Below are positions 1 to 64,000 of a DNA stretch of 64,000 nucleotides, piece by piece. Made by a program: the position numbers and the translations under genes. The stretch spans positions 558,001 through 622,000 of the forward strand of contig SCPD01000002.1 in assembly GCA_005502925.1 (NCBI GenBank). The letters run 5' to 3'. The notes under the pieces are model-generated. The model worked only from the letters and a program-made list of their open reading frames with translations, was not told the origin of the DNA and did not search any database. The DNA comes from Rhizobiales bacterium Y(2018) (GTDB lineage Bacteria > Pseudomonadota > Alphaproteobacteria > Rhizobiales > Aestuariivirgaceae). Position 1 is the first letter of the stretch; every line of letters begins with the position of its first letter.

Positions 1-2
1 TC

Positions 3-686
3 CTGTTCGGCCTCGCCGCCGGCGGCCTGATCGGCGCCGTCATGCATCTCCTCGTCGTCCGCTTCATGCTCGACACTGAAGGCTTCGAGGTCAATATCAT
101 CGTGGCCACGGCCGGCGTCGCCATCCTGCTGCAGGATCTTCTCCTCAAATATTACGGTGCCTATCCGTTTCGCCAGCCGGCGCAGATCGAGGGTGTGTTC
201 CGCATCGGCGATATTGCGGTCACCTATCAATCGGTCGGCATCCTGGTCTTGGCGGCGACGCTCATCGGCGGCATCGCCTGGCTCCTGACCCATACACGTT
301 TCGGTCTCGCCATCCGCGCCACCGCCATGAACCGCGAGGCGGCGCTGCTCATGGGCGTCGAGGCGGGTCGCACTTATCTGCAGGTGCTCATCATCGCCGG
401 CGTGCTCGCCGCCGCTGCCGGCATCCTCATCTCGTCGCTGGCGACGCTCTCGCCTGACATGGGCGCCAATCCGCTGCTGCGCGCTTTCGTGATCTGCGTG
501 GTGGCGGGCCTCGGCAGCGTGACCGGCGCCGGCATCGCCGCCCTGGCCCTCGGCCTGTGCGAGGCGGCGATCCAATATTATCTCGGCGTCCGCTACGGAT
601 TTCCCGTCATGCTCCTTCTCGTCATCATCGTCCTGATCTGGAGGCCCGCCGGTCTGTTCGGCCAGCAGGAGGTCGTCCGCTCATGA
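3..686 (+). CDS. livH: Branched-chain amino acid-type ABC transporter permease, LivH family (5'-truncated by window edge)
   Basis: Inner-membrane permease of a HAAT-family ABC importer. The reading frame is open from the first bases of the window, so the true start lies upstream; 227 residues of C-terminal part are visible. It shows several hydrophobic segments and the typical LivH cytoplasmic loop (residues THTRFGLAIRATAMNREAA, near 290-345), followed by the family ending VLIWRPAGLFGQ. The stop overlaps the start of the next gene (ATGA at 683-686), so the two permeases are translationally coupled. The ATPases and binding protein expected of such a transporter are not in the window and probably lie upstream. 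The substrate is unknown; linkage to nitrile/aldoxime enzymes suggests it need not be a branched-chain amino acid. Confidence 0.9.
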   Translation: MFGLAAGGLIGAVMHLLVVRFMLDTEGFEVNIIVATAGVAILLQDLLLKYYGAYPFRQPAQIEGVFRIGDIAVTYQSVGILVLAATLIGGIAWLLTHTRFGLAIRATAMNREAALLMGVEAGRTYLQVLIIAGVLAAAAGILISSLATLSPDMGANPLLRAFVICVVAGLGSVTGAGIAALALGLCEAAIQYYLGVRYGFPVMLLLVIIVLIWRPAGLFGQQEVVRS

Positions 687-2737
687 TGCCGATGCCTGAA
701 ATGAGCCGGCATCTCCTCGGCGCTGTGTTTCTCCTCGCCGCTCTGTCGGCTCTGCCCTTCCTGGTCACCGAGCGTTACGCCCTGGGCGAGTTCATCACCT
801 TTCTCATCTGGGCTTCGGTGGCGGTGCAGTGGAACGTGCTGACCGGCCATGCCGGCGTCTTCTCGCTGGGACAAATGCTGTTCTTCGCGATCGGCTCTTA
901 TTGCGTCGCGATGTTCGCGGTCTATTTCGGCCTGCCGCCTTGGGCGTCCATGCCGGTGGCGGGACTTGCCGCAGGCGTCGCGGCCTTGCTCATCGGCCTT
1001 GCCTGTCTCAGGCTTGCCGCCGCCTATGTGGCGCTCCTCACCTTCGCCATCGCCTATATGGTCTACACGCTCATCATCACCGATTCTGCCTGCTACATCA
1101 CGACAGGCGGCACCTGCACACCCTTCTTCGGCGGCACCAACGGTTTCTCCCAGTTCGTCGATCTCGGTTTCCGCAAACTGCTGAAAGGCAATTGGATCGT
1201 TGGCAACTACTTCTCGGTCCTCGCCGTCTTCGCGCTCTCTTTCGTCGCCTCGATCATCGTGATCCATGGCCGGCTCGGACTGGCTTTCCGCGCCACCAGC
1301 GACAGCGCCATCTATGCCGCGGCACGCGGCATCAACCGGACCAAGTTCCAGATCATCGCCTTCGTCGTCACCGCTTTTTTCACCGGTCTGGCGGGTGCTT
1401 CCTATGCGGCGCATTTCCGCTTTGCAGGCCCCAGCCTGTTCGAGCTCTCGACGCTCATGTTCGTCCTCTCTATGGTGATCGTCGGCGGTCTCAAATCGAC
1501 CTGGGGGCCAATCTTCGGCGCCGCCTTGATGATGATCCTGGTCGAGGTCGGCAAAAGCATGGGCGATGTGCGCAACACCTTGATCGGGCTCGTGCTGGTG
1601 ATTTTCGTGCTGCTTCTGCCGAAGGGTTTGGCGGGGGCCTGGGCTGCGCTGCTGGACAGGCTGCGCCGGTCAAAGGCCGTGTCACCGAGGCTCGAGCCCG
1701 CCATCCCCCCGCATCTCCAGGTGCCGCGCACCCGCCCACTCGCCGCGCCGGAAGGTTTCGTGCCGACGACGCCGTCTTATTCCGCCCGCTTCAGCCCAGA
1801 GGTGACGGCGCTGCCGATGGCGTTCTTCGGCGTGCAGTTCAGCGAACCTTCGCCGGAGAGCGCCAGGGCGATCGCACTCCAGCAGCAGGGTTTTGCGAAG
1901 CCCTTCGGTCCTTCCTTCTGGGACCGCGCCGAATATGTCGATGAGCGGGGATACACCAACAGTATTCTCGTCGGCTATTGGGACGACCGGCAGACCTATG
2001 ATCGCTGGTGCGCGAGCCTGCCGGAAGACTGGTGGCGGGCCGGTGCGCCGCTCGACGGTGCGCTGGGCTTCTTTCGGGAATGCTACACGCCCTCGATCGC
2101 CGATACCGAAACGACATTCTCGCATCCGCATCCGGAAGGTTATGCGACGATCGCATCGGCGATGAGCGGGATGACCGACACGCATGGTTATTGGGGCAGC
2201 GCCCGCGACCGGATTCCACGCGCCCAGACTGACGACCTCGCTCCACAGTGTGCGCCCAAGGCCGCGCTCGCGGGCGGCAATGATACTTTACGACGCCATA
2301 TCGTCGTGACACCACACGACAATCTGTGCCTGCTGCGTTCCGGCCAGGACTGGACCGATACGGACGCGGAGGAGCGTCGCTTCTATCTGGACATGGTGAA
2401 ATTGAAGCTCGATGAGGGCATGGCTTTCATCCGTGACGAGGGTGAGAAGGTTGGCTGCTACTTCAATCGCTACATGACGCTGTGTACGCCGGCGGGTCCG
2501 GTCGACAAGACCTACAGTCTGAGTGCCTGGCGCAGCCTCTGTGAGCTCGAGGCCTGGGTGAAGACCGACAGCCATCTCGCGATCTTCGCGGCGGGCACCC
2601 GGCACTACCGCACATTCAAGGATGCGAGATTGCGCCTCTATCACGAGATGAGCGTGATCCGGGCCAAGGATCAGTCCTTCGAATATTTCAACTGTCATGA
2701 CCGCACCGGCATGCTCAATGCCCTGAACCGGGCCTAG
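683..2737 (+). CDS. In-frame fusion: LivM-type ABC permease + haem aldoxime dehydratase (Oxd)
   Basis: A single 684-residue frame. Residues 1 to about 330 are a LivM permease (hydrophobic segments, loop GRLGLAFRATSDSAIYAAARG, C-terminal VIFVLLLPKGLAG). From about residue 334 it is an entire phenylacetaldoxime dehydratase (PF13816 family, about 350 residues, normal full length), which dehydrates aldoximes to nitriles with haem b. Residues corresponding to those described for Rhodococcus OxdRE are present: Arg510 (YWGSARDRIP), Ser553 (RSGQDW), the proximal haem ligand His631 (SHLAIF) and catalytic His654 (YHEMSV). No stop separates the two parts. GTG at 1679, exactly at the domain junction, could be an internal start, but I see no good ribosome-binding site before it. 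The start at 683 is set by the ATGA overlap with livH. The enzyme part would sit on the cytoplasmic side if the permease keeps the normal topology (inference). Confidence 0.88.
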   Translation: MMPMPEMSRHLLGAVFLLAALSALPFLVTERYALGEFITFLIWASVAVQWNVLTGHAGVFSLGQMLFFAIGSYCVAMFAVYFGLPPWASMPVAGLAAGVAALLIGLACLRLAAAYVALLTFAIAYMVYTLIITDSACYITTGGTCTPFFGGTNGFSQFVDLGFRKLLKGNWIVGNYFSVLAVFALSFVASIIVIHGRLGLAFRATSDSAIYAAARGINRTKFQIIAFVVTAFFTGLAGASYAAHFRFAGPSLFELSTLMFVLSMVIVGGLKSTWGPIFGAALMMILVEVGKSMGDVRNTLIGLVLVIFVLLLPKGLAGAWAALLDRLRRSKAVSPRLEPAIPPHLQVPRTRPLAAPEGFVPTTPSYSARFSPEVTALPMAFFGVQFSEPSPESARAIALQQQGFAKPFGPSFWDRAEYVDERGYTNSILVGYWDDRQTYDRWCASLPEDWWRAGAPLDGALGFFRECYTPSIADTETTFSHPHPEGYATIASAMSGMTDTHGYWGSARDRIPRAQTDDLAPQCAPKAALAGGNDTLRRHIVVTPHDNLCLLRSGQDWTDTDAEERRFYLDMVKLKLDEGMAFIRDEGEKVGCYFNRYMTLCTPAGPVDKTYSLSAWRSLCELEAWVKTDSHLAIFAAGTRHYRTFKDARLRLYHEMSVIRAKDQSFEYFNCHDRTGMLNALNRA

Positions 2738-2742
2738 CTTGC

Positions 2743-4128
2743 ATGCCGCATTTCACGACACTTGCTTCGGCAGCCGAGGCCTTGCGTGCGAGGCACGTCT
2801 CCGCGCCGGAGCTGCTGCGCGATGTTCTCGACCGGATCGGCAGGGATGATCGTTTCGTCCGCGCCTATAGCGACCTGACCCCCGAAACCGCCGAGGTGGA
2901 AGCAAAGGCCGCGGAACTGCGCTATGCACGAGGGGACATTCTGGGGCCGCTCGACGGCATCCCGATCGCCGTCAAGGACCTGATCGACACGACACCGGCC
3001 ATATGCCGCGCCGGGCTGCCGCAGCTTATGAGCTATCGGCCGCTGCACGACGCCGACGTTGTCGCGCGGTTGCGCCGTGCCGGCGCCGTCATCATCGGCG
3101 TGCTCGAAACCGATGCCGGCGCCTTCGGGACACGCACGCCGCAGGTCATCAACCCGATCGCGCCCGATCTCATCGCCGGCGGATCGAGCGGCGGCGCCGG
3201 GGCGGCGGTCTGCGCGGGGCTCGCCTATGGCGCGATCGGCACCGATACGGGTGGCAGCATTCGCATTCCGGCGGCCTGCTGCTCGATATCGGGATTCAAG
3301 CCGAGCTGGGGACGGGTGAGTACGACGGGCGTGCGTCCCTTGGCGCAGTCCTGCGATCATGTCGGGCCGTTGGCCCGCTGCATGGCCGATCTGCAGGCGA
3401 TCCAGGCGGTGCTCGATCCTCATCTGGAAGATGCGGAGGAGCCGATACCGGCGCTACGGATCGGCATTGCCCCTGATTATTTTGCCGACGCCGACCCGCT
3501 GGTGCTCAAGGCGATGGCGCATCTCCGGTCCGCCTTCGAGCATACCCGTCATCGGGTGATCGATTTGCGGATGCCCGCACCGGACGACATCATGGATTCG
3601 CACATGATCACCGTGACGCGCGAGGCTGCCAGATATCACACCGAGCACTTTCCCGGCCTGTGGCAAGCGCATCCCGATATTGCCCGTGACGGCATAGAGC
3701 TCGGCCGGACATTCAGCGATGCGGACTATGCCCTGGCGCAGGCGCGGCGCCGCCGGATCGCCGATGCGGTGGATGGCCTGTTCCAGACCGTCGACATCCT
3801 GATCCTGCCGACCTTGCCGATCGATGCGCCGGCGCGTGAGGCCGACACCGTGTCCTTGCGGGGCTACAGGATGCCGGTCCTCGAAGCCACCATCCGCTAT
3901 ACGGCGCTGTTCAACCATACCGGCCATCCGGTGGTGTCGATTCCGGCTTTCCGCCTGGCCGACGGCCGGGCGCTGAGCGTGCAGGTCGTCGGCGCCCGCC
4001 ACAGCGACCAGAGATTGCTCGCCATTGCCCGGTATTTGGAGGATATATTCGCCGTGACCATCGACTATGACGATTTGGCTAGAGCCGCGCAGATGGATGT
4101 GCGCCGTTTGCGCCGCCGCTACGCGTGA
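2743..4128 (+). CDS. Amidase, amidase-signature (AS) family
   Basis: 461 residues, normal for AS amidases, which hydrolyse amides to carboxylate and ammonia; in this operon it would take the amide made by the nitrile hydratase. The Ser-cisSer-Lys triad is visible: Lys78 (PIAVKDL), Ser148 in GGSSGG and nucleophile Ser172 in GTDTGGSIR. The start lies 5 bases after the stop of the LivM-Oxd gene and the stop is followed 10 bases later by the nitrile hydratase alpha start, so it is one transcription unit. The exact amide substrate cannot be read from sequence; similarity to Glu-tRNA amidotransferase subunit A is only the family-wide fold, as no GatB/GatC is nearby. Confidence 0.9.
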
Positions 4129-4138
4129 GGAGACCCGC

Positions 4139-4753
4139 ATGCCGCATGATCATGATGACCACGACCACGACCACGATCACGATCCATTGGAGCAGGGCCC
4201 GAGCTTGAGAGTGCGCGCGCTCGAGGAATTGATGGTCGCCAAGGGGCTCATCGATCCGGTGGCGCTCGACCGCATCGTCGAATATTACGAGCGCGAAACC
4301 GGCCCGCGCAACGGCGCCAAGGTGGTGGCGCGCGCCTGGCTCGAGCCGGACTTCCGCGACTGGCTGCTCCGCGACGGCACTGCCGCCATCCATGCGATGG
4401 GCTTCACGGGGTATCAGGGCGAGCATATGCGCGTCGTCGCCAACACGCCCAAGCTTCACAATGTCATCGTCTGCACTTTGTGCTCCTGCTATCCCTGGCC
4501 GGTGCTCGGCCTGCCGCCGGCCTGGTACAAGGGTGCGGCCTATCGCTCGCGCGTGGTGCGTGAGCCGCGCGCCGTGCTGAAGGAGTTCGGTCTCGAGATC
4601 GGCACGGATATCGAGATCAAGGTGTGGGATTCGACGGCGGAAATCCGTTACATGGTTCTCCCCATGCGCCCGGCGGATACGGAAGCCTTCACCCTCGATC
4701 AGCTGGCCGGGCTCGTCACCCGCGACGGCATGATCGGCACCGCGCGGCTTTAG
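4139..4753 (+). CDS. nthA: Nitrile hydratase alpha subunit, cobalt type
   Basis: 204 residues. Catalyses hydration of nitriles to amides together with the beta subunit. The metal-binding claw is VCTLCSCY with Cys112, Cys115, Cys117; Thr in the third place and Tyr after the last Cys are the signature of the low-spin Co(III) class, whereas Fe enzymes read VCSLCSCT. Residues 3-15 are an alternating His/Asp tail ([13 protein letters not shown]) that is not part of the usual fold and may hold or deliver metal (inference). The start at 4139 is chosen because GAGGAGA lies at 4126-4132; the frame continues open further upstream but overlaps the amidase. Confidence 0.95.
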
Positions 4754-4770
4754 GTCGGAGAAAGGCAACC

Positions 4771-5436
4771 ATGGACGGTATCCACGATCTGGGCGGCATG
4801 CATGGCTTCGGTCCGGTTCCCATCGAGACCGGCGATTATGTCTTCAAGGCGCAATGGCAGCGCCGGGCCTTCGCGCTGGCGGAGTTGCTTGGGAGCCCCG
4901 TGCCCTATAGCGCCGACCAGCACCGCCAGGAGATCGAGCGGATGCCGGCTGCCGACTATCTGAAGCTGGATTATTTCGAGAAATGGATCGTCGGGGCGGA
5001 AGCCTTGCTGTTGCAGGCCGGGCTCGTGAGCGAGGAGGAGTTGCGCACAGGGCGCAAGCTCTTCGACGTCGATGTTGCCCGTCACCCGAAAGTCGATGCC
5101 GGAAATCTCATCGCCACTATGCGCGCCGGCGCGCAGCTGGATTTTCCAGATGACGCGCAGAAGCCACGTTTCACCGCCGGACAGAATGTGCGCGTGACGA
5201 AGGATTCGCCCTCCGGCCACACACGGTCACCGCGTTATCTGCGTGGCAGGGCGGGACAGGTCGTCGCCGGTCACGGCGTGTTCCAGTTCGCCGATGCGGT
5301 CGCGGCGGGCCGGGGGCCGGAGCCGCAGCATTGTTACACCGTCGCCTTCACCGCCGGCGAGCTCTGGGGCCGTGATGCCGAAGCCGCGGATATGATTCAC
5401 GCCGATCTGTGGGAGAGCTATCTTGAACCAGCTTGA
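4771..5436 (+). CDS. nthB: Nitrile hydratase beta subunit
   Basis: 221 residues, typical for the family. Begins MDGIHDLGGMHGFGPV, the hallmark N-terminus of beta subunits, and ends with the SH3-like C-terminal barrel found in the family (KDSPSGHTRSPRYLRGRAG ... GELWG ... DLWESYLEP). Forms the alpha-beta heterodimer with the product of the gene 17 bases upstream. GGAG at 4757-4760 is the likely ribosome-binding site. The end overlaps the activator gene by 14 bases. Confidence 0.95.
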   Translation: MDGIHDLGGMHGFGPVPIETGDYVFKAQWQRRAFALAELLGSPVPYSADQHRQEIERMPAADYLKLDYFEKWIVGAEALLLQAGLVSEEELRTGRKLFDVDVARHPKVDAGNLIATMRAGAQLDFPDDAQKPRFTAGQNVRVTKDSPSGHTRSPRYLRGRAGQVVAGHGVFQFADAVAAGRGPEPQHCYTVAFTAGELWGRDAEAADMIHADLWESYLEPA

Positions 5437-5806
5437 TGATCATCGCCTGGCGATCGCGGCGCTCGAACAGGCGCGGCCGCAGAATTCCCAATTATTCCAG
5501 GCGCCCTGGCAGGCGCGCATCTTCGCCCTCATCGTCGAAGCGGTCAAAGCGGGTCATTTTCCCTGGACCGATTTCCAGGCCCGTCTGGTCGCCGCACTTG
5601 CGCGTAACGATGACGCTGACGGTTGCGAGAGCGATGAACTCATCGAAAGACACTATTTCGATGCCTGGCTCATCGCCGCCGAGGAAACGCTTCAGGCGCT
5701 GGGCCTGATCGCGGCCGGCGAAGTCGACCGGCAGATCGAAACCGTGCGCGCCGAGGTCGACAGAATCCGCAGCATTCAGCAGCCGCTGGCCTTCATCCAC
5801 AAATAG
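5423..5806 (+). CDS. Nitrile hydratase accessory protein (P14K/activator type)
   Basis: 127 residues. Small beta-subunit-like proteins of this kind (WQARIFALIVEAVKAGHFPWTDF, EETLQALGLI) act as metallochaperone or self-subunit-swapping partner that loads cobalt into the alpha subunit. It starts with TTG at 5423 inside the beta-subunit gene, with GGGAGAG at 5411-5417 as ribosome-binding site; an ATG at 5436 is in another frame. Order alpha-beta-activator is that of Co-type operons. It closes the plus-strand operon and meets the LysR gene tail to tail 3 bases later, with no obvious terminator hairpin between them. Confidence 0.85.
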   Translation: MNQLDDHRLAIAALEQARPQNSQLFQAPWQARIFALIVEAVKAGHFPWTDFQARLVAALARNDDADGCESDELIERHYFDAWLIAAEETLQALGLIAAGEVDRQIETVRAEVDRIRSIQQPLAFIHK

Positions 5807-5809
5807 AGC

Positions 5810-6727
5810 TCACTCGACCTTCAACTGCTCCTTGGCCATCGCCATGAGCAGGTCGTAGAACTTCACCTCGGCAGGGGTGCGCGCGGCGGATTTCCGCCGG
5901 ATCACTTCATAGGTCGAGTCATAGGCGTAAAGCTCGGGCCGGATCGTGCGCATCTGCTTCTTCGCCGTCCATTGCTCGGCATAATGGACCGGGAGGAAGG
6001 CCAGATACTGTCCCGACAGGATGAGATGAGCGAGGCCTTCGATACTATGGGCCCGCGCGGTGAAATTGAGATTGCGCTCATTCTCGGGCAACTGATCGGC
6101 CGAGACATAGCCGCGTTGCGCATGTTCGCAGGCTTCGATGGCGGCGAGATCTATTTTGGGCGCCTGCTTATAGAGCGGATGTTTTTTGCCGCAGAACAGC
6201 TCCATGCGCGAGGTGAATATCGGCGCATAGCTCAGCTGCGACAGCCGGCGCGGGAAGAAGCCGATGGCCATATGCGCTTGGGCGCCGAGGACCATTTCCT
6301 CGAGCTTGTTCGGCGGCGCGACATGGACGGTGAAATCGACCGAATGAGTGAGCTTGCCGAAGCGCTCGATGGCGTCGCCAAGCTGGAATTTGTGGTGAAA
6401 GACGGCATTGTCGATGATGCCGATCTGCAGCTCGCCGACCAGCCGGTCATGGCCGAGCGCCACGCTGCGGAAGTCTTCGATGTGATTGAACAGTGCATTG
6501 GTCGCGTCATAGACGCGCTGGCCGTCTTCGGTGAGCGCGAAGCCGCCGCGGCCGCGCTGGCAGAGCGACATGCCGAGCCGCGTCTCCAGATTCTTGATGT
6601 GGATGCTGATCGTCGCCTGGCTGACATTGAGCTCGGTCTGCGCAAGCGCGAAGCCGCCGCTGCGCGCCACCGTCATGAACACATGCAGGAGCTTGAGATC
6701 GACATTGCTGATCGAGGGAATTGTCAT
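5810..6727 (-). CDS. LysR-family transcriptional regulator
   Basis: 305 residues, standard LTTR length. N-terminal winged helix-turn-helix at about residues 10-65 (LLHVFMTVARSGGFALAQTELNVSQATISIHIKNLE), followed by a periplasmic-binding-like effector domain. It is divergent from the M20-type hydrolase, with a near-perfect palindrome at 6752-6771 between them, and convergent with the nitrile hydratase operon. By LTTR habit it most likely controls the divergent hydrolase; control of the nitrile operon is possible but its promoter is outside the window. Effector unknown. Confidence 0.92.
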   Translation of the reverse strand: MTIPSISNVDLKLLHVFMTVARSGGFALAQTELNVSQATISIHIKNLETRLGMSLCQRGRGGFALTEDGQRVYDATNALFNHIEDFRSVALGHDRLVGELQIGIIDNAVFHHKFQLGDAIERFGKLTHSVDFTVHVAPPNKLEEMVLGAQAHMAIGFFPRRLSQLSYAPIFTSRMELFCGKKHPLYKQAPKIDLAAIEACEHAQRGYVSADQLPENERNLNFTARAHSIEGLAHLILSGQYLAFLPVHYAEQWTAKKQMRTIRPELYAYDSTYEVIRRKSAARTPAEVKFYDLLMAMAKEQLKVE

Positions 6728-6751
6728 CGCCGCAAAACTTAGAGGATGTTC

Positions 6752-6771
6752 AAAGCGAATATTATCACTTT
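6752..6771. promoter_or_regulatory. Probable LysR binding site
   Basis: AAAGCGA-N6-TCACTTT: inverted repeat with 6 of 7 positions paired, AT-rich centre, lying 24 bases upstream of the LysR start and about 55 bases upstream of the divergent hydrolase start. Position and shape suit the activator site of a LysR-type regulator. It falls inside the 5' extension of the hydrolase frame, which argues against the longer start at 6746. Confidence 0.45.
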
Positions 6772-6826
6772 CGGATGGGTCAATATAGCGGCTTCAGCGA
6801 GAAAGTGGAGATGGTTCAACGGGGCA

Positions 6827-8080
6827 ATGCGTGTGGCGGTGGGCAAGCTGAACAGGATGGAGATCGATATTGCGCGGCTTTGGCGCGATCTCGACGCGTC
6901 GGCGCGAATCGGCCCGGGCCGTGCCGGCGGCCTCAGCCGTCTGGCCTTGGGCGACGCCGACAAGGTCATGCGCGACACTTTCGTGACCTGGTGCAAGGAA
7001 GCAGGCTTGGGCGTGCGGATCGATGCCTTCGGCAACATCTTCGCCCGCCGCGCCGGCCTGGAGGAGTCCGCGCCCGCGATATTGATCGGAAGCCATCTCG
7101 ACACCCAGATCGCCGGCGGGCGTTATGACGGCATATTGGGTGTGCTCGCCGGGCTCGAAGTCATTCGGACATTGAACGATCACGCTGTGGCGACGCGGCG
7201 CCCCATCGAGATCGTGAGCTGGACCAATGAGGAAGGAGTCCGCTTCCAGCCGCCGATGCTGGGATCAGGGGCTTTTGCGGGCATATATGATCCTGACTGG
7301 GTTCATCGCCAGCTGGATGGCGGCAGATCGACCTTCGCCGCGGAATTGGAGCGCATCGGCTATCTCGGCTCCGACAGTCTGTGTCCCGCACATTATGAGT
7401 CCTATTTCGAGCTTCATATCGAGCAGGACGAAGTGCTCGAGGCAGAGGGGCTCCATGTCGGGATCGTGACCAGCGGCTTCAAATCCTTCGGCCTGGAGCT
7501 GTGCGTGACCGGTGAGAATGCGCATTCCGGGCCGACACAGATGCGCCGCCGACGTAACGCTCTCGTAGGCGCTTCCCTGTTGATTGCGAGGCTCAATGAG
7601 ATCGGCTGGTCGCATGAGCCGGAAGGGCGCACGACCTGTTCCCGCCTGACGGTCGAGCCGAACCGCTATGGGATCATTCCGCATCTTGCCGAATTGACCG
7701 TCGATCTGCGGCATCCCGATGCGGCGACGGCGGCGGACATGTGTTCGCGATTCCGCGACTTCCTGCCACTCGCGGCGCGCAAAGCGAATGTCGAGATTGC
7801 AGTTGCAAGGGAATGGAGTTTCGGCGACTTCGCCTTCGACGCGAAGCTGATCAATCTCGTCCGCAGCGTCGCCTCGGATCTCGGCGTGTCACACCGGCAT
7901 CTTATGAGCGCGGCTGGACACGACGCCTATAATATCTCCAAGGTCATCCCGACCGTGATGATCTTCACGCCGTGCCGGGACGGCATCAGTCACAACGAAA
8001 GCGAGCACATCGAGCCGGCCTATACCGCGCCGGGTGTGAATGTGCTGCTCAACGCGGTCCTGCGCCGCGCCAATGCCTGA
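6827..8080 (+). CDS. M20-family Zn amidohydrolase (hydantoinase/N-carbamoyl-amino acid hydrolase/allantoate amidohydrolase type)
   Basis: 417 residues from ATG 6827 (ATG 6857 is an equally possible start; family members are about 400-415 residues). Hydrolyses an N-carbamoyl or ureido amide. Metal ligands of the family are visible in order: His in SHLDT, Asp in GGRYDGILGV, Glu in WTNEEGVRF, His in LHIEQ and the late His in GISHNESEHI. The substrate-orienting segments GHDAYN and the dimerisation domain with ENAHSGPTQM are present. Stands alone downstream of a divergent LysR. Whether it belongs to the neighbouring nitrile pathway (for instance to process N-carbamoyl products) is inference. Confidence 0.85.
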   Translation: MRVAVGKLNRMEIDIARLWRDLDASARIGPGRAGGLSRLALGDADKVMRDTFVTWCKEAGLGVRIDAFGNIFARRAGLEESAPAILIGSHLDTQIAGGRYDGILGVLAGLEVIRTLNDHAVATRRPIEIVSWTNEEGVRFQPPMLGSGAFAGIYDPDWVHRQLDGGRSTFAAELERIGYLGSDSLCPAHYESYFELHIEQDEVLEAEGLHVGIVTSGFKSFGLELCVTGENAHSGPTQMRRRRNALVGASLLIARLNEIGWSHEPEGRTTCSRLTVEPNRYGIIPHLAELTVDLRHPDAATAADMCSRFRDFLPLAARKANVEIAVAREWSFGDFAFDAKLINLVRSVASDLGVSHRHLMSAAGHDAYNISKVIPTVMIFTPCRDGISHNESEHIEPAYTAPGVNVLLNAVLRRANA

Positions 8081-8151
8081 GGCAACCTTACGGAACCAAG
8101 ACGTACTATGCGGCGTTGTTCCCGCGTCCGTAAAAACAAGGGAATAGCTCA

Positions 8152-8235
8152 ATGCTCAAAGGTGGCTTGTTGTGGCTGATCGGTATCCCGATTCCAGTGA
8201 TCATCGTTTTGTACTTCATGGGCTATCTGCATTGA
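8152..8235 (+). CDS. 27-residue single-span membrane peptide
   Basis: Short frame ATG 8152 to TGA 8233-8235. Starts MLKGGLLWLIGIPIP and continues with a hydrophobic run to FMGYLH, giving one transmembrane helix with a positive residue at the N-terminus. AAGGGA at about 8138-8143 is a correctly spaced ribosome-binding site. Comparable tiny Leu/Ile/Pro-rich membrane peptides occur in Rhizobiales genomes as hypothetical proteins (from memory, unverified). It follows the hydrolase by 71 bases and ends 12 bases before the convergent queuosine-transporter-like gene. Function unknown. Confidence 0.6.
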   Translation: MLKGGLLWLIGIPIPVIIVLYFMGYLH

Positions 8236-8247
8236 GGATGCGCACCA

Positions 8248-8823
8248 TCACGCTGGTGTGAGTCCTATTCTCTCGTCGCGCCGCCGGAGCCACGCGATGA
8301 CCGGCAATGACAGGAGCACCATCCAGCCCTTGCCGATCACCTGGCCTTCGAGAAAGGCGAGACTGCCGAAAGCCAGATAGAGAAAAACCAGGCTGTCGAT
8401 GACGAGGCCGATGGCGCTGCTGACGGCGACCGCCCGTACGAGACCCTTCTTCTGCAGTGGCGTATAGACGAGAAGATCGGCGGTTTCCGACAGAAGGAAG
8501 GCCGCTGCCGAGGCGATGACGAGATGCGGTGGCGCGAAGAGCGCCGACAAAAGCGCGCCGGCGAGGATGCCGGCTGCCGCCACCTTGAGGCCGAGACGGC
8601 GCTGGATGAGATCGCGCAGCACCAGAGCGAGGCCGACCATCAGCACGCCGGAAGGTGCCAGAATGCCGGGCGCCACCGGAACGAGGCACGGTCCTTGCGG
8701 CGTGCACACGGTGCCGACATGCAGGATGAGCCAGTTCGCCGCCGGTATGCACAGAGCGAAGGCGATGAGGAACGCGATGCCTTCGCGCCGGCGCACTGTC
8801 TTGAGATCGTCCACCATATTCAC
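8248..8823 (-). CDS. VUT-family membrane protein, probable queuosine-precursor transporter (YhhQ/QPTR type)
   Basis: 191 residues with about five to six hydrophobic segments and the VUT-family pattern (PSGVLMVGLALVLRDLIQRRLG, SETADLLVYTPLQKKGL, DSLVFLYLAFG). YhhQ of E. coli imports preQ0/preQ1 through the inner membrane. Coupling with queF, 6 bases upstream on the same strand, is strong contextual support: imported preQ0 would be reduced directly to preQ1. No queC, queD or queE is in the window. Confidence 0.85.
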   Translation of the reverse strand: MNMVDDLKTVRRREGIAFLIAFALCIPAANWLILHVGTVCTPQGPCLVPVAPGILAPSGVLMVGLALVLRDLIQRRLGLKVAAAGILAGALLSALFAPPHLVIASAAAFLLSETADLLVYTPLQKKGLVRAVAVSSAIGLVIDSLVFLYLAFGSLAFLEGQVIGKGWMVLLSLPVIAWLRRRDERIGLTPA

Positions 8824-8829
8824 TCTCCT

Positions 8830-9291
8830 TCAGCCGCGGCCACGATAGGGGGCGACGCCCTGGTCGGGAAGCCAAAGGCCCTTCGGCGGTTCGCCGGTCT
8901 GCCAGAAGACATCGATCGGAATGCCGCCGCGCGGATACCAATAGCCGCCGATGCGCAGCCAGATCGGCTTGGCAGCTTCGCAAAAGCGCTTCGCCACATA
9001 GACGGTGCAATGCTCGTGAAAGGCGCCGTGATTGCGGAAGCTGTGCAGGAAGAGTTTCAGCGACTTCGACTCGACCAGCAGCTTGTCGGGTGCGTAGTCG
9101 ATGACCAGATGGCCGAAATCCGGTTGGCCGGTCACCGGGCACATGGAAGTGAATTCCGGGCAGGTGAAGCGGGTGAGATAGAGCGTGCCTTCCTGCGGAT
9201 TGGGCACGACATCGAGCTCTGCTTCTTCCGGCGAAGCGGGAATAGCGGCGCTGCGGCCGAGCTGTGGTGTGGGGATGGAGTTGCTTGTCAT
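8830..9291 (-). CDS. queF: NADPH-dependent 7-cyano-7-deazaguanine reductase (QueF, unimodular)
   Basis: 153 residues, size of the short (Bacillus-type) QueF class. Reduces the nitrile of preQ0 to the amine of preQ1 in queuosine synthesis. The thioimide-forming Cys51 and catalytic Asp58 lie in the family motif [14 protein letters not shown], and the QueF motif [20 protein letters not shown] follows. Precedes the transporter-like gene in the same operon. The divergent cytochrome gene starts 96 bases away, so the promoters lie in 9292-9387. Confidence 0.95.
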
Positions 9292-9387
9292 GACGGCTTT
9301 CTACCACTTCCGGCTGAAGCCGAATATGGGTCATTGGCGGAAGTGACGGTCGCCGGTTATGCTCGGGCGATCTTTGGGAGGACGCAG

Positions 9388-10230
9388 ATGCTTGCGCGGT
9401 TAATTGGATTCTTGGCTATGGCCGTGTGCTTGCACATATCGGCAGCTCTTGCCGCGGACAGCGAGGTCCTGCGCTTTTCGGTTCGCGGCAAGCTCATCAC
9501 ACAGATGAGCATGGCGGAGCTGAAGCAAAAGCTTCCCGTCACGGAGATCACCGTATGGGAGCCGCATGAAGACAAGAATGTGACATATGAAGGCTACGAG
9601 ATCGGCAAGCTCTTCGCCGCCGTCTATGGCGACACGTGGAAAGAGATCGACGAGGTGCTGTTCACCTGTGTCGATGGCTACCAGCCCATCCTGCCGATGG
9701 ACCGGTTCACCCGTCATGCCGGCTATCTCGTCTACCGGCGACAGGATCAGGCGGTGTTCAATGTCCAGAACCGCTTCCAGAATGAAAAGGACGTGCCGCT
9801 CGGGCCCTATTACCTGGTCTGGGACAATCTCAGCTCCGCGGAGCTGCGCGCCGACGGCGCCAATGGCTGGCCTTATCAGGTGGTCGGCATCGATCTGGTG
9901 AATTTCGTCGACCGCTTTCCGCGGCTCAGTCCGCCGGAAGACGCCTCGGCCCAGGCGAAGAAAGGTTTCGTCGCCTTCCGCGAAAACTGCATGGCCTGCC
10001 ACACCGTGAATGGCGAAGGCGGCGACAAGGCGCCCGAGCTCAATTACCCGGTGAGCGTCACCGAATATGTTCCCGATGCGTGGCTGCGCAAGTGGATCAT
10101 GGATCCGCGCACGATCCGCTACAATGCCACCATGCCGGCTTTTGCCGCACACCCCGAGCCGGACGTCCTGATCGACGACGTGCTCGCTTATCTGAAGACG
10201 ATGGCGCGGCATAAACAGAAGCCCGACTAG
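9388..10230 (+). CDS. Secreted c-type cytochrome with N-terminal YedY/molybdopterin-oxidoreductase-like domain
   Basis: 280 residues. Signal peptide at 1-22 (RLIGFLAMAVCLHISAALAA), then about 160 residues of a beta-rich domain (VTEITVWEPHEDKNVTYEGY ... FTCVDGYQPILPMDRF) resembling the substrate domain of sulfite-oxidase/YedY-like proteins but without a recognisable cofactor Cys, then a monohaem cytochrome c domain with CMACH and a distal Met in ATMPAF. Start at 9388 is fixed by GGGAGGA at 9376-9382 and the signal peptide; the long frame upstream is antisense to queF and not coding. Likely a periplasmic electron carrier; partner unknown. Confidence 0.75.
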   Translation: MLARLIGFLAMAVCLHISAALAADSEVLRFSVRGKLITQMSMAELKQKLPVTEITVWEPHEDKNVTYEGYEIGKLFAAVYGDTWKEIDEVLFTCVDGYQPILPMDRFTRHAGYLVYRRQDQAVFNVQNRFQNEKDVPLGPYYLVWDNLSSAELRADGANGWPYQVVGIDLVNFVDRFPRLSPPEDASAQAKKGFVAFRENCMACHTVNGEGGDKAPELNYPVSVTEYVPDAWLRKWIMDPRTIRYNATMPAFAAHPEPDVLIDDVLAYLKTMARHKQKPD

Positions 10231-10324
10231 CCAATTCTATCCGTAGAGAACTTTATGCCTCCGGCGCCGTTAACCAAGCGGCCTGCCAAAGCGGGGCCGC
10301 GCTTTTCCGAGCCGGAGTGTGCTG

Positions 10325-10708
10325 ATGAGCAAGCTGTGGCCGTTCTTCGCCGTGATTGTCACCGCATTGATCTACCCGGTGACCCCGCGCATCGTCCTGG
10401 CGCACGACTGGTACGGCTACACTGCCGATCCCGTATATCAATCGAACTGTTGTGGCGGCCATGATTGCGCGCCGGTGGATCCGGCCTGGGTCAGCGAGGC
10501 TCGGGAAGGTTATCGGCTGACCATGACCGTGGACCAGGCGCGGACGGTCAATCCCGATGCGCAGGCGCCGGTTGATGCCGTCGTGCCCTGGACCAGAATC
10601 CAAAGCCCGCCCGAGGCCGATCATCCGTTTTATGCCTGCATCTACGATACCGACCGCGCGGCGCCGCGTTATGGCGTGATCTGCTTCTTTGCCACGCCTG
10701 TCATGTAG
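10325..10708 (+). CDS. Small secreted Cys-containing protein, unknown function
   Basis: 127 residues with a signal peptide of about 28 residues ending near IVLAHDWYG. The mature part has CCGGHDC close to its start plus two later Cys (YACIYD, VICFF), suggesting disulfides or metal binding in the periplasm. GGAG at 10315-10318 supports the ATG at 10325. It follows the cytochrome gene by about 95 bases on the same strand and may be co-transcribed. I do not recognise a named family; homologues annotated as hypothetical are likely. Confidence 0.65.
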   Translation: MSKLWPFFAVIVTALIYPVTPRIVLAHDWYGYTADPVYQSNCCGGHDCAPVDPAWVSEAREGYRLTMTVDQARTVNPDAQAPVDAVVPWTRIQSPPEADHPFYACIYDTDRAAPRYGVICFFATPVM

Positions 10709-11015
10709 GCGCCGCTGTTCCAGACGTGGAACCGTTTGCGGAAGTGCATCCCGTGGTCACCTTGCCCTGTACATTTTTGGCAGCTTCCCGGATGAGTTCG
10801 GGGCCGCGGCCGGCGGCTCTATTCGGCGTGCACCGTACCACTGTGGCACAACAGCGACATCAACGGCGCTATGTTTACCAGCGACCATGAAAATCAGCGG
10901 CATGCTATTGTTTTGACTGGACGTAAAGTCAATGAGGGTATACTTAAGAAATAGATAACGGCGACAGAGTTGCGAGCGATTCTGGGGGCAACGCTGGCGG
11001 CGGGCAAAGGGGAAA
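10709..11015 (+). promoter_or_regulatory. 307-base upstream region of the giant autotransporter gene with candidate operator/promoter
   Basis: No convincing frame fills this gap. TTGACT at 10913-10918 and AGTCAA at 10927-10932 form an inverted repeat with an 8-base spacer, so the -35-like hexamer is also half of a possible operator. TATACT at 10939-10944 could be a -10, though 20 bases is a long spacing. AAAGGGGA at 11006-11013 is the ribosome-binding site of the next gene. Confidence 0.35.
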
Positions 11016-14000
11016 ATGAGGCACGCAAACGGGCTCGTGGTTTTCACGACGGTGAGAGCTATTGCGTCTCCGACTACCCCCAATCATCTGGCAAAACTGT
11101 TTTTAGGTTCCGTCGCCACGGCCGCGCTGTGGCTGGGCGCGCCGTCGATCGCCGTTGCGGGCTGCGTCGTGGCGCCCGGCGTCATCACCTGCACCGGCGA
11201 CATGCTGGCCGGCGCCAACTATTCGCAAGCCAATACGACGCTCACCGCGAATGCGCTGTCGACCAATGCCGGCGTGATCATCCTCAGTGGTTCGGGCGGC
11301 AATGGCGGCAACGGCACCGATGGCATCGGTGAAAATGCCGACGGCGGTGGCGGCGGCACGACGACGATACTGAATTACACCGGCACGCCCCATACCGGCG
11401 CTGGTCTCGTCGCGCGGTCGAATGGCGGCAATGGCGGCGAGGGTGGAACCGGCGTCTCCTTCATCATTCCCATACCCGTCCCGCCCTTTGTCGCGCCGGT
11501 GATCATAAATGCCGGGCATGGCGGCACGGGTGGGAATGGCGGCTCCGTCACCGTCAACAGCAGCGGCGACCTTCTGACGTCCGGCGAAAAGGTTCACGGC
11601 ATCCTTGCCGAAGCGAATGGCGGCAATGGTGGCGATGGCGGCAATGTAACCTCGGTTCTCGGTGTCTGGGGCGAAGGTGGAGACGGTGGTCAGGGCGGCG
11701 CCGGCGGCTCTGTCGCCGTAACGACGACCAGTGGACTCATCACCGTGCAGGGCAAAGGTGCCTCCGGCATCTTTGCGCAAAGCAATGGCGGCGTTGGCGG
11801 CAGCGGCGGCTCTCTCAACGGCGCCGCGATCGCCGGCCAAGGCGGCAGCGGGGCCGCGCCCAAGGACGGCGGCACGGTGAATGTGAGCAACGCCGCGGGC
11901 ATCGACACCTATGGCATAGGCGGCATCGGTATTTTCGCTCAGAGCATCGGCGGTTATGCGGGCTCGGGCGGCAGTGCCACGGGGGCTTTCGCCTATGGTG
12001 GCAGCGGCGCGAGCGCCGGCAATGGCAACACGGTTACCGTCGGCAATTCCGGATTGATCCATACGCGGGAGGTCGATGCCCATGGCATCTTCGCCCAGAG
12101 CGTCGGCGGCGGCGGCGGTGCGGGCGGTTGGAGCGGCGGCGTCGTTGCTCTCGGCGGCAGCGGCGGCTTCGGCGGCGCCGGCAAATCGGTCACGGTCACC
12201 AATTCGTCGGCCGGGGTGATCACTACCGACGGCGCACGCTCCATCGGCATTTTCGCCCAATCGGTGGGCGGTGGCGGCGGCGATGGCGGTAATAGCGGTG
12301 GCCTCGTCTCGATCGGTGGCAGCAGCACGGGCGGCGGCACCGGCGGCACCGTCGTGGTCAACAACGCCGGTAAGATCGTCACCAACGGTGTTTCCTCGCA
12401 GGCCATTCTTGCCCAATCGATCGGCGGTGGTGGCGGCAATGGCGGCACCAGCGGTGGCATGGTTACGATCGGCGGTGCCGGTGGTGGCGGCGGCAATGCC
12501 GATACCGTCACGGTCAATAATTCCGGCGACCTCGAAACCTGGGGCAATGATTCGACCGCCCTCCTGGCACAGAGCGTCGGCGGCGGCGGCGGCAGTGGCG
12601 GCGGCGCCTATTCGGGCTCCGCATTCGTCGGCTTTTCCCTGGGCGGCACGGGCGGCAGTGGCGGCGAAGGCATGAAGGCGACGGTCAATCTGTCGCAAAA
12701 TTCCAACGATCCGGCGATCATCAAGACGCATGGCGAGCGCTCGAATGGCGTGACCGTTCAATCGGTAGGCGGCGGCGGCGGCAATGGCGGCGCCAGCGTG
12801 CAGACCACTGTGGGCTACACCGGCAGCCTGGCGATCGCCATTGGCGGCAAGGCCGGGAGCGGCGGTAAGGGCGGCGAGGTCGAGCTCACGGGCTATGCGG
12901 ATGTCACCACCACGGGTTTGAATTCCGACGGCATCCTGGTGCAGTCGGTCGGCGGCGGCGGCGGCAGCGGCGGCTATGCGATTGCCATTTCGGCAGCGGC
13001 CGGCGAGAGCGCGGCCATTGCCGGCGCGATCGGCGTCGGCGGCGCGGGTGGCGGCGGTGGTAATGGCGATCTGGTCACCGTCAATGCCGGCGGATCGATC
13101 AAGACGACGAATGACTTTTCCGAAGGCCTGATCGCTCAGTCGGTCGGTGGCGGTGGCGGCTCGGGTGGATATTCGGTGTCGATCGCCGTTTCGGGCGCCG
13201 GCGCCACGGCGGGCGCCGGTGCGGTCGGTGTCGGCGGATCGGGCGGCACGGGCGGCATGGGTGGGACCGTGATCGCCACCTTTACGGGCAATGTCGAGAC
13301 CGCCGGCAAGGAATCCGATGGCGTTGTCATCCAGTCGGTCGGCGGTGGCGGCGGCAATGGCGGTTTCTCGGTTGCCGCCGCGGTCTCGGGTGCGGGCACC
13401 GGCAGTGGCGCGGTGGGCATCGGTGTGGGCGGCTCGGGTGGCTCCGGCGGTAATGGCGGCATCGTCAATGGCACGGTGAACGGCAATATCAAGACCACGG
13501 GCGCCGGGTCGAACGCTCTCGTCGTTCAGTCGGTGGGCGGCGGCGGCGGCAATGGCGGCTTCAATGTGACAGGCACCATCGCGGGTGCCGGCACCGGATC
13601 TGGGGCGATATCGATTGGTGTCGGCGGCTCGGGCGCCGGTGGCGGCCACGGCGCGGCGGTCACGGCGAAGCTGACCGGCAATGCCACCACGAGCGGAACC
13701 GACGCCGATGCGGTCGTCGTTCAAAGCGTCGGCGGCGGCGGCGGTAATGGCGGCTTCAATGTCTCGGGCACCATCACCGGTGCGGGAACCGGATCGGGCT
13801 CCGCCGCCGTGGGTGTCGGCGGCGCCGCGGGACTTGGCGGTAATGGCCAGGTGGTCATCGCCGACGTCATCGGCAATATCACGACGACCGGCCTCGATTC
13901 GAACGGCTTCACCGCGCAATCGATCGGCGGCGGTGGCGGCAATGGCGGCTTCAATGTTTCGGCGGCGATTTCGGTCTCCGGCAAAGGCGCGGGCGCGGTT

Positions 14001-17000
14001 GCCGTCGGCGTCGGCGGTGCCGCGGGCGGTGGCGGCAATGCCGAGAAGGTCGATGTCAGCGTCACCGGCAATATCGAAACCACGAAGGACGGCTCCACCG
14101 GCTATCTGGCGCAGTCGATCGGCGGCGGCGGCGGTAATGGCGGCTTCAATGTATCGGGTGCGATCGGCGCCGCCTCGACGGGCGCCGGCGCGGTCGCGGT
14201 CGGCGTCGGCGGGGCGGGCGGCAGTGGCGGCACTGCGGGCATCGTCATTGCAGATCATACCGGCAACATCACGACGTCCGGCAAGTCGTCGAACGGATTT
14301 GTCGCCCAGTCGATCGGCGGCGGTGGCGGTAATGGCGGCTTCAATGTTTCGGGCGGCATCGCCGCCGGGGGCGACGGGGCGCTCGCCGTCAGCGTTGGTG
14401 TCGGCGGCATGGGCGGCGGCGGCAAGAACGCCGAGGCGGTGACTGCGACGATCATCGGCAATGTCAAAACCAGCGGTGATAAATCTCAAGGTGTCATCGT
14501 CCAGTCGATCGGCGGCGGCGGCGGCAATGGCGCCTTCAATGTGACGGGCAGCATTTCCCTCTCGCAGAAGCTCGCAGGTGCTGTGGGTGTTGGTGTCGGC
14601 GGCTTCGGCGGCGGCGCCGGCGATGCCCGCAAGGTGACCTCGACCATCACCGGCGATATCGAGACCAAAGGAAAAGACGCAACGGCGCTCTTCGTGCAGA
14701 GCCTCGGCGGCGGTGGCGGCAATGGCGGCTTCAATGTGACGGCCGGGATTTCGGGATCTTCCGACGATGGCGGCACGCTGGGTGTCGGCGTCGGTGGCTT
14801 CGGCGGCGATGGCGGCAAGGGCTGGGACGTCGTTTCCAATTCCACCGGCAATATCACGACGGAAGGCGACGGCGCGAAAGGCGCCGTGATCCAGAGCCTC
14901 GGCGGCTCGGGCGGCTCCGGCGGCATTAACGTCACCGGCAATGTGTCGCTCACCGGCGGCAAGTCCGCCGCGATCGGCGTCGGGATCGGTGGTTTCGGCG
15001 GCAAGGGCGGTGACGCCTTGACCGTGACCGGCAGCCATACGGGCAATATCACCACGCAAGGTGACGATGCCGATGGCATCCTGGTGCAGTCGCTCGGCGG
15101 CGGCGGCGGCAACGGCGGTCTCAATGTCACGGGCTCTGTCAGCGCCTCGGTCAGCGACGGCGGCGCCCTCGGCTTCGGCCTCGGCGGTTTCGGCGGCAAT
15201 GGCGGCAGGAGCAATAATGTCGATTTCGATGTGATCGGCAACGTGACCACGCATGGCGATCTGGCCGACGGTGTGACGATCCAGAGCATTGGCGGTGGCG
15301 GCGGCAATGGCGCGATCAATGTCACCGGCAGTCTCGGTTTGTCCTTCGCGGCCGATGCCGGCGCCGCCTCTATCGGTATTGGCGGCTTCGGCGGCAAAGG
15401 CGGCGATGCCGGCAGCGTGACGGCGGTTGTGACCGGCAATGTCATCGCCGATGGCAGCATGGGCACGAGCGGCGGCGCGCCGACGCTCGTCGACGGCATC
15501 AACCGCTGGGCGAATGGCTCGAACGGCGTGATCGCCCAGTCGATCGGCGGCGGCGGCGGCAATGGCGGCCTCAACGTGTCGGGCTCCATTTCGGGCAGCG
15601 CGGTTTTCGGCAAGAGCTATGCGGTGTCGCTCGGCCTCGGCGGCTTTGGTGGCGGCGGCGGCGACGCCGAATTCGTCAATCTCACCGCCAAGGCACCGAT
15701 CATGTTCCAGTCGGTCGGCGACTACAAATCCGCGGTCATCGCGCAATCGATCGGCGGCGGCGGCGGCAACGGCGCCACCAATGTCTCGGGCAGCATTACC
15801 CTGAATGGAAACCTGACCGCGGGCGTCGGCGGCTTCGGCGGCGATGGCGGTTTGGGCAAGCGCGTCGATGCCGATGTCGAGGGCAAGCTCAAGGCCAATG
15901 GCTATCAGGCCCGCGGCCTCGTGGCGCAGTCGATCGGCGGCGGCGGCGGCGACGGTGGCATCAATATCAGCGGTGGCATCAATATCGCCAGCGATGGCAA
16001 GAGTAATCCGTCGCTCGTCTTCGGTCTCGGCGGCTTCGGCGGCGACGGCAATAAGAGCGGCATCGTCGATGTGAAGCAGGTCGGCGAGGTCGAGGTCGGC
16101 GGCACCGATTCGATCGGCATATTGGTTCAATCGATCGCCGGCGGCGGTGGCAGCGGCGGGCTGAATGTCGCCGGCAATCTCGCATTGGGGCCGGGCTACA
16201 GCGCCGCCATAGGCATTGGCGGCAATGGCGGCACCGGCGCCGATGCAGGCGCGGTGACGCTCGACAGCGATGGCAAGGTCGTGGTGTCGAGCAACGTTGC
16301 CATTGCACCGGGCGATGCGGGCTATGACCGGGCCAAGGAACAATTCGGCGAGCGGGGCGGCGGCATCCTGGTCCAGTCGATCGGCGGTGGCGGCGGCGTC
16401 GGCGGCCTCAATGTGGCGGGCGTCATTTCGCCGAAGGGCAATCCCATCGTCGTCGGTGTCGGCGGCAGCGGCGGCGCCGGCGGCAATGCCGGCACGGTGA
16501 CGGTCAATCGCGGACTTGTGACGCAAGCCTTGCTCAAGACGACCGGCGATGAGTCGAATGGCCTGACCGTCCAATCCATCGGCGGCGGCGGCGGCAATGC
16601 CGGCATGAATATCGGCATCTCCCTCAATGGGAGTGCCGGCGACAGCCAGCCGAAGCAGATCTCAGTCGGCATTGGCGGTTCAGGTGGCGCTGCCGGCATC
16701 GGCGGCGATGTCACGGTGAACCACAAAGGCGACATCGAGACATATGGCGACCGCTCCGACGCGCTTTTCGCGCAGTCGATCGGCGGTGGCGGCGGCAATG
16801 CCAACATCAACATTGTCGGCGGCATCAACAAGGATGCGAGCGGCGTCAATGTCGCCGTGGGCGGCGGCACCGGCGACGGCGGCAAGGGCGGCGTCGTCAT
16901 CGTCCATCACACCGGCAATATCACGACGGAGGGTAATGACTCGGGCGCGATCTTCGCCCAGTCGGTCGGCGGCGGCGGCGGCAATACCAGGACGAGCACC

Positions 17001-20000
17001 GCCGTTGCGGTGAAGTCGAAGAATGCCATCAATGTCGGTATCGGCCGCATGGGCGGCACCGGCGCCGATGGCGGCGACGTCACGGTCACGTCGGATGGAA
17101 CCCTGACGACCAAGGGCGACCGTTCGGTCGGTATTCTCGCGCAGAGCGTCGGCGGCGGCGGCGGCAAGAGCGGCACCATCGCGATCGGCGTGAAGGCGAC
17201 GCAAGGCTCGGGCGATGAGGCGCAATCGGGCAGCGCCGGCATTCAGGTCGGCTTGAAAGGCGGCGACAGCGGCATTGGCGGCGACGTCCTCGTCGAGACG
17301 TCCGGGTCGATAGGGACCGGCGGCACGGGATCGCATGCGATCTTCGCTCAGTCGGTGGGCGGCGGCGGCGGTATCGGCGGCGGTGTGCTGACACCCGTCA
17401 TCAAGGAGAATTTCTCGGCGCGTGTCGGCGTCGGTGGCGAAGGCGGCACCGGCTCCGACGCCGGCACCGTCACCGTGAAGAACAAGGCACAGCTGACGAC
17501 GACGGGCGCCAGCGCCGCCGGCATAGCGGCGCAATCGACGGGCGGCGGCGGCGGCACCGGCGGCCAGATCATCCAGGTCACTCTCGCCAGCGGCGGCGAG
17601 GGCAAGGACAACAATTCGGGATCCGTCAATATCGGCGGCAAGGGCGGTGAAGGCGCCAACGGCAAGAAAGTCTGGGTGACCAATTCCGGCGTCATCACCA
17701 CCGGAGGCAAGGATTCCTTCGGCATACAGGCCCGCTCGGTGGGTGGCGGCGGCGGTGATGGCGGCCTGGTCTTCACCGGCACCCTGGCCTTCAAGGGCAA
17801 CAGCAACTCGCTCGAGATGGCTGTCGGCGGCGAAGGCGGCAAAGGCGGCACCGGCGGCATGGCCGAGGTGCTGAACGAGGGAACGATCTGGACCAAGGGC
17901 GAAGGAGCCTTCGGCATTCAGGCCATGTCGCTCGGCGGCGGCGGCGGCGATGCCGGGCTCGTCGCCAATCTCTCGCTCTCCATTCCGCAGGGCGAGAACG
18001 GTTCGAAGCGCATCGTTGCGAATATCGGCGGCACCGGCGGCGAAGGTGGCACCGGCGGCGAAGTGCTGGTCACCAACCGCCCTGACGCGGACAACAAAGG
18101 CGGCGTGATCTACACCGAGGGCAAGAAAGCCCATGGCATCTTCGCTCAGTCCGTCGGTGGCGGCGGCGGCAATGGCAGCTCGGTGGTCTCGCTGAACTTC
18201 GCCGGGACCGGCACCAACAGCGCGCTCATCGGCCTCAATATCGGCGGCAAGGGTGGCACCGGCAATGATGCCGGCAAGGTCACCGTCATCAATCAAGGCA
18301 AGATCACCACGACCGGCGAAGAGGCCTATGGCATCCTCGCGCAGTCGATCGGTGGCGGCGGCGGCAATGGCGGCATTGCGCTGGCCGTCAATGCGGTGAT
18401 CTCTTCGAAGAGCACAGCGCCGGTGCTGGCGCTCGGTGGCCTCGGCGGATCCGGCGGCGATGGCGGCGTGGTCAAGGTCGAGAACAGCGGCGAGATCATC
18501 ACCACCGGCAAGAACGCGCATGGCATCGTGGCGCAGTCGATCGGCGGCGGCGGCGGCAATGCCAATGTCGGGATCGGCATCGGCGGCCTGTCAACGCTCA
18601 TCGCCAATCCGCTGTCCTTCGCGCTCGGCGCCGGCTGCACCGCGCTTGAATGTTATTCGGGCGGCGAAGGCGGCAGCGTCACCGTCATCAATACGGGCAA
18701 GATCACGGTTTCCGGCGAAGGCGCGCAGGCCATCAAGGCGGAAAGCCTGAATGGCGGCGGCGGCGACTTCGTCATGGACTTCACCGGCATCACCAGCCTC
18801 GCCGGTGGCAACGCCTTGCCGGGCGTCGACGACGACAACACCGAAACCCGCATCACCGAAGATCCGGTGGTGACGCTGCTGGCGGGTGGTGACCGTACCA
18901 CCAACAGCACGGCGGGCGCCGTCACGATCATCACCAATGGCGGCAGCTATGCGACGGGCAATTTCGCCACCGGCGCCGGCGTGCAGGCGGTCGGCGGCGG
19001 CGGCGGCAACATCTTCGCCAAGCTGGCGCTGGATGACACGAGCGAGATGGATCCGCTCAAGATCCTCCAGCAGCTCGGCGGCAAGGACGGCAGCAACAAC
19101 AATGGCGGCGACATTACCGACAGCACGCTGACCGGTGAAATCGGCATGTGGGGCGATCTGGGCTCGGGCCTCTTCGTCCAGTCGATCGGCGGCGGCGGCG
19201 GCCGCTCCAATATCCAGCTCACCTCGATACAGGGCATGATCGGCGGCGGCATCGATCTGCGTCTCGGCGGCACGGACGGAACCAACGAGTCAGGCGGCGA
19301 CATCAAGATCACCCAGACCGGCGTCATCTTCACGGATGGCAAGGCGTCCTTCGGCAGCCTGACCCAGTCGATCGGCGGCGGCGGCGGTTATGGCACCTTC
19401 AACATCACCAATGGGGCTCCCCCGGCGGCCCCCGCAGCCGGCCCGATGTCGGCGGCCTCGGTCATGGCGCTCCTGTCGTCGGCGACCGTGACGGCCGGCG
19501 CGGATGGCGGCAGTACTCTCGATGGCGGCGATATCGATTTCACCAAGAATGACGGCACCGGCACTGCGGGCGATCTCGCCGTCGCCCTCATCAAGCAGAG
19601 CGTCAGCTCCGGTGGTGGCACCCAAGTGGTTCTCGATGTCGATGAGCTCTTCGTGAATCTCGGCGGCACCAACGGCGCCAGCGGCAATGGCGGTTCCGTC
19701 AAGCTCACCAATAACGGCGCCGTCCAGACCGCGGGCGCTCAGGCACATGGCATCCTCCTGCAGTCGATCGGCGGTGGCGGTGGTTTCGTGACCACCGATG
19801 CCGGCGCGGTCACGACCACTTTGCGCAGCGACAATACCGGCAATGGTGGAGCTGTCACGCTCATCCAGAACAACGACGTGGTCACCAAGGGCGGCGACGC
19901 CTTCGGCGTGATCGCGCAATCGATCGGCGGCGGCGGTGGCCTCGTCAATGGCACCTTTGCCGGACTCGTCGGCACCGGCGGCTTCGTCCACGACACGTTC

Positions 20001-21911
20001 TTCGCCGGCAGCGCCGGCGGCACCGGCAATGGCGGCGCCATAACGCTCGATCTCAACGGTTCGGTCGTCACCGAGGGCGCCCGCTCGACGGCGGTCTTCG
20101 CCCAGAGCGTCGGCGATGTGGGCGGCGACATCAAGGTGACGCTTGCGGCCGGCAAATATGCGGTGGGCGGCACTTCGGGCACATCCGTCGCTTTCGACGG
20201 CGGCGCGACGAACTTGTTCACCAACAACGGCTATGTCTTCACCGACGACGAGATCGAAGGTTATGCCGTGACCGGCACGTCGGGGAACGATTCGATCCTC
20301 AACAACTTCTATATGGCCGGCATCGTCGATCTCGGAACCGGCGCCAATGGTTATACGAATGCGCAAACGGCGCGTTTCGACATGGGCAAGCTCGTCAACC
20401 TCAATGACGGTACGAACAAGCTGCTGAACAACGGCATCCTGGCGCCGGGTGCCAGTAACGCCATAGACACCGTCTATACGACGGCACTGAAGGGCAATAT
20501 CGAGCAGTCGACGACGGGCTTCTACGAAGTCGATCTCGACTTCGTGGCGGGCAATGCGATCACCGGCAATGCCGACCGCATCAATGCCACTGGGCAGGCC
20601 GCGCTTAAAGGTACGGTGGATCTGAAGATCGTGAACCCGTCGCAGGTTTCGCCAGGCTATCACGAGGTGACCATTTTGAGCGCCGATGGCGGCGTCACCG
20701 ACAAGTCGCTCAATCTCAAAGCGCCGGCTTCCGCTGTTGCCAAATATGAAATCCTCTATCCGAACCCTGAGGATGTCGTGCTGAGCTACGACATTGACTT
20801 CGCGGGCAGCAATGGCGGTGGCGTGAACCGTAATCAGGCGCGGCTCGGCGACTACATCAACCGGTTCCAGATTGCCGATTCCAAGACGCAGCTGGCGCCT
20901 CTGGTCGGCTACCTGTTCCTCCTGCCGACGATCGAGGATCTGAGGACCGCCTACGCCATGCTGACGCCGGAAGTCTATGCGAGCAATCTCGCCTCGACCC
21001 TGATGGCGGTGGACGATTTCAGCCAGGCGCTGATGAGCTGTCGCCAAGTTTCCGGCGAGTATCATTTCGTCGCCCAGGGCGAATGCGGCTGGATGCGCGT
21101 TTCGGGACGGACCACGAGCTACGACAAGTCCTTCCAGTACAGTGGCTTTGACGAGGACGTGTACCAGGTCGCGGGCGGCGTCCAGAAGAGCATCGGCGAT
21201 GACCGCTTCGTGGGCTTCGGCCTTTCCTATGAGTCGACCGACGCCCAGTTGTCGGATCTCGCCAATGTCGAGGGCGACCGTATCCAGGCCGGTGTCGTCT
21301 TCAAGGGACGCGTCGGCGGCACCACTGCCGCGGCATCGTTCATCGGCGGCTATGGCTGGTTCGACACCACCCGCCGTGTGGCGCTTGCCGATCTCGGCGG
21401 CATCGCCGAAGCCACGCAGCAAGTGGGCATTGCGGCGACCCGCATCCAGATCGCGCATGCCTACGATTTCGACGACAGCTACTTCCGCTTCGGCGTCGAT
21501 GCTGCCGTCTCCGCGCTCTTCCAGGACGACTTCACGGAGAAGGATGGCGGGCTCGGCAATCTCGCCGTCCAGGACCACATCAATGCGAATGGCTTCGTCA
21601 TGCCCTTCGTGGAGTTCGGCGGCGAGACGTCGATGAGCGACGGCGGGGCTCTGCTGCGCGCCTGGTCCAAGCTCGCGGTCGTTCAGTACATCGACCCCGA
21701 TACGCGGGTCTATACCGGGCTCGTCGGGCCCTCGGGCGATGTTTCGCCCTTCTATGCCGATGCCGAATTCGACAGCACGCTGGGCCGGCTCGAGCTCGGT
21801 CTCGATGTGCTCTCGCAAGGCGGCCTGGTCATCGGCCTGAGCGGTGTCGGCGTCATGGGCGAAGACGTCGAGTCCTATCAGGGCAATGCCAAGGTCTCGG
21901 TGCCGTTCTGA
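11016..21911 (+). CDS. Giant autotransporter adhesin (3631 residues) with Gly-rich repeat passenger
   Basis: Type Va secreted surface protein. Residues 1-49 form a long N-terminal signal (charged stretch, then LAKLFLGSVATAALWLGAPS, cleavage near AVAG). Residues about 50 to 3030 are a passenger built of some 44 repeats centred on QS(I/V)GGGGGNGG, one about every 65 residues, alternating with G(N/D)I.T.G..S segments, as expected for a long beta-solenoid. Residues about 3030-3330 are a non-repetitive linker, and the last 270 or so residues are an autotransporter beta-barrel (GFDEDVYQVAGGVQKSIG ... GLSYESTDAQLSDL ...) ending in the terminal Phe required for BAM insertion. Only a few Cys, near the start and in the barrel region (CRQVSGEYHFVAQGECGW). 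Likely adhesion, aggregation or biofilm. It has no co-directional partner within 150 bases. Alternating repeats with near-identical DNA make it prone to recombination and assembly collapse. Confidence 0.92.
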   Translation: MRHANGLVVFTTVRAIASPTTPNHLAKLFLGSVATAALWLGAPSIAVAGCVVAPGVITCTGDMLAGANYSQANTTLTANALSTNAGVIILSGSGGNGGNGTDGIGENADGGGGGTTTILNYTGTPHTGAGLVARSNGGNGGEGGTGVSFIIPIPVPPFVAPVIINAGHGGTGGNGGSVTVNSSGDLLTSGEKVHGILAEANGGNGGDGGNVTSVLGVWGEGGDGGQGGAGGSVAVTTTSGLITVQGKGASGIFAQSNGGVGGSGGSLNGAAIAGQGGSGAAPKDGGTVNVSNAAGIDTYGIGGIGIFAQSIGGYAGSGGSATGAFAYGGSGASAGNGNTVTVGNSGLIHTREVDAHGIFAQSVGGGGGAGGWSGGVVALGGSGGFGGAGKSVTVTNSSAGVITTDGARSIGIFAQSVGGGGGDGGNSGGLVSIGGSSTGGGTGGTVVVNNAGKIVTNGVSSQAILAQSIGGGGGNGGTSGGMVTIGGAGGGGGNADTVTVNNSGDLETWGNDSTALLAQSVGGGGGSGGGAYSGSAFVGFSLGGTGGSGGEGMKATVNLSQNSNDPAIIKTHGERSNGVTVQSVGGGGGNGGASVQTTVGYTGSLAIAIGGKAGSGGKGGEVELTGYADVTTTGLNSDGILVQSVGGGGGSGGYAIAISAAAGESAAIAGAIGVGGAGGGGGNGDLVTVNAGGSIKTTNDFSEGLIAQSVGGGGGSGGYSVSIAVSGAGATAGAGAVGVGGSGGTGGMGGTVIATFTGNVETAGKESDGVVIQSVGGGGGNGGFSVAAAVSGAGTGSGAVGIGVGGSGGSGGNGGIVNGTVNGNIKTTGAGSNALVVQSVGGGGGNGGFNVTGTIAGAGTGSGAISIGVGGSGAGGGHGAAVTAKLTGNATTSGTDADAVVVQSVGGGGGNGGFNVSGTITGAGTGSGSAAVGVGGAAGLGGNGQVVIADVIGNITTTGLDSNGFTAQSIGGGGGNGGFNVSAAISVSGKGAGAVAVGVGGAAGGGGNAEKVDVSVTGNIETTKDGSTGYLAQSIGGGGGNGGFNVSGAIGAASTGAGAVAVGVGGAGGSGGTAGIVIADHTGNITTSGKSSNGFVAQSIGGGGGNGGFNVSGGIAAGGDGALAVSVGVGGMGGGGKNAEAVTATIIGNVKTSGDKSQGVIVQSIGGGGGNGAFNVTGSISLSQKLAGAVGVGVGGFGGGAGDARKVTSTITGDIETKGKDATALFVQSLGGGGGNGGFNVTAGISGSSDDGGTLGVGVGGFGGDGGKGWDVVSNSTGNITTEGDGAKGAVIQSLGGSGGSGGINVTGNVSLTGGKSAAIGVGIGGFGGKGGDALTVTGSHTGNITTQGDDADGILVQSLGGGGGNGGLNVTGSVSASVSDGGALGFGLGGFGGNGGRSNNVDFDVIGNVTTHGDLADGVTIQSIGGGGGNGAINVTGSLGLSFAADAGAASIGIGGFGGKGGDAGSVTAVVTGNVIADGSMGTSGGAPTLVDGINRWANGSNGVIAQSIGGGGGNGGLNVSGSISGSAVFGKSYAVSLGLGGFGGGGGDAEFVNLTAKAPIMFQSVGDYKSAVIAQSIGGGGGNGATNVSGSITLNGNLTAGVGGFGGDGGLGKRVDADVEGKLKANGYQARGLVAQSIGGGGGDGGINISGGINIASDGKSNPSLVFGLGGFGGDGNKSGIVDVKQVGEVEVGGTDSIGILVQSIAGGGGSGGLNVAGNLALGPGYSAAIGIGGNGGTGADAGAVTLDSDGKVVVSSNVAIAPGDAGYDRAKEQFGERGGGILVQSIGGGGGVGGLNVAGVISPKGNPIVVGVGGSGGAGGNAGTVTVNRGLVTQALLKTTGDESNGLTVQSIGGGGGNAGMNIGISLNGSAGDSQPKQISVGIGGSGGAAGIGGDVTVNHKGDIETYGDRSDALFAQSIGGGGGNANINIVGGINKDASGVNVAVGGGTGDGGKGGVVIVHHTGNITTEGNDSGAIFAQSVGGGGGNTRTSTAVAVKSKNAINVGIGRMGGTGADGGDVTVTSDGTLTTKGDRSVGILAQSVGGGGGKSGTIAIGVKATQGSGDEAQSGSAGIQVGLKGGDSGIGGDVLVETSGSIGTGGTGSHAIFAQSVGGGGGIGGGVLTPVIKENFSARVGVGGEGGTGSDAGTVTVKNKAQLTTTGASAAGIAAQSTGGGGGTGGQIIQVTLASGGEGKDNNSGSVNIGGKGGEGANGKKVWVTNSGVITTGGKDSFGIQARSVGGGGGDGGLVFTGTLAFKGNSNSLEMAVGGEGGKGGTGGMAEVLNEGTIWTKGEGAFGIQAMSLGGGGGDAGLVANLSLSIPQGENGSKRIVANIGGTGGEGGTGGEVLVTNRPDADNKGGVIYTEGKKAHGIFAQSVGGGGGNGSSVVSLNFAGTGTNSALIGLNIGGKGGTGNDAGKVTVINQGKITTTGEEAYGILAQSIGGGGGNGGIALAVNAVISSKSTAPVLALGGLGGSGGDGGVVKVENSGEIITTGKNAHGIVAQSIGGGGGNANVGIGIGGLSTLIANPLSFALGAGCTALECYSGGEGGSVTVINTGKITVSGEGAQAIKAESLNGGGGDFVMDFTGITSLAGGNALPGVDDDNTETRITEDPVVTLLAGGDRTTNSTAGAVTIITNGGSYATGNFATGAGVQAVGGGGGNIFAKLALDDTSEMDPLKILQQLGGKDGSNNNGGDITDSTLTGEIGMWGDLGSGLFVQSIGGGGGRSNIQLTSIQGMIGGGIDLRLGGTDGTNESGGDIKITQTGVIFTDGKASFGSLTQSIGGGGGYGTFNITNGAPPAAPAAGPMSAASVMALLSSATVTAGADGGSTLDGGDIDFTKNDGTGTAGDLAVALIKQSVSSGGGTQVVLDVDELFVNLGGTNGASGNGGSVKLTNNGAVQTAGAQAHGILLQSIGGGGGFVTTDAGAVTTTLRSDNTGNGGAVTLIQNNDVVTKGGDAFGVIAQSIGGGGGLVNGTFAGLVGTGGFVHDTFFAGSAGGTGNGGAITLDLNGSVVTEGARSTAVFAQSVGDVGGDIKVTLAAGKYAVGGTSGTSVAFDGGATNLFTNNGYVFTDDEIEGYAVTGTSGNDSILNNFYMAGIVDLGTGANGYTNAQTARFDMGKLVNLNDGTNKLLNNGILAPGASNAIDTVYTTALKGNIEQSTTGFYEVDLDFVAGNAITGNADRINATGQAALKGTVDLKIVNPSQVSPGYHEVTILSADGGVTDKSLNLKAPASAVAKYEILYPNPEDVVLSYDIDFAGSNGGGVNRNQARLGDYINRFQIADSKTQLAPLVGYLFLLPTIEDLRTAYAMLTPEVYASNLASTLMAVDDFSQALMSCRQVSGEYHFVAQGECGWMRVSGRTTSYDKSFQYSGFDEDVYQVAGGVQKSIGDDRFVGFGLSYESTDAQLSDLANVEGDRIQAGVVFKGRVGGTTAAASFIGGYGWFDTTRRVALADLGGIAEATQQVGIAATRIQIAHAYDFDDSYFRFGVDAAVSALFQDDFTEKDGGLGNLAVQDHINANGFVMPFVEFGGETSMSDGGALLRAWSKLAVVQYIDPDTRVYTGLVGPSGDVSPFYADAEFDSTLGRLELGLDVLSQGGLVIGLSGVGVMGEDVESYQGNAKVSVPF
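11750..20130 (+). repeat. Tandem degenerate coding repeats of the autotransporter passenger
   Basis: About 44 copies, counted by eye, of a 180-225-base unit whose core encodes QS(I/V)GGGGGNGG. The best-conserved block is roughly copies 10-25 (near 13.3-16.5 kb), where the following segment reads FNV(T/S)G or LNV(T/S)G; copies toward both ends are more diverged (for example QSNGGVGGSGG at the start and QSVGDVGGDI at the end). The pattern fits expansion from the middle. The GGC-rich core also creates long meaningless open frames on the opposite strand. Confidence 0.85.
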
Positions 21912-22080
21912 GGTCTGATGCGAGCTAGTCAAGCGCGGTTAGAGCGTATACGTGGTTACCAGTTGAGATTTGGCTGTCCCTCTAAGCTGCGCAATAATAC
22001 TTAATATTACGATCGCATGAGGAGACAGCGTATTCGTCTCACGACAATCATTGGTCACGTCCAGAAATGGTGATTAGCCG
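21912..22080. other. AT-richer spacer between autotransporter and GH108-CHAT gene
   Basis: 169 bases, no gene seen. Base composition drops here, with AATAATACTTAATATTA at about 21993-22009. A short inverted repeat GAGAC-N9-GTCTC lies at 22022-22040. No clean terminator for the autotransporter and no good -35/-10 pair could be identified. This is the left edge of the lower-GC block; no direct repeat or integrase remnant was found. Confidence 0.4.
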
Positions 22081-24780
22081 ATGAGTGGAGAAATAACTTC
22101 TACCGAGCGTTCGCGGTTGAATTTTGAGCGCGCGCAGGCAGTCATCAGGGAATTCGAAGGTGGTTTCGTCGACGATCCCAAGGATCCCGACGCAGCAACG
22201 AATTTCGGCATCACGCTTAGGACCTTGGCGAAGTGGCGCGCTATGCCCGTGACGAAACGCGATGTCATGGGTATGTCCTATGACGAAGCCAAGGAAATCT
22301 ATTTCGCCGAGTACTGGTCGAAATGCTTGTGCGGATCGATGCCTGGCCCGTTGGCCCTGCCAGTCTACAATGTTGCCGTGCACGCCGGTCCCGGAACAGC
22401 AGGAAATTTGCTGCGCCGCGCGCTCAGCCAGAACGGCGCGCCGCTGAAATCCGCCGGCATGATCGACGATGATACGATCATTGCTGTCGCAAAGGCTCCG
22501 CTCCCGAGCCTGACGAGCGATTTCATCGATCTATACGAAGCCAAGCTTCGCGCTTCTCCGCACTTTACCCAGTTCAAGTCCGGGTTCCTCAGGCGGGTAG
22601 CCAAGCTCCGGATAGAAACGGAGACGTGGCTCGCCGAATTGGACATCGAAAAGCCGATCATGCCCCCGGCCAAGTCTGACAACGACGGAGTCACGGTCAC
22701 ACTTACCAGGGAAGACTTGATCGCTGAAATCTTGAAACTGCTGCCCGCTCTCTCAGCAGGTAGCGGAGTAGCGCCCGACATCACGTCTCAACCCGGCGTG
22801 GCGGCGCCAGGATCGGCCATACCCAAGGATCAGGCCGACGCCATTGCCGTCATACTGCGCCAGATTGTCGGGGTGAAGGGCGCGCCGGATATGAGGTTAG
22901 AGGGCGTCTCCCTGGACGAGCTTTTCTCTGGCGTATCTTCTTCCTCGAACGATGAGCCCGGTCAACGGATGAACGTCTGGGTCTCCAATGCCGGAGAGTC
23001 CGAGCAATCTCAGCTTCTGGTTCATCGCGCATATATTCTCAATTTTCGCGTCGGGGAGGCGATTGACTCCAGTTTGATTGGAGGACCTCTAACTCTTATT
23101 CCACGTGCCGACATACCCGAATGGGGATTGGATACCGATTGGGTGGTCGTGACGCACGGATGTGAATTGCGGCCTCTTTCTCCAGAAACCAAGGTGACAG
23201 ACGAACTGGTCGGAGGAGTGCGCACCTGGAGCGCCCGATTTCCACTGCGCGTTCCCCAGGCGGGCAACAGTGATCTTCGGCAACTGCAGATCAAGCCGCT
23301 CCACGTCGATCCAGTTGTCAATGTCGTGGTAACCGTCCGGAACGAACTCTATCGGCAATTCAAGATACACTTGTCAGTTCTCGATGAGCCAATCGCCGTG
23401 CATCAGGCTCCCGTCCGAGTTGAAAGTGACGTGATGCCTACCGCTCCTGGGCATTTGGGACTGTCGCCCCCTCATGAGTGGATGACGCCAAATGGCCGAT
23501 TATCAATTACTGTCATCGGTTCTCAGGCGGTTGTTGCGGGAAACATAAATGGGACTCAAATCTCCTCCACCGAGAACTGGCTCGGAGTCCAAGCGAGGGT
23601 AACAGGGCCGATCAAAAACGTTCGAGCAGCTGCCGAGATCCTACGTGCAACTTGGGAAGACCATTTCAATGATATCCCGGCCGATGACCTGAATACGCGG
23701 CTTGAGAGGTGGGGAAAGTCCCGCGATCGGAAAACGCGGTGGGGTGGGCCGGAGCATAGCTGGAGTGCGCTTCAGGATTGGGCAGATGAGGCGCATCACG
23801 AGCATTGGTCTCGGATGGCGAGAAGCAAAGAGCTTCGATATCTTGCTCAATGCGGGCGTCAGATGTTCGTATCATTCTTTCCAAACGGTGAGAATCTGAA
23901 TGATTGGCTCGCTTCTTTGCCGCCCAGTGCTCGACTGGATGTGTCGTGGACGCCTGCAAGTGGCCAAGGTTACATTCCACATGTCCCTTGGGGGCTGATG
24001 TTTACGGGAGAAATTCCACCGGAAACAGAAGCTATTGATCCTATGGGGTTTCTGGGATTGCGCTGTCGCCTCGCATACACGTCCCACATATCCCGAAAAA
24101 GCGCATCCAGATCCTTGGGATCTCCAGCGGATACACATCGTGCGCATCTTCTTTATTGGAATACCGGTCGGAATGATCAGACCGGGCAAGAAGCATCGTG
24201 GCAGCGCACGTCATGGAAGCGCTGGGACAACCAGATCTTCGTGCCGGAGACCCTGCAGAATCCAAAGGCCGAGCTACTTGCGGTTTTGGAGCGGCCGGCC
24301 CCCACACCGATGTCTGTCCTCTATCTTTTTTGCCAATGCAATGCCGGCGCTGGAAACGATCCTGTGCTTAGATTCGGCAGCACCAACGCGCCCGCAGATA
24401 CAGTAAGGCAATTGGAATTGGGATCATCGCCATTGACTGACCGGCCATTCGTATTCGCCAATGCGTGTACGACAGCCTCCGCAGATCCCTACATGGCGAA
24501 TGAACTGGAAGAGGCCTTCTTCAATCGCGATTGCCGTGCATTTTTGGGAACGGAAACGAAGGTGCCGATAGTTTTGGGAAGTCGCTTCGCTTCTATTTTC
24601 TTTCATTTTTTCTATCGCGAACTTGATCCGCAACCGATGGCCGCCGGCGAGGCTGTCACTCAGGCAAAACTCTTTCTCTGGACTCATTATCGCAATATTG
24701 GCGGCCTCTTCTATTGCCACATAAATCAATACGATCTGTTCATGGCAACGCAAAAGGAAGTAGAGAATCTTCGTTCGTGA
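22081..24780 (+). CDS. Multidomain protein: GH108 muramidase/peptidoglycan-binding domain + beta-rich region + C-terminal CHAT (caspase-like) domain
   Basis: 899 residues, no signal peptide. Residues about 15-195 match the GH108 (secretion activator/ZliS-like) fold with catalytic Glu26 in EFEGGFVDDPKDPD and the PG_binding_3 half (VYNVAVHAGPGTAGNLLRRAL); this class cleaves the glycan of peptidoglycan. A Pro/Ser-rich linker leads to a beta-rich region (about 300-430) of unknown type. Residues about 590-890 read as a CHAT peptidase: the nucleophile motif FANACTT with Cys796, then CRAFLGTETKVP and AAGEAVTQAK. At the place of the usual catalytic His (HG motif) the protein has FCQCN (751-754), so a classical His is not evident and activity is uncertain. 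The gene has lower GC than its neighbours and is coupled to the lipase gene 8 bases downstream. Confidence 0.72.
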   Translation: MSGEITSTERSRLNFERAQAVIREFEGGFVDDPKDPDAATNFGITLRTLAKWRAMPVTKRDVMGMSYDEAKEIYFAEYWSKCLCGSMPGPLALPVYNVAVHAGPGTAGNLLRRALSQNGAPLKSAGMIDDDTIIAVAKAPLPSLTSDFIDLYEAKLRASPHFTQFKSGFLRRVAKLRIETETWLAELDIEKPIMPPAKSDNDGVTVTLTREDLIAEILKLLPALSAGSGVAPDITSQPGVAAPGSAIPKDQADAIAVILRQIVGVKGAPDMRLEGVSLDELFSGVSSSSNDEPGQRMNVWVSNAGESEQSQLLVHRAYILNFRVGEAIDSSLIGGPLTLIPRADIPEWGLDTDWVVVTHGCELRPLSPETKVTDELVGGVRTWSARFPLRVPQAGNSDLRQLQIKPLHVDPVVNVVVTVRNELYRQFKIHLSVLDEPIAVHQAPVRVESDVMPTAPGHLGLSPPHEWMTPNGRLSITVIGSQAVVAGNINGTQISSTENWLGVQARVTGPIKNVRAAAEILRATWEDHFNDIPADDLNTRLERWGKSRDRKTRWGGPEHSWSALQDWADEAHHEHWSRMARSKELRYLAQCGRQMFVSFFPNGENLNDWLASLPPSARLDVSWTPASGQGYIPHVPWGLMFTGEIPPETEAIDPMGFLGLRCRLAYTSHISRKSASRSLGSPADTHRAHLLYWNTGRNDQTGQEASWQRTSWKRWDNQIFVPETLQNPKAELLAVLERPAPTPMSVLYLFCQCNAGAGNDPVLRFGSTNAPADTVRQLELGSSPLTDRPFVFANACTTASADPYMANELEEAFFNRDCRAFLGTETKVPIVLGSRFASIFFHFFYRELDPQPMAAGEAVTQAKLFLWTHYRNIGGLFYCHINQYDLFMATQKEVENLRS

Positions 24781-24788
24781 GGGAGACG

Positions 24789-26273
24789 ATGGAGCTTGCC
24801 GAGAGATTTTTGAGAGCCGACACAAAAGAGCGCCTGCGACTCGTACTCGGCAAAGAAAATCGAAACGGTTTATGCCGAGTTCTTGGGGATGCAGCTTATG
24901 ACGAGCTTAGGAAGATCGCCGAGGAATGTAACCCTCATCTAAACGCAGCGCATCTTGGCGCCGCCGATCCGAAAAACGTGATCTTTGTTCCTGGGATCAT
25001 GGGATCGCTGCTCATGAGCAGATCAAAAGGCGGAATTTGGTGGTTGGACGTCCGCACACGCGAATTCATCGACAATCTGGCGCTTTCGCCTGACGGAAAG
25101 GCTGACGCCGATCCCACGAACCAGATTTCTCCGATAACCGTAGACTGTTCTTATACTCCCTTTCTCTCGAAGGCATTGGTTGAGGAGGGGGTGAATCACG
25201 AGATCTTTCCCTATGATTGGCGAAAGCCTTTGTCGCACAGCGCCCAAAGCCTGCGTGATCTCGTCCTTAAGCTTCACAGCGAAAATGGCGGCAAGGCGGT
25301 GCACGTCGTTGCTCATAGCATGGGCGGCATGATGGTTAGAAACGCCCTGATGGAGTTTGGCTCGGAACTGTGGCCCAAGCTTGGTCGGATCATATTAATT
25401 GGCACCCCCCACTACGGTTCGACAGCGATTGCCGGATATCTGAAGAACCATCTTTGGGGCTACGAGCTGATGGCAATTCTTGGGCTGTATCTAAGCCGTC
25501 CTACCCTGCGCTCGCTGTGGGGAGTCATCAGTCTGTTGCCGGCGCCTTGTGGCATTTATCCAGGGACCAGAGAGTCCGATCAGGAAAGGTGGGCAGCAAA
25601 TAAGAGCTCAGACCCATACGTACACCCCTGTGTCAACTTCGACTTGTATCAAGCAGACAAATGGAAGCTGGATCTTTCGGGTAGGGAGACTGCGGGCTTC
25701 CAAGCGATTTTGGACTACACCTCTGTCACGTACCGTCGACTTTACACCTGGCATGTTGGACTGTCTCAGGAGGCGCGCGACAAGATGGTCGTCATTGCCG
25801 GCGTTGGCATCGAAACCCTTTACCGTCTCGCATATGCGCCGGGTTTCCTCGGTCTCTGGGAGAAGATGGAGAAGATATTCCGCGAAGATAGGGGTGATGC
25901 AAATCGCATTGGCGACGGGCGTGTGCCTCTGGCCTCTGCAAGGCTGGAGCATGTCAGCGATATCCGCTTTGTGAAGGGTGTCCATGGCAGCCTGACGAAC
26001 ATTCCTTCCGTCTATGAGGATGTTTTCCGCTGCCTAAAGGGTGAGCCGATGCAGTTGCCCACCACCGTCGCGGAAGCGCTCAGCAGCCATTTGGGTGAGA
26101 CACAAGCTCAAAGTGAGGCGCCTCACTTGGATAATTCTTCTCTCCAGTCCAATGCGCCGGACGAGTCGGGGCTTTGGGGCGTCGACAAGGTGACGCCAGA
26201 GCGAATCGAGGAGCTTGAGAAGCTGTTGGCGGCGGAGAGCCTTCCGGAATTTGGAAGACTGCGAATCCTGTAA
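24789..26273 (+). CDS. LCAT-like alpha/beta-hydrolase (lipase/acyltransferase)
   Basis: 494 residues. Lecithin:cholesterol-acyltransferase family fold: oxyanion segment FVPGIMGSLL, then PYDWR (diagnostic of LCAT/PDAT), nucleophile Ser177 in AHSMGG, Asp376 in GDGRVPLASA and His399 in VHGSL. Such enzymes cleave or transfer acyl chains of phospholipids. No signal peptide, so it would act from the cytoplasm or be released otherwise. ATG 24789 follows GAGGGAG at 24779-24785; GTG 24777, overlapping the stop of the CHAT gene, is an alternative. The tail (about 435-494) is Ser/Glu-rich and probably flexible. Shares the lower GC and the tight spacing with the CHAT gene, so the two form one operon. The next gene is convergent. 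Confidence 0.82.
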   Translation: MELAERFLRADTKERLRLVLGKENRNGLCRVLGDAAYDELRKIAEECNPHLNAAHLGAADPKNVIFVPGIMGSLLMSRSKGGIWWLDVRTREFIDNLALSPDGKADADPTNQISPITVDCSYTPFLSKALVEEGVNHEIFPYDWRKPLSHSAQSLRDLVLKLHSENGGKAVHVVAHSMGGMMVRNALMEFGSELWPKLGRIILIGTPHYGSTAIAGYLKNHLWGYELMAILGLYLSRPTLRSLWGVISLLPAPCGIYPGTRESDQERWAANKSSDPYVHPCVNFDLYQADKWKLDLSGRETAGFQAILDYTSVTYRRLYTWHVGLSQEARDKMVVIAGVGIETLYRLAYAPGFLGLWEKMEKIFREDRGDANRIGDGRVPLASARLEHVSDIRFVKGVHGSLTNIPSVYEDVFRCLKGEPMQLPTTVAEALSSHLGETQAQSEAPHLDNSSLQSNAPDESGLWGVDKVTPERIEELEKLLAAESLPEFGRLRIL

Positions 26274-26293
26274 AGGTTGGCGAGCGCCGGGGT

Positions 26294-26581
26294 CTAATCC
26301 GCCAAACGCGCATAAGCACTGCCGGCCAGGCTTGCGAGGAGACTGGCGAGCGCCAGCCAGAAGAGGCTCGCCGAATAGGACTCGATGCCGAAAGGATGCT
26401 TGGCGCCGCACAGCGCCATGGCGAGATCGCAGGCCGCCGACGAGGTCCCGGCGCAGAGCACAGCGCCGCTGATCGACATATAGCCATTGTCGATGACCTG
26501 CCGGAAGACGAGCCACCACCATCCGGCGGCGATGACGAGCGCCGTGGCGCCGAGAGTGCCCAGGACGCGTGCGAGCGTCAT
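26294..26581 (-). CDS. Small membrane protein at the end of the ABC operon, unknown function
   Basis: 95 residues with two clear hydrophobic spans (about 8-27 and 70-90) and three Cys in the loop between them. Its ATG overlaps the stop of the ATPase gene (26578-26581, ATGA), so it is translated with the transporter operon. I do not recognise the family; it may be an accessory membrane component. Confidence 0.65.
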   Translation of the reverse strand: MTLARVLGTLGATALVIAAGWWWLVFRQVIDNGYMSISGAVLCAGTSSAACDLAMALCGAKHPFGIESYSASLFWLALASLLASLAGSAYARLAD

Positions 26582-27402
26582 GAGACGGCCCGCTTCTGGA
26601 TATTGGGTGCCGCCACGGGCTCGAGGCCGAGCTCGCCGGCGATCTCGCGGCGCAAATTGATGATGGCCGGATCGTCGCGGCGGCGCGGATAGTCGAGATC
26701 GATGGTGAGCTCGTGCAGGATGCGCGCCGGCCGGTCGCTCAAGACGATGACCCGCGAGGCGAGAAGCAGCGCCTCCTCGATGTCGTGGGTGACGAGGATC
26801 GCGGTGAAGGCCTGCTGCAGCCAGAGCGCCAGCAGTTCCGACTGCATGCCCATGCGGGTGAAGGAATCGAGCTTGCCGAAGGGCTCATCGAGCAGCAGCA
26901 GCTTCGGATCATTGACGAGGGCGCGCGCCAGCGCCACGCGCTGTGCCATGCCGCCCGACAGCTGATGCGGATAGGCGGTGGCGAATTCGCTGAGCCGTAC
27001 CAGCGCCAGCGCATCGTCCACCCGCTTGCGGTGACGCTCGAGCGTGCCTTGCGCCTCGAGCCCGGTCGCGACATTCCACCAGACGGTTCGCCACGGAAAC
27101 AGCGTCGGATCCTGGAAGGCGAGGATGCGCGAGCGGTCGGGCGCCGTCACCAGCCGGTTGTCGACGCGGATGTCGCCCGCCGACGGGCGGTCGAGCCCGG
27201 CGATGAGCCGGAGCAGTGTGGACTTTCCGCAGCCCGAAGGGCCAAGAAGGGCGACGAACTCGCCGGGCGCCACCGCAAGGTCGATCGTGTCGAGCACCGG
27301 CAGGCTGGTCCCGAACAGATCGAAATGATGGCTCACCTTGTGGATGTCGACGGCGATATTGCGCCGCTCGAGCACATTCAGGGGCGTGATGGCGCTCGTC
27401 AT
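26578..27402 (-). CDS. ABC transporter ATPase, nitrate/sulfonate/taurine type (SsuB/TauB-like)
   Basis: 274 residues. Walker A GPSGCGKST, Q-loop AFQDPTLFPW, signature LSGGMAQR, Walker B LLLLDEP and H-loop THDIEEAL are all intact. The Q-loop sequence and LSGGMAQR are usual for the SsuB/TauB branch. Starts at ATG 27402-27400, overlapping the TGA of the permease gene by ATGA; the longer open frame to 28401 is an out-of-frame shadow of the permease, not a fusion. Powers import through the neighbouring permease. Confidence 0.92.
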   Translation of the reverse strand: MTSAITPLNVLERRNIAVDIHKVSHHFDLFGTSLPVLDTIDLAVAPGEFVALLGPSGCGKSTLLRLIAGLDRPSAGDIRVDNRLVTAPDRSRILAFQDPTLFPWRTVWWNVATGLEAQGTLERHRKRVDDALALVRLSEFATAYPHQLSGGMAQRVALARALVNDPKLLLLDEPFGKLDSFTRMGMQSELLALWLQQAFTAILVTHDIEEALLLASRVIVLSDRPARILHELTIDLDYPRRRDDPAIINLRREIAGELGLEPVAAPNIQKRAVS

Positions 27403-28397
27403 CAGATGAAGCCTTTCTGCCAGCCAAGCAGGCGGTCGCGCACCGCGAAGAGGAGGCGGACGATCGAGGCGCAAAGGAAGGCCATGATCAGCAGCGCCGC
27501 ATAGACATTGGCATAGGCCGAATAGGCGGTCTGGAACTGGATGTACCAGCCGAGCCCGTATTTGGCGCCCAGCATCTCGGCGACGACCAGCACGGCGAAG
27601 GAGTAATAGAGGCCCATGAACAGGCCGACAAAGACATGCGGCAGCGCCGCCGGCACCGCGATATTGCGGATGAGATACCAGTTCGAAGCGCCGAGGATCC
27701 GGCCGACATCGTAATAGGACCGATTGACCGCCCCGACGCCCGAGGCGGTGAGGATCGCGACCGGGATGCCGGAGGCCAGTGCCACGATGAAGCAACTCGC
27801 CGCGAACGTCGTCGGAAAGAAGAAGAAGGTGCAGGGGATCCACGCCGTTGCCGGCACCGGGCCGATGAGCTTGAGGATCGGCATGCCCCAATAGCTGAAG
27901 TTGCGCGACCAGCCGAGCGCCACGCCGATGACATAGCCGACAATGATGCCGCTGCCGAAGCCTATGGCCCACAGGCGCAATGTATAGGCGATGCACAGAA
28001 GCAGGCGCTGCCAGTCGACCACATAGACATTGAGCAGGCCCTGCGGTGGCGAGAAGAATGGCTTGGGTAGCCAGCCGAGCTTGGCGGTGGAGATCTCCCA
28101 GAAAGTGAACCACAGGCCCAGTGCGATGAGCCAGGGCCCGTAATGGACGATCAGCCGTCCACCGGCGCCCAGGCGCTGAACGATGAAGGACAGCACCAGC
28201 AATATCAGGGCGCCGGCCCCCAGCAGAGTGGCGAAGAGCTGCGTCGCGCCCCAGGGAACGACATCGGGAAAGGCCACTGTGACGATGGCGCCGAGCCCCC
28301 AGGCGCAAGCGGCGAGGAAGCCCGTCGTCCATAGAGGCCAGGGGCTGGCCCGGTCCTGGAGCTTCCCTGCTTCGATGATCTCGGTCAGATCGCTCAC
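27402..28397 (-). CDS. ABC transporter permease, SsuC/TauC-like
   Basis: 331 residues, longer than the usual 250-280 because of an N-terminal extension with two extra hydrophobic spans (about residues 20-75) before the common core. The core has the EAA-type loop (SGVGAVNRSYYDVGRILGAS). Start GTG at 28397-28395 is chosen because it overlaps the stop of the binding-protein gene (GTGA); the open frame to 28604 is antisense-free but overlaps that gene fully. Member of the sulfonate/nitrate importer operon. Confidence 0.88.
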   Translation of the reverse strand: MSDLTEIIEAGKLQDRASPWPLWTTGFLAACAWGLGAIVTVAFPDVVPWGATQLFATLLGAGALILLVLSFIVQRLGAGGRLIVHYGPWLIALGLWFTFWEISTAKLGWLPKPFFSPPQGLLNVYVVDWQRLLLCIAYTLRLWAIGFGSGIIVGYVIGVALGWSRNFSYWGMPILKLIGPVPATAWIPCTFFFFPTTFAASCFIVALASGIPVAILTASGVGAVNRSYYDVGRILGASNWYLIRNIAVPAALPHVFVGLFMGLYYSFAVLVVAEMLGAKYGLGWYIQFQTAYSAYANVYAALLIMAFLCASIVRLLFAVRDRLLGWQKGFI

Positions 28398-29422
28398 GCA
28401 AAGATATCCAGGGTGATGCGATTGGCGAATTCTTCCGGATCGGTGCCGGGATCGATGACCTTGGTCAGCTTCAGATCCTCGATCGAAAGCTTGATGTGTT
28501 TCACCAATTCCTTGCCGACGGGATGGTTGTGGAACACCATCGTCGACAGATTTGCGGTCAGGTCTTCCTTCGACATGCCGGGCTTGAGCGTATCGGCATA
28601 CCACTGCGCCACTTCGTCGGGATGATTGGCGGTATATTCGTGGATCTCGAGATTGGCGGCGGCGACGCGCTGCACCGCATCCCTGTTCGCCGCCAGGAAC
28701 GGTCCGTTGGCGCCGAGCACGCAGCAGACGCGGCCTTCATAGACGCCCGTCTGGGTGTCGGCGAGCTGGACGAGATTATGCTGCTTCTGGATGGAATAGG
28801 CCCAGGGATCGAGATGGGCCGCCGCATCGGCATCGCCGCGCGCCACCGCTTCGCCGAGGAGGTCGAAAGGGAACACCTGCCAGGTGAAATCCTGCTCGGG
28901 ATCGAAGCCGGCCTTGGCGAGTGTGACCGCGAAGGCGATCTTGGGTGGCGAGCCCGGATCATAGATGGCGATGCGTTTGCCTTTGAGGCCGGCGAGATCG
29001 GTAATCCCTGAGGCCGGTGAGGCGAGAAGGCGCTGGCAGCCGCCATGCGAGCCGACGAAGAGTTTCACGTCGAAACCCTGCTCGAGCGGTTTCAGCCAGT
29101 CGAGGACGAGGCCGGCGCCGACATCGGCCTTGTTGGTGGCGAGCGCCTGGATGAGCGTCTGGCCGCTGGCGCCCTGGTAGAAGAGTTCGACATCGACATT
29201 GTGCTTGGCATAGAATCCCTTCGCCAGGCCGAAGCCCAAAGGCGAATGGCAGGCGGCGACTTCCGTCCAGGCGAGGCGCACCTTGGGCGCCGGCCCGGCG
29301 ATCGCCGGCGCGAAGAGCCGGCTGCCGGCGATGCCGAGAGAACCTGCGGCGCCCGCCGCGGCCGAGACCTTGAGAAGCTTGCGGCGTGACACGCCGCCCG
29401 TGCGTCCGGTTGGAATGGTCAT
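28394..29422 (-). CDS. ABC transporter substrate-binding protein with Tat-type signal (SsuA/NrtA-like)
   Basis: 342 residues. N-terminal twin-Arg motif SRRKLLKVSAAAGAAG followed by a hydrophobic stretch and AIAGPA, so exported by the Tat route to the periplasm. The body follows the SsuA/TauA pattern (PLGFGLAKGFYAKHNVDVEL, ATNKADVGAG, LKGKRIAIYDPGSPPK, DAAAHLDPWA). It is the first gene of a four-gene transporter operon with permease, ATPase and small membrane protein. Ligand unknown; the sulfur genes upstream point to a sulfonate or related organosulfur compound. Confidence 0.88.
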   Translation of the reverse strand: MTIPTGRTGGVSRRKLLKVSAAAGAAGSLGIAGSRLFAPAIAGPAPKVRLAWTEVAACHSPLGFGLAKGFYAKHNVDVELFYQGASGQTLIQALATNKADVGAGLVLDWLKPLEQGFDVKLFVGSHGGCQRLLASPASGITDLAGLKGKRIAIYDPGSPPKIAFAVTLAKAGFDPEQDFTWQVFPFDLLGEAVARGDADAAAHLDPWAYSIQKQHNLVQLADTQTGVYEGRVCCVLGANGPFLAANRDAVQRVAAANLEIHEYTANHPDEVAQWYADTLKPGMSKEDLTANLSTMVFHNHPVGKELVKHIKLSIEDLKLTKVIDPGTDPEEFANRITLDIFA

Positions 29423-29457
29423 GCGATGTCTCCTTGACTCAATGATCTGGTTCGGGA

Positions 29458-30792
29458 TCAGGCGGCGCGCGAGACGCCCGAGGGCTTTTGCACTTCTTTG
29501 GCCGCGTCGAGCGCCTGGCGAATATCGGCGATGATGTCGTCGGGATGCTCAATGCCGATCGCGAGGCGCACATAGCCGGGCGTCACGCCGGCGGCGAGCT
29601 GCTCTTCCGCCGAGAGCTGCTGATGCGTCGTCGAGGCCGGGTGAATCGCAAGCGAGCGCGCATCGCCGATATTGGCGACATGATAGAGAAGCTTGAGGCC
29701 GTCGATGAATTTTCGCCCCGCGTCGATGCCGCCCTTGAGCTCGAAACCGATGAGCGCGCCATAGCCGCCCTTCAGATACTGATCGGCGCGCTGGCGCAAT
29801 GTGCCGGTCTGCAGGCCGGGGAAGATCACCTGGGTGATGTCCGCCCGCTTGGACAGGAAGTCGGCGACCTTGATCGCGTTTTCATTATGTTGGCGCACCC
29901 GGAGCGGCAGCGTCTCGAGGCCTTGGATGAACTGCCAGACATTGAAAGGCGAGGCCGCCGCACCAATGTCGCGCAGAAGCTTGACGCGCACCCTGAGGAT
30001 ATAGGCGATGGGGCCTAAGGGCTTCGCCGCCTCGGTCCAGATCGCACCGTGATAGGCGCCGTCAGGCTCAGTGAGGAGGGGGAAACGTTCGGCATGCGCC
30101 TCCCAGGGGAAGTTGCCGCCGTCGATGATGACACCGCCGATGCTGGTGCCGTGGCCGCCGATATATTTCGTGGCCGAATGGACGACAATCGCAGCACCAT
30201 GATCGAAGGGCCTCAGGATCAAGGGAGAGGCGGTGTTGTCGATGATCAGCGGCACGCCGAGCTCACGCCCGATCGCCGCGACTTCGCGGATCGGAAAGAC
30301 ATGCAGCTTCGGATTGGGCAGCGACTCGGCATAATAAGCGCGCGTCTTGGCATCGGTGGCGCGGCGGAAATTCTCAGGGTCCGACGGGTCGACGAAGCGC
30401 ACCTCGACGCCGAATTGCTTGAGTGTTTGCGAGAACAGCGTGACGGTGCCGCCATAGAGATCGGTCGAGGAGACGATATTGTCGCCGGCCTGCGCGAGAT
30501 TCAGCACCGAATAGGCGGACGCCGCCTGGCCGGAGGCAACGGCGAGCGCCGCGACGCCGCCCTCGACGGCAGCGATGCGCTGCTCGAACGCATCCTGGGT
30601 CGGGTTCTGGACGCGGGTATAGATGTTACCGATCTCTTCCAGCGCGAAAAGCCGCGCGGCTTGCCCCGTATCCTGGAACTGATAGGACGTCGTTTGATAG
30701 AGCGGCACCGCGACGGCGCCCGATACCGGGTCGGAGCGGTAGGTTCCGCCGTGAAGGGCGAGCGTCTCGGGATGTTTCGTGTCGGTGGTCAT
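29458..30792 (-). CDS. O-acetylhomoserine/O-acetylserine sulfhydrylase, PLP-dependent (MetY family)
   Basis: 444 residues, full length for the MetY branch of Cys/Met-metabolism PLP enzymes. The PLP lysine is Lys209 in HSATKYIGGHGTSIGG. Typical C-terminal SLAIHPASTTHQQLS confirms the branch. Reaction: O-acetylhomoserine + sulfide -> homocysteine + acetate. In this cluster it would capture sulfide from sulfite released by the monooxygenases. Start 30792 is preceded by AGGGAGAACG, a good ribosome-binding site. A gap of 35 bases separates it from the binding-protein gene, so it may share the transcript. Confidence 0.9.
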   Translation of the reverse strand: MTTDTKHPETLALHGGTYRSDPVSGAVAVPLYQTTSYQFQDTGQAARLFALEEIGNIYTRVQNPTQDAFEQRIAAVEGGVAALAVASGQAASAYSVLNLAQAGDNIVSSTDLYGGTVTLFSQTLKQFGVEVRFVDPSDPENFRRATDAKTRAYYAESLPNPKLHVFPIREVAAIGRELGVPLIIDNTASPLILRPFDHGAAIVVHSATKYIGGHGTSIGGVIIDGGNFPWEAHAERFPLLTEPDGAYHGAIWTEAAKPLGPIAYILRVRVKLLRDIGAAASPFNVWQFIQGLETLPLRVRQHNENAIKVADFLSKRADITQVIFPGLQTGTLRQRADQYLKGGYGALIGFELKGGIDAGRKFIDGLKLLYHVANIGDARSLAIHPASTTHQQLSAEEQLAAGVTPGYVRLAIGIEHPDDIIADIRQALDAAKEVQKPSGVSRAA

Positions 30793-30823
30793 GTCGTTCT
30801 CCCTGCTGATCGGAATGAAAAGC

Positions 30824-31879
30824 TCAATAGGCCGAGGCGACGGCCGGGGCGCCGTCGCGCTCGCGCGGCTCCAGCAGGTCGGCGTGATGCCGGCGCGCCA
30901 CATCGGGATGCGATCTGAGCCGGCTTTTCAGGTAGTTCTTGCCGACATCGCGGAAGAGCGGGTTCTGCGGATCCTGGGTCACGCCTTGCGCATGGGCCGA
31001 GAGATGCGGCGGCAAAGCCAGGACCGGGACGGTCGCGTCGAGTCTCGCGCCGAAGAAGAACGGCACCGACAGGCGGTCACCACCGGCGGGCGGCGACACG
31101 ACGCGGTGGACATTGGCGCGCAGATAGCCGTTGGACGCCATTTCAAGCACCTCGCCGACATTGATGACGAAAGTGCCGGGAATGGGCGGTGCATCGATCC
31201 AGCCCGACTTGCCCTCGACCTGCAGGCCCGATTGCGTGTCCTGCAGCAGGACGGTGACGAAGCCGCTGTCCTTGTGGGCGCCCACACCCTGGTCGCCTTC
31301 GCTTTTCTCGCGCCCCGGATAGCGCACGATCTTGAGCAGCTGATTGGGTGCCGGCGTGTAGATCGGCTCGAAGATATTGGCCGGCTGCTCAAGCGCTTCC
31401 GCGAAAGCCCGCGTGATGCGGACCGCGAGATCGGTGACAAGGCCCAGATAATCGAGAATGACGGGGCGCAGCGACGGCAGCTCGGCGGGCCATTGATTGG
31501 GCCCCTGCAGCCTTGTCCAGGGCGGGGCGGCGCGGTCGATCGGACGCGCCGGCAGCTCGGCGCCGATATCGATCTGCTCGCGCCAGTCGGGCTTGCCGCG
31601 CGTATGCTCGAGGCCGGCGCGGTTGTAGCCGCGGAACTGTGCCGAGTTCGCCATCTGGATGGCGAGCTTGTCGGCTTCCGGCAATGCGAAGAACTGGCGC
31701 GACTGGGCGAGCACGTCGCGGATGAGATGCTGCGGTACGCCATGGCCTGAGACATAGAAGAAGCCGATGCCATGCGCGGTCTCGCGCAGGCGGGCGAGAA
31801 AGGCCTGGCGCCGGTTGGCCGCCTCGTCGAGCTCGCTCAGATCCAGGATGGGGAGTTTTTCGGTTTGGAGGTCCGGCAT
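30824..31879 (-). CDS. Fe(II)/2-oxoglutarate-type oxygenase, isopenicillin N synthase family
   Basis: 351 residues. Non-haem iron dioxygenase: N-terminal DIOX_N part (ETAHGIGFFYVSGHGVP), then iron ligands His202 and Asp204 (GAHKDSG), His258 (NVHRVVSPP) and 2OG-binding Arg269/Ser271 (RLSVPFFF). Substrate unknown. Lying between MetY and the LLM monooxygenase, it could open an organosulfur compound oxidatively, as TauD does for taurine, although TauD itself belongs to another family. Start 31879 was chosen because conserved sequence begins there; the frame extends 14 codons further upstream. Confidence 0.85.
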   Translation of the reverse strand: MPDLQTEKLPILDLSELDEAANRRQAFLARLRETAHGIGFFYVSGHGVPQHLIRDVLAQSRQFFALPEADKLAIQMANSAQFRGYNRAGLEHTRGKPDWREQIDIGAELPARPIDRAAPPWTRLQGPNQWPAELPSLRPVILDYLGLVTDLAVRITRAFAEALEQPANIFEPIYTPAPNQLLKIVRYPGREKSEGDQGVGAHKDSGFVTVLLQDTQSGLQVEGKSGWIDAPPIPGTFVINVGEVLEMASNGYLRANVHRVVSPPAGGDRLSVPFFFGARLDATVPVLALPPHLSAHAQGVTQDPQNPLFRDVGKNYLKSRLRSHPDVARRHHADLLEPRERDGAPAVASAY

Positions 31880-31956
31880 GGCACATCTCGCACAAACGAT
31901 CGGTGCCTGTTTGGATCGCATGCGCGGGCCACGCGGGGCAAAGGACTTATGCTAAA

Positions 31957-33346
31957 CTATGCCTGTAGTTTTTCTTGCGCGCGCCAGCGATAGCGCGCCG
32001 CCGGATGCTCCGGCCCGAGGCGGGCCTGGCCTTGCCCGAACAATTTTTCGCGCAAGGTTCCCTGCAAATAGTCGCGCTTGTAGCGGCCGCGCTTCTGCAG
32101 GACGGGAACGACGAGATCGACCACATCGCTGAACGTCTCGGGCCTCACCGCGAAGGCCAGATTGAAGCCATCGATACCGGTCTCGTCGATCCAGGATTCG
32201 AGCTCGTCGGCGACATGGTCGGGAGACCCTACGACGACCGGACCGATGCCGCCGATCGCCACGTGGCTCGCGACTTCGCTCACCGTCCAGGCCCGTTGCG
32301 GATCGGCGCGCGTGACATTTTCGAGCGCGGTGCGTCCGGCCTCGCTCTCCACATGCTGGACGATCTGGTTCGGATCGAGACGCGAGAAGTCGACGCCGGT
32401 CCAGCCCGACATCAAGGCAAGCGCCCCTTCGGGATTGGCATAACGGCGGTAGTCGGCGAATTTCGCCTGTGCGTCGGCATGGCTGGGCGCGGTGATCACG
32501 GTCATCAAGGCGAAGATCAGCAGGCTTTGGGGGATCGCGCCCAGCCTCGGCGGCAAGCTTGCGGATCGCCGTGACCCGGGGCGCGATGACCTGCTTGGAG
32601 GGCCCTGAGATGAACACACATTCGGCATGCCGGGCGGCAAAGGCGCGTCCTGCTGGTGAAGAACCCGCCTGATAGAGAACGGGGGTGCGCTGCGGCGAAG
32701 GCTCGCCCAGATGCATCGCGTCGAGCCGGTAATGCGGACCGCGATGTGAAATCCGGCGCACCCGCTTCGGGTCGGTGAACACGCCGCCTTTGCGGTCGCG
32801 GACCACGGCATCGTCGGCCCAGCTGCCTTCCCATAGCTGGTAGACGACATCCATATAGTCCTCGGCGATCGCATAACGCTCGTCATGGGCCGTCTGCTTG
32901 TCACGGCCCAGGCCACGGGCGGCGCTGTCGAGATAACCGGTGACCACGTTCCAGCCGATCCGGCCTTGCGTCAGATGGTCGAGCGTCGTCATCCGCCGCG
33001 CGAAGGGAAAGGGCGGCTCATAGGACAGAGTGACGGTGACGCCGAAGCCCAGATGGCGCGTCGCCTGCGCCATGGCCGGCACCAGGAGCAGCGGGTCGTT
33101 GACCGGCACCTGGATGGCGTGCTTCAGCGCGGCATCGGCGGTTCCGCCGAACACGTCATAGACGCCGAGCACATCGGCGAGGAACAGGCCGTCGAACTTT
33201 CCCCGCTCCAGCGTCTGCGCCAGCTCCACCCAGTAATCGAGCCTTGCATAATCCTTCGACCGGTCGCGCGGATGCTGCCACAGTCCCGGCGACTGATGCG
33301 CGACGCAATTCATCTCGAAGGCGTTGAGGCGGATCTGTTTCGGCAT
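31957..33346 (-). pseudogene. LLM-class flavin-dependent monooxygenase (NtaA/SnaA/DszA-like), frameshifted
   Basis: Two overlapping frames together encode one complete flavin monooxygenase of about 462 residues. The N-terminal part (33346 to about 32530; motifs AMAQATRHLGFGVTVTLSYEPP, GRIGWNVVTG) breaks off after LAAEAGRDP and the match resumes one frame over with QSLLIFALMTVITAP ... GFNLAFAVRPETF down to 31957. The change of frame maps to a run of five G on the plus strand (32529-32533, five C in the coding strand); four would restore the gene. Either a real loss by slippage, a phase-variable tract or a sequencing error. Family members oxidise aminopolycarboxylates, sulfones or sulfonates with FMNH2 from a partner reductase. 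Confidence 0.85.
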
Positions 33347-33373
33347 GAGTAATCCAGGGCTCGCGCCGGCCCG

Positions 33374-34594
33374 TCAGTTCCACGCGTGACGCGGCGGCCT
33401 GACACCATTGAGCACGTGATTGCCGATATGGAAATATTTCCAGCGCACCGGGTCGTGCAGCGTGTGGGTGCGGGCATTGCGCCAATGCCGGTCGAGATTG
33501 TGCTGGCCGAGCACCGTGCGGGTGCCGCCGAGCTCATGCAGCTTGTTGGTGGCGAGGATGGCGATCTCGGTGGTGAGCACCTTGGCCTCGGCGACTTTCA
33601 CGGCAGTTTCCGCGACATTGTCGTCGGTCGGCTGGTGGACGATCAGGTCGATGGCTTTGCCGGCCTGATCGAGCACGGTTTCAGCGGCTTGCAACCTGAT
33701 CTTGAGATCGCCGATCTGCGCGATGGTGAACACATCCTCATGGCCATGCTCCTGGCCGCTGTCGATCCAGGGTCTTGTATGCTCACGCACGAAGCGGATG
33801 GTTTCCTCGACCGCGGCATGAGCGATGCCGGCATCGACGGCGGCCTGGATGATCTGCGAGACGACGCCATTAGAGGAGGGGTTCTCGCCGCCGAGATAGG
33901 CCGGGATCACACCTGACGGGTCGACGCGGACATTGGCGATCGAGACATTGCCGCTCGCCGTCGTGCGCTGGCCGAAGCCCGACCAGCTGTCGGTGATGGC
34001 GAGTCCTGGCGCATCGCGTGGGACGATGGCGAGATGGACTTTGCCATTGGGGTCGACGGCGCCGATATGGATGTAATGGGCGAACAGCGCGCCGGTCGCA
34101 TAGAATTTTTCGCCATTGACGACATAACCGTCGCCATCGGGCCGGATCGTCGTCTCGAAGGCACCGACATGCCGGCTCTTCGCTTCGGAAAAGGCATTGC
34201 CCAGCCGATAGCCCTTGAGCACGCGGCCGAACCATAATTTCTTCTGCTCCTCCGAGGCCGAGGCGCGGATCGCATCGAGCGCGGCTAGATGATTCTGAGG
34301 CATCTGGCCGATCGAGGGATCGGCGGCCGAGATGATCTTGATTACTTCGGCGAGCGTCGCGAAGGAGACTTCGGCCCCGCCATAGGCCTTGGGAACCGTG
34401 ATGGCCCACAGGCCTGTGCCTGAGAACCGGTCGAGCTCGGCGGCCGGTAGACGCCTTGTCCGGTCACGCTCGGAGGCTTCCGCGGCGAACTCGGCGGCCA
34501 AGCTATGCGCCAGCGCTAAGGCTTCCGCGTCGGACGTGATCACATGGGCATTGGGCGCCGGATCGAAGCTCGGCGCCGTGGCAGGGCTGGTCAT
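33374..34594 (-). CDS. SfnB-family sulfur acquisition oxidoreductase (acyl-CoA dehydrogenase fold)
   Basis: 406 residues. Acyl-CoA-dehydrogenase-like flavoprotein of the SfnB/DszC branch (TVPKAYGGAEVSFATLAEVI, FYATGALFAHYIHIGAVDP, ending LHDPVRWKYFHIGNHVLNG), implicated in dimethyl sulfone and related organosulfur use. Start 34594 is preceded by GGAGG five bases upstream; the frame extends ten codons further. First gene of the minus-strand sulfur series, 27 bases before the LLM gene. It probably uses reduced flavin rather than acyl-CoA (inference from the branch). Confidence 0.88.
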   Translation of the reverse strand: MTSPATAPSFDPAPNAHVITSDAEALALAHSLAAEFAAEASERDRTRRLPAAELDRFSGTGLWAITVPKAYGGAEVSFATLAEVIKIISAADPSIGQMPQNHLAALDAIRASASEEQKKLWFGRVLKGYRLGNAFSEAKSRHVGAFETTIRPDGDGYVVNGEKFYATGALFAHYIHIGAVDPNGKVHLAIVPRDAPGLAITDSWSGFGQRTTASGNVSIANVRVDPSGVIPAYLGGENPSSNGVVSQIIQAAVDAGIAHAAVEETIRFVREHTRPWIDSGQEHGHEDVFTIAQIGDLKIRLQAAETVLDQAGKAIDLIVHQPTDDNVAETAVKVAEAKVLTTEIAILATNKLHELGGTRTVLGQHNLDRHWRNARTHTLHDPVRWKYFHIGNHVLNGVRPPRHAWN

Positions 34595-34657
34595 AAGGGC
34601 CTCCATCGGAATGATCGCGCTCAATATCTATCGGCGCAGCCGACAGGGGTCAGCTCA

Positions 34658-34699
34658 GATAAACTCCGGTCTGCCTTTAGTTTTTTGTTCTGCCAGCTG
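34658..34699 (+). repeat. Dispersed 42-base intergenic repeat, copy A
   Basis: Matches copy B at 42620-42661 in the same orientation at 37 of 42 bases, and shares the core CTGCCTTTAGTTTTTT. Lies between the sfnB start and the outer-membrane protein stop, in non-coding DNA. Four of five differences are transitions. The T6 run suggests it could work as a terminator remnant or small-RNA part, but no strong stem precedes it. Confidence 0.7.
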
Positions 34700-34711
34700 A
34701 AGGGGCGCTAC

Positions 34712-35434
34712 TTATATGCCGTTGAAATGCCAGCTCAGGCCGGCGCGAACGGCATGGAAGTCCAGGTCGGCCTCGCTTTCTCTCTGGCCTTCGGGAAGGT
34801 CAAGCTCGACATCGATCTTGCCGAGATCGGTATAACGATATTCGAGGAACGCGCTCAGCGCGTCGGTGACGGCATATTCGACGCCGCCGCCGATCGTCCA
34901 GCCCCATTTGGTTTCCTGGTTGTCGGCATCCGTGTCCGAGAGATTGTTATCGATCGAGAGCTCGGCGCCGCCGACTGCAAGGCCGCCGGTGGCATATAAG
35001 AGCGCACGATCGGCCGCAAAGCCGGCGCGCAGCCTGAGTGAGCCCAGCCAGTCGATCTCGCCCTCGAGATCGGAAAGGGGGAAGTCGTTGATCGAGACTT
35101 CGGTATTGCCTTTCATGTCGGCGAACTCGATATCGCCCACGATGCCGAGGACCAGGCTGTCCGACTGCCAGTTATATCCGGCGTGAAGCCCGCCGACGAA
35201 GCCATCGAGTTTCAGGGACCCGCTGTCCTCTTCAAACACGAAGACGGGCGGACCATTCTCGGAATTCTCGGTCGACGTATCATTGTTGCCCCAGGCGTAA
35301 CCGCCTTGCAGGCCGATGAAGGGTCCGGTCCAGTCATAGACCGCGGGCTCGACGATATCGGCGGCTTGCGCTGCGTTCATGCTGGCGCTCACCAGAAGGA
35401 AGCCGGCACCTGTCAAAAGAAGCTTATTCACCAT
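34712..35434 (-). CDS. Outer-membrane beta-barrel protein (Omp25/Omp31-like porin family)
   Basis: 240 residues. Signal peptide 1-24 (LLLTGAGFLLVSASMNAAQA-A), then the typical DWTGPFIGLQGGYAWG opening of rhizobial Omp25/RopB-like eight-stranded barrels and an ending in alternating aromatic strands (YRYTDLGKIDVEL ... AVRAGLSWHF). The usual last residue Phe is followed here by NGI, a slight departure. Probably a small outer-membrane structural protein. Monocistronic; an inverted repeat lies just upstream (35466-35490). Confidence 0.85.
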   Translation of the reverse strand: MVNKLLLTGAGFLLVSASMNAAQAADIVEPAVYDWTGPFIGLQGGYAWGNNDTSTENSENGPPVFVFEEDSGSLKLDGFVGGLHAGYNWQSDSLVLGIVGDIEFADMKGNTEVSINDFPLSDLEGEIDWLGSLRLRAGFAADRALLYATGGLAVGGAELSIDNNLSDTDADNQETKWGWTIGGGVEYAVTDALSAFLEYRYTDLGKIDVELDLPEGQRESEADLDFHAVRAGLSWHFNGI

Positions 35435-35465
35435 GAGAAGTCCCCTGGAGACCTGACGATTCCCT

Positions 35466-35490
35466 CGTCCGTACTCTGACGATACGGACG
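35466..35490. terminator. Inverted repeat between GT10 and outer-membrane protein genes
   Basis: CGTCCGTA-N9-TACGGACG, a perfect 8-base stem extended by TTCC/GGAA on its outside with a one-base bulge. It lies 75 bases after the stop of the GT10 gene and 32 bases before the start of the outer-membrane protein gene, both on the minus strand. No T run follows, so it may be a factor-independent-like stem, a processing site or an operator of the porin gene. Confidence 0.4.
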
Positions 35491-35564
35491 GGAACCGTCA
35501 ACTGGTGCGGGCTGGATCGGGGCGTTTCTACCGATGGTGTAACATAAAAGCCACTGTCGTATTC

Positions 35565-36455
35565 TCATCGCAGTGTCCGGAGCGCCCGGCACATGCGGTG
35601 AAGCCAGGGTTCGCACTCCAGATCCAGGAGCTTCTTGAAGCTCTGGCGAAACGGTTCTTGTCGCCAGGCGAAATAGGCTGAATAGGCCTCTTCATCCGAG
35701 GCCAGCTCTTTGAGATATGCGGCCAATTTTCCTGGGTCAGGAAAGTTGGCTGCATTGATGAAACAGTTTTCGCCCGGGGCGAAATCCTCGATATTCGGCG
35801 CCCCGAGATAGACCGGCACGGAGCCGGCCTGCAGCGGCTCGAAGAACTTCTCGGTGACATAGTCTCGGCTGCAGGCGTTCTCGAAAGCGATGGTGAACCG
35901 GTAATGCGCGATCGCGGCGAGCTTGGACGGAATGCCGCGATCATCGCTCAGAGTGCGGTTACGTATGAAGGATCCATAGGAATCGATCGCCATATGCCGC
36001 GCCAATTCCTGCAAATAGGCTTGCCGTCCGCTATGATCGTACCGGCTCGACACGAAGGACGCGGCGAGCACTGGCTCATGCTTCGGGACCGGCGGGCGGC
36101 GGAAGGCCTCGACCATCACATTCGGAATTACATAGGTCACCGGCGCGTCCGAGGTGAGCCGATAGGTCATGGTCAGATCGAAATGGCGCATGAATCTGAT
36201 ATTGCGCGACCAGGGATAATGTTCGTCGCATTCCATCGACCAGCCGATCCACCTTTGTCCCGGCCGCTTCTCGAAAGGGAACCGCCAGTCCCATTCGGAC
36301 CTGGCGATCATTTGGTCCTGCCGCCAGTCGGGGATGTGAAAGATGACGGCATCCGCCTCGGTAAGGCGCGCCCGGTCTGTGGTGATCTCCACATCCGGTG
36401 GGAACGGCGCTGCGGGTATGTTTCCGCCCATCGAATCGTGGATTAGGACCAGCAT
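35565..36455 (-). CDS. GT10-family alpha-fucosyltransferase
   Basis: 296 residues. The C-terminal donor-binding region carries the GT10 signature (RFTIAFENACSRDYVTEKFF, then LQAGSVPVYLGAPNIEDFAPG), which binds GDP-fucose. Transfers L-fucose to a sugar acceptor, usually GlcNAc in alpha-1,3 linkage. GDP-fucose would come from Gmd and Fcl encoded at 40.5-42.6 kb. No signal peptide, so cytoplasmic or membrane-associated. Divergent from the PqqD gene with 63 bases between starts. Confidence 0.9.
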   Translation of the reverse strand: MLVLIHDSMGGNIPAAPFPPDVEITTDRARLTEADAVIFHIPDWRQDQMIARSEWDWRFPFEKRPGQRWIGWSMECDEHYPWSRNIRFMRHFDLTMTYRLTSDAPVTYVIPNVMVEAFRRPPVPKHEPVLAASFVSSRYDHSGRQAYLQELARHMAIDSYGSFIRNRTLSDDRGIPSKLAAIAHYRFTIAFENACSRDYVTEKFFEPLQAGSVPVYLGAPNIEDFAPGENCFINAANFPDPGKLAAYLKELASDEEAYSAYFAWRQEPFRQSFKKLLDLECEPWLHRMCRALRTLR

Positions 36456-36518
36456 GATGCGGTTCTAGCGAGTGGCGCGCGGTTGCTCAATCACGGGCAA
36501 GGCGATAAATCCCTTCGC

Positions 36519-36794
36519 ATGACGAAAGCTGACCCGTTCTACCGCCGCATCGGCGGGCTCGACCACAATGAGATCGAAGACGGCTATTTCGTCAGCGACG
36601 TCGCGCGCGGAAAGGTCCACTTTCTGAACCCCACCGCGGCGGCGGTGTTCGAGCTCTGCGATGGTGCGCATGACGCCGATGCCATCGCTTCGGCGCTTGC
36701 CGCCGCTTTTGGTCTCGCGATTCCGCCCAAGTCCGATGTCGAAGCCTGTCTCGCCTCTCTCCGCGATGAAGGACTCATCGAGGCCGTGCGTTGA
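36519..36794 (+). CDS. PqqD-family peptide-binding protein (RRE-like)
   Basis: 91 residues with the PqqD pattern (DPFYRRIGGLDHNEIEDGYFV, VHFLNPTAAAVFELCDGAHDADAIASAL, VEACLASLRDEGLI). PqqD proteins bind leader peptides and present them to modifying enzymes in RiPP pathways. There is no PQQ gene or radical SAM partner in the window, but a 51-residue peptide gene follows 64 bases downstream and an ATP-grasp gene further on. Start ATG 36519 gives the usual family N-terminus. Confidence 0.85.
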   Translation: MTKADPFYRRIGGLDHNEIEDGYFVSDVARGKVHFLNPTAAAVFELCDGAHDADAIASALAAAFGLAIPPKSDVEACLASLRDEGLIEAVR

Positions 36795-36858
36795 CAGTCC
36801 GGAGCGGCGCAATTACAAGTGGCGGTCGAGGGATGATCTGTGCCGGAAAGGGTATGAT

Positions 36859-37014
36859 ATGGCTGCTGCCCATACAAACGCGATCGACTCCACTAACGCA
36901 CTGAAGAAGGTGGCGGCACTTGCCGGCGCAAGATATGAAGCGCCGAAAATTCTCTCCTATGCGCTCGACGACGTGAAGCCGCTCGACCAGATGGCCTCGA
37001 CCGGCAACGGTTGA
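36859..37014 (+). CDS. 51-residue peptide, candidate RiPP-type precursor
   Basis: Small frame with a good ribosome-binding site (GGAAAGGG at 36844-36851). The N-terminal half is Ala/Asn/Thr/Ser-rich and possibly helical (AIDSTNALKKVAALAG); the C-terminal half reads YEAPKILSYALDDVKPLD and ends STGNG, a polar, Gly-containing tail of the kind found in RiPP cores. No Cys, no signal peptide. Lies directly between the PqqD gene and the GT2/ATP-grasp pair on the same strand. Calling it a precursor is inference from size and context; I know no homologue by name. Confidence 0.6.
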   Translation: MAAAHTNAIDSTNALKKVAALAGARYEAPKILSYALDDVKPLDQMASTGNG

Positions 37015-37059
37015 AAATCCCAAGCATAGCTGCCGCTCCATGATGGGGCGGAGCGCGCC

Positions 37060-38172
37060 ATGACGGATCGGGTGAGCGTCTGCGCTGCCATGATCGTGCG
37101 CGATGAGCAGCATTTCCTGCCAGGCTGCCTGGCTTCGCTGGCGGGACGCGTCGATGAGATCGTCATCGTCGACACCGGCTCATGCGACGCAACAATCGAT
37201 ATCGCCAACAGCACCGCCAATGTCCGGCTGCTGCATCACCCATGGGCGGGCGACTTCGCCGCTGCGCGCAACAGGGGCCTCGATGCGGTGCGGGCTCAAT
37301 GGGTGCTCTATATCGACGCCGATGAGCGCCTGAACCTGCCGTCCGGCGGCACGCTCGGTGAATACATCGACGCCGGAGCGCTCGCCGGCCTCGTGCGTTT
37401 CAGACCGAAAACAGGCTATACGCGCTATCGCGAATGGCGGCTGTTCCGCAGCGATCCGCGTTTACGTTTCGAAGGCCGGATTCATGAGACGGTCGAGCCC
37501 GTCATCCGTGCGATCAGCGCCCGTGAAGGTCTTTCCATCCAGCAGACGGACGCCGAGATCGATCATCTGGGTTATGACGGCGCACAGGCGCACAAGCATG
37601 CGCGCAACCTCGAGCTGCTCGAAGTGGCGGTGCGCGCCGATTCCGACCGCGCCTATCTGTGGCAGCATCTTACCGAGACGCTGGCGGCAATGGGCCGTCC
37701 GGAGGAGGCCAGGACCGCGGCGCTGGCGGGCCTCGCCGCCGCCCAACGCCGGCCTTCCGACAAGCAGAACGCCGCCGCCAGCCTGATCACGCAGTTCCTG
37801 GCGCGCCGCGCGCTCGAGGCGGGCGAAGATCCGCTGGCGCTTGTCGAGGACGGCCTGGCGCGTTTGCCGGAAGATCATGCGCTCGCCTTCCTGCAGGGGC
37901 GCGCGCTCCTTGCCGCAGGCCGGCCGGAAGAAGCGCTCGCCATTGCGGGGCGCCTCGCCGCCATCGATCCCGATGCGCTGACCGCCAGGATGCTCGCTTT
38001 CGATCGCCGCATCTTCGGGGAGCAGGCCTGCGAGCTGGCGGCGGTCGCGGCCTTGCGGCTCGGCCGGGAGGCCGAGGCCGTGGCCTGGTTCGACAAAGCG
38101 GCGCGTTTCGCGCCCGATGATCTCTCCTACCGCTTACGGGCCAGGGCGCTCGCCGCGAGCGCTGTCCCATGA
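37060..38172 (+). CDS. GT2-family glycosyltransferase with C-terminal TPR-like repeats
   Basis: 370 residues. Residues about 5-200 are a GT-A glycosyltransferase (SVCAAMIVRDEQHFLPGCL, DEIVIVDTGSCDATI, AARNRGLDAVRAQWVLYIDADE with the DxD-like DADE). Residues about 205-365 are Ala/Leu-rich helical repeats of TPR character. This N-terminal type is shared with enzymes glycosylating small molecules, proteins and some RiPPs (SunS-like). Its stop overlaps the start of the ATP-grasp gene (ATGA at 38169-38172), showing coupling. Donor and acceptor unknown. Confidence 0.85.
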   Translation: MTDRVSVCAAMIVRDEQHFLPGCLASLAGRVDEIVIVDTGSCDATIDIANSTANVRLLHHPWAGDFAAARNRGLDAVRAQWVLYIDADERLNLPSGGTLGEYIDAGALAGLVRFRPKTGYTRYREWRLFRSDPRLRFEGRIHETVEPVIRAISAREGLSIQQTDAEIDHLGYDGAQAHKHARNLELLEVAVRADSDRAYLWQHLTETLAAMGRPEEARTAALAGLAAAQRRPSDKQNAAASLITQFLARRALEAGEDPLALVEDGLARLPEDHALAFLQGRALLAAGRPEEALAIAGRLAAIDPDALTARMLAFDRRIFGEQACELAAVAALRLGREAEAVAWFDKAARFAPDDLSYRLRARALAASAVP

Positions 38173-39101
38173 CGGCGAGTTTCAATCTCGTCCTGGTCCA
38201 TAGTGCGGGATGGCAGGCGAGCGCCGACTTCGCGACGATCAAGCGCCATGTAGTTGAGCTGGCGCCCGATATCGAGGTGTTCATCGTCTCGAACGAGGCG
38301 CCGTCCTCCTATACGCGCAAAAAAGCGGCGGCGCGGCCGAGCCTCGTCTTCTCGCCGATCAGGCTGCTCGCTTTCACGCCGGCGCGCGGCAAGGTCTATG
38401 CCGGACGGCCGATGTCCAAGCTCGTCGAGATGCAGAAGCTCGCCGCTGGCGGCATGAGCGTGCCGCGCTTCGAGGAAATCCGGCCCGACACGGCGTTGTC
38501 GCCGGAAGATTACGGGCCCCATACGATCGTGAAGGCGTCCTACGCCTATGCTGCCTGGGGCCAGGGCATCGAATTGCAACTGACCGAGAATGTGCGCTAT
38601 CGGCCGCCGGAAGATTATCCGAAAGACCATCCCGGCCGCCGCGCGCCGATGGTGGCGCAGGCCTATGTCGATTGCGGCCATGCGATGAGCTGCCGTGTGC
38701 TCACGCTCTTCGGCACGCCGATCTTCAGCTATCTGCGCCGCGCGACGAAGCCCCTGGCGCTCGCCGGGAAGACCGGGCCCTTCGAGGTGCCTGACTTCCT
38801 GCCGGCGCCGCCCGACATGACGGCCCATGTCACCGAGGAGCCCGACATGCTGGCCTTCGCGGCCAAGGCCTATGAAGCGATGCCGGAGGTGGCGCTGCAG
38901 GCCTGCGATATCCTGCGCGACAAGGAGGGCAGGTTGCATCTTCTCGAAATCAATCCGGGTGGCGGCACCTGGATGTTCTCCAGCAGGAATGCGCAGATCT
39001 ACAAGGATCGGCTCGGCACCGACGATCTGGCGGCCTATTTCGATGCCTTCCGCGTCTGCGCCCGCGTTCTCGTCGAGCGCACGCGGGCCGAGGCGGTATG
39101 A
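38169..39101 (+). CDS. ATP-grasp ligase-like protein
   Basis: 310 residues. An atypical N-terminal alpha/beta part is followed by ATP-grasp elements: nucleotide-binding Lys in HTIVKASYAYAAWGQG, MVAQAYVDCGHAMSCRVLTLFG, and the Mg-binding ExNPGG motif in LLEINPGGGTWMF. ATP-grasp enzymes form amide or ester bonds through acyl phosphates. Coupling to a GT2 enzyme and proximity to a PqqD/peptide pair suggest action on a peptide or sugar-linked acceptor (inference). Ends 3 bases before the convergent manC gene. Confidence 0.78.
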   Translation: MTASFNLVLVHSAGWQASADFATIKRHVVELAPDIEVFIVSNEAPSSYTRKKAAARPSLVFSPIRLLAFTPARGKVYAGRPMSKLVEMQKLAAGGMSVPRFEEIRPDTALSPEDYGPHTIVKASYAYAAWGQGIELQLTENVRYRPPEDYPKDHPGRRAPMVAQAYVDCGHAMSCRVLTLFGTPIFSYLRRATKPLALAGKTGPFEVPDFLPAPPDMTAHVTEEPDMLAFAAKAYEAMPEVALQACDILRDKEGRLHLLEINPGGGTWMFSSRNAQIYKDRLGTDDLAAYFDAFRVCARVLVERTRAEAV

Positions 39102-39104
39102 GCC

Positions 39105-40418
39105 TCAGCTTGGCGGAAGCTCAATCTCGACAATCCGCAATGCGCCAGGCCCCGTATTTTCCAGAGCGCACTCGGCTTCCGGCGGGATTTGAACGGATTC
39201 GGCTTTCTGCAAATACCGGGTTGCTCCCCCAATCGTCACGCTGGCCGTACCAATGAGAACGAGCCAATGCCTGGCCTGACCCAGGATGCCCGGCACGGAA
39301 ACCCGCTCGCCAGACGCGAGATCCATATGACGGATTCCGGGAAAGTTATGCTGCCGGGTTAGCGGGGCATGGCTCTGCTTCAACTGCTCCACAAGCTTCT
39401 TCACGCCAGTGGAGTCATCGCGGCGGGTGACGAGCACCGCATCCCGGGTCACCACGACGGCGAGATCGCTGACACCCGCCAGAGCCACGAGAGGACCGTC
39501 GCTGAGGACCAGATTGTCTCCGGCCGCAACGAAAGCGGCCTCTCCCTTCACCGCATTGCCGGCCGCATCGCGGCGGGACAGCTCATGGATCGTCGCCCAG
39601 GAGCCGACATCCGACCAGTCGAACGAGGCGCTGACCACCGCGGCCCCGGAGGTCTTCTCCATGACGGCATAGTCGAAGGAGAGGCTCACGGCCCGGTTGA
39701 AGGCGGTGGCGTCGAGATGATGCTCCTGTCCCTCTGTTCGCCCACGGCTCACGGCTTCCCGCAGCGCAGCCAATGTCGCGGGATCGGTCTTCCCATAGGC
39801 ATCGATCACCGCCGCCGCTCCAAACAGGAAGTTGCCGGAATTCCAGAGATAGCCCTGGCGGATATAGAGAGCGGCCGTTTCGGCATCCGGCTTCTCCACG
39901 AATCTGTTCACCGCCTGAATGCCGGGCTCCATGGCGGCGCCGGCTTCGATATAGCCATAGCCGGTCGCCGGGCGATCGGGCGCGATGCCGAAGGTCACGA
40001 TATGGCCCGACTGCGCCGCGCCGACCGCCCTGCGGCAGTCCACCCGAAAGGCCGCGACATCGCGGATCACATGATCGGCGGCAAGCGCCAGAACCATCGC
40101 CTCGTTTCCCCGGCCGCGTGCAATGAACAAGGACCCGGCCAATATGGCAGGCCCCGAAGCGCGCGCTTCGGGCTCGAGCACGATATCGGCGCGGACACCC
40201 AGCTCGTCCAGCTGCGCCGCGACGAGCGACCGGTAGCTGCCATGGGTGATGATGACCGGCGGGGTGAACAGTGTGGCGTCCGTCGCGCGCTTCACGGTCT
40301 CCTGGAATGTCGACAGGCCGCCGTCAAAGAGCGAAAGAAACTGCTTCGGCCGGCTTTCGCGCGAGGCGGGCCACAGCCGCGTGCCGGCGCCGCCGCAGAC
40401 GATGAGGGGAGTAATCAG
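39105..40418 (-). CDS. manC: Mannose-1-phosphate guanylyltransferase (ManC family), start codon anomalous
   Basis: GDP-mannose pyrophosphorylase: PLIVCGGAGTRLWPASRESR with the nucleotidyltransferase signature, RPKQFLSLF, the VEKPD motif (RFVEKPDAETA), DWSDVGSW and a C-terminal cupin-like tail (VSVPGILGQARHWLVL). About 437 residues. Makes GDP-mannose, the substrate of Gmd. The conserved N-terminus continues upstream of the first in-frame GTG (40295) to ITPLIVCGG at 40415, yet no ATG, GTG or TTG precedes it in frame; CTG 40418 (10 bases after AGAAGG) or ATT 40415 would have to start, while an ATG at 40428 is out of frame by one base. Deleting one A there would give MADLITPLIV, so a frameshift or sequencing error is plausible. 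Confidence 0.82.
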   Translation of the reverse strand: MITPLIVCGGAGTRLWPASRESRPKQFLSLFDGGLSTFQETVKRATDATLFTPPVIITHGSYRSLVAAQLDELGVRADIVLEPEARASGPAILAGSLFIARGRGNEAMVLALAADHVIRDVAAFRVDCRRAVGAAQSGHIVTFGIAPDRPATGYGYIEAGAAMEPGIQAVNRFVEKPDAETAALYIRQGYLWNSGNFLFGAAAVIDAYGKTDPATLAALREAVSRGRTEGQEHHLDATAFNRAVSLSFDYAVMEKTSGAAVVSASFDWSDVGSWATIHELSRRDAAGNAVKGEAAFVAAGDNLVLSDGPLVALAGVSDLAVVVTRDAVLVTRRDDSTGVKKLVEQLKQSHAPLTRQHNFPGIRHMDLASGERVSVPGILGQARHWLVLIGTASVTIGGATRYLQKAESVQIPPEAECALENTGPGALRIVEIELPPS

Positions 40419-40512
40419 GTTCCGCCATCCTTCTCTTTGCGCAGGCCAAACAGCGCGGCGAAAGGATGAAGGGGATTGTCATTGCCGTCAATTGTCGGGA
40501 GGCTGAGCTTTC

Positions 40513-41667
40513 TTGCGGTCCATGGCGATCTCGATTATGTCTCGAAAGATGACATCAGGGGCCAAGCGCGCTCTCATCACCGGCATCACAGGGCAGGACG
40601 GATCCTATCTGGCCGAGCTCCTGCTCGAAAAGGGCTATGAGGTCCACGGGATCAAGCGCCGGGCCTCGTCGATCAACACACAACGGATCGACCATCTCTA
40701 TCAGGACCCGCATGTCCCCGATCCCCGGCTGACGCTTCACTATGGCGACCTCGGCGACACCTCCAATCTGACGCGCCTTCTCGCTGAGATCAGGCCCGAT
40801 GAGGTCTATAATCTCGGCGCCCAGAGTCATGTGGCGGTGAGCTTCGAGATGCCCGAATACACGGCCGATATCGATGCCTTGGGCACGTTGCGTCTGCTCG
40901 AGGCGATCCGTTTCCTGAAACTGGAGACGAAGACGCGCTTCTATCAGGCCTCGACATCGGAGCTCTACGGGCTCGCGCAGGAGACGCCGCAAAACGAGAC
41001 GACACCGTTCCACCCGCGCAGCCCCTATGCGGTGGCAAAGCTCTATGCCTATTGGATCACGGTCAATTATCGTGAGGCCTATGGCCTCTTCGCCTGCAAC
41101 GGCATCCTCTTCAACCACGAGAGTCCACGCCGCGGCGAGACCTTCGTGACGCGCAAGATCACCAGGGGAATGACGAAAATTGCGCAAGGGCTCGAGCCCT
41201 GCCTCTATCTGGGCAATCTCGATGCGAAGCGCGACTGGGGACACGCCAGGGATTATGTGCGCATGCAATGGCTGATGCTTCAGCAGGATGAGCCGGAAGA
41301 TTATGTGATCGCCACGGGTGAGCAATTCTCCGTGCGTGACTTCATTCTCTGGACGGCCGAGGAGCTGGGCGTCGTGCTGCGTTTCGAAGGTACCGGCACC
41401 GAGGAGCGCGGGATCGTGGATGCCGTCACTTCGGATCTGGCGCCGGGTATCAAGCCGGGCGACGTCATCATCCGCGTCGATCCGCGCTACTTCCGCCCCG
41501 CGGAGGTCGAGAACTTGCTCGGCGATCCGTCCAAGGCCAGGGAGAAACTTGGCTGGCGCGCTGAAATCACGGCCCGCGAGACATGCGCCGAAATGGTGGC
41601 GGAAGATCTCAAGGCGGCCCGGCGCGATGCCTTCCTGAGAGACCATGGCTTGGCGGCGGATAGCTGA
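40513..41667 (+). CDS. gmd: GDP-mannose 4,6-dehydratase
   Basis: Up to 384 residues. Extended SDR: NADP-binding [20 protein letters not shown], the family segment [20 protein letters not shown], active-site [11 protein letters not shown] (YxxxK) and [16 protein letters not shown]. Converts GDP-mannose to GDP-4-keto-6-deoxymannose. The track start TTG 40513 is preceded by GGGAGG ten bases upstream; ATG 40549, at which homologues usually begin, has a weaker site. Directly abuts fcl (TGA then ATG without a gap). Confidence 0.95.
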
Positions 41668-42624
41668 ATGCGCCCCGCGAAACTCTATCTCGCCGGGCAT
41701 GAAGGCATGGTGGGATCGGCCATTCTGCGCCGGCTGGTTTCGCGCGCGGACATCGAGCCTGTAACCCGCAGGCACGCCGATCTCGATCTCACCGACCAGG
41801 CTGCGGTACGTGTCTTCATGGAAAGCGAGCGTCCTGACATTGTGATCCTGGCGGCCGCCAAGGTCGGCGGCATATATGCCAATGCCACCTATCCGGCCGA
41901 ATTCATCTATCAGAACCTGATGATCCAGAGCAATGTGATCCATCAGGCCTATGCCGCCGGCGTCAGGCGTTTGCTGTTCCTCGGCTCGTCCTGCATCTAT
42001 CCGCGCGCCGCACCACAGCCGATGCACGAAGACGCTCTCCTGACCGGAGCGCTCGAAGCCACCAACGAGCCTTACGCGGTCGCCAAGATCGCCGGCATAA
42101 AGATGTGCGAGAGCTACAACCGGCAATATGGCGTCGATTATCGTTCGGTAATGCCGACCAATGTCTTCGGCCCCGGTGACAATTTCCATCCCGAGAATTC
42201 CCATGTGCTGCCGGCGCTTCTTCGCCGGTTTCACGAGGCGGCTCGCGCCGGCGCCCCGGAAATTGTGGTCTGGGGCAGTGGCACGCCGCGGCGCGAATTT
42301 CTTTATGTCGATGACATGGCCGAGGCTTCCTTGTTCGTCATGGACCTGCCGCAGGAGTCCTACAAGGCGAATACGCAGCCCAGGCAGTCTCACATCAATA
42401 TCGGCACGGGTGAGGATATGAGCATCGCCGAGCTGGCTCAGGCGATTGCCCGCCTCACCGGCTTTACCGGCCGCATTGTCTATGACACGACGAAGCCCGA
42501 CGGCGCGCCGCGCAAGCTCATGGACACCTCCCGGCTCGCCGCGATGGGATGGAAGGCGCGAACGCCCTTCCTCGATGCGCTGCAGGCAACCCATGCGTGG
42601 TATCTGCAAAACCGCGAGAGATAA
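41668..42624 (+). CDS. fcl: GDP-L-fucose synthase
   Basis: 318 residues. Extended SDR epimerase/reductase: [14 protein letters not shown], the segment [32 protein letters not shown], catalytic Tyr/Lys in [23 protein letters not shown] and [19 protein letters not shown]. Converts the Gmd product to GDP-L-fucose with NADPH. Co-translated with gmd, zero spacing. With ManC and the GT10 transferase it completes a fucose incorporation route. The stop codon lies within repeat copy B. Confidence 0.95.
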
Positions 42625-42661
42625 AGTCCGGCCTGCCTTTAGTTTTTTATTCTGTCAGCCG
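42620..42661 (+). repeat. Dispersed 42-base intergenic repeat, copy B
   Basis: 37 of 42 bases equal copy A at 34658-34699, same orientation. Begins inside the fcl stop codon and ends with TCTGTCAGCCG; contains CTGCCTTTAGTTTTTT. Directly downstream of gmd-fcl, a place where a transcription stop would be expected. Confidence 0.7.
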
Positions 42662-42708
42662 GCGTCGATTTGCGCGAGCCTGTGGGGGATGGAGAAAGGC
42701 ACAGGCCG

Positions 42709-42831
42709 ATGACACCACAGGATTATCACCACGAACCGACTGATGGGCCGCCGCTCGGCCTGCTCATCATCTTCGCGGCAACCTTCCTGCTGGGCCTGGC
42801 CGTGACAGTACTTCTTCCGTTCCTGGTCTAA
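42709..42831 (+). CDS. 40-residue single-span membrane protein
   Basis: ATG 42709 to TAA 42829-42831. Polar N-terminus MTPQDYHHEPTDGPPLG followed by one hydrophobic helix of about 23 residues to the C-terminus. GGAGAAAGG at 42691-42699 is a well-spaced ribosome-binding site. Its last bases overlap the stop of the convergent LLM gene (4 bases). No recognised family. Confidence 0.6.
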   Translation: MTPQDYHHEPTDGPPLGLLIIFAATFLLGLAVTVLLPFLV

Positions 42832-43901
42832 CCCTTGCTCCGCTCGGCAATCAGCCGGCGCGTCAAGGGGATGAGTTCGCGGCCATAGTCGATGGCGTCA
42901 TCGAGTGGATCGAAACCACGAATGAGAAACGTCGTGATGCCGAGCTCGTAATAATCGATGAGGGCTTCGGCGGCCTGCACCGGCGTTCCCACCAGCGCGA
43001 TCGAATTGCCTTTGGCGCCGGTCAGAGCGGCCATGTCGGTCCATACCCGCTTGTCGAGACGCGAGCCTTGCGCGGCAGCCTTGAGCAGCCTGAGCGAGCC
43101 CTCATTGACGGGAGTGCTCTCCCGCTTGAAGCCCGAGCGTTCGATGACGGCGCGGGCGCGGGCCAGCGTATCGTTGGCGCGCGCCCATGCTTTTTCTTCC
43201 GTATCGGCGAGAATGGGCCGGAACGAGATGCTGAAGCGGATGCTGCGGCCGAGCGCTGCCGCCTCGGCGCGTACGCGCGCCGTCAACTCCTTCACCTGCT
43301 TGAGCGATTCACCCCATAGCGCATAAATGTCGGCATGCCGGGCCGCGACCTTGATCGCGGCGTCGGAGGCGCCCCCGAAATAGATCGGCAGATGCGGCCG
43401 CTGTAGCGGCTTGATCGTGCTGAATGTCCTCTCGCTGCGATAGAAGCGGCCGGCATGATCGAAGGGCTGCTCCGCGGTCCATACACGTTTGATGACCTCC
43501 AGATATTCATCGGTGCGCGCATAACGTTCCTCCTTCCCGAGGAAATCGCCATCCTGGCGCTGCTCCGCATCATCGCCGCCGGTGATGATATGGATGCCGG
43601 CGCGGCCATGGGTGAGGTGGTCGAGCGTGGCGAACTGGCGTGCCGTGACCGAAGGCGCCGTGAAGCCGGGCCGATGCGCCACCATCAGCTTGAGGCGGCG
43701 GGTGGCGGCGGCGATATGCTGGGAAACCAGCAGGCTGTCCGGTATCGTCGCATGATAGGCGACGAGCACGCGGTCGAAGCCGCTCGCCTCATGCGCCTTG
43801 GCCGAGGTCTCGATGAAATCGACATCGATGGCGCCGCCGCGCGCAACGATGGTTTCCGAGGCCTCGCGCATTTCGACGAGCCCGATGAACTCGACACTCA
43901 T
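42828..43901 (-). CDS. LLM-class flavin-dependent alkanesulfonate-type monooxygenase (SsuD/MsuD-like)
   Basis: 357 residues, standard for SsuD relatives. Luciferase-like TIM barrel: FDRVLVAYHATIPDSLLVSQH, LKLMVAHRPGFTAP, LDHLTHGRAGIHIITGGDDAEQRQDGD, YFGGASDAAIKVAARHADIYALWG. Uses FMNH2 and O2 to release sulfite from sulfonates. Overlaps the stop of the upstream acyl-CoA dehydrogenase-like gene by 4 bases (ATGA), forming an operon. A flavin reductase partner is not in the window. Confidence 0.9.
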   Translation of the reverse strand: MSVEFIGLVEMREASETIVARGGAIDVDFIETSAKAHEASGFDRVLVAYHATIPDSLLVSQHIAAATRRLKLMVAHRPGFTAPSVTARQFATLDHLTHGRAGIHIITGGDDAEQRQDGDFLGKEERYARTDEYLEVIKRVWTAEQPFDHAGRFYRSERTFSTIKPLQRPHLPIYFGGASDAAIKVAARHADIYALWGESLKQVKELTARVRAEAAALGRSIRFSISFRPILADTEEKAWARANDTLARARAVIERSGFKRESTPVNEGSLRLLKAAAQGSRLDKRVWTDMAALTGAKGNSIALVGTPVQAAEALIDYYELGITTFLIRGFDPLDDAIDYGRELIPLTRRLIAERSKG

Positions 43902-45103
43902 GATCCCGCATCCTGGAGCGCGCCCCGGCCGGCGGCGATCCGCACCGAATCCTCTTGCGGCGAGTGCACGCGGCCGCAGAGCACATCGCGATAGTGACGC
44001 TCGAGCGGATTGTCCCGGCTGAGGCCGGGGTTGCCGGTCGCCTTGAGCGCGGCCTCGACCGCGCTGATGGCATTGCCGGTGACGGTGACCTTGATCGCGC
44101 TGGCTTCCCGCGGATCGGGTATCTCGCCGGCGTCGGCTTCGGCCGCGGCGGTGCGGATGAGGCGGTGATTGATGGCGAGCAGGGTTTCGATCTCGCCGGC
44201 AATCTCCTGAAAACGCGGCAGCGCCGCGAGCGGCTTGCCGAGATTGGCCGGCACGCGCTCGCGCAGAAAATCCAGGAACCAGCGGCGCGCCGAGCGGGCG
44301 ATGCCGTCATAGACGGCCGCGATCAGGAGGCTGCTCCATATGGCCTGCTGGGCATCGCGCGCCGGGGGCTCATTCGCGGGCCGCAGCTCTCCGACATTCT
44401 CGGCGGGAATGAAGACGTCCTGAAAGATCACGTCATGGCTGGCGGTGGCGCGCATGCCGTGATGCCGCCAGGTCTCGACGATGCGGATACCCGGAGTCGC
44501 GGCGCGAACGAGCGCGGTGCCGATGCGGGGCTGCGGTTCATCTGTCGCGACCCATACCGCAAGCCAGCTGAGGAGAGGAATGCCGGTGGAGAATATCTTG
44601 TGGCCGGACAGTCGCCAGCCATTCGGGGCAGGCTTGAGCACTGTAGCGGGAATACCGCCGCGCATCGGTGTGCCGAGCTCCGGCTCCACCCGCAGCGCAT
44701 TGATGAGCGACAGCCCCATGATGGCGTCCTTGCGGATCCGCTCGATGGTCTGGCCGGAAAAGCCGCGCGTGCCGATCGTGCCATGCTGCAGGTAATGCAT
44801 GGCGAGGATCAAAGCCGACGCGGGCTCCGCCTCGGCGATGCGGCCGATGACCTCGCTCGCAGCCCCGAGACCATGACCATAGCCGCCGGCAAGGCGGGGA
44901 ATGACGAGACGCAGGAGACCCGCATCGGCGATCCGCGCGAGATTGGCGGCGGGAGGCTCGCCGGTCCGGTCATGCTCGGCCGCGCTCGCCGCGAGCTGTG
45001 GGACGACGTCCTCGACGCGCGCGCGGATCGCGTCGAGCGCGCCGTGATGCGGGCGGTCATTGACTCGTCTGGATTCGAACGGCAGCAGCATGGTGCGGAT
45101 CAT
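43898..45103 (-). CDS. Acyl-CoA dehydrogenase-fold flavoprotein of the sulfur-acquisition type (DszC/SfnB-like)
   Basis: 401 residues from ATG 45103 (ATG 45091 also possible; no strong ribosome-binding site for either). Shows the ACAD-like three-domain pattern (AEPASALILAMHYLQHGTIG, GWRLSGHKIFSTGIPLLSWLAVWVAT, VETWRHHGMRATASHDVIFQDVFIP). Coupling to an SsuD-like monooxygenase suggests a flavin-dependent desulfurisation step rather than fatty-acid oxidation. Divergent from metQ, with a palindrome at 45200-45224 between them. Confidence 0.82.
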   Translation of the reverse strand: MIRTMLLPFESRRVNDRPHHGALDAIRARVEDVVPQLAASAAEHDRTGEPPAANLARIADAGLLRLVIPRLAGGYGHGLGAASEVIGRIAEAEPASALILAMHYLQHGTIGTRGFSGQTIERIRKDAIMGLSLINALRVEPELGTPMRGGIPATVLKPAPNGWRLSGHKIFSTGIPLLSWLAVWVATDEPQPRIGTALVRAATPGIRIVETWRHHGMRATASHDVIFQDVFIPAENVGELRPANEPPARDAQQAIWSSLLIAAVYDGIARSARRWFLDFLRERVPANLGKPLAALPRFQEIAGEIETLLAINHRLIRTAAAEADAGEIPDPREASAIKVTVTGNAISAVEAALKATGNPGLSRDNPLERHYRDVLCGRVHSPQEDSVRIAAGRGALQDAGS

Positions 45104-45199
45104 GACACGCGTGGGGCTTGCACCAAGCTTCGGAATTCTAATCCACGCTTTGAGAAAATCTTCAGCGGCGGCTGGTCCGGGCAGGGGCGGCAGGTGAGA

Positions 45200-45224
45200 T
45201 TTTCTTATGTAATGCGTAAGAAAA
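45200..45224. promoter_or_regulatory. Palindromic operator candidate between sulfur operon and metQNI
   Basis: TTTTCTTA-N9-TAAGAAAA, perfect 8-base arms, in an otherwise GC-rich region, 97 bases upstream of the minus-strand gene and 92 upstream of the metQ start. Position between two divergent sulfur/methionine operons suggests one regulator serving both. I see no SAM riboswitch consensus in 45104-45315; a small hairpin TGGTC-ATCAG-GACCA at 45283-45297 lies just before the metQ ribosome-binding site. Confidence 0.5.
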
Positions 45225-45315
45225 AATGGGTCGGCAGCTCTTTCCTCAGCCGCTAGTGCTCCCCACATATCTCAACCTTAGCTGGTCATCAGGACCAATC
45301 TCAGGAGTTACTGTC

Positions 45316-46119
45316 GTGTCTCTTCATTTTTCCCGCCGCGCACTGCTGGCGGCCGCGCTGGCCCTTTCCTCCCTGACCTTCGTCGATCGCGCCATGGCCG
45401 ATCAGTCCATTCGCGTCGGCATCATGAGCGCCGAGGATGAAGATGTGTGGGCCGTCGTGTCGCAGGAAGCGGCGAAGAAGGGACTGACTATCGAGCTCGT
45501 CGTCTTCAACGACTACACCCAGCCCAACGAGGCCTTGGAGAACAACGAGCTCGATGCCAATGCCTTCCAGCACAAGCCCTATCTCGACAACCAGATCAAA
45601 ACGCGCGGCTATCATATCGCCCCGGTGGGTTATACCGCTGTGTGGCCGATAGGCCTCTATTCGAAAAAGCATAAATCCCTGGCCGAGCTGCCCGACAAGG
45701 CGGTGGTCGGCGTGCCGAACGATCCGAGCAATGAAGGCCGGGCGCTCCGCCTCCTGGAAGCGCAAGGCCTCATCAAGCTGAAGCCGGAAGCGGGGATCCT
45801 GGCGACGCCGGTGGATATCGTCGAGAATCCCAAGCAGCTCGAGATCCAGGAGCTCGACGCCGGCATTGTCGGCCGCTCGATCGACGATCTCGATGCCGCG
45901 GTGGTCAACACCGACTGGGCCATCAAGTCCAATCTGACGCCCGCGGACCGCGTCGCGACCGAGGCGGTCGACGACAATCCCTATCGCAACTTCATCGCCG
46001 TCAAGCAGGGCCGCGAGAACGAAGACTGGGTGAAGACGCTCGTTTCCGCCTATCAGAACGACACGGTGAAAGAGACATTGGCCAAGGTCTATAAGGGCAC
46101 CGCCTTGCCGGCCTGGTGA
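45316..46119 (+). CDS. metQ: Methionine ABC transporter substrate-binding protein (MetQ/NlpA family)
   Basis: 267 residues. Starts with GTG 45316 behind GGAG at 45304-45307. Signal peptide 1-28 ([22 protein letters not shown]) without the lipobox Cys found in many MetQ, so probably a soluble periplasmic protein. Family motifs: [55 protein letters not shown]. Precedes metN and metI; a hairpin at 46146-46171 separates it from them. Confidence 0.92.
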
Positions 46120-46145
46120 AACCTTCATTAATCGAATTGCTCTCG

Positions 46146-46177
46146 ATCATGCGCCCGAATGGGCGCATGATTGTTTT
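46146..46177 (+). terminator. Strong hairpin between metQ and metN (attenuating terminator)
   Basis: Perfect 11-base stem (46146-46156 with 46161-46171), loop GAAT, followed by TGTTTT. Placed 26 bases after the metQ stop and 22 before the metN start. As an imperfect terminator it would let metQ be made in excess over the membrane parts, a common design for binding proteins; it may also protect the 3' end of metQ mRNA. Confidence 0.7.
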
Positions 46178-46192
46178 CCGGATACCGATATC

Positions 46193-46966
46193 ATGAACAA
46201 CCCCACCATGCTGCGCTTGTCCGGCGTGACCAAGAAGTTCGGCGCCTATGCGGCGATCGAGGATATCTCGCTGGATGTGCGGCGCGGCGAAATCCTGGGT
46301 GTCATCGGCCGCAGCGGCGCCGGCAAGTCGACGCTGATCCGCTGCATCAACGGGCTGGAGAAGCCGGATGCGGGCTCGATCGAAGTGCTCGACAATGACG
46401 ATGTGCTGCGCGACCTCGTGCCGCTCGACGAAGGCGAGCTGCAGAAAGTCCGCCGGCGCATCGGCATGATCTTCCAGCATTTCAATCTGCTCTCGGCCAA
46501 GACGGTCGCGGATAATGTCGCCTTGCCGCTGAAGATCGCCGGCAGGAGCCGCGCCGAGCGGAAGGGGCGGGTGGAAGAGCTGCTGGGATTGGTCGGGCTT
46601 GATGCAAAAGCTGGCGCCTATCCGGCGCAATTGTCGGGCGGGCAGAAGCAGCGGGTCGGTATTGCCCGTGCCCTTGCCGCCGCGCCGGCGCTGCTGCTCT
46701 CCGATGAGGCGACCTCGGCGCTCGATCCCGAAACCACTACCGCGATCTTGAGCCTTCTCAAGGATATCAACCGCAGGCTCGGACTCACCATCCTGCTCAT
46801 CACCCATGAGATGAGCGTGATCCGCGCCGTCACCGACCGGGTGATCGTGCTGGATCATGGCCGCATCATCGAAGAGGGGCCGACCGAGCGCGTCTTTGCG
46901 GCGCCCGCGGCCGACCTCACCAGGCGTTTGCTTGCCGCGGCGCAGCTTGGCCTGGAGAAAGACTGA
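46193..46966 (+). CDS. metN: Methionine ABC transporter ATPase
   Basis: 257 residues. Walker [11 protein letters not shown]-loop [14 protein letters not shown], signature [16 protein letters not shown], Walker [14 protein letters not shown] (the [10 protein letters not shown] form is usual for MetN), H-loop [10 protein letters not shown]. Shorter than E. coli MetN (343 residues) because the C-terminal ACT-like C2 domain that mediates methionine trans-inhibition is absent, so uptake may not be feedback-inhibited in that way. Followed one base later by metI. Confidence 0.93.
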
Positions 46967-46967
46967 G

Positions 46968-47621
46968 ATGTTCGATCTTCCCTATCAGGCGCTCCTCGTC
47001 TCGCTCGGACAGACACTGACGATGACCTTCGTCGCCGGCGCCATCAGCTTCGTGCTGGGCCTGCCGCTCGGCCTCGTGCTCGTCGGCACCGCGCCCGGCG
47101 GCATCTGGGAGAACCGCTGGGTCAACAAGATATTGGGCTCGGTCGTCAATGCGGTGCGCTCGCTCCCCTTCATCATCTTGCTCGTCGCCTTGATTCCCTT
47201 GACGCGGCTGATCGTCGGCACGTCGATCGGCACCGCCGCCGCCATCGTCCCGCTCGCGATCTCGGCCATTCCCTATTTCGGGCGCGTCGCCGAAGTGGCG
47301 CTGCGCGAGGTCGATCGCGGCCTGATCGATGCGGTCAAGGCGATGGGCGGCAGCCGCTGGACCATCGTGCGCGAGGTCCTCGTGCCCGAAGCCCTGCCGA
47401 GCCTCGTTTCCGGCTTCACGGTGACGCTCGTCCTGCTGATCGGCGCGTCCGCGATGGCGGGCGCGGTGGGTGCCGGCGGCCTCGGCGATCTCGCCATCCG
47501 TTATGGCTATCAGCGCTTCCAGACTGAAGTGATGATCGCCGTCATCGTCGTGCTGATTGCCCTGGTTTCTCTCATCCAGGCGATCGGCGACCGGGTCGCG
47601 CGTTATTTCGATCACCGGTAA
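46968..47621 (+). CDS. metI: Methionine ABC transporter permease
   Basis: 217 residues with five transmembrane spans, standard MetI size. Contains the MetI pattern VNAVRSLPFIILLVALIPLTRLIVGTSIG and the coupling helix VAEVALREVDRGLIDAVKAMGGS, and GAGGLGDLAIRYGYQRF. Directly follows metN. Ends the transporter operon 62 bases before the next gene. Confidence 0.93.
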   Translation: MFDLPYQALLVSLGQTLTMTFVAGAISFVLGLPLGLVLVGTAPGGIWENRWVNKILGSVVNAVRSLPFIILLVALIPLTRLIVGTSIGTAAAIVPLAISAIPYFGRVAEVALREVDRGLIDAVKAMGGSRWTIVREVLVPEALPSLVSGFTVTLVLLIGASAMAGAVGAGGLGDLAIRYGYQRFQTEVMIAVIVVLIALVSLIQAIGDRVARYFDHR

Positions 47622-47683
47622 CAGGAACCTGTCCGTGCGCCGAGGGTTAGACCTTACACACTCTTCAGTCTGCGAGGTCGACC

Positions 47684-48160
47684 ATGGCGAAGGAACGGGA
47701 ACTCAGGGAAAAACTGTGGCGCGCGCTCAAGTCGGACAGGACCGTCATGCTGGGGCTCGCGGGCGAGGATAGCGCCCGTCCAATGACGGCACAGATCGAG
47801 GGCGAGGGCGGGCCGATCTGGTTTTTCACCGCCAAGGACACCGAGATCATGCACAGGCTGGCCGAGGATCACGAGGCGCTGGCCACTTTCGCCTCCAAAT
47901 CGCATGATCTCTTCGCCACGTTGCATGGTTCCCTGCGCGAGGATACCGATCCCGAAGTCATCGAGCGCTTGTGGAACCCGTTCGTCGCGGCCTGGTTCGA
48001 GGGCAAGGATGATCCCAAGCTGGCGCTTCTGCGTTTCGACGCGGAACGCGCCGAGGTCTGGATCGATGCGTCGAGCCTGATGGCGGGCATCAAGATGCTG
48101 CTCGGCTTCGATCCCAAGCAGGAATATCGCGACAAAGCGGGCGAAGTGACGCTCGGCTGA
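47684..48160 (+). CDS. Pyridoxamine 5'-phosphate oxidase-like flavin-binding protein (general stress protein 26 type)
   Basis: 158 residues. Split-barrel FMN-binding fold: ELREKLWRALKSDRTVMLGLAG, RPMTAQIEGEGGPIWFFTAKDTEI, and the C-terminal WFEGKDDPKLALLRFDAERAEVW typical of the Gsp26/Ydag group. Cytoplasmic, function mostly unknown; perhaps stress-linked flavin or F420-independent reductase activity. Stands alone between metI and the SOS-controlled pair. Confidence 0.85.
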   Translation: MAKERELREKLWRALKSDRTVMLGLAGEDSARPMTAQIEGEGGPIWFFTAKDTEIMHRLAEDHEALATFASKSHDLFATLHGSLREDTDPEVIERLWNPFVAAWFEGKDDPKLALLRFDAERAEVWIDASSLMAGIKMLLGFDPKQEYRDKAGEVTLG

Positions 48161-48200
48161 CGATGCCGTGGGCAAAATACGGCCGCGCACCCCATAAGTC

Positions 48201-48229
48201 TTGAAAAGAACAAAAAGCGAACGTAAACT
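48201..48229 (+). promoter_or_regulatory. SOS promoter: LexA box inside the -35/-10 spacer of the radical SAM-udgX operon
   Basis: TTGAAA at 48201-48206, 17-base spacer, TAAACT at 48224-48229. The spacer contains GAACAAAAAGCGAAC (48208-48222), a perfect GAAC-N7-GAAC, the LexA box known from alphaproteobacteria. LexA bound there would block RNA polymerase. The predicted start of transcription falls at or within a base or two of the ATG at 48236, and no ribosome-binding site precedes it, so the mRNA may be leaderless. Confidence 0.8.
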
Positions 48230-48235
48230 GACTCG

Positions 48236-49486
48236 ATGCCATTGTCCCTGCTGCGTAAGCTCGAAATCCTCGCCGATGCCGCGAAATATGATGCGTCCTG
48301 CGCCTCTTCGGGCGGGGCCAAGCGCAATGCCCGCGACGGCGGTATCGGCTCGACGACCGGCGCCGGCATTTGCCATGCCTATACGCCGGACGGCCGATGT
48401 GTCTCGCTGCTCAAAATCCTGCTCACCAATTTTTGCCGTTATGACTGCGCCTATTGCGTGAGCCGCCGTTCGAGCAATGTCGAGCGCGCCCGGCTCTCCG
48501 TTGCCGAGGTGGTGCAGCTGACGCTCGATCTTTACCGGCGCAATTGCATCGAAGGCCTGTTCCTCTCATCCGGCATCGCCCGCAGCGAGGACGACACGAT
48601 GAGCGATCTCGTGGCGGTGGCGAAAACGCTGCGCCTCGAGCACGGCTTCAAGGGGTATATCCATCTGAAGACCATTCCCGGCGCCGATGAGCGGTTGATC
48701 GGCGAGGCGGGGCTTTACGCCGACCGGCTCTCGCTCAATATGGAGCTGCCGACCGAAGCCGCGCTCAAGGCCTATGCGCCCGAAAAGGACCTCGGGGCGA
48801 TGAAGAAGGGGCTCGCCACGACGCGCAGCTGCATCGAGGCAGCGTTTGGCGAAGCGAAGCCGGCGCGCGGCAGGATCGGCCGCGTCGCTCCGCGCCGTTT
48901 CGCGCCGGCAGGCCAGTCGACGCAGGTTATCGTCGGTGCCGACCGGAGCAGCGACATCACCATCCTGCGCAGCAGTGCGGCGCTTTATTCGTCCTATGAC
49001 CTGAAGCGCGTCTATTATTCGGCCTTCAGCCCGACCGGGCATCCCTCTGCCGCGCTGCCCGACATCGCGACACCGCTTTTGCGCGAGCATCGCCTCTATC
49101 AGGCCGATTGGCTGTTGCGCTTTTACGGCTTCGATCTGCGTGATCTCGAGCAGGCGACGCCCGAGGGCATGCTCAGCCTCGAAATCGACCCCAAGCTCGC
49201 CTGGGCGTTGGCGCATCGCGGCGACTTTCCGCTCGATGTAAACAAGGCGCCGCGCGAGAGGCTGCTGCGCGTGCCGGGGCTTGGCGTGCGTGCCGTGGAC
49301 CGCATCATCGCGGCGCGCCGCTTGGCAGCGCTCGGCCTTGCCGATATCGCACGTCTTGCCGGTGCGATCGGCAGAGCGCGGCCCTTCATCGTGACGAGAG
49401 ACTGGCGCCCTCGAAGTCTTCTCGATGATGGCGCGCTCCGGCGCAAGCTTACGCCGCGGGCGAAGCAGCTCGAGCTGTTCGGTTGA
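48236..49486 (+). CDS. Radical SAM protein linked to UdgX (putative DNA modification/repair)
   Basis: 416 residues. Radical SAM cluster motif CRYDCAYC with Cys67, Cys71 and Cys74; a further conserved CxxC-like part near the start (GAGICHAYTPDGRC). C-terminal helix-hairpin-helix DNA-binding motif (VPGLGVRAVDRIIAAR). This is the family always found beside UdgX; its reaction is not established. Overlaps udgX by TGATG and is under a LexA-box promoter, which supports a role in damage repair. Confidence 0.9.
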   Translation: MPLSLLRKLEILADAAKYDASCASSGGAKRNARDGGIGSTTGAGICHAYTPDGRCVSLLKILLTNFCRYDCAYCVSRRSSNVERARLSVAEVVQLTLDLYRRNCIEGLFLSSGIARSEDDTMSDLVAVAKTLRLEHGFKGYIHLKTIPGADERLIGEAGLYADRLSLNMELPTEAALKAYAPEKDLGAMKKGLATTRSCIEAAFGEAKPARGRIGRVAPRRFAPAGQSTQVIVGADRSSDITILRSSAALYSSYDLKRVYYSAFSPTGHPSAALPDIATPLLREHRLYQADWLLRFYGFDLRDLEQATPEGMLSLEIDPKLAWALAHRGDFPLDVNKAPRERLLRVPGLGVRAVDRIIAARRLAALGLADIARLAGAIGRARPFIVTRDWRPRSLLDDGALRRKLTPRAKQLELFG

Positions 49487-50892
49487 TGTATTGGGCGCCC
49501 ATGCCGATCGATGCCGATGCGGTGCAGTTCCGTGCCATGGCGCGGCGCTGCCTGACGCTCGACATCGCGCCGCCTAAGGTGAGCTTTGCCTCGCCCGACG
49601 CGGCGTCCTTATTCGATCGCGTGCCCGAGGTGGACGCGCCAGCCTCTTTCTCGGTGCCCAAGGCCTATGCCGAATTACTCAAGCTTGCAATTTGCCATCA
49701 GGCGCCCGATCGCTTCAGTCTCCTTTATGACGTGTTGTGGCGCATTCGCCATGGCGAGGCGTCGCTTGCCGACAATCCGGCCGACGCGGCGGTGGCGCGG
49801 CTCAACGACTATGCGCACAATGTCCGTCGCGACATCCATAAGATGCACGCGTTTCTCAGATTCCGCGAGCAGCGGGTCGACGACCGGACGGTCTTCACCA
49901 GCTGGTTCGAGCCCAAGCATTTCATCTTGCACGAGGCCGTGCCTTTCTTCGTCGACCGCTTCAGCACGATGGAGTGGTTTATCGCGACGCCGATCGGCAC
50001 GGCGGCGTGGAACGGATCGGAGCTCGTCTATGGACCGCCGGCGGAGCGCACACCGCCGCCCGCCGATGCCGTGCTGGACGAAACCTGGCTCACTTATTAC
50101 CGCACCACTTTCAATCCGGCGCGCTTGCGGCTGAAGGCGCTGGCCACGGAAATGCCGCGGCATTATTGGGTCAACATGCCGGAGACGCAACTCATACCGG
50201 CCATGGTCGCCGGTTCCGGCCGCAGGCTCCAGGAGATGGCGGCGAGGGCGCCGGATCTGGCGCCACGGTTTGCCGGGAAGATCGCGGCGCGTCCAGCCGC
50301 GCCCCTGCCTCCCGTGGCCGACGCGCTTTCGGCGGTCAAGGAAGAGATCGCGCATTGCCGCCGCTGTCTCTTGCATTGCGCCGCGACCCAGGCTGTGCCC
50401 GGCGAGGGGCCTGCTGATGCCGCGCTCATGCTGGTGGGCGAGCAGCCGGGCGATGCCGAGGATCTGGCCGGCAGGCCCTTCGTCGGACCGGCCGGACAGC
50501 TGCTCGACCGCGCTCTGGCGGAGGCCGGGCTCGACCGTGACAGGCTATATCTCACCAATGCGGTCAAGCATTTCAAATATGAGCCGCGCGGCAAGCGACG
50601 TATCCATCAGAGGCCCAATGCCGGAGAAGTGCAGAGCTGCAAATGGTGGCTCAACCGCGAGATCGCGCTTGTCCGGCCGCGCCTGATCGTGGCGCTGGGC
50701 GCCACCGCTGCCGGGGCGCTTTCAGGCCGTGCTGTTTCGGTGACCAAGGAGCGCGGTCCGATGTCGTTCGGTGAAGCGCAAGGCTTCGTGACGGTACATC
50801 CGTCCTTCCTGCTGCGCCTGCCGGACGACAGTGCCAGGGAACGCGAATATCGGAATTTCGTTGCCGACCTTGGGCGGGTGGCATCCGCATAA
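49486..50892 (+). CDS. udgX: UdgX-type uracil-DNA glycosylase/binding protein fused to N-terminal SAM-adjacent domain
   Basis: 468 residues from ATG 49486 (TTG 49483 possible). Residues 1 to about 250 form the domain seen only with the linked radical SAM protein (DRFSLLYDVLWRIRHGE, RRDIHKMHAFLRFRE). Residues about 270-468 are a [4Fe-4S] uracil-DNA glycosylase: CRRCLLHC, VGEQPGDAEDLAGRPFVGPAG, and the UdgX loop KRRIHQRP with His374, which in mycobacterial UdgX becomes covalently bound to the abasic site. So it likely captures uracil-containing DNA irreversibly. Forms the second gene of the SOS-type operon. Confidence 0.92.
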   Translation: MYWAPMPIDADAVQFRAMARRCLTLDIAPPKVSFASPDAASLFDRVPEVDAPASFSVPKAYAELLKLAICHQAPDRFSLLYDVLWRIRHGEASLADNPADAAVARLNDYAHNVRRDIHKMHAFLRFREQRVDDRTVFTSWFEPKHFILHEAVPFFVDRFSTMEWFIATPIGTAAWNGSELVYGPPAERTPPPADAVLDETWLTYYRTTFNPARLRLKALATEMPRHYWVNMPETQLIPAMVAGSGRRLQEMAARAPDLAPRFAGKIAARPAAPLPPVADALSAVKEEIAHCRRCLLHCAATQAVPGEGPADAALMLVGEQPGDAEDLAGRPFVGPAGQLLDRALAEAGLDRDRLYLTNAVKHFKYEPRGKRRIHQRPNAGEVQSCKWWLNREIALVRPRLIVALGATAAGALSGRAVSVTKERGPMSFGEAQGFVTVHPSFLLRLPDDSAREREYRNFVADLGRVASA

Positions 50893-50909
50893 TTCTGGCG
50901 CAGGCGTTC

Positions 50910-50923
50910 TCGCCGTTCGGCGA
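50910..50923. terminator. Short hairpin between convergent udgX and 3-hydroxyacyl-CoA dehydrogenase genes
   Basis: TCGCC-GTTC-GGCGA, five GC-rich pairs plus a weaker outer extension, in the 66-base convergent gap 50893-50958. No T run on either side, so termination strength is doubtful. Confidence 0.3.
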
Positions 50924-50958
50924 AGAGTCCTTCGCATGGCTGATTGAAGGTTCAGCTT

Positions 50959-51909
50959 TCAGATGCTCTCCGGGCGCATCAGCTTCAACAGGGCTATGAA
51001 ATCGGCATTGCGCCGGGAGAGGGAGGTTTTCAGGTCGCGGAATGTCTCCGCATCTGCGACCTGGCCTTCGATACGGTCGATCAGCGTGTCGTCGACAACG
51101 ACCTTTTCAATCGAGCCGAGCACATCGTCGCGATGCATGTGATAGTTCCGCAAGGCCTCGGTGAGCCCTCTTTCGCCTGCCGAAAACGCCGCGAGCGCAA
51201 AGGGACCATAACGCGCCCAACGGAAGCCTGGACCTTGAACGAAGGCCTGGTCGATTTCCTCGACCGTGGCGACGCCGGCCCTGACCAGGCTGAGCGCCTC
51301 CTGGAGGACGACCGCCTGAAATCTGTTGCCGATGAATCCCGGCACGTCGCGGCGGACCTCCACCACGGCCTTGCCGATGCTGCGATAGAAGGCGGCGGCG
51401 CGCGCGGCGGTGTCGCGTGACGTGGCAGCACCGCTTACCACCTCGACCAATGGAACAAGATGCACGGGCGTGAACGGGTGGCCCACGACGCAGCGCTCGG
51501 GTCGCTGGCAGGCCTGCTGCAGGCGGGTCATCGGAATGCCCGACGTGCTCGACGCGATGATGGTCGCGGGCGGCGCCGATCGATCGATCGCCGCCAGCAG
51601 CACTTCCTTCACGGCGAGTGATTCCGGTCCGTTCTCCTGCACGAAATCAGCGCCGCGGACGGCGTCGGCGAGCTCCGGCTCGAAGCGCAGGCGCGCGCGC
51701 CAGTCTTCGGCGACCGGGCCGATCTGTCGAAGATCGGCGATGTCCTTCTCGATGGCGGGCAAAGCGCGCTCCCAGGCGGCCGCGTCCGTGTCGGTGGCAA
51801 TGACCTGCAACCCGCGGGCAAGGAAGATGGCCGCCCAGCTGGCGCCGATCAGCCCCAGCCCGACACATGCCACGCTTCTCGGCAGGCCGCATTCACTTCG
51901 AGCATTCAT
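50959..51909 (-). CDS. 3-hydroxyacyl-CoA dehydrogenase-family NAD enzyme (carnitine/hydroxybutyrate dehydrogenase-like)
   Basis: 316 residues. N-terminal Rossmann fold (ACVGLGLIGASWAAIFLARG), ENGPESLAVKE, catalytic SSTSGIPMT and HPFTPVHLVPLVEVV (the His of the Ser-His-Glu-Asn relay), and the 3HCDH C-terminal dimerisation part (VPGFIGNRFQAVVLQEALSLV). Single-domain form as in carnitine 3-dehydrogenase and lambda-crystallin. Overlaps the stop/start of the ADC gene (ATGA). Together they could oxidise a beta-hydroxy acid and decarboxylate the beta-keto acid (inference). Confidence 0.88.
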   Translation of the reverse strand: MNARSECGLPRSVACVGLGLIGASWAAIFLARGLQVIATDTDAAAWERALPAIEKDIADLRQIGPVAEDWRARLRFEPELADAVRGADFVQENGPESLAVKEVLLAAIDRSAPPATIIASSTSGIPMTRLQQACQRPERCVVGHPFTPVHLVPLVEVVSGAATSRDTAARAAAFYRSIGKAVVEVRRDVPGFIGNRFQAVVLQEALSLVRAGVATVEEIDQAFVQGPGFRWARYGPFALAAFSAGERGLTEALRNYHMHRDDVLGSIEKVVVDDTLIDRIEGQVADAETFRDLKTSLSRRNADFIALLKLMRPESI

Positions 51910-52736
51910 GAAAGCGCCCGTTGGTCATACAGGTCGAATTGTCCGCCGACGGTCAGCATGCTGGCGCCGAGCATTTTCACGACCGGCAGCCCGGCGAGGC
52001 GCTTCACGATATGAAACTGGGTCGGCATATTCTCCCAGCGCGGCTCGGAATAGGTGAAAGTGCCTGAGGCCTTGAAGGCGCGTTTGATCACCGCGCTGGT
52101 GACCGGCGGAGAAAGCGTCGCATAAGCGACATCCGCCGTGCCCCAGGTTCCGGTGCGCGGTAGATATTTGTAGTGCAGCAGGTTGCCGCCGGTGTCGGGA
52201 GCAAGGTCGAGCCGTTCGGCTTTGGGATCGACCGCTGTGATATCGTCGAGCGTAAGCTCGAGAAAGCGGAAACCTTGCCAGGAAGCTTCGCATATCGTGC
52301 GGCCGCCCGACAGCCTGGCTTCGGGGATGTCGCAGAATATCTTGGCGACGCCGAGTTCCTCGCGGCCGGTGGTGATCGGATCGGCCATGTTTTCCCACAG
52401 GACGAGACTCAGTGAGCCTATTTCCGTATCGGCCTTGCCCGTGAACCGTGCCGGGATACGTACGCCGAGTGTGTTGTAACCACGTCCCGCCAGCCACGGC
52501 AGATTGCGCAGATAGGCGAAGCTCAATGTCACGACCGGTTCGCCATGGAGGCTGAAGCCGGGCGGCAGCAGGGCTTCAAGCGCGCTGGCCTGCGAGAGAT
52601 AATAGACGCTGATCGCATCGAATTCGTGGGCGCTCCAGTCGAAGCGCTGCCCGTCCGGGCCCTGCCGTGGGCTGAGCGAAGGCCCAAAGTGAGTCGGCAT
52701 CCGATAGAGTCTGTCTGGCAGGAAAGTGTATGACAT
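51906..52736 (-). CDS. Acetoacetate decarboxylase-family protein
   Basis: 276 residues. ADC-family pattern: EFDAISVYYLSQASALEALLPPGF near the start, SLVLWENMADPITTGREELGVAKIF with the Lys that matches the Schiff-base region, and the beta-cone ending. Family members decarboxylate beta-keto acids through a Lys imine or act as aldolase/dehydratase-like enzymes. Next to a 3-hydroxyacyl dehydrogenase, a beta-keto acid substrate is reasonable. Separated by 30 bases from the permease gene upstream, so it is part of the same minus-strand operon. Confidence 0.82.
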   Translation of the reverse strand: MSYTFLPDRLYRMPTHFGPSLSPRQGPDGQRFDWSAHEFDAISVYYLSQASALEALLPPGFSLHGEPVVTLSFAYLRNLPWLAGRGYNTLGVRIPARFTGKADTEIGSLSLVLWENMADPITTGREELGVAKIFCDIPEARLSGGRTICEASWQGFRFLELTLDDITAVDPKAERLDLAPDTGGNLLHYKYLPRTGTWGTADVAYATLSPPVTSAVIKRAFKASGTFTYSEPRWENMPTQFHIVKRLAGLPVVKMLGASMLTVGGQFDLYDQRALS

Positions 52737-52766
52737 GGTTTTTCCCAGTCTGTGGAAGGGGTGAAG

Positions 52767-53603
52767 TCAGGAGGCGAGACGGCTGAGCGCGATGCGTCCG
52801 CGGCGCATCAGCAGGATCGCCATGCCGGCGAGCCCGACGGTCAACAGGCTCAACGAGACGCTGAGTGCGGCGATCGTCGGTTTCAGCTCGTATTTGAGCT
52901 CGCCCAGGATGGTAAGCGGCACCGTTTGCACGCCGCCCCCGACGAACAGCGCGAGGACAAGCTCGTCGAAGCTGCTGACGAAACACAGGAGCGCCGACGA
53001 GATGATGCTCGGATAGATATTGGGCAGCAGGATGCGCCGGAAAGCGGTCCATCGGCTGGCGCCGAGCGAAAAGGCCGCCGTTTCGATGAGCGGGTCGACG
53101 GCCGCGATGCCGAGACCGCAGATGATGAAGACGAACGGCATGACATAGACGACATGCGTGATGATGATCGCGATCATCGTGCCGTTGAGCTGCAGCTTGG
53201 CGAGGACGAGATACTGGGCCGCGGCGATCGCCACGGTCGGCAGTACGAGAGGGCTGACGGCCAGCGTCTCGACCAAGGCCTTGCCCGGAAATGAATAGCG
53301 CTGCGCCGCATAGGCGGCGGGCCCGCCGAGCAGCAGGGCAAAGACGGTCGAGACGATACCGATCGTCAGTGAATTGAGAATAGCCGTCCGCCAATGCGTG
53401 TCCTGCACGATCTCGGCATACCAGCGCAGCGACAAGTCATCGGTCGGAATGTCGAAGCTTTCGCCGCCCGTGACCGATACGGCCGCCACGACCAGGACGG
53501 GCATCAGCGCGAAGCATAAGAGTGCCAATCCGGCGATGGCCAGGCTGCCGTCGGTCAGCATGCCGATGAACGAGCGGGCGGCGCGCGTATGAGTGCCCGT
53601 CAT
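52767..53603 (-). CDS. ABC transporter permease, spermidine/putrescine type (PotC-like)
   Basis: 278 residues, six spans. MetI-like fold with coupling loop AAFSLGASRWTAFRRILLPNIYPS and the PotC-type VSSFDELVLALFVGGG. The start 53603-53601 overlaps the upstream permease stop (ATGA), which decides it over the longer frame to 53705. Works with the adjoining permease, binding protein and the divergent ATPase. Confidence 0.9.
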   Translation of the reverse strand: MTGTHTRAARSFIGMLTDGSLAIAGLALLCFALMPVLVVAAVSVTGGESFDIPTDDLSLRWYAEIVQDTHWRTAILNSLTIGIVSTVFALLLGGPAAYAAQRYSFPGKALVETLAVSPLVLPTVAIAAAQYLVLAKLQLNGTMIAIIITHVVYVMPFVFIICGLGIAAVDPLIETAAFSLGASRWTAFRRILLPNIYPSIISSALLCFVSSFDELVLALFVGGGVQTVPLTILGELKYELKPTIAALSVSLSLLTVGLAGMAILLMRRGRIALSRLAS

Positions 53604-54460
53604 GACCGGCGTCTCCGGGAGGGATTGCCAAGTCTTCGCGCCAGGACGATGGCGGACATGTAGACGACGAGCAGCACGATGGTGAGGGCTGCCCCCGTTC
53701 CCCATTCGCCGCGCCGGTGGATCAGAAGCTCGATGAGATTGGGGGCGAGCAGGACCTTGCCGCCGCCAAGCACCGAGGGTGTGATGTAGAAACCGGTCGC
53801 CACGGCGAACACCATGACGGTGGTGGAGAGAGTTGCCGGCGCCACCAAGGGGAAGAATATGCGGCGAAAAATGACGGCGCGCGACGCGCCGAGGCTGGAC
53901 GCCGCGGCGAGCAAGCGTTGATCCACCTTGTGGAAGGCGGCCAGCAGGGGTAGCGCGGCGATGGGAAACAGCACATTCGCCGTGCCGAGAACCACCGCAA
54001 ATGGATTGTAGATGAGCGACAGGGGCGTCTCGATAAGCCCGGTGGACATGAGGATCCTGTTCACCAGGCCATTGAAGCCGAGGACCGGAATCCAGCTCAA
54101 AGCGCGCAGGAGATAGGAAACGAAGAAGGGTAGGATGATCGCGCCGACCGCTATGATCTTGGCGCGTGGCGGCAGCCGCAGCACCCAGAGCGAGAAGACG
54201 AAGGCGAAGGTGGTGGTCACGATGCTGACGATGACGCCGAGGATCAGCGTTGTGACGACGACCCTGACGAATGCCGGCGAGGCGAGTGCATCCGCGTAGT
54301 TTGCGAAGGGATGAGCCTCGCCCGCCAGGCTGAAGAAGAATATACCGCCCAGCGGCACCACGATGGTCAGCAGCAGGAACAGGACGAGCGGCGCATTGAG
54401 GGCGACGCTTGCCTTGTTGTCAGGCATGTCGAAACCGGAAGAGATCTGCCGCCGGGCCAT
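53600..54460 (-). CDS. ABC transporter permease, spermidine/putrescine type (PotB-like)
   Basis: 286 residues, six spans, PotB/PotH class: PFFVSYLLRALSWIPVLGFNGLVN, then the coupling loop AAASSLGASRAVIFRRIFFPLVAPA. Begins 15 bases after the stop of the binding-protein gene. Partner of the PotC-like permease. Confidence 0.9.
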   Translation of the reverse strand: MARRQISSGFDMPDNKASVALNAPLVLFLLLTIVVPLGGIFFFSLAGEAHPFANYADALASPAFVRVVVTTLILGVIVSIVTTTFAFVFSLWVLRLPPRAKIIAVGAIILPFFVSYLLRALSWIPVLGFNGLVNRILMSTGLIETPLSLIYNPFAVVLGTANVLFPIAALPLLAAFHKVDQRLLAAASSLGASRAVIFRRIFFPLVAPATLSTTVMVFAVATGFYITPSVLGGGKVLLAPNLIELLIHRRGEWGTGAALTIVLLVVYMSAIVLARRLGNPSRRRRS

Positions 54461-54475
54461 GGTGCCGCTTTCGGA

Positions 54476-55516
54476 TCAGAGCGCGGCGCGGAATTCGGTC
54501 CACCGCTTATCGATCGCCGCGCGGTTCCGCGCCCACCATTCCGAATTGATGAGAATCTGTTTCGCCCGGTTCTGCGCCGAGGAGGGCAGAACCCGGCGTT
54601 GCTCGTCGGTGAGCAGCGCATCGAGGCCTTCGCTTGGCCCGGAATAGGCAATCGTGGCCACCGCGGTGAGCTCGTTCTTCGGGATCGTCATCTCGTGGAA
54701 GAACTGCATCACGGCGGCTTTGGTCTCGGGAGCGAGGCCTTTCGTGACCGCGAGATAGTTCAGAACGGTGATGCCCTGATTATAGGTCATGCCGGCTTCC
54801 TTGCTGTAGGCGACGCGACCCGAATAGATGAGGGCGTAGTCGACTTCACCGGAGGTGACGATCTGCGCCGCCTGCGAGCCGCTGTCCCACCAAACGGAGA
54901 TCTTATGCTTGTTGGCTTCGAGGAAAGCGAAAGCCCGGTCCACATCGAGAGGGTAGAGCTTGTCGGCGGGAACACCATCGGCGAGGAGCGCCACTTCTAG
55001 CTGGGCATACGCGTCATAGGACATCATGGCCCGGCGGCCTGGGAACTTCTCGGTGTCGAAGAATTGGGCCCAGGTCTCGATCGGCTTGGCCTTGGCGTTC
55101 CAGGCCATGACATAGGAATAGTAATGGCGGCCGATGGCTTTGGGTTGCCGCGCCTCCGGGAAGATCGGCTCCGGCTTGATGGCATCCCAATCCAGGTCCT
55201 CGAACAGCTCGGGCGCCGAGAGGACGTCCGCCAGCTCGACGTCCCAGACATGGCGGTCGATTGCGCCGGATTGCAGCATCGCCTTCAGCTCGCCGATGGA
55301 GGATTCCACCCCCACCAGGCGAACCGGGATGCCTGTCTTCGCCGTGAAGGGCTGGACATAGGCCTTCTCCAGGGCCTCGCCGGCCTGGCCGCCTGATTGA
55401 GCGATGACCACCTCGGTTGCCGCTGCATGGCCCTTTCCCGGAAAAACATGAGCCAAAGCGCCTCCGGCTGTTGCCGCGGCCACGCTTTTCATCACTTCTC
55501 GACGTGTCAGTCCCAT
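54476..55516 (-). CDS. ABC transporter substrate-binding protein (PotD/PotF-like)
   Basis: 346 residues. N-terminal LTRREVMKSVAAATAGGALAH is a twin-arginine-like signal (TRREV) for export. The mature part follows the extracellular solute-binding family 1/PotD style (AYVQPFTAKTGIPVRLVGVES, YYSYVMAWNAKAKP, FFDTEKFPGRRAMMSY, WWDSGSQAAQIVTSGEVDYALIYSGR). Start 55516 follows AAGGGGA, a good ribosome-binding site. Ligand unknown; the class binds polyamines, opines, aminoethylphosphonate or other amines. Confidence 0.88.
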   Translation of the reverse strand: MGLTRREVMKSVAAATAGGALAHVFPGKGHAAATEVVIAQSGGQAGEALEKAYVQPFTAKTGIPVRLVGVESSIGELKAMLQSGAIDRHVWDVELADVLSAPELFEDLDWDAIKPEPIFPEARQPKAIGRHYYSYVMAWNAKAKPIETWAQFFDTEKFPGRRAMMSYDAYAQLEVALLADGVPADKLYPLDVDRAFAFLEANKHKISVWWDSGSQAAQIVTSGEVDYALIYSGRVAYSKEAGMTYNQGITVLNYLAVTKGLAPETKAAVMQFFHEMTIPKNELTAVATIAYSGPSEGLDALLTDEQRRVLPSSAQNRAKQILINSEWWARNRAAIDKRWTEFRAAL

Positions 55517-55530
55517 GTTCGTCCCCTTGG

Positions 55531-55558
55531 TTGACAGGAATTGTGTGAATGTATACAT
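55531..55558 (+). promoter_or_regulatory. Divergent promoter with GntR-type operator TGTATACA
   Basis: TTGACA at 55531-55536 on the plus strand; a perfect palindrome ATGTATACAT at 55549-55558 lies 12 bases downstream and covers the expected -10. The core TGTATACA fits the TGT..ACA half-sites of FCD-type GntR regulators, and the gntR gene is the third gene of the plus-strand operon, so auto-repression and control of both transporter halves is likely. Confidence 0.6.
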
Positions 55559-55587
55559 GCATGCCATTGGATCGGCGTCAAGGGGTG

Positions 55588-56124
55588 ATGGACAACATGG
55601 GTGAGGAGGCGGAGGCTGTAAGTGAGGGGAGGGGTAGCTTGTCGGACATCAGGGTTTTGCCATTACGTGCCCGACCGGAGCTGGCGCCTGTCCTGGCCTC
55701 ATGGGCATATTTCGAATGGTCGCTGGCGATGCGCCGGAATTGGTCCGCGACGCTCGAGCGTTATGACCCGACCCGTGCCGAGGCCTTGCCGCAAACCTTT
55801 GTTGCGACGGTCGACGACGTGCCGGCGGGGATGGCATCTCTGCGCGACCGCGACAGTTACGACTTTCTTCCCGGTACCACGCCCTGGCTGTGCAATGTCT
55901 ATGTCCATCCCGCGATGCGGCGTCTCGGCATCGCCGCCGCACTTTGCCAAAAGCTGATTGGCGTCGCCGCCGAGGTGGGCTTCGCGCAGATCTTTCTCGC
56001 CTCCTCGCTGAAGGAAGGATCGCTCTATCATCGGATCGGCTTTCGCGAGGTGGCGGTCGTCGAGTATTTCGGTCCGAAATATATACTCGAGCTGCCGATC
56101 ATGATCGGGAGCACGGGCGCATGA
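55588..56124 (+). CDS. GNAT-family N-acetyltransferase
   Basis: 178 residues from ATG 55588 (AAGGGGT just upstream); an earlier ATG at 55549 lies inside the operator. Acetyl-CoA-binding fold with VYVHPAMRRLGIAAALCQKLI (V-x-P-x-x-R/Q-x-x-G-x-A) and ASSLKEGSLYHRIGFREV. Transfers acetyl to an amine; its place between the operator and the transporter ATPase suggests that the imported amine is the substrate (inference). Overlaps the ATPase gene by ATGA. Confidence 0.85.
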   Translation: MDNMGEEAEAVSEGRGSLSDIRVLPLRARPELAPVLASWAYFEWSLAMRRNWSATLERYDPTRAEALPQTFVATVDDVPAGMASLRDRDSYDFLPGTTPWLCNVYVHPAMRRLGIAAALCQKLIGVAAEVGFAQIFLASSLKEGSLYHRIGFREVAVVEYFGPKYILELPIMIGSTGA

Positions 56125-57164
56125 CGGAGAAGCTTGAGCTCCATGGTCTGCGCAAAACCTATGGCGACCATCATGCCGTCGAGCATTTCGACCTGACGGT
56201 TCGTGACGGGACATTCCTCTCGCTGCTTGGACCCAGCGGTTCCGGCAAGACCACAGTGCTCAACATGATCGCCGGCTTGACGCAGCCCAGCGCAGGAAAG
56301 ATCCTCATCGCGGGCGAGGATGTCACCGACCGGCCCGCCAACTTGCGCAATATCGGAATCGTGTTCCAGAACTACGCGCTCTTTCCGCATCAGACGGTGT
56401 TCGGCAATGTCGCCTTCCCTCTCGAGGTGCGCCGGCTGTCGCCGGAAGAGATCGCCCGGCGGGTAAAGGACGTGCTCGCCATGGTGGGGCTCGACCAACT
56501 CGTCGACCGCTTCCCCTCCGAGCTCTCCGGGGGACAGCAGCAGCGTGTGGCGCTCGCTCGCGCGATCGTCTTCGAGCCCGCCTTGCTTCTGCTTGACGAA
56601 CCGCTCGGCGCGCTCGATCGCCGCTTGCGCGAGTCGCTGCGCCGTGAGCTGCGCAAGCTGCAGCGCCAGACGGGAATCACCACCATTATGGTGACGCATG
56701 ATCAGGAGGAAGCGCTCAGCATGTCCGACCAGATCGTCGTGATGTCCAATGGCCGGGCCGAGCAGTGCGCGACGCCTGAAGAGCTTTATAGGCGTCCGCA
56801 TAATCGCTTCGTCGCGGAGTTCATGGGATCGGCGAATGTGGTGACCGGGGAATGGGTGGATCTTTCCGGAGCGCCCCGCGTCCCAGGAGCTGAGGAAGCG
56901 GCTTTTGCGATCCGCCCCGAAAATGTGGCTTTTCACGCCATCAGGCCCGGCGACGCGGCGCGCGCCTGTACCGTCGTCACTTCTGAATATTGTGGCGACC
57001 ATTATCGCTTGCACCTGATGGTTGATGCGATCGGGCCGATGACGAGCCATGTACGCATCACCGAGCCGCCTGCCGCCGGAACGCGCGGCTTTGTTTCGTG
57101 GCGGCCGGCGGATATGCATCCATTGCGTGGACATGAAAATGCGGGCACTTGTAGGCAGACATGA
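56121..57164 (+). CDS. ABC transporter ATPase, PotA-like
   Basis: 347 residues: nucleotide-binding domain (Walker A LGPSGSGKTT at 36-45, Q-loop VFQNYALFPHQTVFGNVAFPL, signature LSGGQQQRVALARA, Walker B LLLLDEPLGALD, H-loop THDQEEAL) plus a C-terminal TOBE-type regulatory part (about 240-347). Start set by ATGA overlap with the GNAT gene. It is the only ATPase for the divergent permease/binding-protein operon. Ends with ATGA overlap into gntR. Confidence 0.92.
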   Translation: MTEKLELHGLRKTYGDHHAVEHFDLTVRDGTFLSLLGPSGSGKTTVLNMIAGLTQPSAGKILIAGEDVTDRPANLRNIGIVFQNYALFPHQTVFGNVAFPLEVRRLSPEEIARRVKDVLAMVGLDQLVDRFPSELSGGQQQRVALARAIVFEPALLLLDEPLGALDRRLRESLRRELRKLQRQTGITTIMVTHDQEEALSMSDQIVVMSNGRAEQCATPEELYRRPHNRFVAEFMGSANVVTGEWVDLSGAPRVPGAEEAAFAIRPENVAFHAIRPGDAARACTVVTSEYCGDHYRLHLMVDAIGPMTSHVRITEPPAAGTRGFVSWRPADMHPLRGHENAGTCRQT

Positions 57165-57883
57165 AACCAAAGATTACCGACGGAACGGCACCGGCCGCCA
57201 TTGAAAGCACGGATCGATCGATGACGCTCGATCTGGGCATGGGCGGCGGCACTCTGTCGTCGCAGCTCTTCGAGAAGGTGCGCGACTTGATCTATCTCGG
57301 CAAGCTTCCGCCGGGCTCCCAAGTCACCGAGCAGGGATTGAGCCGTCAGTTCGGCGTGTCGCGCACCCCGATGCGGGAGGCGCTTCGGACTCTGGAATCG
57401 CGGGGTTTCGTCGAGATCACACCGAACAAGGGCGCGCGTGTCGGCGTCATCGCCGAGGATGAATATCTGACCGGTCTGCAGATCGTGGCGGCGGTCGATG
57501 ACATTCTGGCCGAGCGCATCTGCAGGCGTGTCACTGATGACGACATTGCCCATCTGGAAGTGCTGGAGGGCTTGCTGACCAAGGCCTATGAGAAGCGCGA
57601 CCGGGAAAGATATCTCCGGATCAATTACCAGATTCACGATCGCCTGGAGGCCATCGGCGAGAGTCATTTCTTGCGGTCGATACGTTCGTTCATCGCCGCC
57701 CGCCTGACCTCCAAGACGCATATGCTGCTGGGGAAACCTGAGATCTGGAAGCGCTTCTACGAAGAGCACCTTGCGATGACCGCGGCGATACGAGGCCGGG
57801 ACGTTGAGGCGCTGCGCAAGGTGTTCAGAAGCCACAATCAGCCGATTGAAAGCGTAACCGCCGATACCGGCCCCGAGGATTGA
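57161..57883 (+). CDS. GntR-family transcriptional regulator, FCD type
   Basis: 240 residues. Winged helix at about 30-98 (LFEKVRDLIYLGKLPPGSQVTEQGLSRQFGVSRTPMREALRTLESRGFVEI) followed by the all-helical FCD effector domain (LQIVAAVDDILAERICRRV, INYQIHDRLEAIGESHFL, with metal-ligand-like Asp/His). Co-translated with the ATPase. Very probably binds the TGTATACA site at 55549-55558. Confidence 0.92.
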   Translation: MKPKITDGTAPAAIESTDRSMTLDLGMGGGTLSSQLFEKVRDLIYLGKLPPGSQVTEQGLSRQFGVSRTPMREALRTLESRGFVEITPNKGARVGVIAEDEYLTGLQIVAAVDDILAERICRRVTDDDIAHLEVLEGLLTKAYEKRDRERYLRINYQIHDRLEAIGESHFLRSIRSFIAARLTSKTHMLLGKPEIWKRFYEEHLAMTAAIRGRDVEALRKVFRSHNQPIESVTADTGPED

Positions 57884-57968
57884 TTACCGTTGAGCTTCAA
57901 CTTTGGCGGGATTCGCTCTAAGCTCCGTAAAGTTAGGTTTGACGTTCGGAAAGGTCGGGGCTTAGCCG

Positions 57969-58769
57969 ATGATGCTTGATCGACGCCGCATGGCCGTTTT
58001 GGCCATTGCCGTAGGAATGCTTGCCGCAAGCCTGGTCGCTGGGGCAGCCCTTTCCCGTCCGCTCTCGGACAAGAAGCCGCATAAGGGTGTTGCCGAAGCC
58101 CACAAGATGCCAGTTCAGGGCATCGACGTCTCCTATTACCAGGGCGATATCGACTGGCGAAAAGTCCGCGATGCGGGAATCCACTTCGCGTACATCAAGG
58201 CGACCGAAGGCGGCGACCGCTTCGACCCGAAATTTCGCGACAATTGGCGCGCGACGAAGCAGGCCGGCATCGCCCGTGGCGCCTATCATTTCATGTATTG
58301 GTGCCGGCCCGCGAGCGAGCAGGCGACGTGGTACAAGGCGCATGTGCCGGAAGACGACGATGCGCTGCCGCCGGTGCTCGACGTGGAATGGACCACCCAC
58401 TCCAAGACCTGCTCGCGCCGCATTCCGCGCGCCAACGCCATCGCCAAGATCAAGGTCATGCTCAAGGCCATGGAAGCGCATAGCGGCAAGCGGCCGATCA
58501 TCTACACCGACCCGAAGTTTCACCGCGAGGTGCTCGACGGCGAGTTCAATAATTATCATTTCTGGCTGCGCTCGGTGGCGGCGAAGCCGGAAGAAATATA
58601 CCGCGCGCGCGACTGGGCGTTCTGGCAGTTCACCACCACGGGGCGCGTGCGCGGCGTCACGGGTCCCGTCGACCGCAACAGCTTCAACGGCACGCGCGCC
58701 GATTGGAAACGCGTGTTGAAAGAGCGGTGTCTCTGCGGGACCGCGACATCGACCTCTTCGAACGAGTGA
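57969..58769 (+). CDS. GH25 lysozyme (1,4-beta-N-acetylmuramidase), secreted
   Basis: 266 residues. N-terminal membrane/signal segment 8-29 (MAVLAIAVGMLAASLVAGAAL). GH25 fold: GIDVSYYQGDIDWRKVRDAGIHFAYIKATEG, GAYHFMYW, catalytic pair Asp138 and Glu140 in VLDVEW, WAFWQFTTTGRVRGV. Cleaves the MurNAc-GlcNAc bond of peptidoglycan, here probably the cell's own wall from the periplasmic side. Monocistronic. Confidence 0.9.
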   Translation: MMLDRRRMAVLAIAVGMLAASLVAGAALSRPLSDKKPHKGVAEAHKMPVQGIDVSYYQGDIDWRKVRDAGIHFAYIKATEGGDRFDPKFRDNWRATKQAGIARGAYHFMYWCRPASEQATWYKAHVPEDDDALPPVLDVEWTTHSKTCSRRIPRANAIAKIKVMLKAMEAHSGKRPIIYTDPKFHREVLDGEFNNYHFWLRSVAAKPEEIYRARDWAFWQFTTTGRVRGVTGPVDRNSFNGTRADWKRVLKERCLCGTATSTSSNE

Positions 58770-58823
58770 TTTCGAGTTGGACTCATCGGATCTCCATCTT
58801 TTGGGTCCGCTAAGTCTTACCTC

Positions 58824-58869
58824 TTGAATTCGTCGCAAGCCACTCCATATACCATCCAGATGGATGGTA
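58824..58869 (+). promoter_or_regulatory. Promoter and operator of the copG-depolymerase operon
   Basis: TTGAAT at 58824-58829, 17 bases, then ATATAC at 58847-58852. Overlapping the -10 is a perfect inverted repeat TACCATCC-AGAT-GGATGGTA (58850-58869), ending 12 bases before the copG start. Ribbon-helix-helix proteins typically bind such short repeats at their own promoters. Confidence 0.65.
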
Positions 58870-58881
58870 AGAGGATGGGCA

Positions 58882-59277
58882 TTGGACAAATTTCCCGATA
58901 ATGAAAAACTGACGCTCAATATCGGCTATGTCGATTTGGGGAAGATCGACCTTCTTGTCCGGGAAGGGTTTTACTCCAACCGTTCGGACTTTATCCGGAC
59001 GGCGATCCGCAACCAGCTGTCAGCGCAGGCAACCGAGGTCGAACGTGTTGTCGTGCGCCAGACCTTCGATGTCGGCTTGCGCGATTTCAGGAGTGCTGAA
59101 CTCATATCCAAACGGAACGCAGGGGAGCGCCTGTCCATAAATGTCGTCGGCCTGGCAAGAATAGCGAGCGATGTGACGGGGGAACTGGCCGCCGCAACGA
59201 TCGACTCCATCACAGTACTGGGCGCGCTTCAGGCCAGTGCCGAAGTCAAGGCAGCCCTTGCCGGACGTATCCGCTAA
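58882..59277 (+). CDS. CopG/ribbon-helix-helix family transcriptional regulator
   Basis: 131 residues from TTG 58882, chosen because AAGAGG (58869-58874) is well spaced and because the upstream in-frame ATG 58864 lies inside the operator. N-terminal ribbon-helix-helix (KLTLNIGYVDLGKIDLLVREGFYSNRSDFIRTAIRNQLS), then about 80 residues without a recognised fold. Not a toxin-antitoxin pair: the next gene is a depolymerase-type esterase. Likely autoregulator and repressor of that gene. Confidence 0.85.
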   Translation: MDKFPDNEKLTLNIGYVDLGKIDLLVREGFYSNRSDFIRTAIRNQLSAQATEVERVVVRQTFDVGLRDFRSAELISKRNAGERLSINVVGLARIASDVTGELAAATIDSITVLGALQASAEVKAALAGRIR

Positions 59278-59297
59278 TTCAGAAGGAAAAGATCATC

Positions 59298-60476
59298 GTG
59301 AAACATGCAACGGCCATCGGCCGGGCGCTGGATGCCGTCAGGTCCTCAAATCCCCTCGAGGCAACCCGTCTGATACAGGAAGCGCTTCGAGGATCGGGGC
59401 GCCCGGAAGCTCACGCATCAGAGCCGCCATTATTGACCTTCCACACCGCCGAAACCAAACGACGCAACTCTGAAGAATTACGCCCGAGCAAGTCAGAACG
59501 GCTCGCAGGACTCGGCAAAACGATCGCGGCTCTGCACGCCTTCAGATCGCCGGTCGATATCGAGTCTCATCGCCGCGTCAGTCTTCCCGAAAGCCCGAAT
59601 TTCACAAAACGCCATTTCGTCTGTGCCAGCGGGCAGCGCGACTTCCGGCTGTTTGTCCCGGCTTGCATCAAGCCCCGCGGCCTGATCGTAATGCTGCATG
59701 GATGCCGGCAAACCGCGGAAGACTTTGCCGCTGGCACCAACATGAATGCGATAGCCGAAGCGCATGATCTCCTGGTTGCCTATCCGTGTCAGACATCGGC
59801 GGCCAATACGATGTCGTGCTGGAACTGGTTTCGCCCGCAAGACCAGGCGCGCCTGGGCGGGGAAGCAGCTATTATCGCGGGACTCACCCAGGAAGTGTGC
59901 GCAGAATTCGACGTCCCACCCGAAAACATATTTGTGGCGGGCCTGTCCGCCGGTGGCGCCATGGCCGCCGTCCTGGGATCCACCTATCCTGATCTCTATT
60001 CGGCAGTCGGCATACATTCCGGCCTGCCTTACAAATCCGCGCATGACGTCAACAGCGCTTTTGCGGCAATGCGGGGACAAAATAGAAATCGACCCGACGC
60101 ATCTGGTGGGGACGGCTTCCGGCCAAGGCTGATTGTTTTCCATGGCAGCGCCGATCAGACGGTCGATGCGGCGAATGCGACGCTTCTGTGGAATGACGCG
60201 GTGCGATCGAAAGGTCAAGGCGAGGTTCTCGAGCTGACCGTCTCGGCCGGAGGACGTACAGCCGATCGACGAATATTCTCCGCCTCCACCAATGACTCTT
60301 CCGTGGAGCAGTGGATTATCCACGGGTCGGGGCATGCCTGGAGCGGCGGAAATCCCAGCGGCTCCTATACGGATGGCGATGGTCCCGATGCCTCCGCGGA
60401 GATGATCCGCTTCTTTCTGGCCGGGCGTCCGTCATGCGCAGACAAAAAGCTAAAGCGTGATGGCGACGCTTCCTAA
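59298..60476 (+). CDS. PHB depolymerase-family esterase (short-chain PHA depolymerase type)
   Basis: 392 residues from GTG 59298 behind AGAAGGA. Alpha/beta-hydrolase with nucleophile Ser217 in GLSAGGAMAAV, Asp286 in HGSADQTVD and His346 in GSGHAW; oxyanion region LIVMLHGCRQTAEDFAAGT. This is the LpqC/PhaZ extracellular-type catalytic domain, though no signal peptide is visible here. The N-terminal 110 residues are not part of the hydrolase core. Follows copG by 20 bases. Substrate could be PHA oligomers or a feruloyl-type ester. Confidence 0.85.
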   Translation: MKHATAIGRALDAVRSSNPLEATRLIQEALRGSGRPEAHASEPPLLTFHTAETKRRNSEELRPSKSERLAGLGKTIAALHAFRSPVDIESHRRVSLPESPNFTKRHFVCASGQRDFRLFVPACIKPRGLIVMLHGCRQTAEDFAAGTNMNAIAEAHDLLVAYPCQTSAANTMSCWNWFRPQDQARLGGEAAIIAGLTQEVCAEFDVPPENIFVAGLSAGGAMAAVLGSTYPDLYSAVGIHSGLPYKSAHDVNSAFAAMRGQNRNRPDASGGDGFRPRLIVFHGSADQTVDAANATLLWNDAVRSKGQGEVLELTVSAGGRTADRRIFSASTNDSSVEQWIIHGSGHAWSGGNPSGSYTDGDGPDASAEMIRFFLAGRPSCADKKLKRDGDAS

Positions 60477-60490
60477 AGCCATCACACTTT
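60452..60490. terminator. Bidirectional terminator between convergent genes
   Basis: Inverted repeat of 13 positions with one mismatch (60452-60464 with 60478-60490), arms AAAGCGTGATGGC and GCCATCACACTTT, loop of 13 bases that holds the stop codon of the esterase. The AAAG/CTTT ends give a short T run for each direction. The minus-strand flavoprotein gene ends 3 bases further on. Confidence 0.6.
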
Positions 60491-60492
60491 GG

Positions 60493-61395
60493 TCATGAGA
60501 ATCCATCTCGTTGCAGGAAGGATTTGTTGATCGCAACAGCTGCCTGAACCCCCTCTGCGGCAGCTACCGCCACCAGAAGAACGTCACGCGAGGCGTCTCC
60601 TGCAACATACACACCGGGGACGCTGGTCTCTTCCGTGTCGGGATCGGTGGCGACGCCGCGCTTATCCCCGTGCTTACAACCAAGACGCTCGGAAAGAGCT
60701 GACCCCGGATGGCAGCCGGTCGAGAAAAATAAACCTTCGCGTGGTAAATCCTCCCCGCTCTCAAATTCCATATTTGTCAGCTGGCCGTTTACGCCTTCAA
60801 GATATTTGATGGGCTCCACGCGCAACGGTATGTTGTGTTCTTGCAGCTTTTGCATTCCTTGCGGGCTGACCGGCGTTCCATTGCTGCAAGCCACCACATC
60901 CGCCGTCCAGTGCTTCATCATGATGGCGAGCTCCGCGCCCTTGTCCCCCCTTCCATATGCGGCCACGGCTTTGCCCGTATACTCAAAGCCGTCGCAATAA
61001 AGACAGTGATGGACGGACACCCCGTACAATGGCTCGATGCCGGCAAGTTCGGGAGGTTCGTCGACAAGGCCTGTCGCAAGCAGAATTTTTGAAGCAGTGC
61101 CGGTCGATCCGTCGGCGCAGGAAAACTCGAATTCGCCGGCGAGGGGCGTGATATCGGTAACGCACGTCCTACGCAATGCAACAGACTTGTAGCGGGTCAG
61201 TTCCTCCCGTGCCGCATCCAGGAAATCTGACGGAGATTTCCCCTCGTGTCCGAGCAGGCCATGAATGGCGTGCGAACTCAGATTGCGCTGATGTCCTTCA
61301 TCGCAAAGGAGCGTTTTGCGGTGACACCTTCCCAGGATGAGGGCGGCACTCAGTCCAGCCGGCCCGCCGCCGACGATCAGAACATCCCATTTCAT
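60493..61395 (-). CDS. Thioredoxin reductase-like NAD(P)/FAD oxidoreductase
   Basis: 300 residues. FAD site VLIVGGGPAGLSAALILGR, redox-active CLYC (Cys131, Cys134) in HHCLYCDGFEY, NAD(P) region VAAYGRGDKGAELA and the C-terminal FAD motif VPGVYVAGDASRDVLLVA. Close to thioredoxin reductase, but the NADPH-site pattern GxGxxA is changed to GRGDKG, as in the ferredoxin/HcaR-like 'NAD(P)/FAD-dependent oxidoreductase' group. Partner not in the window. Confidence 0.88.
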   Translation of the reverse strand: MKWDVLIVGGGPAGLSAALILGRCHRKTLLCDEGHQRNLSSHAIHGLLGHEGKSPSDFLDAAREELTRYKSVALRRTCVTDITPLAGEFEFSCADGSTGTASKILLATGLVDEPPELAGIEPLYGVSVHHCLYCDGFEYTGKAVAAYGRGDKGAELAIMMKHWTADVVACSNGTPVSPQGMQKLQEHNIPLRVEPIKYLEGVNGQLTNMEFESGEDLPREGLFFSTGCHPGSALSERLGCKHGDKRGVATDPDTEETSVPGVYVAGDASRDVLLVAVAAAEGVQAAVAINKSFLQRDGFS

Positions 61396-61410
61396 AAAAA
61401 ATTCCTCTCA

Positions 61411-62961
61411 TCACGGCAGCTCGGGAGAAGCGGATAGCTGAGGACGCGCACCGATCAATCTCCGCATAGTCATGTGGACGATCGAGTCCTCGGGACTCAG
61501 CTCGTTCCCGCAGGCGAACTGGGCACGAACAATCTCGTCATAAGTAAAATCGCCATAGCCGCGCCGGTGCAGGAGGATCTGCGTGTAGCGCGCGGCCCGG
61601 TCGATCAGCTTGCCGTTGGAGGGGTAAACCCAGGTCATCAGATTGCCTTCAAACCGTCCGAGCCGCCCCATGACCAGCGTGGAGTGCATATTTAGCAAAA
61701 GCTTCAGCGTCAGATGATCCAGAAGCGGGATGGAACCCGGCAGATCGAAACGCTCATCCAGACTGGTGAATCTCAAGTGCAGGCGGGTTCCGGCGGTAGC
61801 GATATGAAAGATGTGGTGCCAGCTGTGTTCGAGCATCCGCCGGCGGATATCCAAAGCCTGGCGGCTGAAATCAAAACCCAGGAGATACTCCATGGTCGTT
61901 TTGGCATGGATGTCGGGCCATTCGAGGGGCCGCGGTTCGCGGGCCAGGAGATGGCGCCAGCTTTCCTCAGCCTGGTCCGTGGAAGGGATCATCAGATAGG
62001 TGAGAGAATGGCTGCCGGTCAGATGCTTGGGGTTGTCGAACGGCGCCAGGTTGAAGGTCGGCACCCGTTCGGTCGTGTCGGTGAGCACCGTGATGGCGTA
62101 GTCATCGCTGGCATAGATCGTGCGGTCATTCGCGAGATAGGTGTCCGCCTCTTTGATGACAAAGGGCTCCAGGGGCACGACATCCTGCCTTGCCAGGAAG
62201 TCGATCCACTGCTCGAGAACCGTGAAGGCGCCGTCGACATCCCGGCCGAACTCCAAGGCCAGTCCGATTACCAGCATCAGAACGGTGCTGGCCTGCATCC
62301 GGGTGCTCCCCGTCAAAGCCATGGGGCCGACATCGAGACACAAGGATTGGATGCGCGGATTGGTCAGAACCCGGCGGGAGCGTTCCACCCGGTCCACGAG
62401 AATCTGCCGCGTATTGCAGTAGAGAAATTGCGGCGGGCGGCGGGAAATCGCCGCCGCCTTCTCCACCGCGCCGATCACGTAAGGGGTTTCCCCGCCTTCC
62501 GTCGAACCGATCAGCAGGTCATTTGGACCGAAACCGAGCTGGAGCAAATGACGGGCGCCATAGTCGGGAAAGTCCTCGAAGCCTTCCAGGGAGTGAACCA
62601 GGGCGACGTCGCCGCCGGCCATGAGAGAACGCACCTGCGTCGAGGCCGGGAATTTTCGCCGCCACAGATATTCGAGCGACAATGAAAGCCGTCCGGTGGC
62701 CCCGCAGCCGACCAGGAAGATCCGGTCGCCTTGCTCCAGTGTCGCTGCCACGGCGCGGAATAATTCGCTCGCCTCCCGGCGCAGCCCGACGATCCGGCGC
62801 AGCGCGTCCAGATCCACTTCGCGTAAGACATTGAGTCCGCGGGCCACATCCCCTTTCGCCCAATCGGACAGGTGGGTGGTATTGGGATGCGGGGATTCAG
62901 TCGGCAAGTCGCCGAGCTGGAACTTTTCCTTGTGTGCTAAGAACTCGTCCGCCGTGCTCAT
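61411..62961 (-). CDS. Long MurQ/glucokinase-regulatory-protein-like SIS-domain protein
   Basis: 516 residues, much longer than MurQ (about 300) and nearer the GCKR layout of two SIS domains. First SIS half is MurQ-like: PTESPHPNTTHLSDW (compare TESRNPxT), IFLVGCGATGRLSLSLEYLW, MAGGDVALVHSLEGFEDF, LLIGSTEGGETPYVIGAVEKAAA and GPMALTGSTRMQASTVLMLVIGLALE. The second half has no motif I recognise beyond hydrophobic helices. MurQ cleaves MurNAc-6-phosphate in cell-wall recycling; whether this protein is an enzyme or a sugar-phosphate sensor is open. Start 62961 is set by homology-like sequence; ATG 63015 is possible. Confidence 0.72.
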   Translation of the reverse strand: MSTADEFLAHKEKFQLGDLPTESPHPNTTHLSDWAKGDVARGLNVLREVDLDALRRIVGLRREASELFRAVAATLEQGDRIFLVGCGATGRLSLSLEYLWRRKFPASTQVRSLMAGGDVALVHSLEGFEDFPDYGARHLLQLGFGPNDLLIGSTEGGETPYVIGAVEKAAAISRRPPQFLYCNTRQILVDRVERSRRVLTNPRIQSLCLDVGPMALTGSTRMQASTVLMLVIGLALEFGRDVDGAFTVLEQWIDFLARQDVVPLEPFVIKEADTYLANDRTIYASDDYAITVLTDTTERVPTFNLAPFDNPKHLTGSHSLTYLMIPSTDQAEESWRHLLAREPRPLEWPDIHAKTTMEYLLGFDFSRQALDIRRRMLEHSWHHIFHIATAGTRLHLRFTSLDERFDLPGSIPLLDHLTLKLLLNMHSTLVMGRLGRFEGNLMTWVYPSNGKLIDRAARYTQILLHRRGYGDFTYDEIVRAQFACGNELSPEDSIVHMTMRRLIGARPQLSASPELP

Positions 62962-63129
62962 GGGAATAGCTCTGTGCGGCCAGGCGCGACTCAAAGGTTG
63001 CGAGCGGCCGACCATCTACGACAATGGCACCTGGCGCGGGCATTATGCAAGCTGCGAGGGAGGTGGTAGCGGCTTTCGCCTCTCAGAGGAAAGGTGGCCC
63101 GATCTTCGGGCCACTTCGATTGCCGCTGA

Positions 63130-63759
63130 TCAAACCTCCTGGCGACCGACAATCCGTCCGGTGCGCGAATTCAGGAATACCTTGAACGTATCGCCGTTGC
63201 GGCGACCGAGATATGTGAATGTCCGACCGCCGCATTCGATGGCTCGAACGCGGTTATAGCCGTTTTCATCGACGATACTGCGGCCTTCCCCGCAACTGAC
63301 CCTGTACGACTGAACGCCGTAGGTCTCGCCCGCCCAATAGGGCTGCGCATAGTAAAAGCCGCCGAAATAGAAGCGGAATTGCGAATTCTTGCTGCGCCGG
63401 CGATCATGTCGGTTGGAATCATATTTCCAGTTGCGGCTGTTGTTCTGGGCCGACCGCTTCTTGTGCACCTGTATCGTTTCGGGCTGATCGCCGTCATTGT
63501 AACTTTGGCTGTTCTGCCGCCGCTTCTTGCGTATCTGCATATCGCCAGGCGCCTCGCCTTGGTCGTAACCCTGGTTGTTCTGTGAGCGCTGCTTGCCGGA
63601 ATTACCCGGCCTCTGATCGCCGCAGCTCCGCTGATCGACGCAGTCATTGAGAGTTCTGTAATTCTTGTTGTTGTCCTGGGCGGTGGCCATTCCGGCCCCT
63701 GCAAACGCCATGAGGGCGATCGACGACGCCATGGCGGCATTTCGAAACATCGTAGACAT
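63130..63759 (-). CDS. Secreted basic Asn/Gln/Arg-rich protein, unknown function
   Basis: 209 residues from ATG 63759, preceded by AAAGGA seven bases upstream (an in-frame ATG at 63774 overlaps that site). Signal peptide about 1-27 (ASSIALMAFAGAGMATA-Q). Residues 28-120 are polar and repetitive, with the unit IRKKRR.NSQSYNDGDQPETI recurring in altered form (MQIRKKRRQNSQ, IQVHKKRSAQNN). The last 80 residues are structured-looking with three Cys (SCGEGRS, IECGGR) and aromatic FYFGGFYYAQPYW. No named family recognised. Confidence 0.65.
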   Translation of the reverse strand: MSTMFRNAAMASSIALMAFAGAGMATAQDNNKNYRTLNDCVDQRSCGDQRPGNSGKQRSQNNQGYDQGEAPGDMQIRKKRRQNSQSYNDGDQPETIQVHKKRSAQNNSRNWKYDSNRHDRRRSKNSQFRFYFGGFYYAQPYWAGETYGVQSYRVSCGEGRSIVDENGYNRVRAIECGGRTFTYLGRRNGDTFKVFLNSRTGRIVGRQEV

Positions 63760-63835
63760 GTCATTTCCTTTCATAACTCGGAATGGATGCAGTCCGGTAT
63801 GGCCGGGCTACATCCATCGTGATGGCGCGAAGTGA

Positions 63836-64000
63836 TTACAGCTTCACGCTGTCGAATGTGCCGGCTTCGCAGCTCTTCAGAAATTCGCCGGACTGGAGGG
63901 ACTTGCCCGTGCTGTCCATGGGCTTTTGCTTGGCAACGGTCATGGCTTCGATAAAGGGCTTGGCTTCCTTGCCATCCATTTTACCGTCGCTATTGACGTC
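63836..64000 (-). CDS. EF-hand protein, 5' part beyond the window
   Basis: C-terminal 54 residues only; the frame is open to the window end. Contains an EF-hand calcium loop DVNSDGKMDGKE at the edge and ends CEAGTFDSVKL. Short secreted calcium-binding EF-hand proteins are common in this group of bacteria. Same strand as the secreted basic protein and upstream of it by 76 bases. Confidence 0.7.
   Translation of the reverse strand, partial: DVNSDGKMDGKEAKPFIEAMTVAKQKPMDSTGKSLQSGEFLKSCEAGTFDSVKL

Follow-up and report, generated by a model that had tools for sequence, protein, structure and literature searches.

A single open reading frame in the window (the whole 64,000-nucleotide stretch of Rhizobiales bacterium Y(2018) DNA analysed here) passes from a LivM-type ABC permease into a haem aldoxime dehydratase (Oxd), and the locus raises the question of whether the two are made as one protein and what an import channel and an enzyme might gain from being joined. 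The features that bear on this question are listed below, where G003 and G002 denote two congeners.

The fused frame and its neighbours

1..686, + strand: LivH-type permease gene, 3' part (PF02653; frame L038:7808-8686)
667..672, + strand: AGGAGG ribosome-binding site of the fusion gene, read directly in the sequence
683..2737, + strand: LivM-Oxd fusion gene, 684 aa, stop TAG 2735-2737
683..1639, + strand: LivM-type permease half, residues 1-319 (PF02653 at residues 38-308)
1640..1690, + strand: linker, residues 320-336, variable and basic (DRLRRSK), two codons longer in G002
1691..2734, + strand: haem aldoxime dehydratase half, residues 337-684 (PF13816 and four active-site residues)
2743..4128, + strand: amidase (PF01425)
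4139..4753, + strand: nitrile hydratase alpha (TIGR01323, 296.2 bits, over the cut-off)
4771..5436, + strand: nitrile hydratase beta (TIGR03888, 211.3 bits, over the cut-off)
5423..5806, + strand: nitrile hydratase accessory protein (TIGR03889, 60.7 bits, over the cut-off)
5810..6727, - strand: LysR-type regulator, which travels with the cluster (64% identity to Aminobacter)
6746..8080, + strand: M20 hydrolase of the hydantoinase/carbamoylase group, start codon uncertain (TIGR01879, 343.9 bits, over the cut-off)

Stop-free translation of 683-2737 yields 684 aa with a computed mass of 75.18 kDa, matching the approximately 75 kDa given in a preliminary description of this DNA, and the claim made there that a whole LivM is joined in frame to a whole Oxd is borne out by one open frame carrying PF02653 and PF13816 in full. 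The start of the fusion gene has the strongest anti-Shine-Dalgarno (anti-SD) duplex of the eight cluster starts scored (-11.0 kcal/mol). The LivH gene starts 193 bases before the window and its 3' end shares the four bases ATGA with the start of the fusion gene, and the DNA 5' of the window encodes a binding protein (SBP; Peripla_BP_6), two ATPases and the LivH start, giving the order SBP-LivG-LivF-LivH-[LivM-Oxd]-amidase-nitrile hydratase.

The permease domain (BPD_transp_2) covers nearly the complete family profile (positions 7-268 of 269; 99.7 bits against a cut-off of 26.8), and the half lies below the cut-off of the E. coli-type LivM subfamily NF008450 (106.4 bits against 366). LivH, two ATPases and a binding protein are encoded alongside it, as for a HAAT-type importer. 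The protein resembles the LivM of such importers (PF02653) in its whole permease domain and in the order SBP-LivG-LivF-LivH-LivM, but its C-terminus continues into an enzyme where an ordinary LivM ends.

The dehydratase half matches PF13816 (Dehydratase_hem) from end to end (residues 380-677, profile 1-310 of 310, 260.3 bits against a cut-off of 25). Residues 337-679 also align with positions 1-345 of 349 of the NCBIfam OxdA model NF050090, with 304.6 bits against an equivalog cut-off of 600; on these profile scores the half is an Oxd homologue that is not assignable as the same enzyme as OxdA, and because the score lies so far under the equivalog cut-off the family does not fix the exact substrate class. 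Among solved structures, OxdRE (3a15, E 3e-75) and the OxdA-type enzyme (3w08, E 6e-74) match in sequence, and both align with the fusion from residue 336/337 onward. The statement in the preliminary description that four key residues are kept agrees with the alignment, in which R510, S553, H631 and H654 correspond to OxdRE Arg178, Ser219, His299 (which we take to be the haem ligand) and His320 and are invariant in 20 of 20 rows. PMC5391958 assigns active-site roles to Arg178, Ser219 and His320, and describes OxdA as a free-standing enzyme (Mr 40,127). Over the structural alignment the fusion half is 38% identical to OxdRE, and it has in common with OxdA and OxdRE (PF13816; 3a15, 3w08) the active-site residues and the pathway partners nitrile hydratase and amidase; unlike OxdA, it sits behind a permease and lacks a Met at its first position.

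An AlphaFold2 model built on the 20 rows gave most 10-residue blocks of the Oxd half a pLDDT above 80 (residues 501-540 only 52-70), and Foldseek placed OxdRE first among its matches (3a15_A, E 7e-35, TM 0.86 normalised by target). The Oxd half is therefore predicted to keep the fold of its family, and it probably is an active aldoxime dehydratase. For residues 1-339 the pLDDT was below 50, the permease half being covered by only two of the 20 rows, and a sequence search of the PDB with the permease half returned no relative.

That Oxd is the first enzyme of a nitrile pathway, as had been proposed, fits the nitrile hydratase and amidase genes directly downstream: the three enzymes are encoded next to one another on one strand, as in an aldoxime-nitrile cluster. 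The nitrile hydratase alpha subunit carries a CTLCSC metal motif, presumably of the cobalt type, and a His/Asp-rich N-terminus. The M20 hydrolase also travels with the cluster (62% identity to Aminobacter).

Conservation of the fusion and candidate internal starts

An Oxd was found in three of the five genomes of the genus examined (window, G003 and G002), always as the fusion, and a search for two-domain homologues in related genomes, which the preliminary description had recommended, thus recovered the same architecture in two congeners. The identity to the window over essentially the whole length is 94% in G003 and 87% in G002. G003 is the same genome as L066 (recorded as Aestuariivirga sp. 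YIM B02566, a strain we believe is now placed in Taklimakanibacter, Aestuariivirgaceae) and was counted once. Collinear DNA is shared with G003 at 91% over 8.9 kb, which starts shortly ahead of the binding-protein gene and runs through the end of the compared stretch, G003 showing no match further upstream; it is shared with G002 in three pieces (77-82%) spanning 15.8 kb, with a gap of approximately 1.6 kb well upstream.

Because the fusion recurs at these identities in two congeners, it is not a base-call error or a chance frame. With the genome of the window assembled as a 37-contig draft, a stop or frameshift lost through faulty sequencing or assembly might be considered. This was excluded: the fusion is also present in G003 and in G002, whose proteins diverge by 6% and 13%, G002 being one contig of 7.18 Mb, so that the chance of such an error is negligible. 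Chance read-through of a non-coding upstream frame was likewise rejected, as the sequence ahead of Oxd encodes a complete and conserved LivM. Other Oxds do lie in long frames (780 aa in L169, 556 in L043 and 551 in L048) whose upstream parts seem non-coding on visual inspection, and because such frames occur an open upstream frame alone can mislead in GC-rich DNA.

Substitution patterns (Nei-Gojobori) are in keeping with function in both halves. For the permease half dN/dS is 0.04 between window and G003, 0.08 between window and G002 and 0.08 between G003 and G002, and for the Oxd half the corresponding values are 0.10, 0.11 and 0.14. The linker has a dN/dS of 0.57 between window and G003, on only 15 synonymous sites, and in G002 it differs by an in-frame 6-nt indel (two whole codons). 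Judged by these ratios, both halves are under purifying selection while the linker diverges. Together, the sequence comparisons make it probable, with good confidence, that this is a genuine, vertically kept gene fusion encoding one bifunctional membrane protein.

Alternatively, translation might begin within the linker or shortly downstream of it, so that most Oxd would be a soluble protein of its own and the fusion polypeptide minor or harmless. Codons 317-359 contain no in-frame ATG, GTG or TTG common to window, G003 and G002, and the frame is kept through the diverging linker, both of which speak against this. The start suggested in the preliminary description as the one that would give a separate dehydratase, GTG333 (window 1679), proved a poor candidate: G003 has GCG there, G002 has no such codon, and its anti-SD energy in the window is only -2.4, so that the usual strong ribosome-binding site of the dehydratase is missing at the junction. 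ATG322 is present in G003 (-6.6) and G002 (a weak -2.6) and is GCG in the window, and G003 also has a GTG324 (-5.6). A GTG at codon 360 is common to all three genomes (-6.3 in the window, -3.8 in G003, -5.3 in G002) and counts in favour of separate initiation, as do the two G003 codons, but a start there would remove I341, H344, L345 and R349, which are invariant in the 20 rows.

These energies can be set against 44 internal start-like codons, whose mean is -1.9 with a 10th percentile of -5.6 and a minimum of -6.9, and against 61 unfused Oxd starts (mean -10.0), the latter taken from loci L068-L145 of the genome_contigs set with at least 13,000 bases and an ATG at position 6001, mainly from Bradyrhizobium with a few beta- and gammaproteobacterial records. 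GTG360 and the G003 codons ATG322 and GTG324 lie toward the low end of this internal background, and ATG322 equals the Oxd start of Aminobacter (-6.6; Dactylosporangium has -7.4). In the unfused Aminobacter pair the LivM and Oxd genes overlap (GTGA), which makes a history of coupled translation plausible. Because GTG360 is common to all three genomes, and given the energies of ATG322 and GTG324 in G003, some free or truncated Oxd may be made, and that it accounts for most of the enzyme is improbable.

The junction had further been said to coincide with the native N-terminus of Oxd. This holds in so far as it lies at the start of the Oxd fold, and in 78 of 80 genome_contigs loci a start codon occupies the first position of the Oxd match (CTC in the fused L066). 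It does not hold for the nearest unfused enzymes, which begin further upstream, by 7 residues in Dactylosporangium (L067, N-terminus MNGNAEK-LEPAIPP) and 13 in Aminobacter, with no Met at the usual place.

Unfused relatives and the origin of the fusion

The search for further fusions drew on several overlapping samples. At order level 22 of 397 genomes exceeded the PF13816 cut-off (the window's own genome included), and among the 25 Oxd loci of this sample the permease half matched only the window itself. With the Oxd protein as query, four of 385 genomes matched at class level, again including its own; at phylum level 13 of 398 were over the cut-off, likewise with its own, and in the class of Dactylosporangium five of 345, Dactylosporangium included. 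The order-, class- and phylum-level samples are the overlapping ones, and the class-level, phylum-level and Dactylosporangium-class samples were judged by open-frame length, L169 alone being taken further. In neighbourhoods reaching at most 6 kb upstream (less at some loci), the best 80 of 431 genome_contigs relatives and two plasmid loci had a LivM/LivH relative only in L066, L146 and L147. Plasmids gave 570 matching records, 30 of them listed, and one of the 570, the unfused Aminobacter, covers at least 80% of the query. Viral contigs held one Oxd relative and no permease relative.

Among the samples searched, the LivM-Oxd fusion was seen only in this genus. The preliminary description knew of no described transporter-aldoxime dehydratase fusion, and none came to light in the literature searched, mostly open-access, which made no mention of a fusion of this type; in a term search of the main text of two reviews on aldoximes and Oxds (PMC8955678, PMC11568032), fusion, fused, transport, permease and membrane did not occur. 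The components are known, and the LivM-Oxd architecture is apparently new, at least to us.

The closest view of an unfused arrangement comes from plasmid pANY103d of Aminobacter sp. SS-2016 (typed conjugative), which carries an orthologous cluster at 41-75% identity gene by gene, in the order LysR, SBP, LivG, LivF, LivH, LivM, Oxd, amidase, nitrile hydratase alpha, beta, accessory; the M20 gene, placed differently from the window, lies beyond LysR. In this plasmid LivM (8917-9951) and Oxd (9948-11051) are separate genes in different frames with a 4-nt overlap, whereas in the window they form one frame. The fused linker is also shorter than the corresponding stretch of the Aminobacter pair. That the permease simply lost its stop codon, as first proposed, is doubtful on both counts; because the Aminobacter genes lie in different frames, the fusion would have needed an indel or a small deletion, an argument based on this one outgroup at 56-65% identity.

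As the Aminobacter cluster is unfused, the transporter and the pathway can be linked without fusion, and their linkage presumably came first. The actinobacterium Dactylosporangium sucinum has two Liv-type ATPase genes, an amidase, an M20 gene, nitrile hydratase and an Oxd (65%) in another order, on a compared stretch that contains no permease genes, and because the module also occurs in this actinobacterium, lateral transfer of a transporter-plus-nitrile module is suggested. A plasmid of Roseovarius W115 carries an orthologous SBP-LivG-LivF-LivH-LivM set (56-62%) whose neighbours include an aminotransferase gene and one of the histone-deacetylase type; no Oxd was matched on that plasmid. Directly after the Roseovarius LivM comes an IS3 transposase, which makes loss of the remaining cluster possible. 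With a transporter that has no Oxd on its plasmid, the transporter substrate need not be an aldoxime.

Membrane side and possible function

Because the permease model is poor and has no PDB relative, the topology is based on LivM-ATPase fusions and on the basic linker. LivM-type frames from other genomes (L158, L159, L162 and L163) had the order permease-ATPase-ATPase in all four Pfam-scanned cases. These four are the frames with both Walker A and signature motifs from seven regions picked for long frames (L160, L161 and L164 had no frame with both ATPase motifs), and the ratio is not a frequency. They belong to the same permease family and carry cytosolic domains after the permease domain; the partner there is an ABC ATPase and in the window a catabolic haem enzyme. 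ABC transporter ATPases are cytosolic, and because they are fused at the same end of these homologues, the C-terminus of LivM should be cytosolic as well; the basic linker (DRLRRSK) is consistent with the positive-inside rule. By this analogy, we strongly infer that Oxd lies on the cytosolic face, tethered to the importer. In the genome of the window itself, the frames of seven paralogous LivM loci contained no Walker A motif, and one paralogue (L005) also has a long C-terminal extension.

In the mechanism we propose, the LivM half would pair with LivH, LivG, LivF and the periplasmic binding protein to form a HAAT-type importer, and the short basic linker would hold Oxd on the inner face, 1:1 with the importer. 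The imported substrate, or an aldoxime derived from it, would be dehydrated near its entry point by the tethered Oxd, and the nitrile would be converted to the amide by nitrile hydratase and to the acid and ammonia by amidase. Such an arrangement could pay off by holding enzyme and importer at 1:1, by trapping a reactive aldoxime on the spot, or through expression alone. PMC4921024 counts transporters as common partners in metabolic fusions, and gives relief of bottlenecks, avoidance of toxicity and complex assembly as some of the usual reasons for them.

Tethering to the channel, the first element of the function originally proposed, is well supported by the fusion; dehydration of the aldoxime 'as it enters' goes beyond it, and the Roseovarius transporter without a plasmid Oxd weighs against that part. 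An aldoxime as the imported substrate, and any benefit of a hand-over, are inferences here. Taken furthest, the fusion may be an uptake-and-conversion device in which the substrate leaves the mouth of the permease channel straight for the covalently attached Oxd, a reactive aldoxime becomes nitrile before it can spread through the cytosol, and nitrile hydratase and amidase are perhaps docked as a membrane metabolon, a reading we put forward tentatively.

It is also possible, at a likelihood that falls well short of even, that the fusion is real and the link only sets stoichiometry or expression, the importer carrying other cargo (an amino acid, amide or nitrile) with no coupling to the enzyme. 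The Roseovarius genes point this way; so do the transporter subunits, which match Liv and Urt models all below the curated cut-offs, and the binding protein, whose closest solved relative is 3h5l ('putative Branched-chain amino acid ABC transporter'). Simple aldoximes and nitriles are, moreover, small and able to cross membranes. Against the absence of coupling stand the transporter beside aldoxime-nitrile genes in Aminobacter and the two Liv-type ATPase genes in Dactylosporangium; because these organisms also link transporter and nitrile genes, the association extends beyond the fused genomes.

Gene fusions that occur in nature point to functional links, and here a haem Oxd is tied to a specific ABC importer. 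We know of no ABC importer subunit with a catabolic enzyme for its own cargo, and should the uptake-and-conversion device be true, it would possibly be the first. The family is used for cyanide-free nitrile synthesis, and the fusion may be a ready-made membrane-anchored Oxd. The unfused sister cluster of Aminobacter offers a natural test of whether joining channel and enzyme helps, and the LivM-Oxd fusion provides a genetic handle on the bacterial uptake of aldoximes or nitriles.

The alpha subunit tail and the LysR and M20 genes

Two features accompany the nitrile hydratase genes of the window:

4139-4198, His/Asp-rich tail of 20 residues that opens nitrile hydratase alpha, as read from the sequence
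5810-8080, LysR regulator and M20 hydantoinase/carbamoylase-type hydrolase, both kept with the cluster in Aminobacter

The nitrile hydratase alpha of the actinobacterium Dactylosporangium sucinum has a similar His/Asp-rich N-terminal tail, GHDHRDADGHAGHSHDPLEMG, and such a tail could help in metal (cobalt) loading of the enzyme. In the gene-by-gene comparison with plasmid pANY103d, the counterparts beside the Aminobacter cluster stood at 64% identity for the LysR regulator and 62% for the M20 hydrolase. The presence of this hydrolase in an aldoxime-nitrile cluster may hint at a substrate of the N-acyl or N-carbamoyl type.

Related LivM loci

A further LivM paralogue in the genome of the window (L005; G000:C36:64467-65360, minus strand) carries a C-terminal extension of >100 aa. 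Both Aestuariivirga sp. YIM B02566 (G003) and genome G001 contain frames of comparable length that gave matches of the same kind. Separately, a plasmid of Roseovarius sp. W115 (L147, 677-9414) holds an orthologous SBP-LivG-LivF-LivH-LivM set without the aldoxime dehydratase, where an IS3 transposase follows LivM and the neighbors of the transporter set include class III aminotransferase and class II histone deacetylase genes.

Plasmid carriage and potential substrates

The Aminobacter plasmid pANY103d (L146), typed as conjugative, carries the entire transporter-nitrile cluster, flanked on one side by transfer genes. The record of the strain gives Lotus japonicus as its source. Speculatively, the natural substrates of the cluster may be aldoximes and nitriles from cyanogenic plants.
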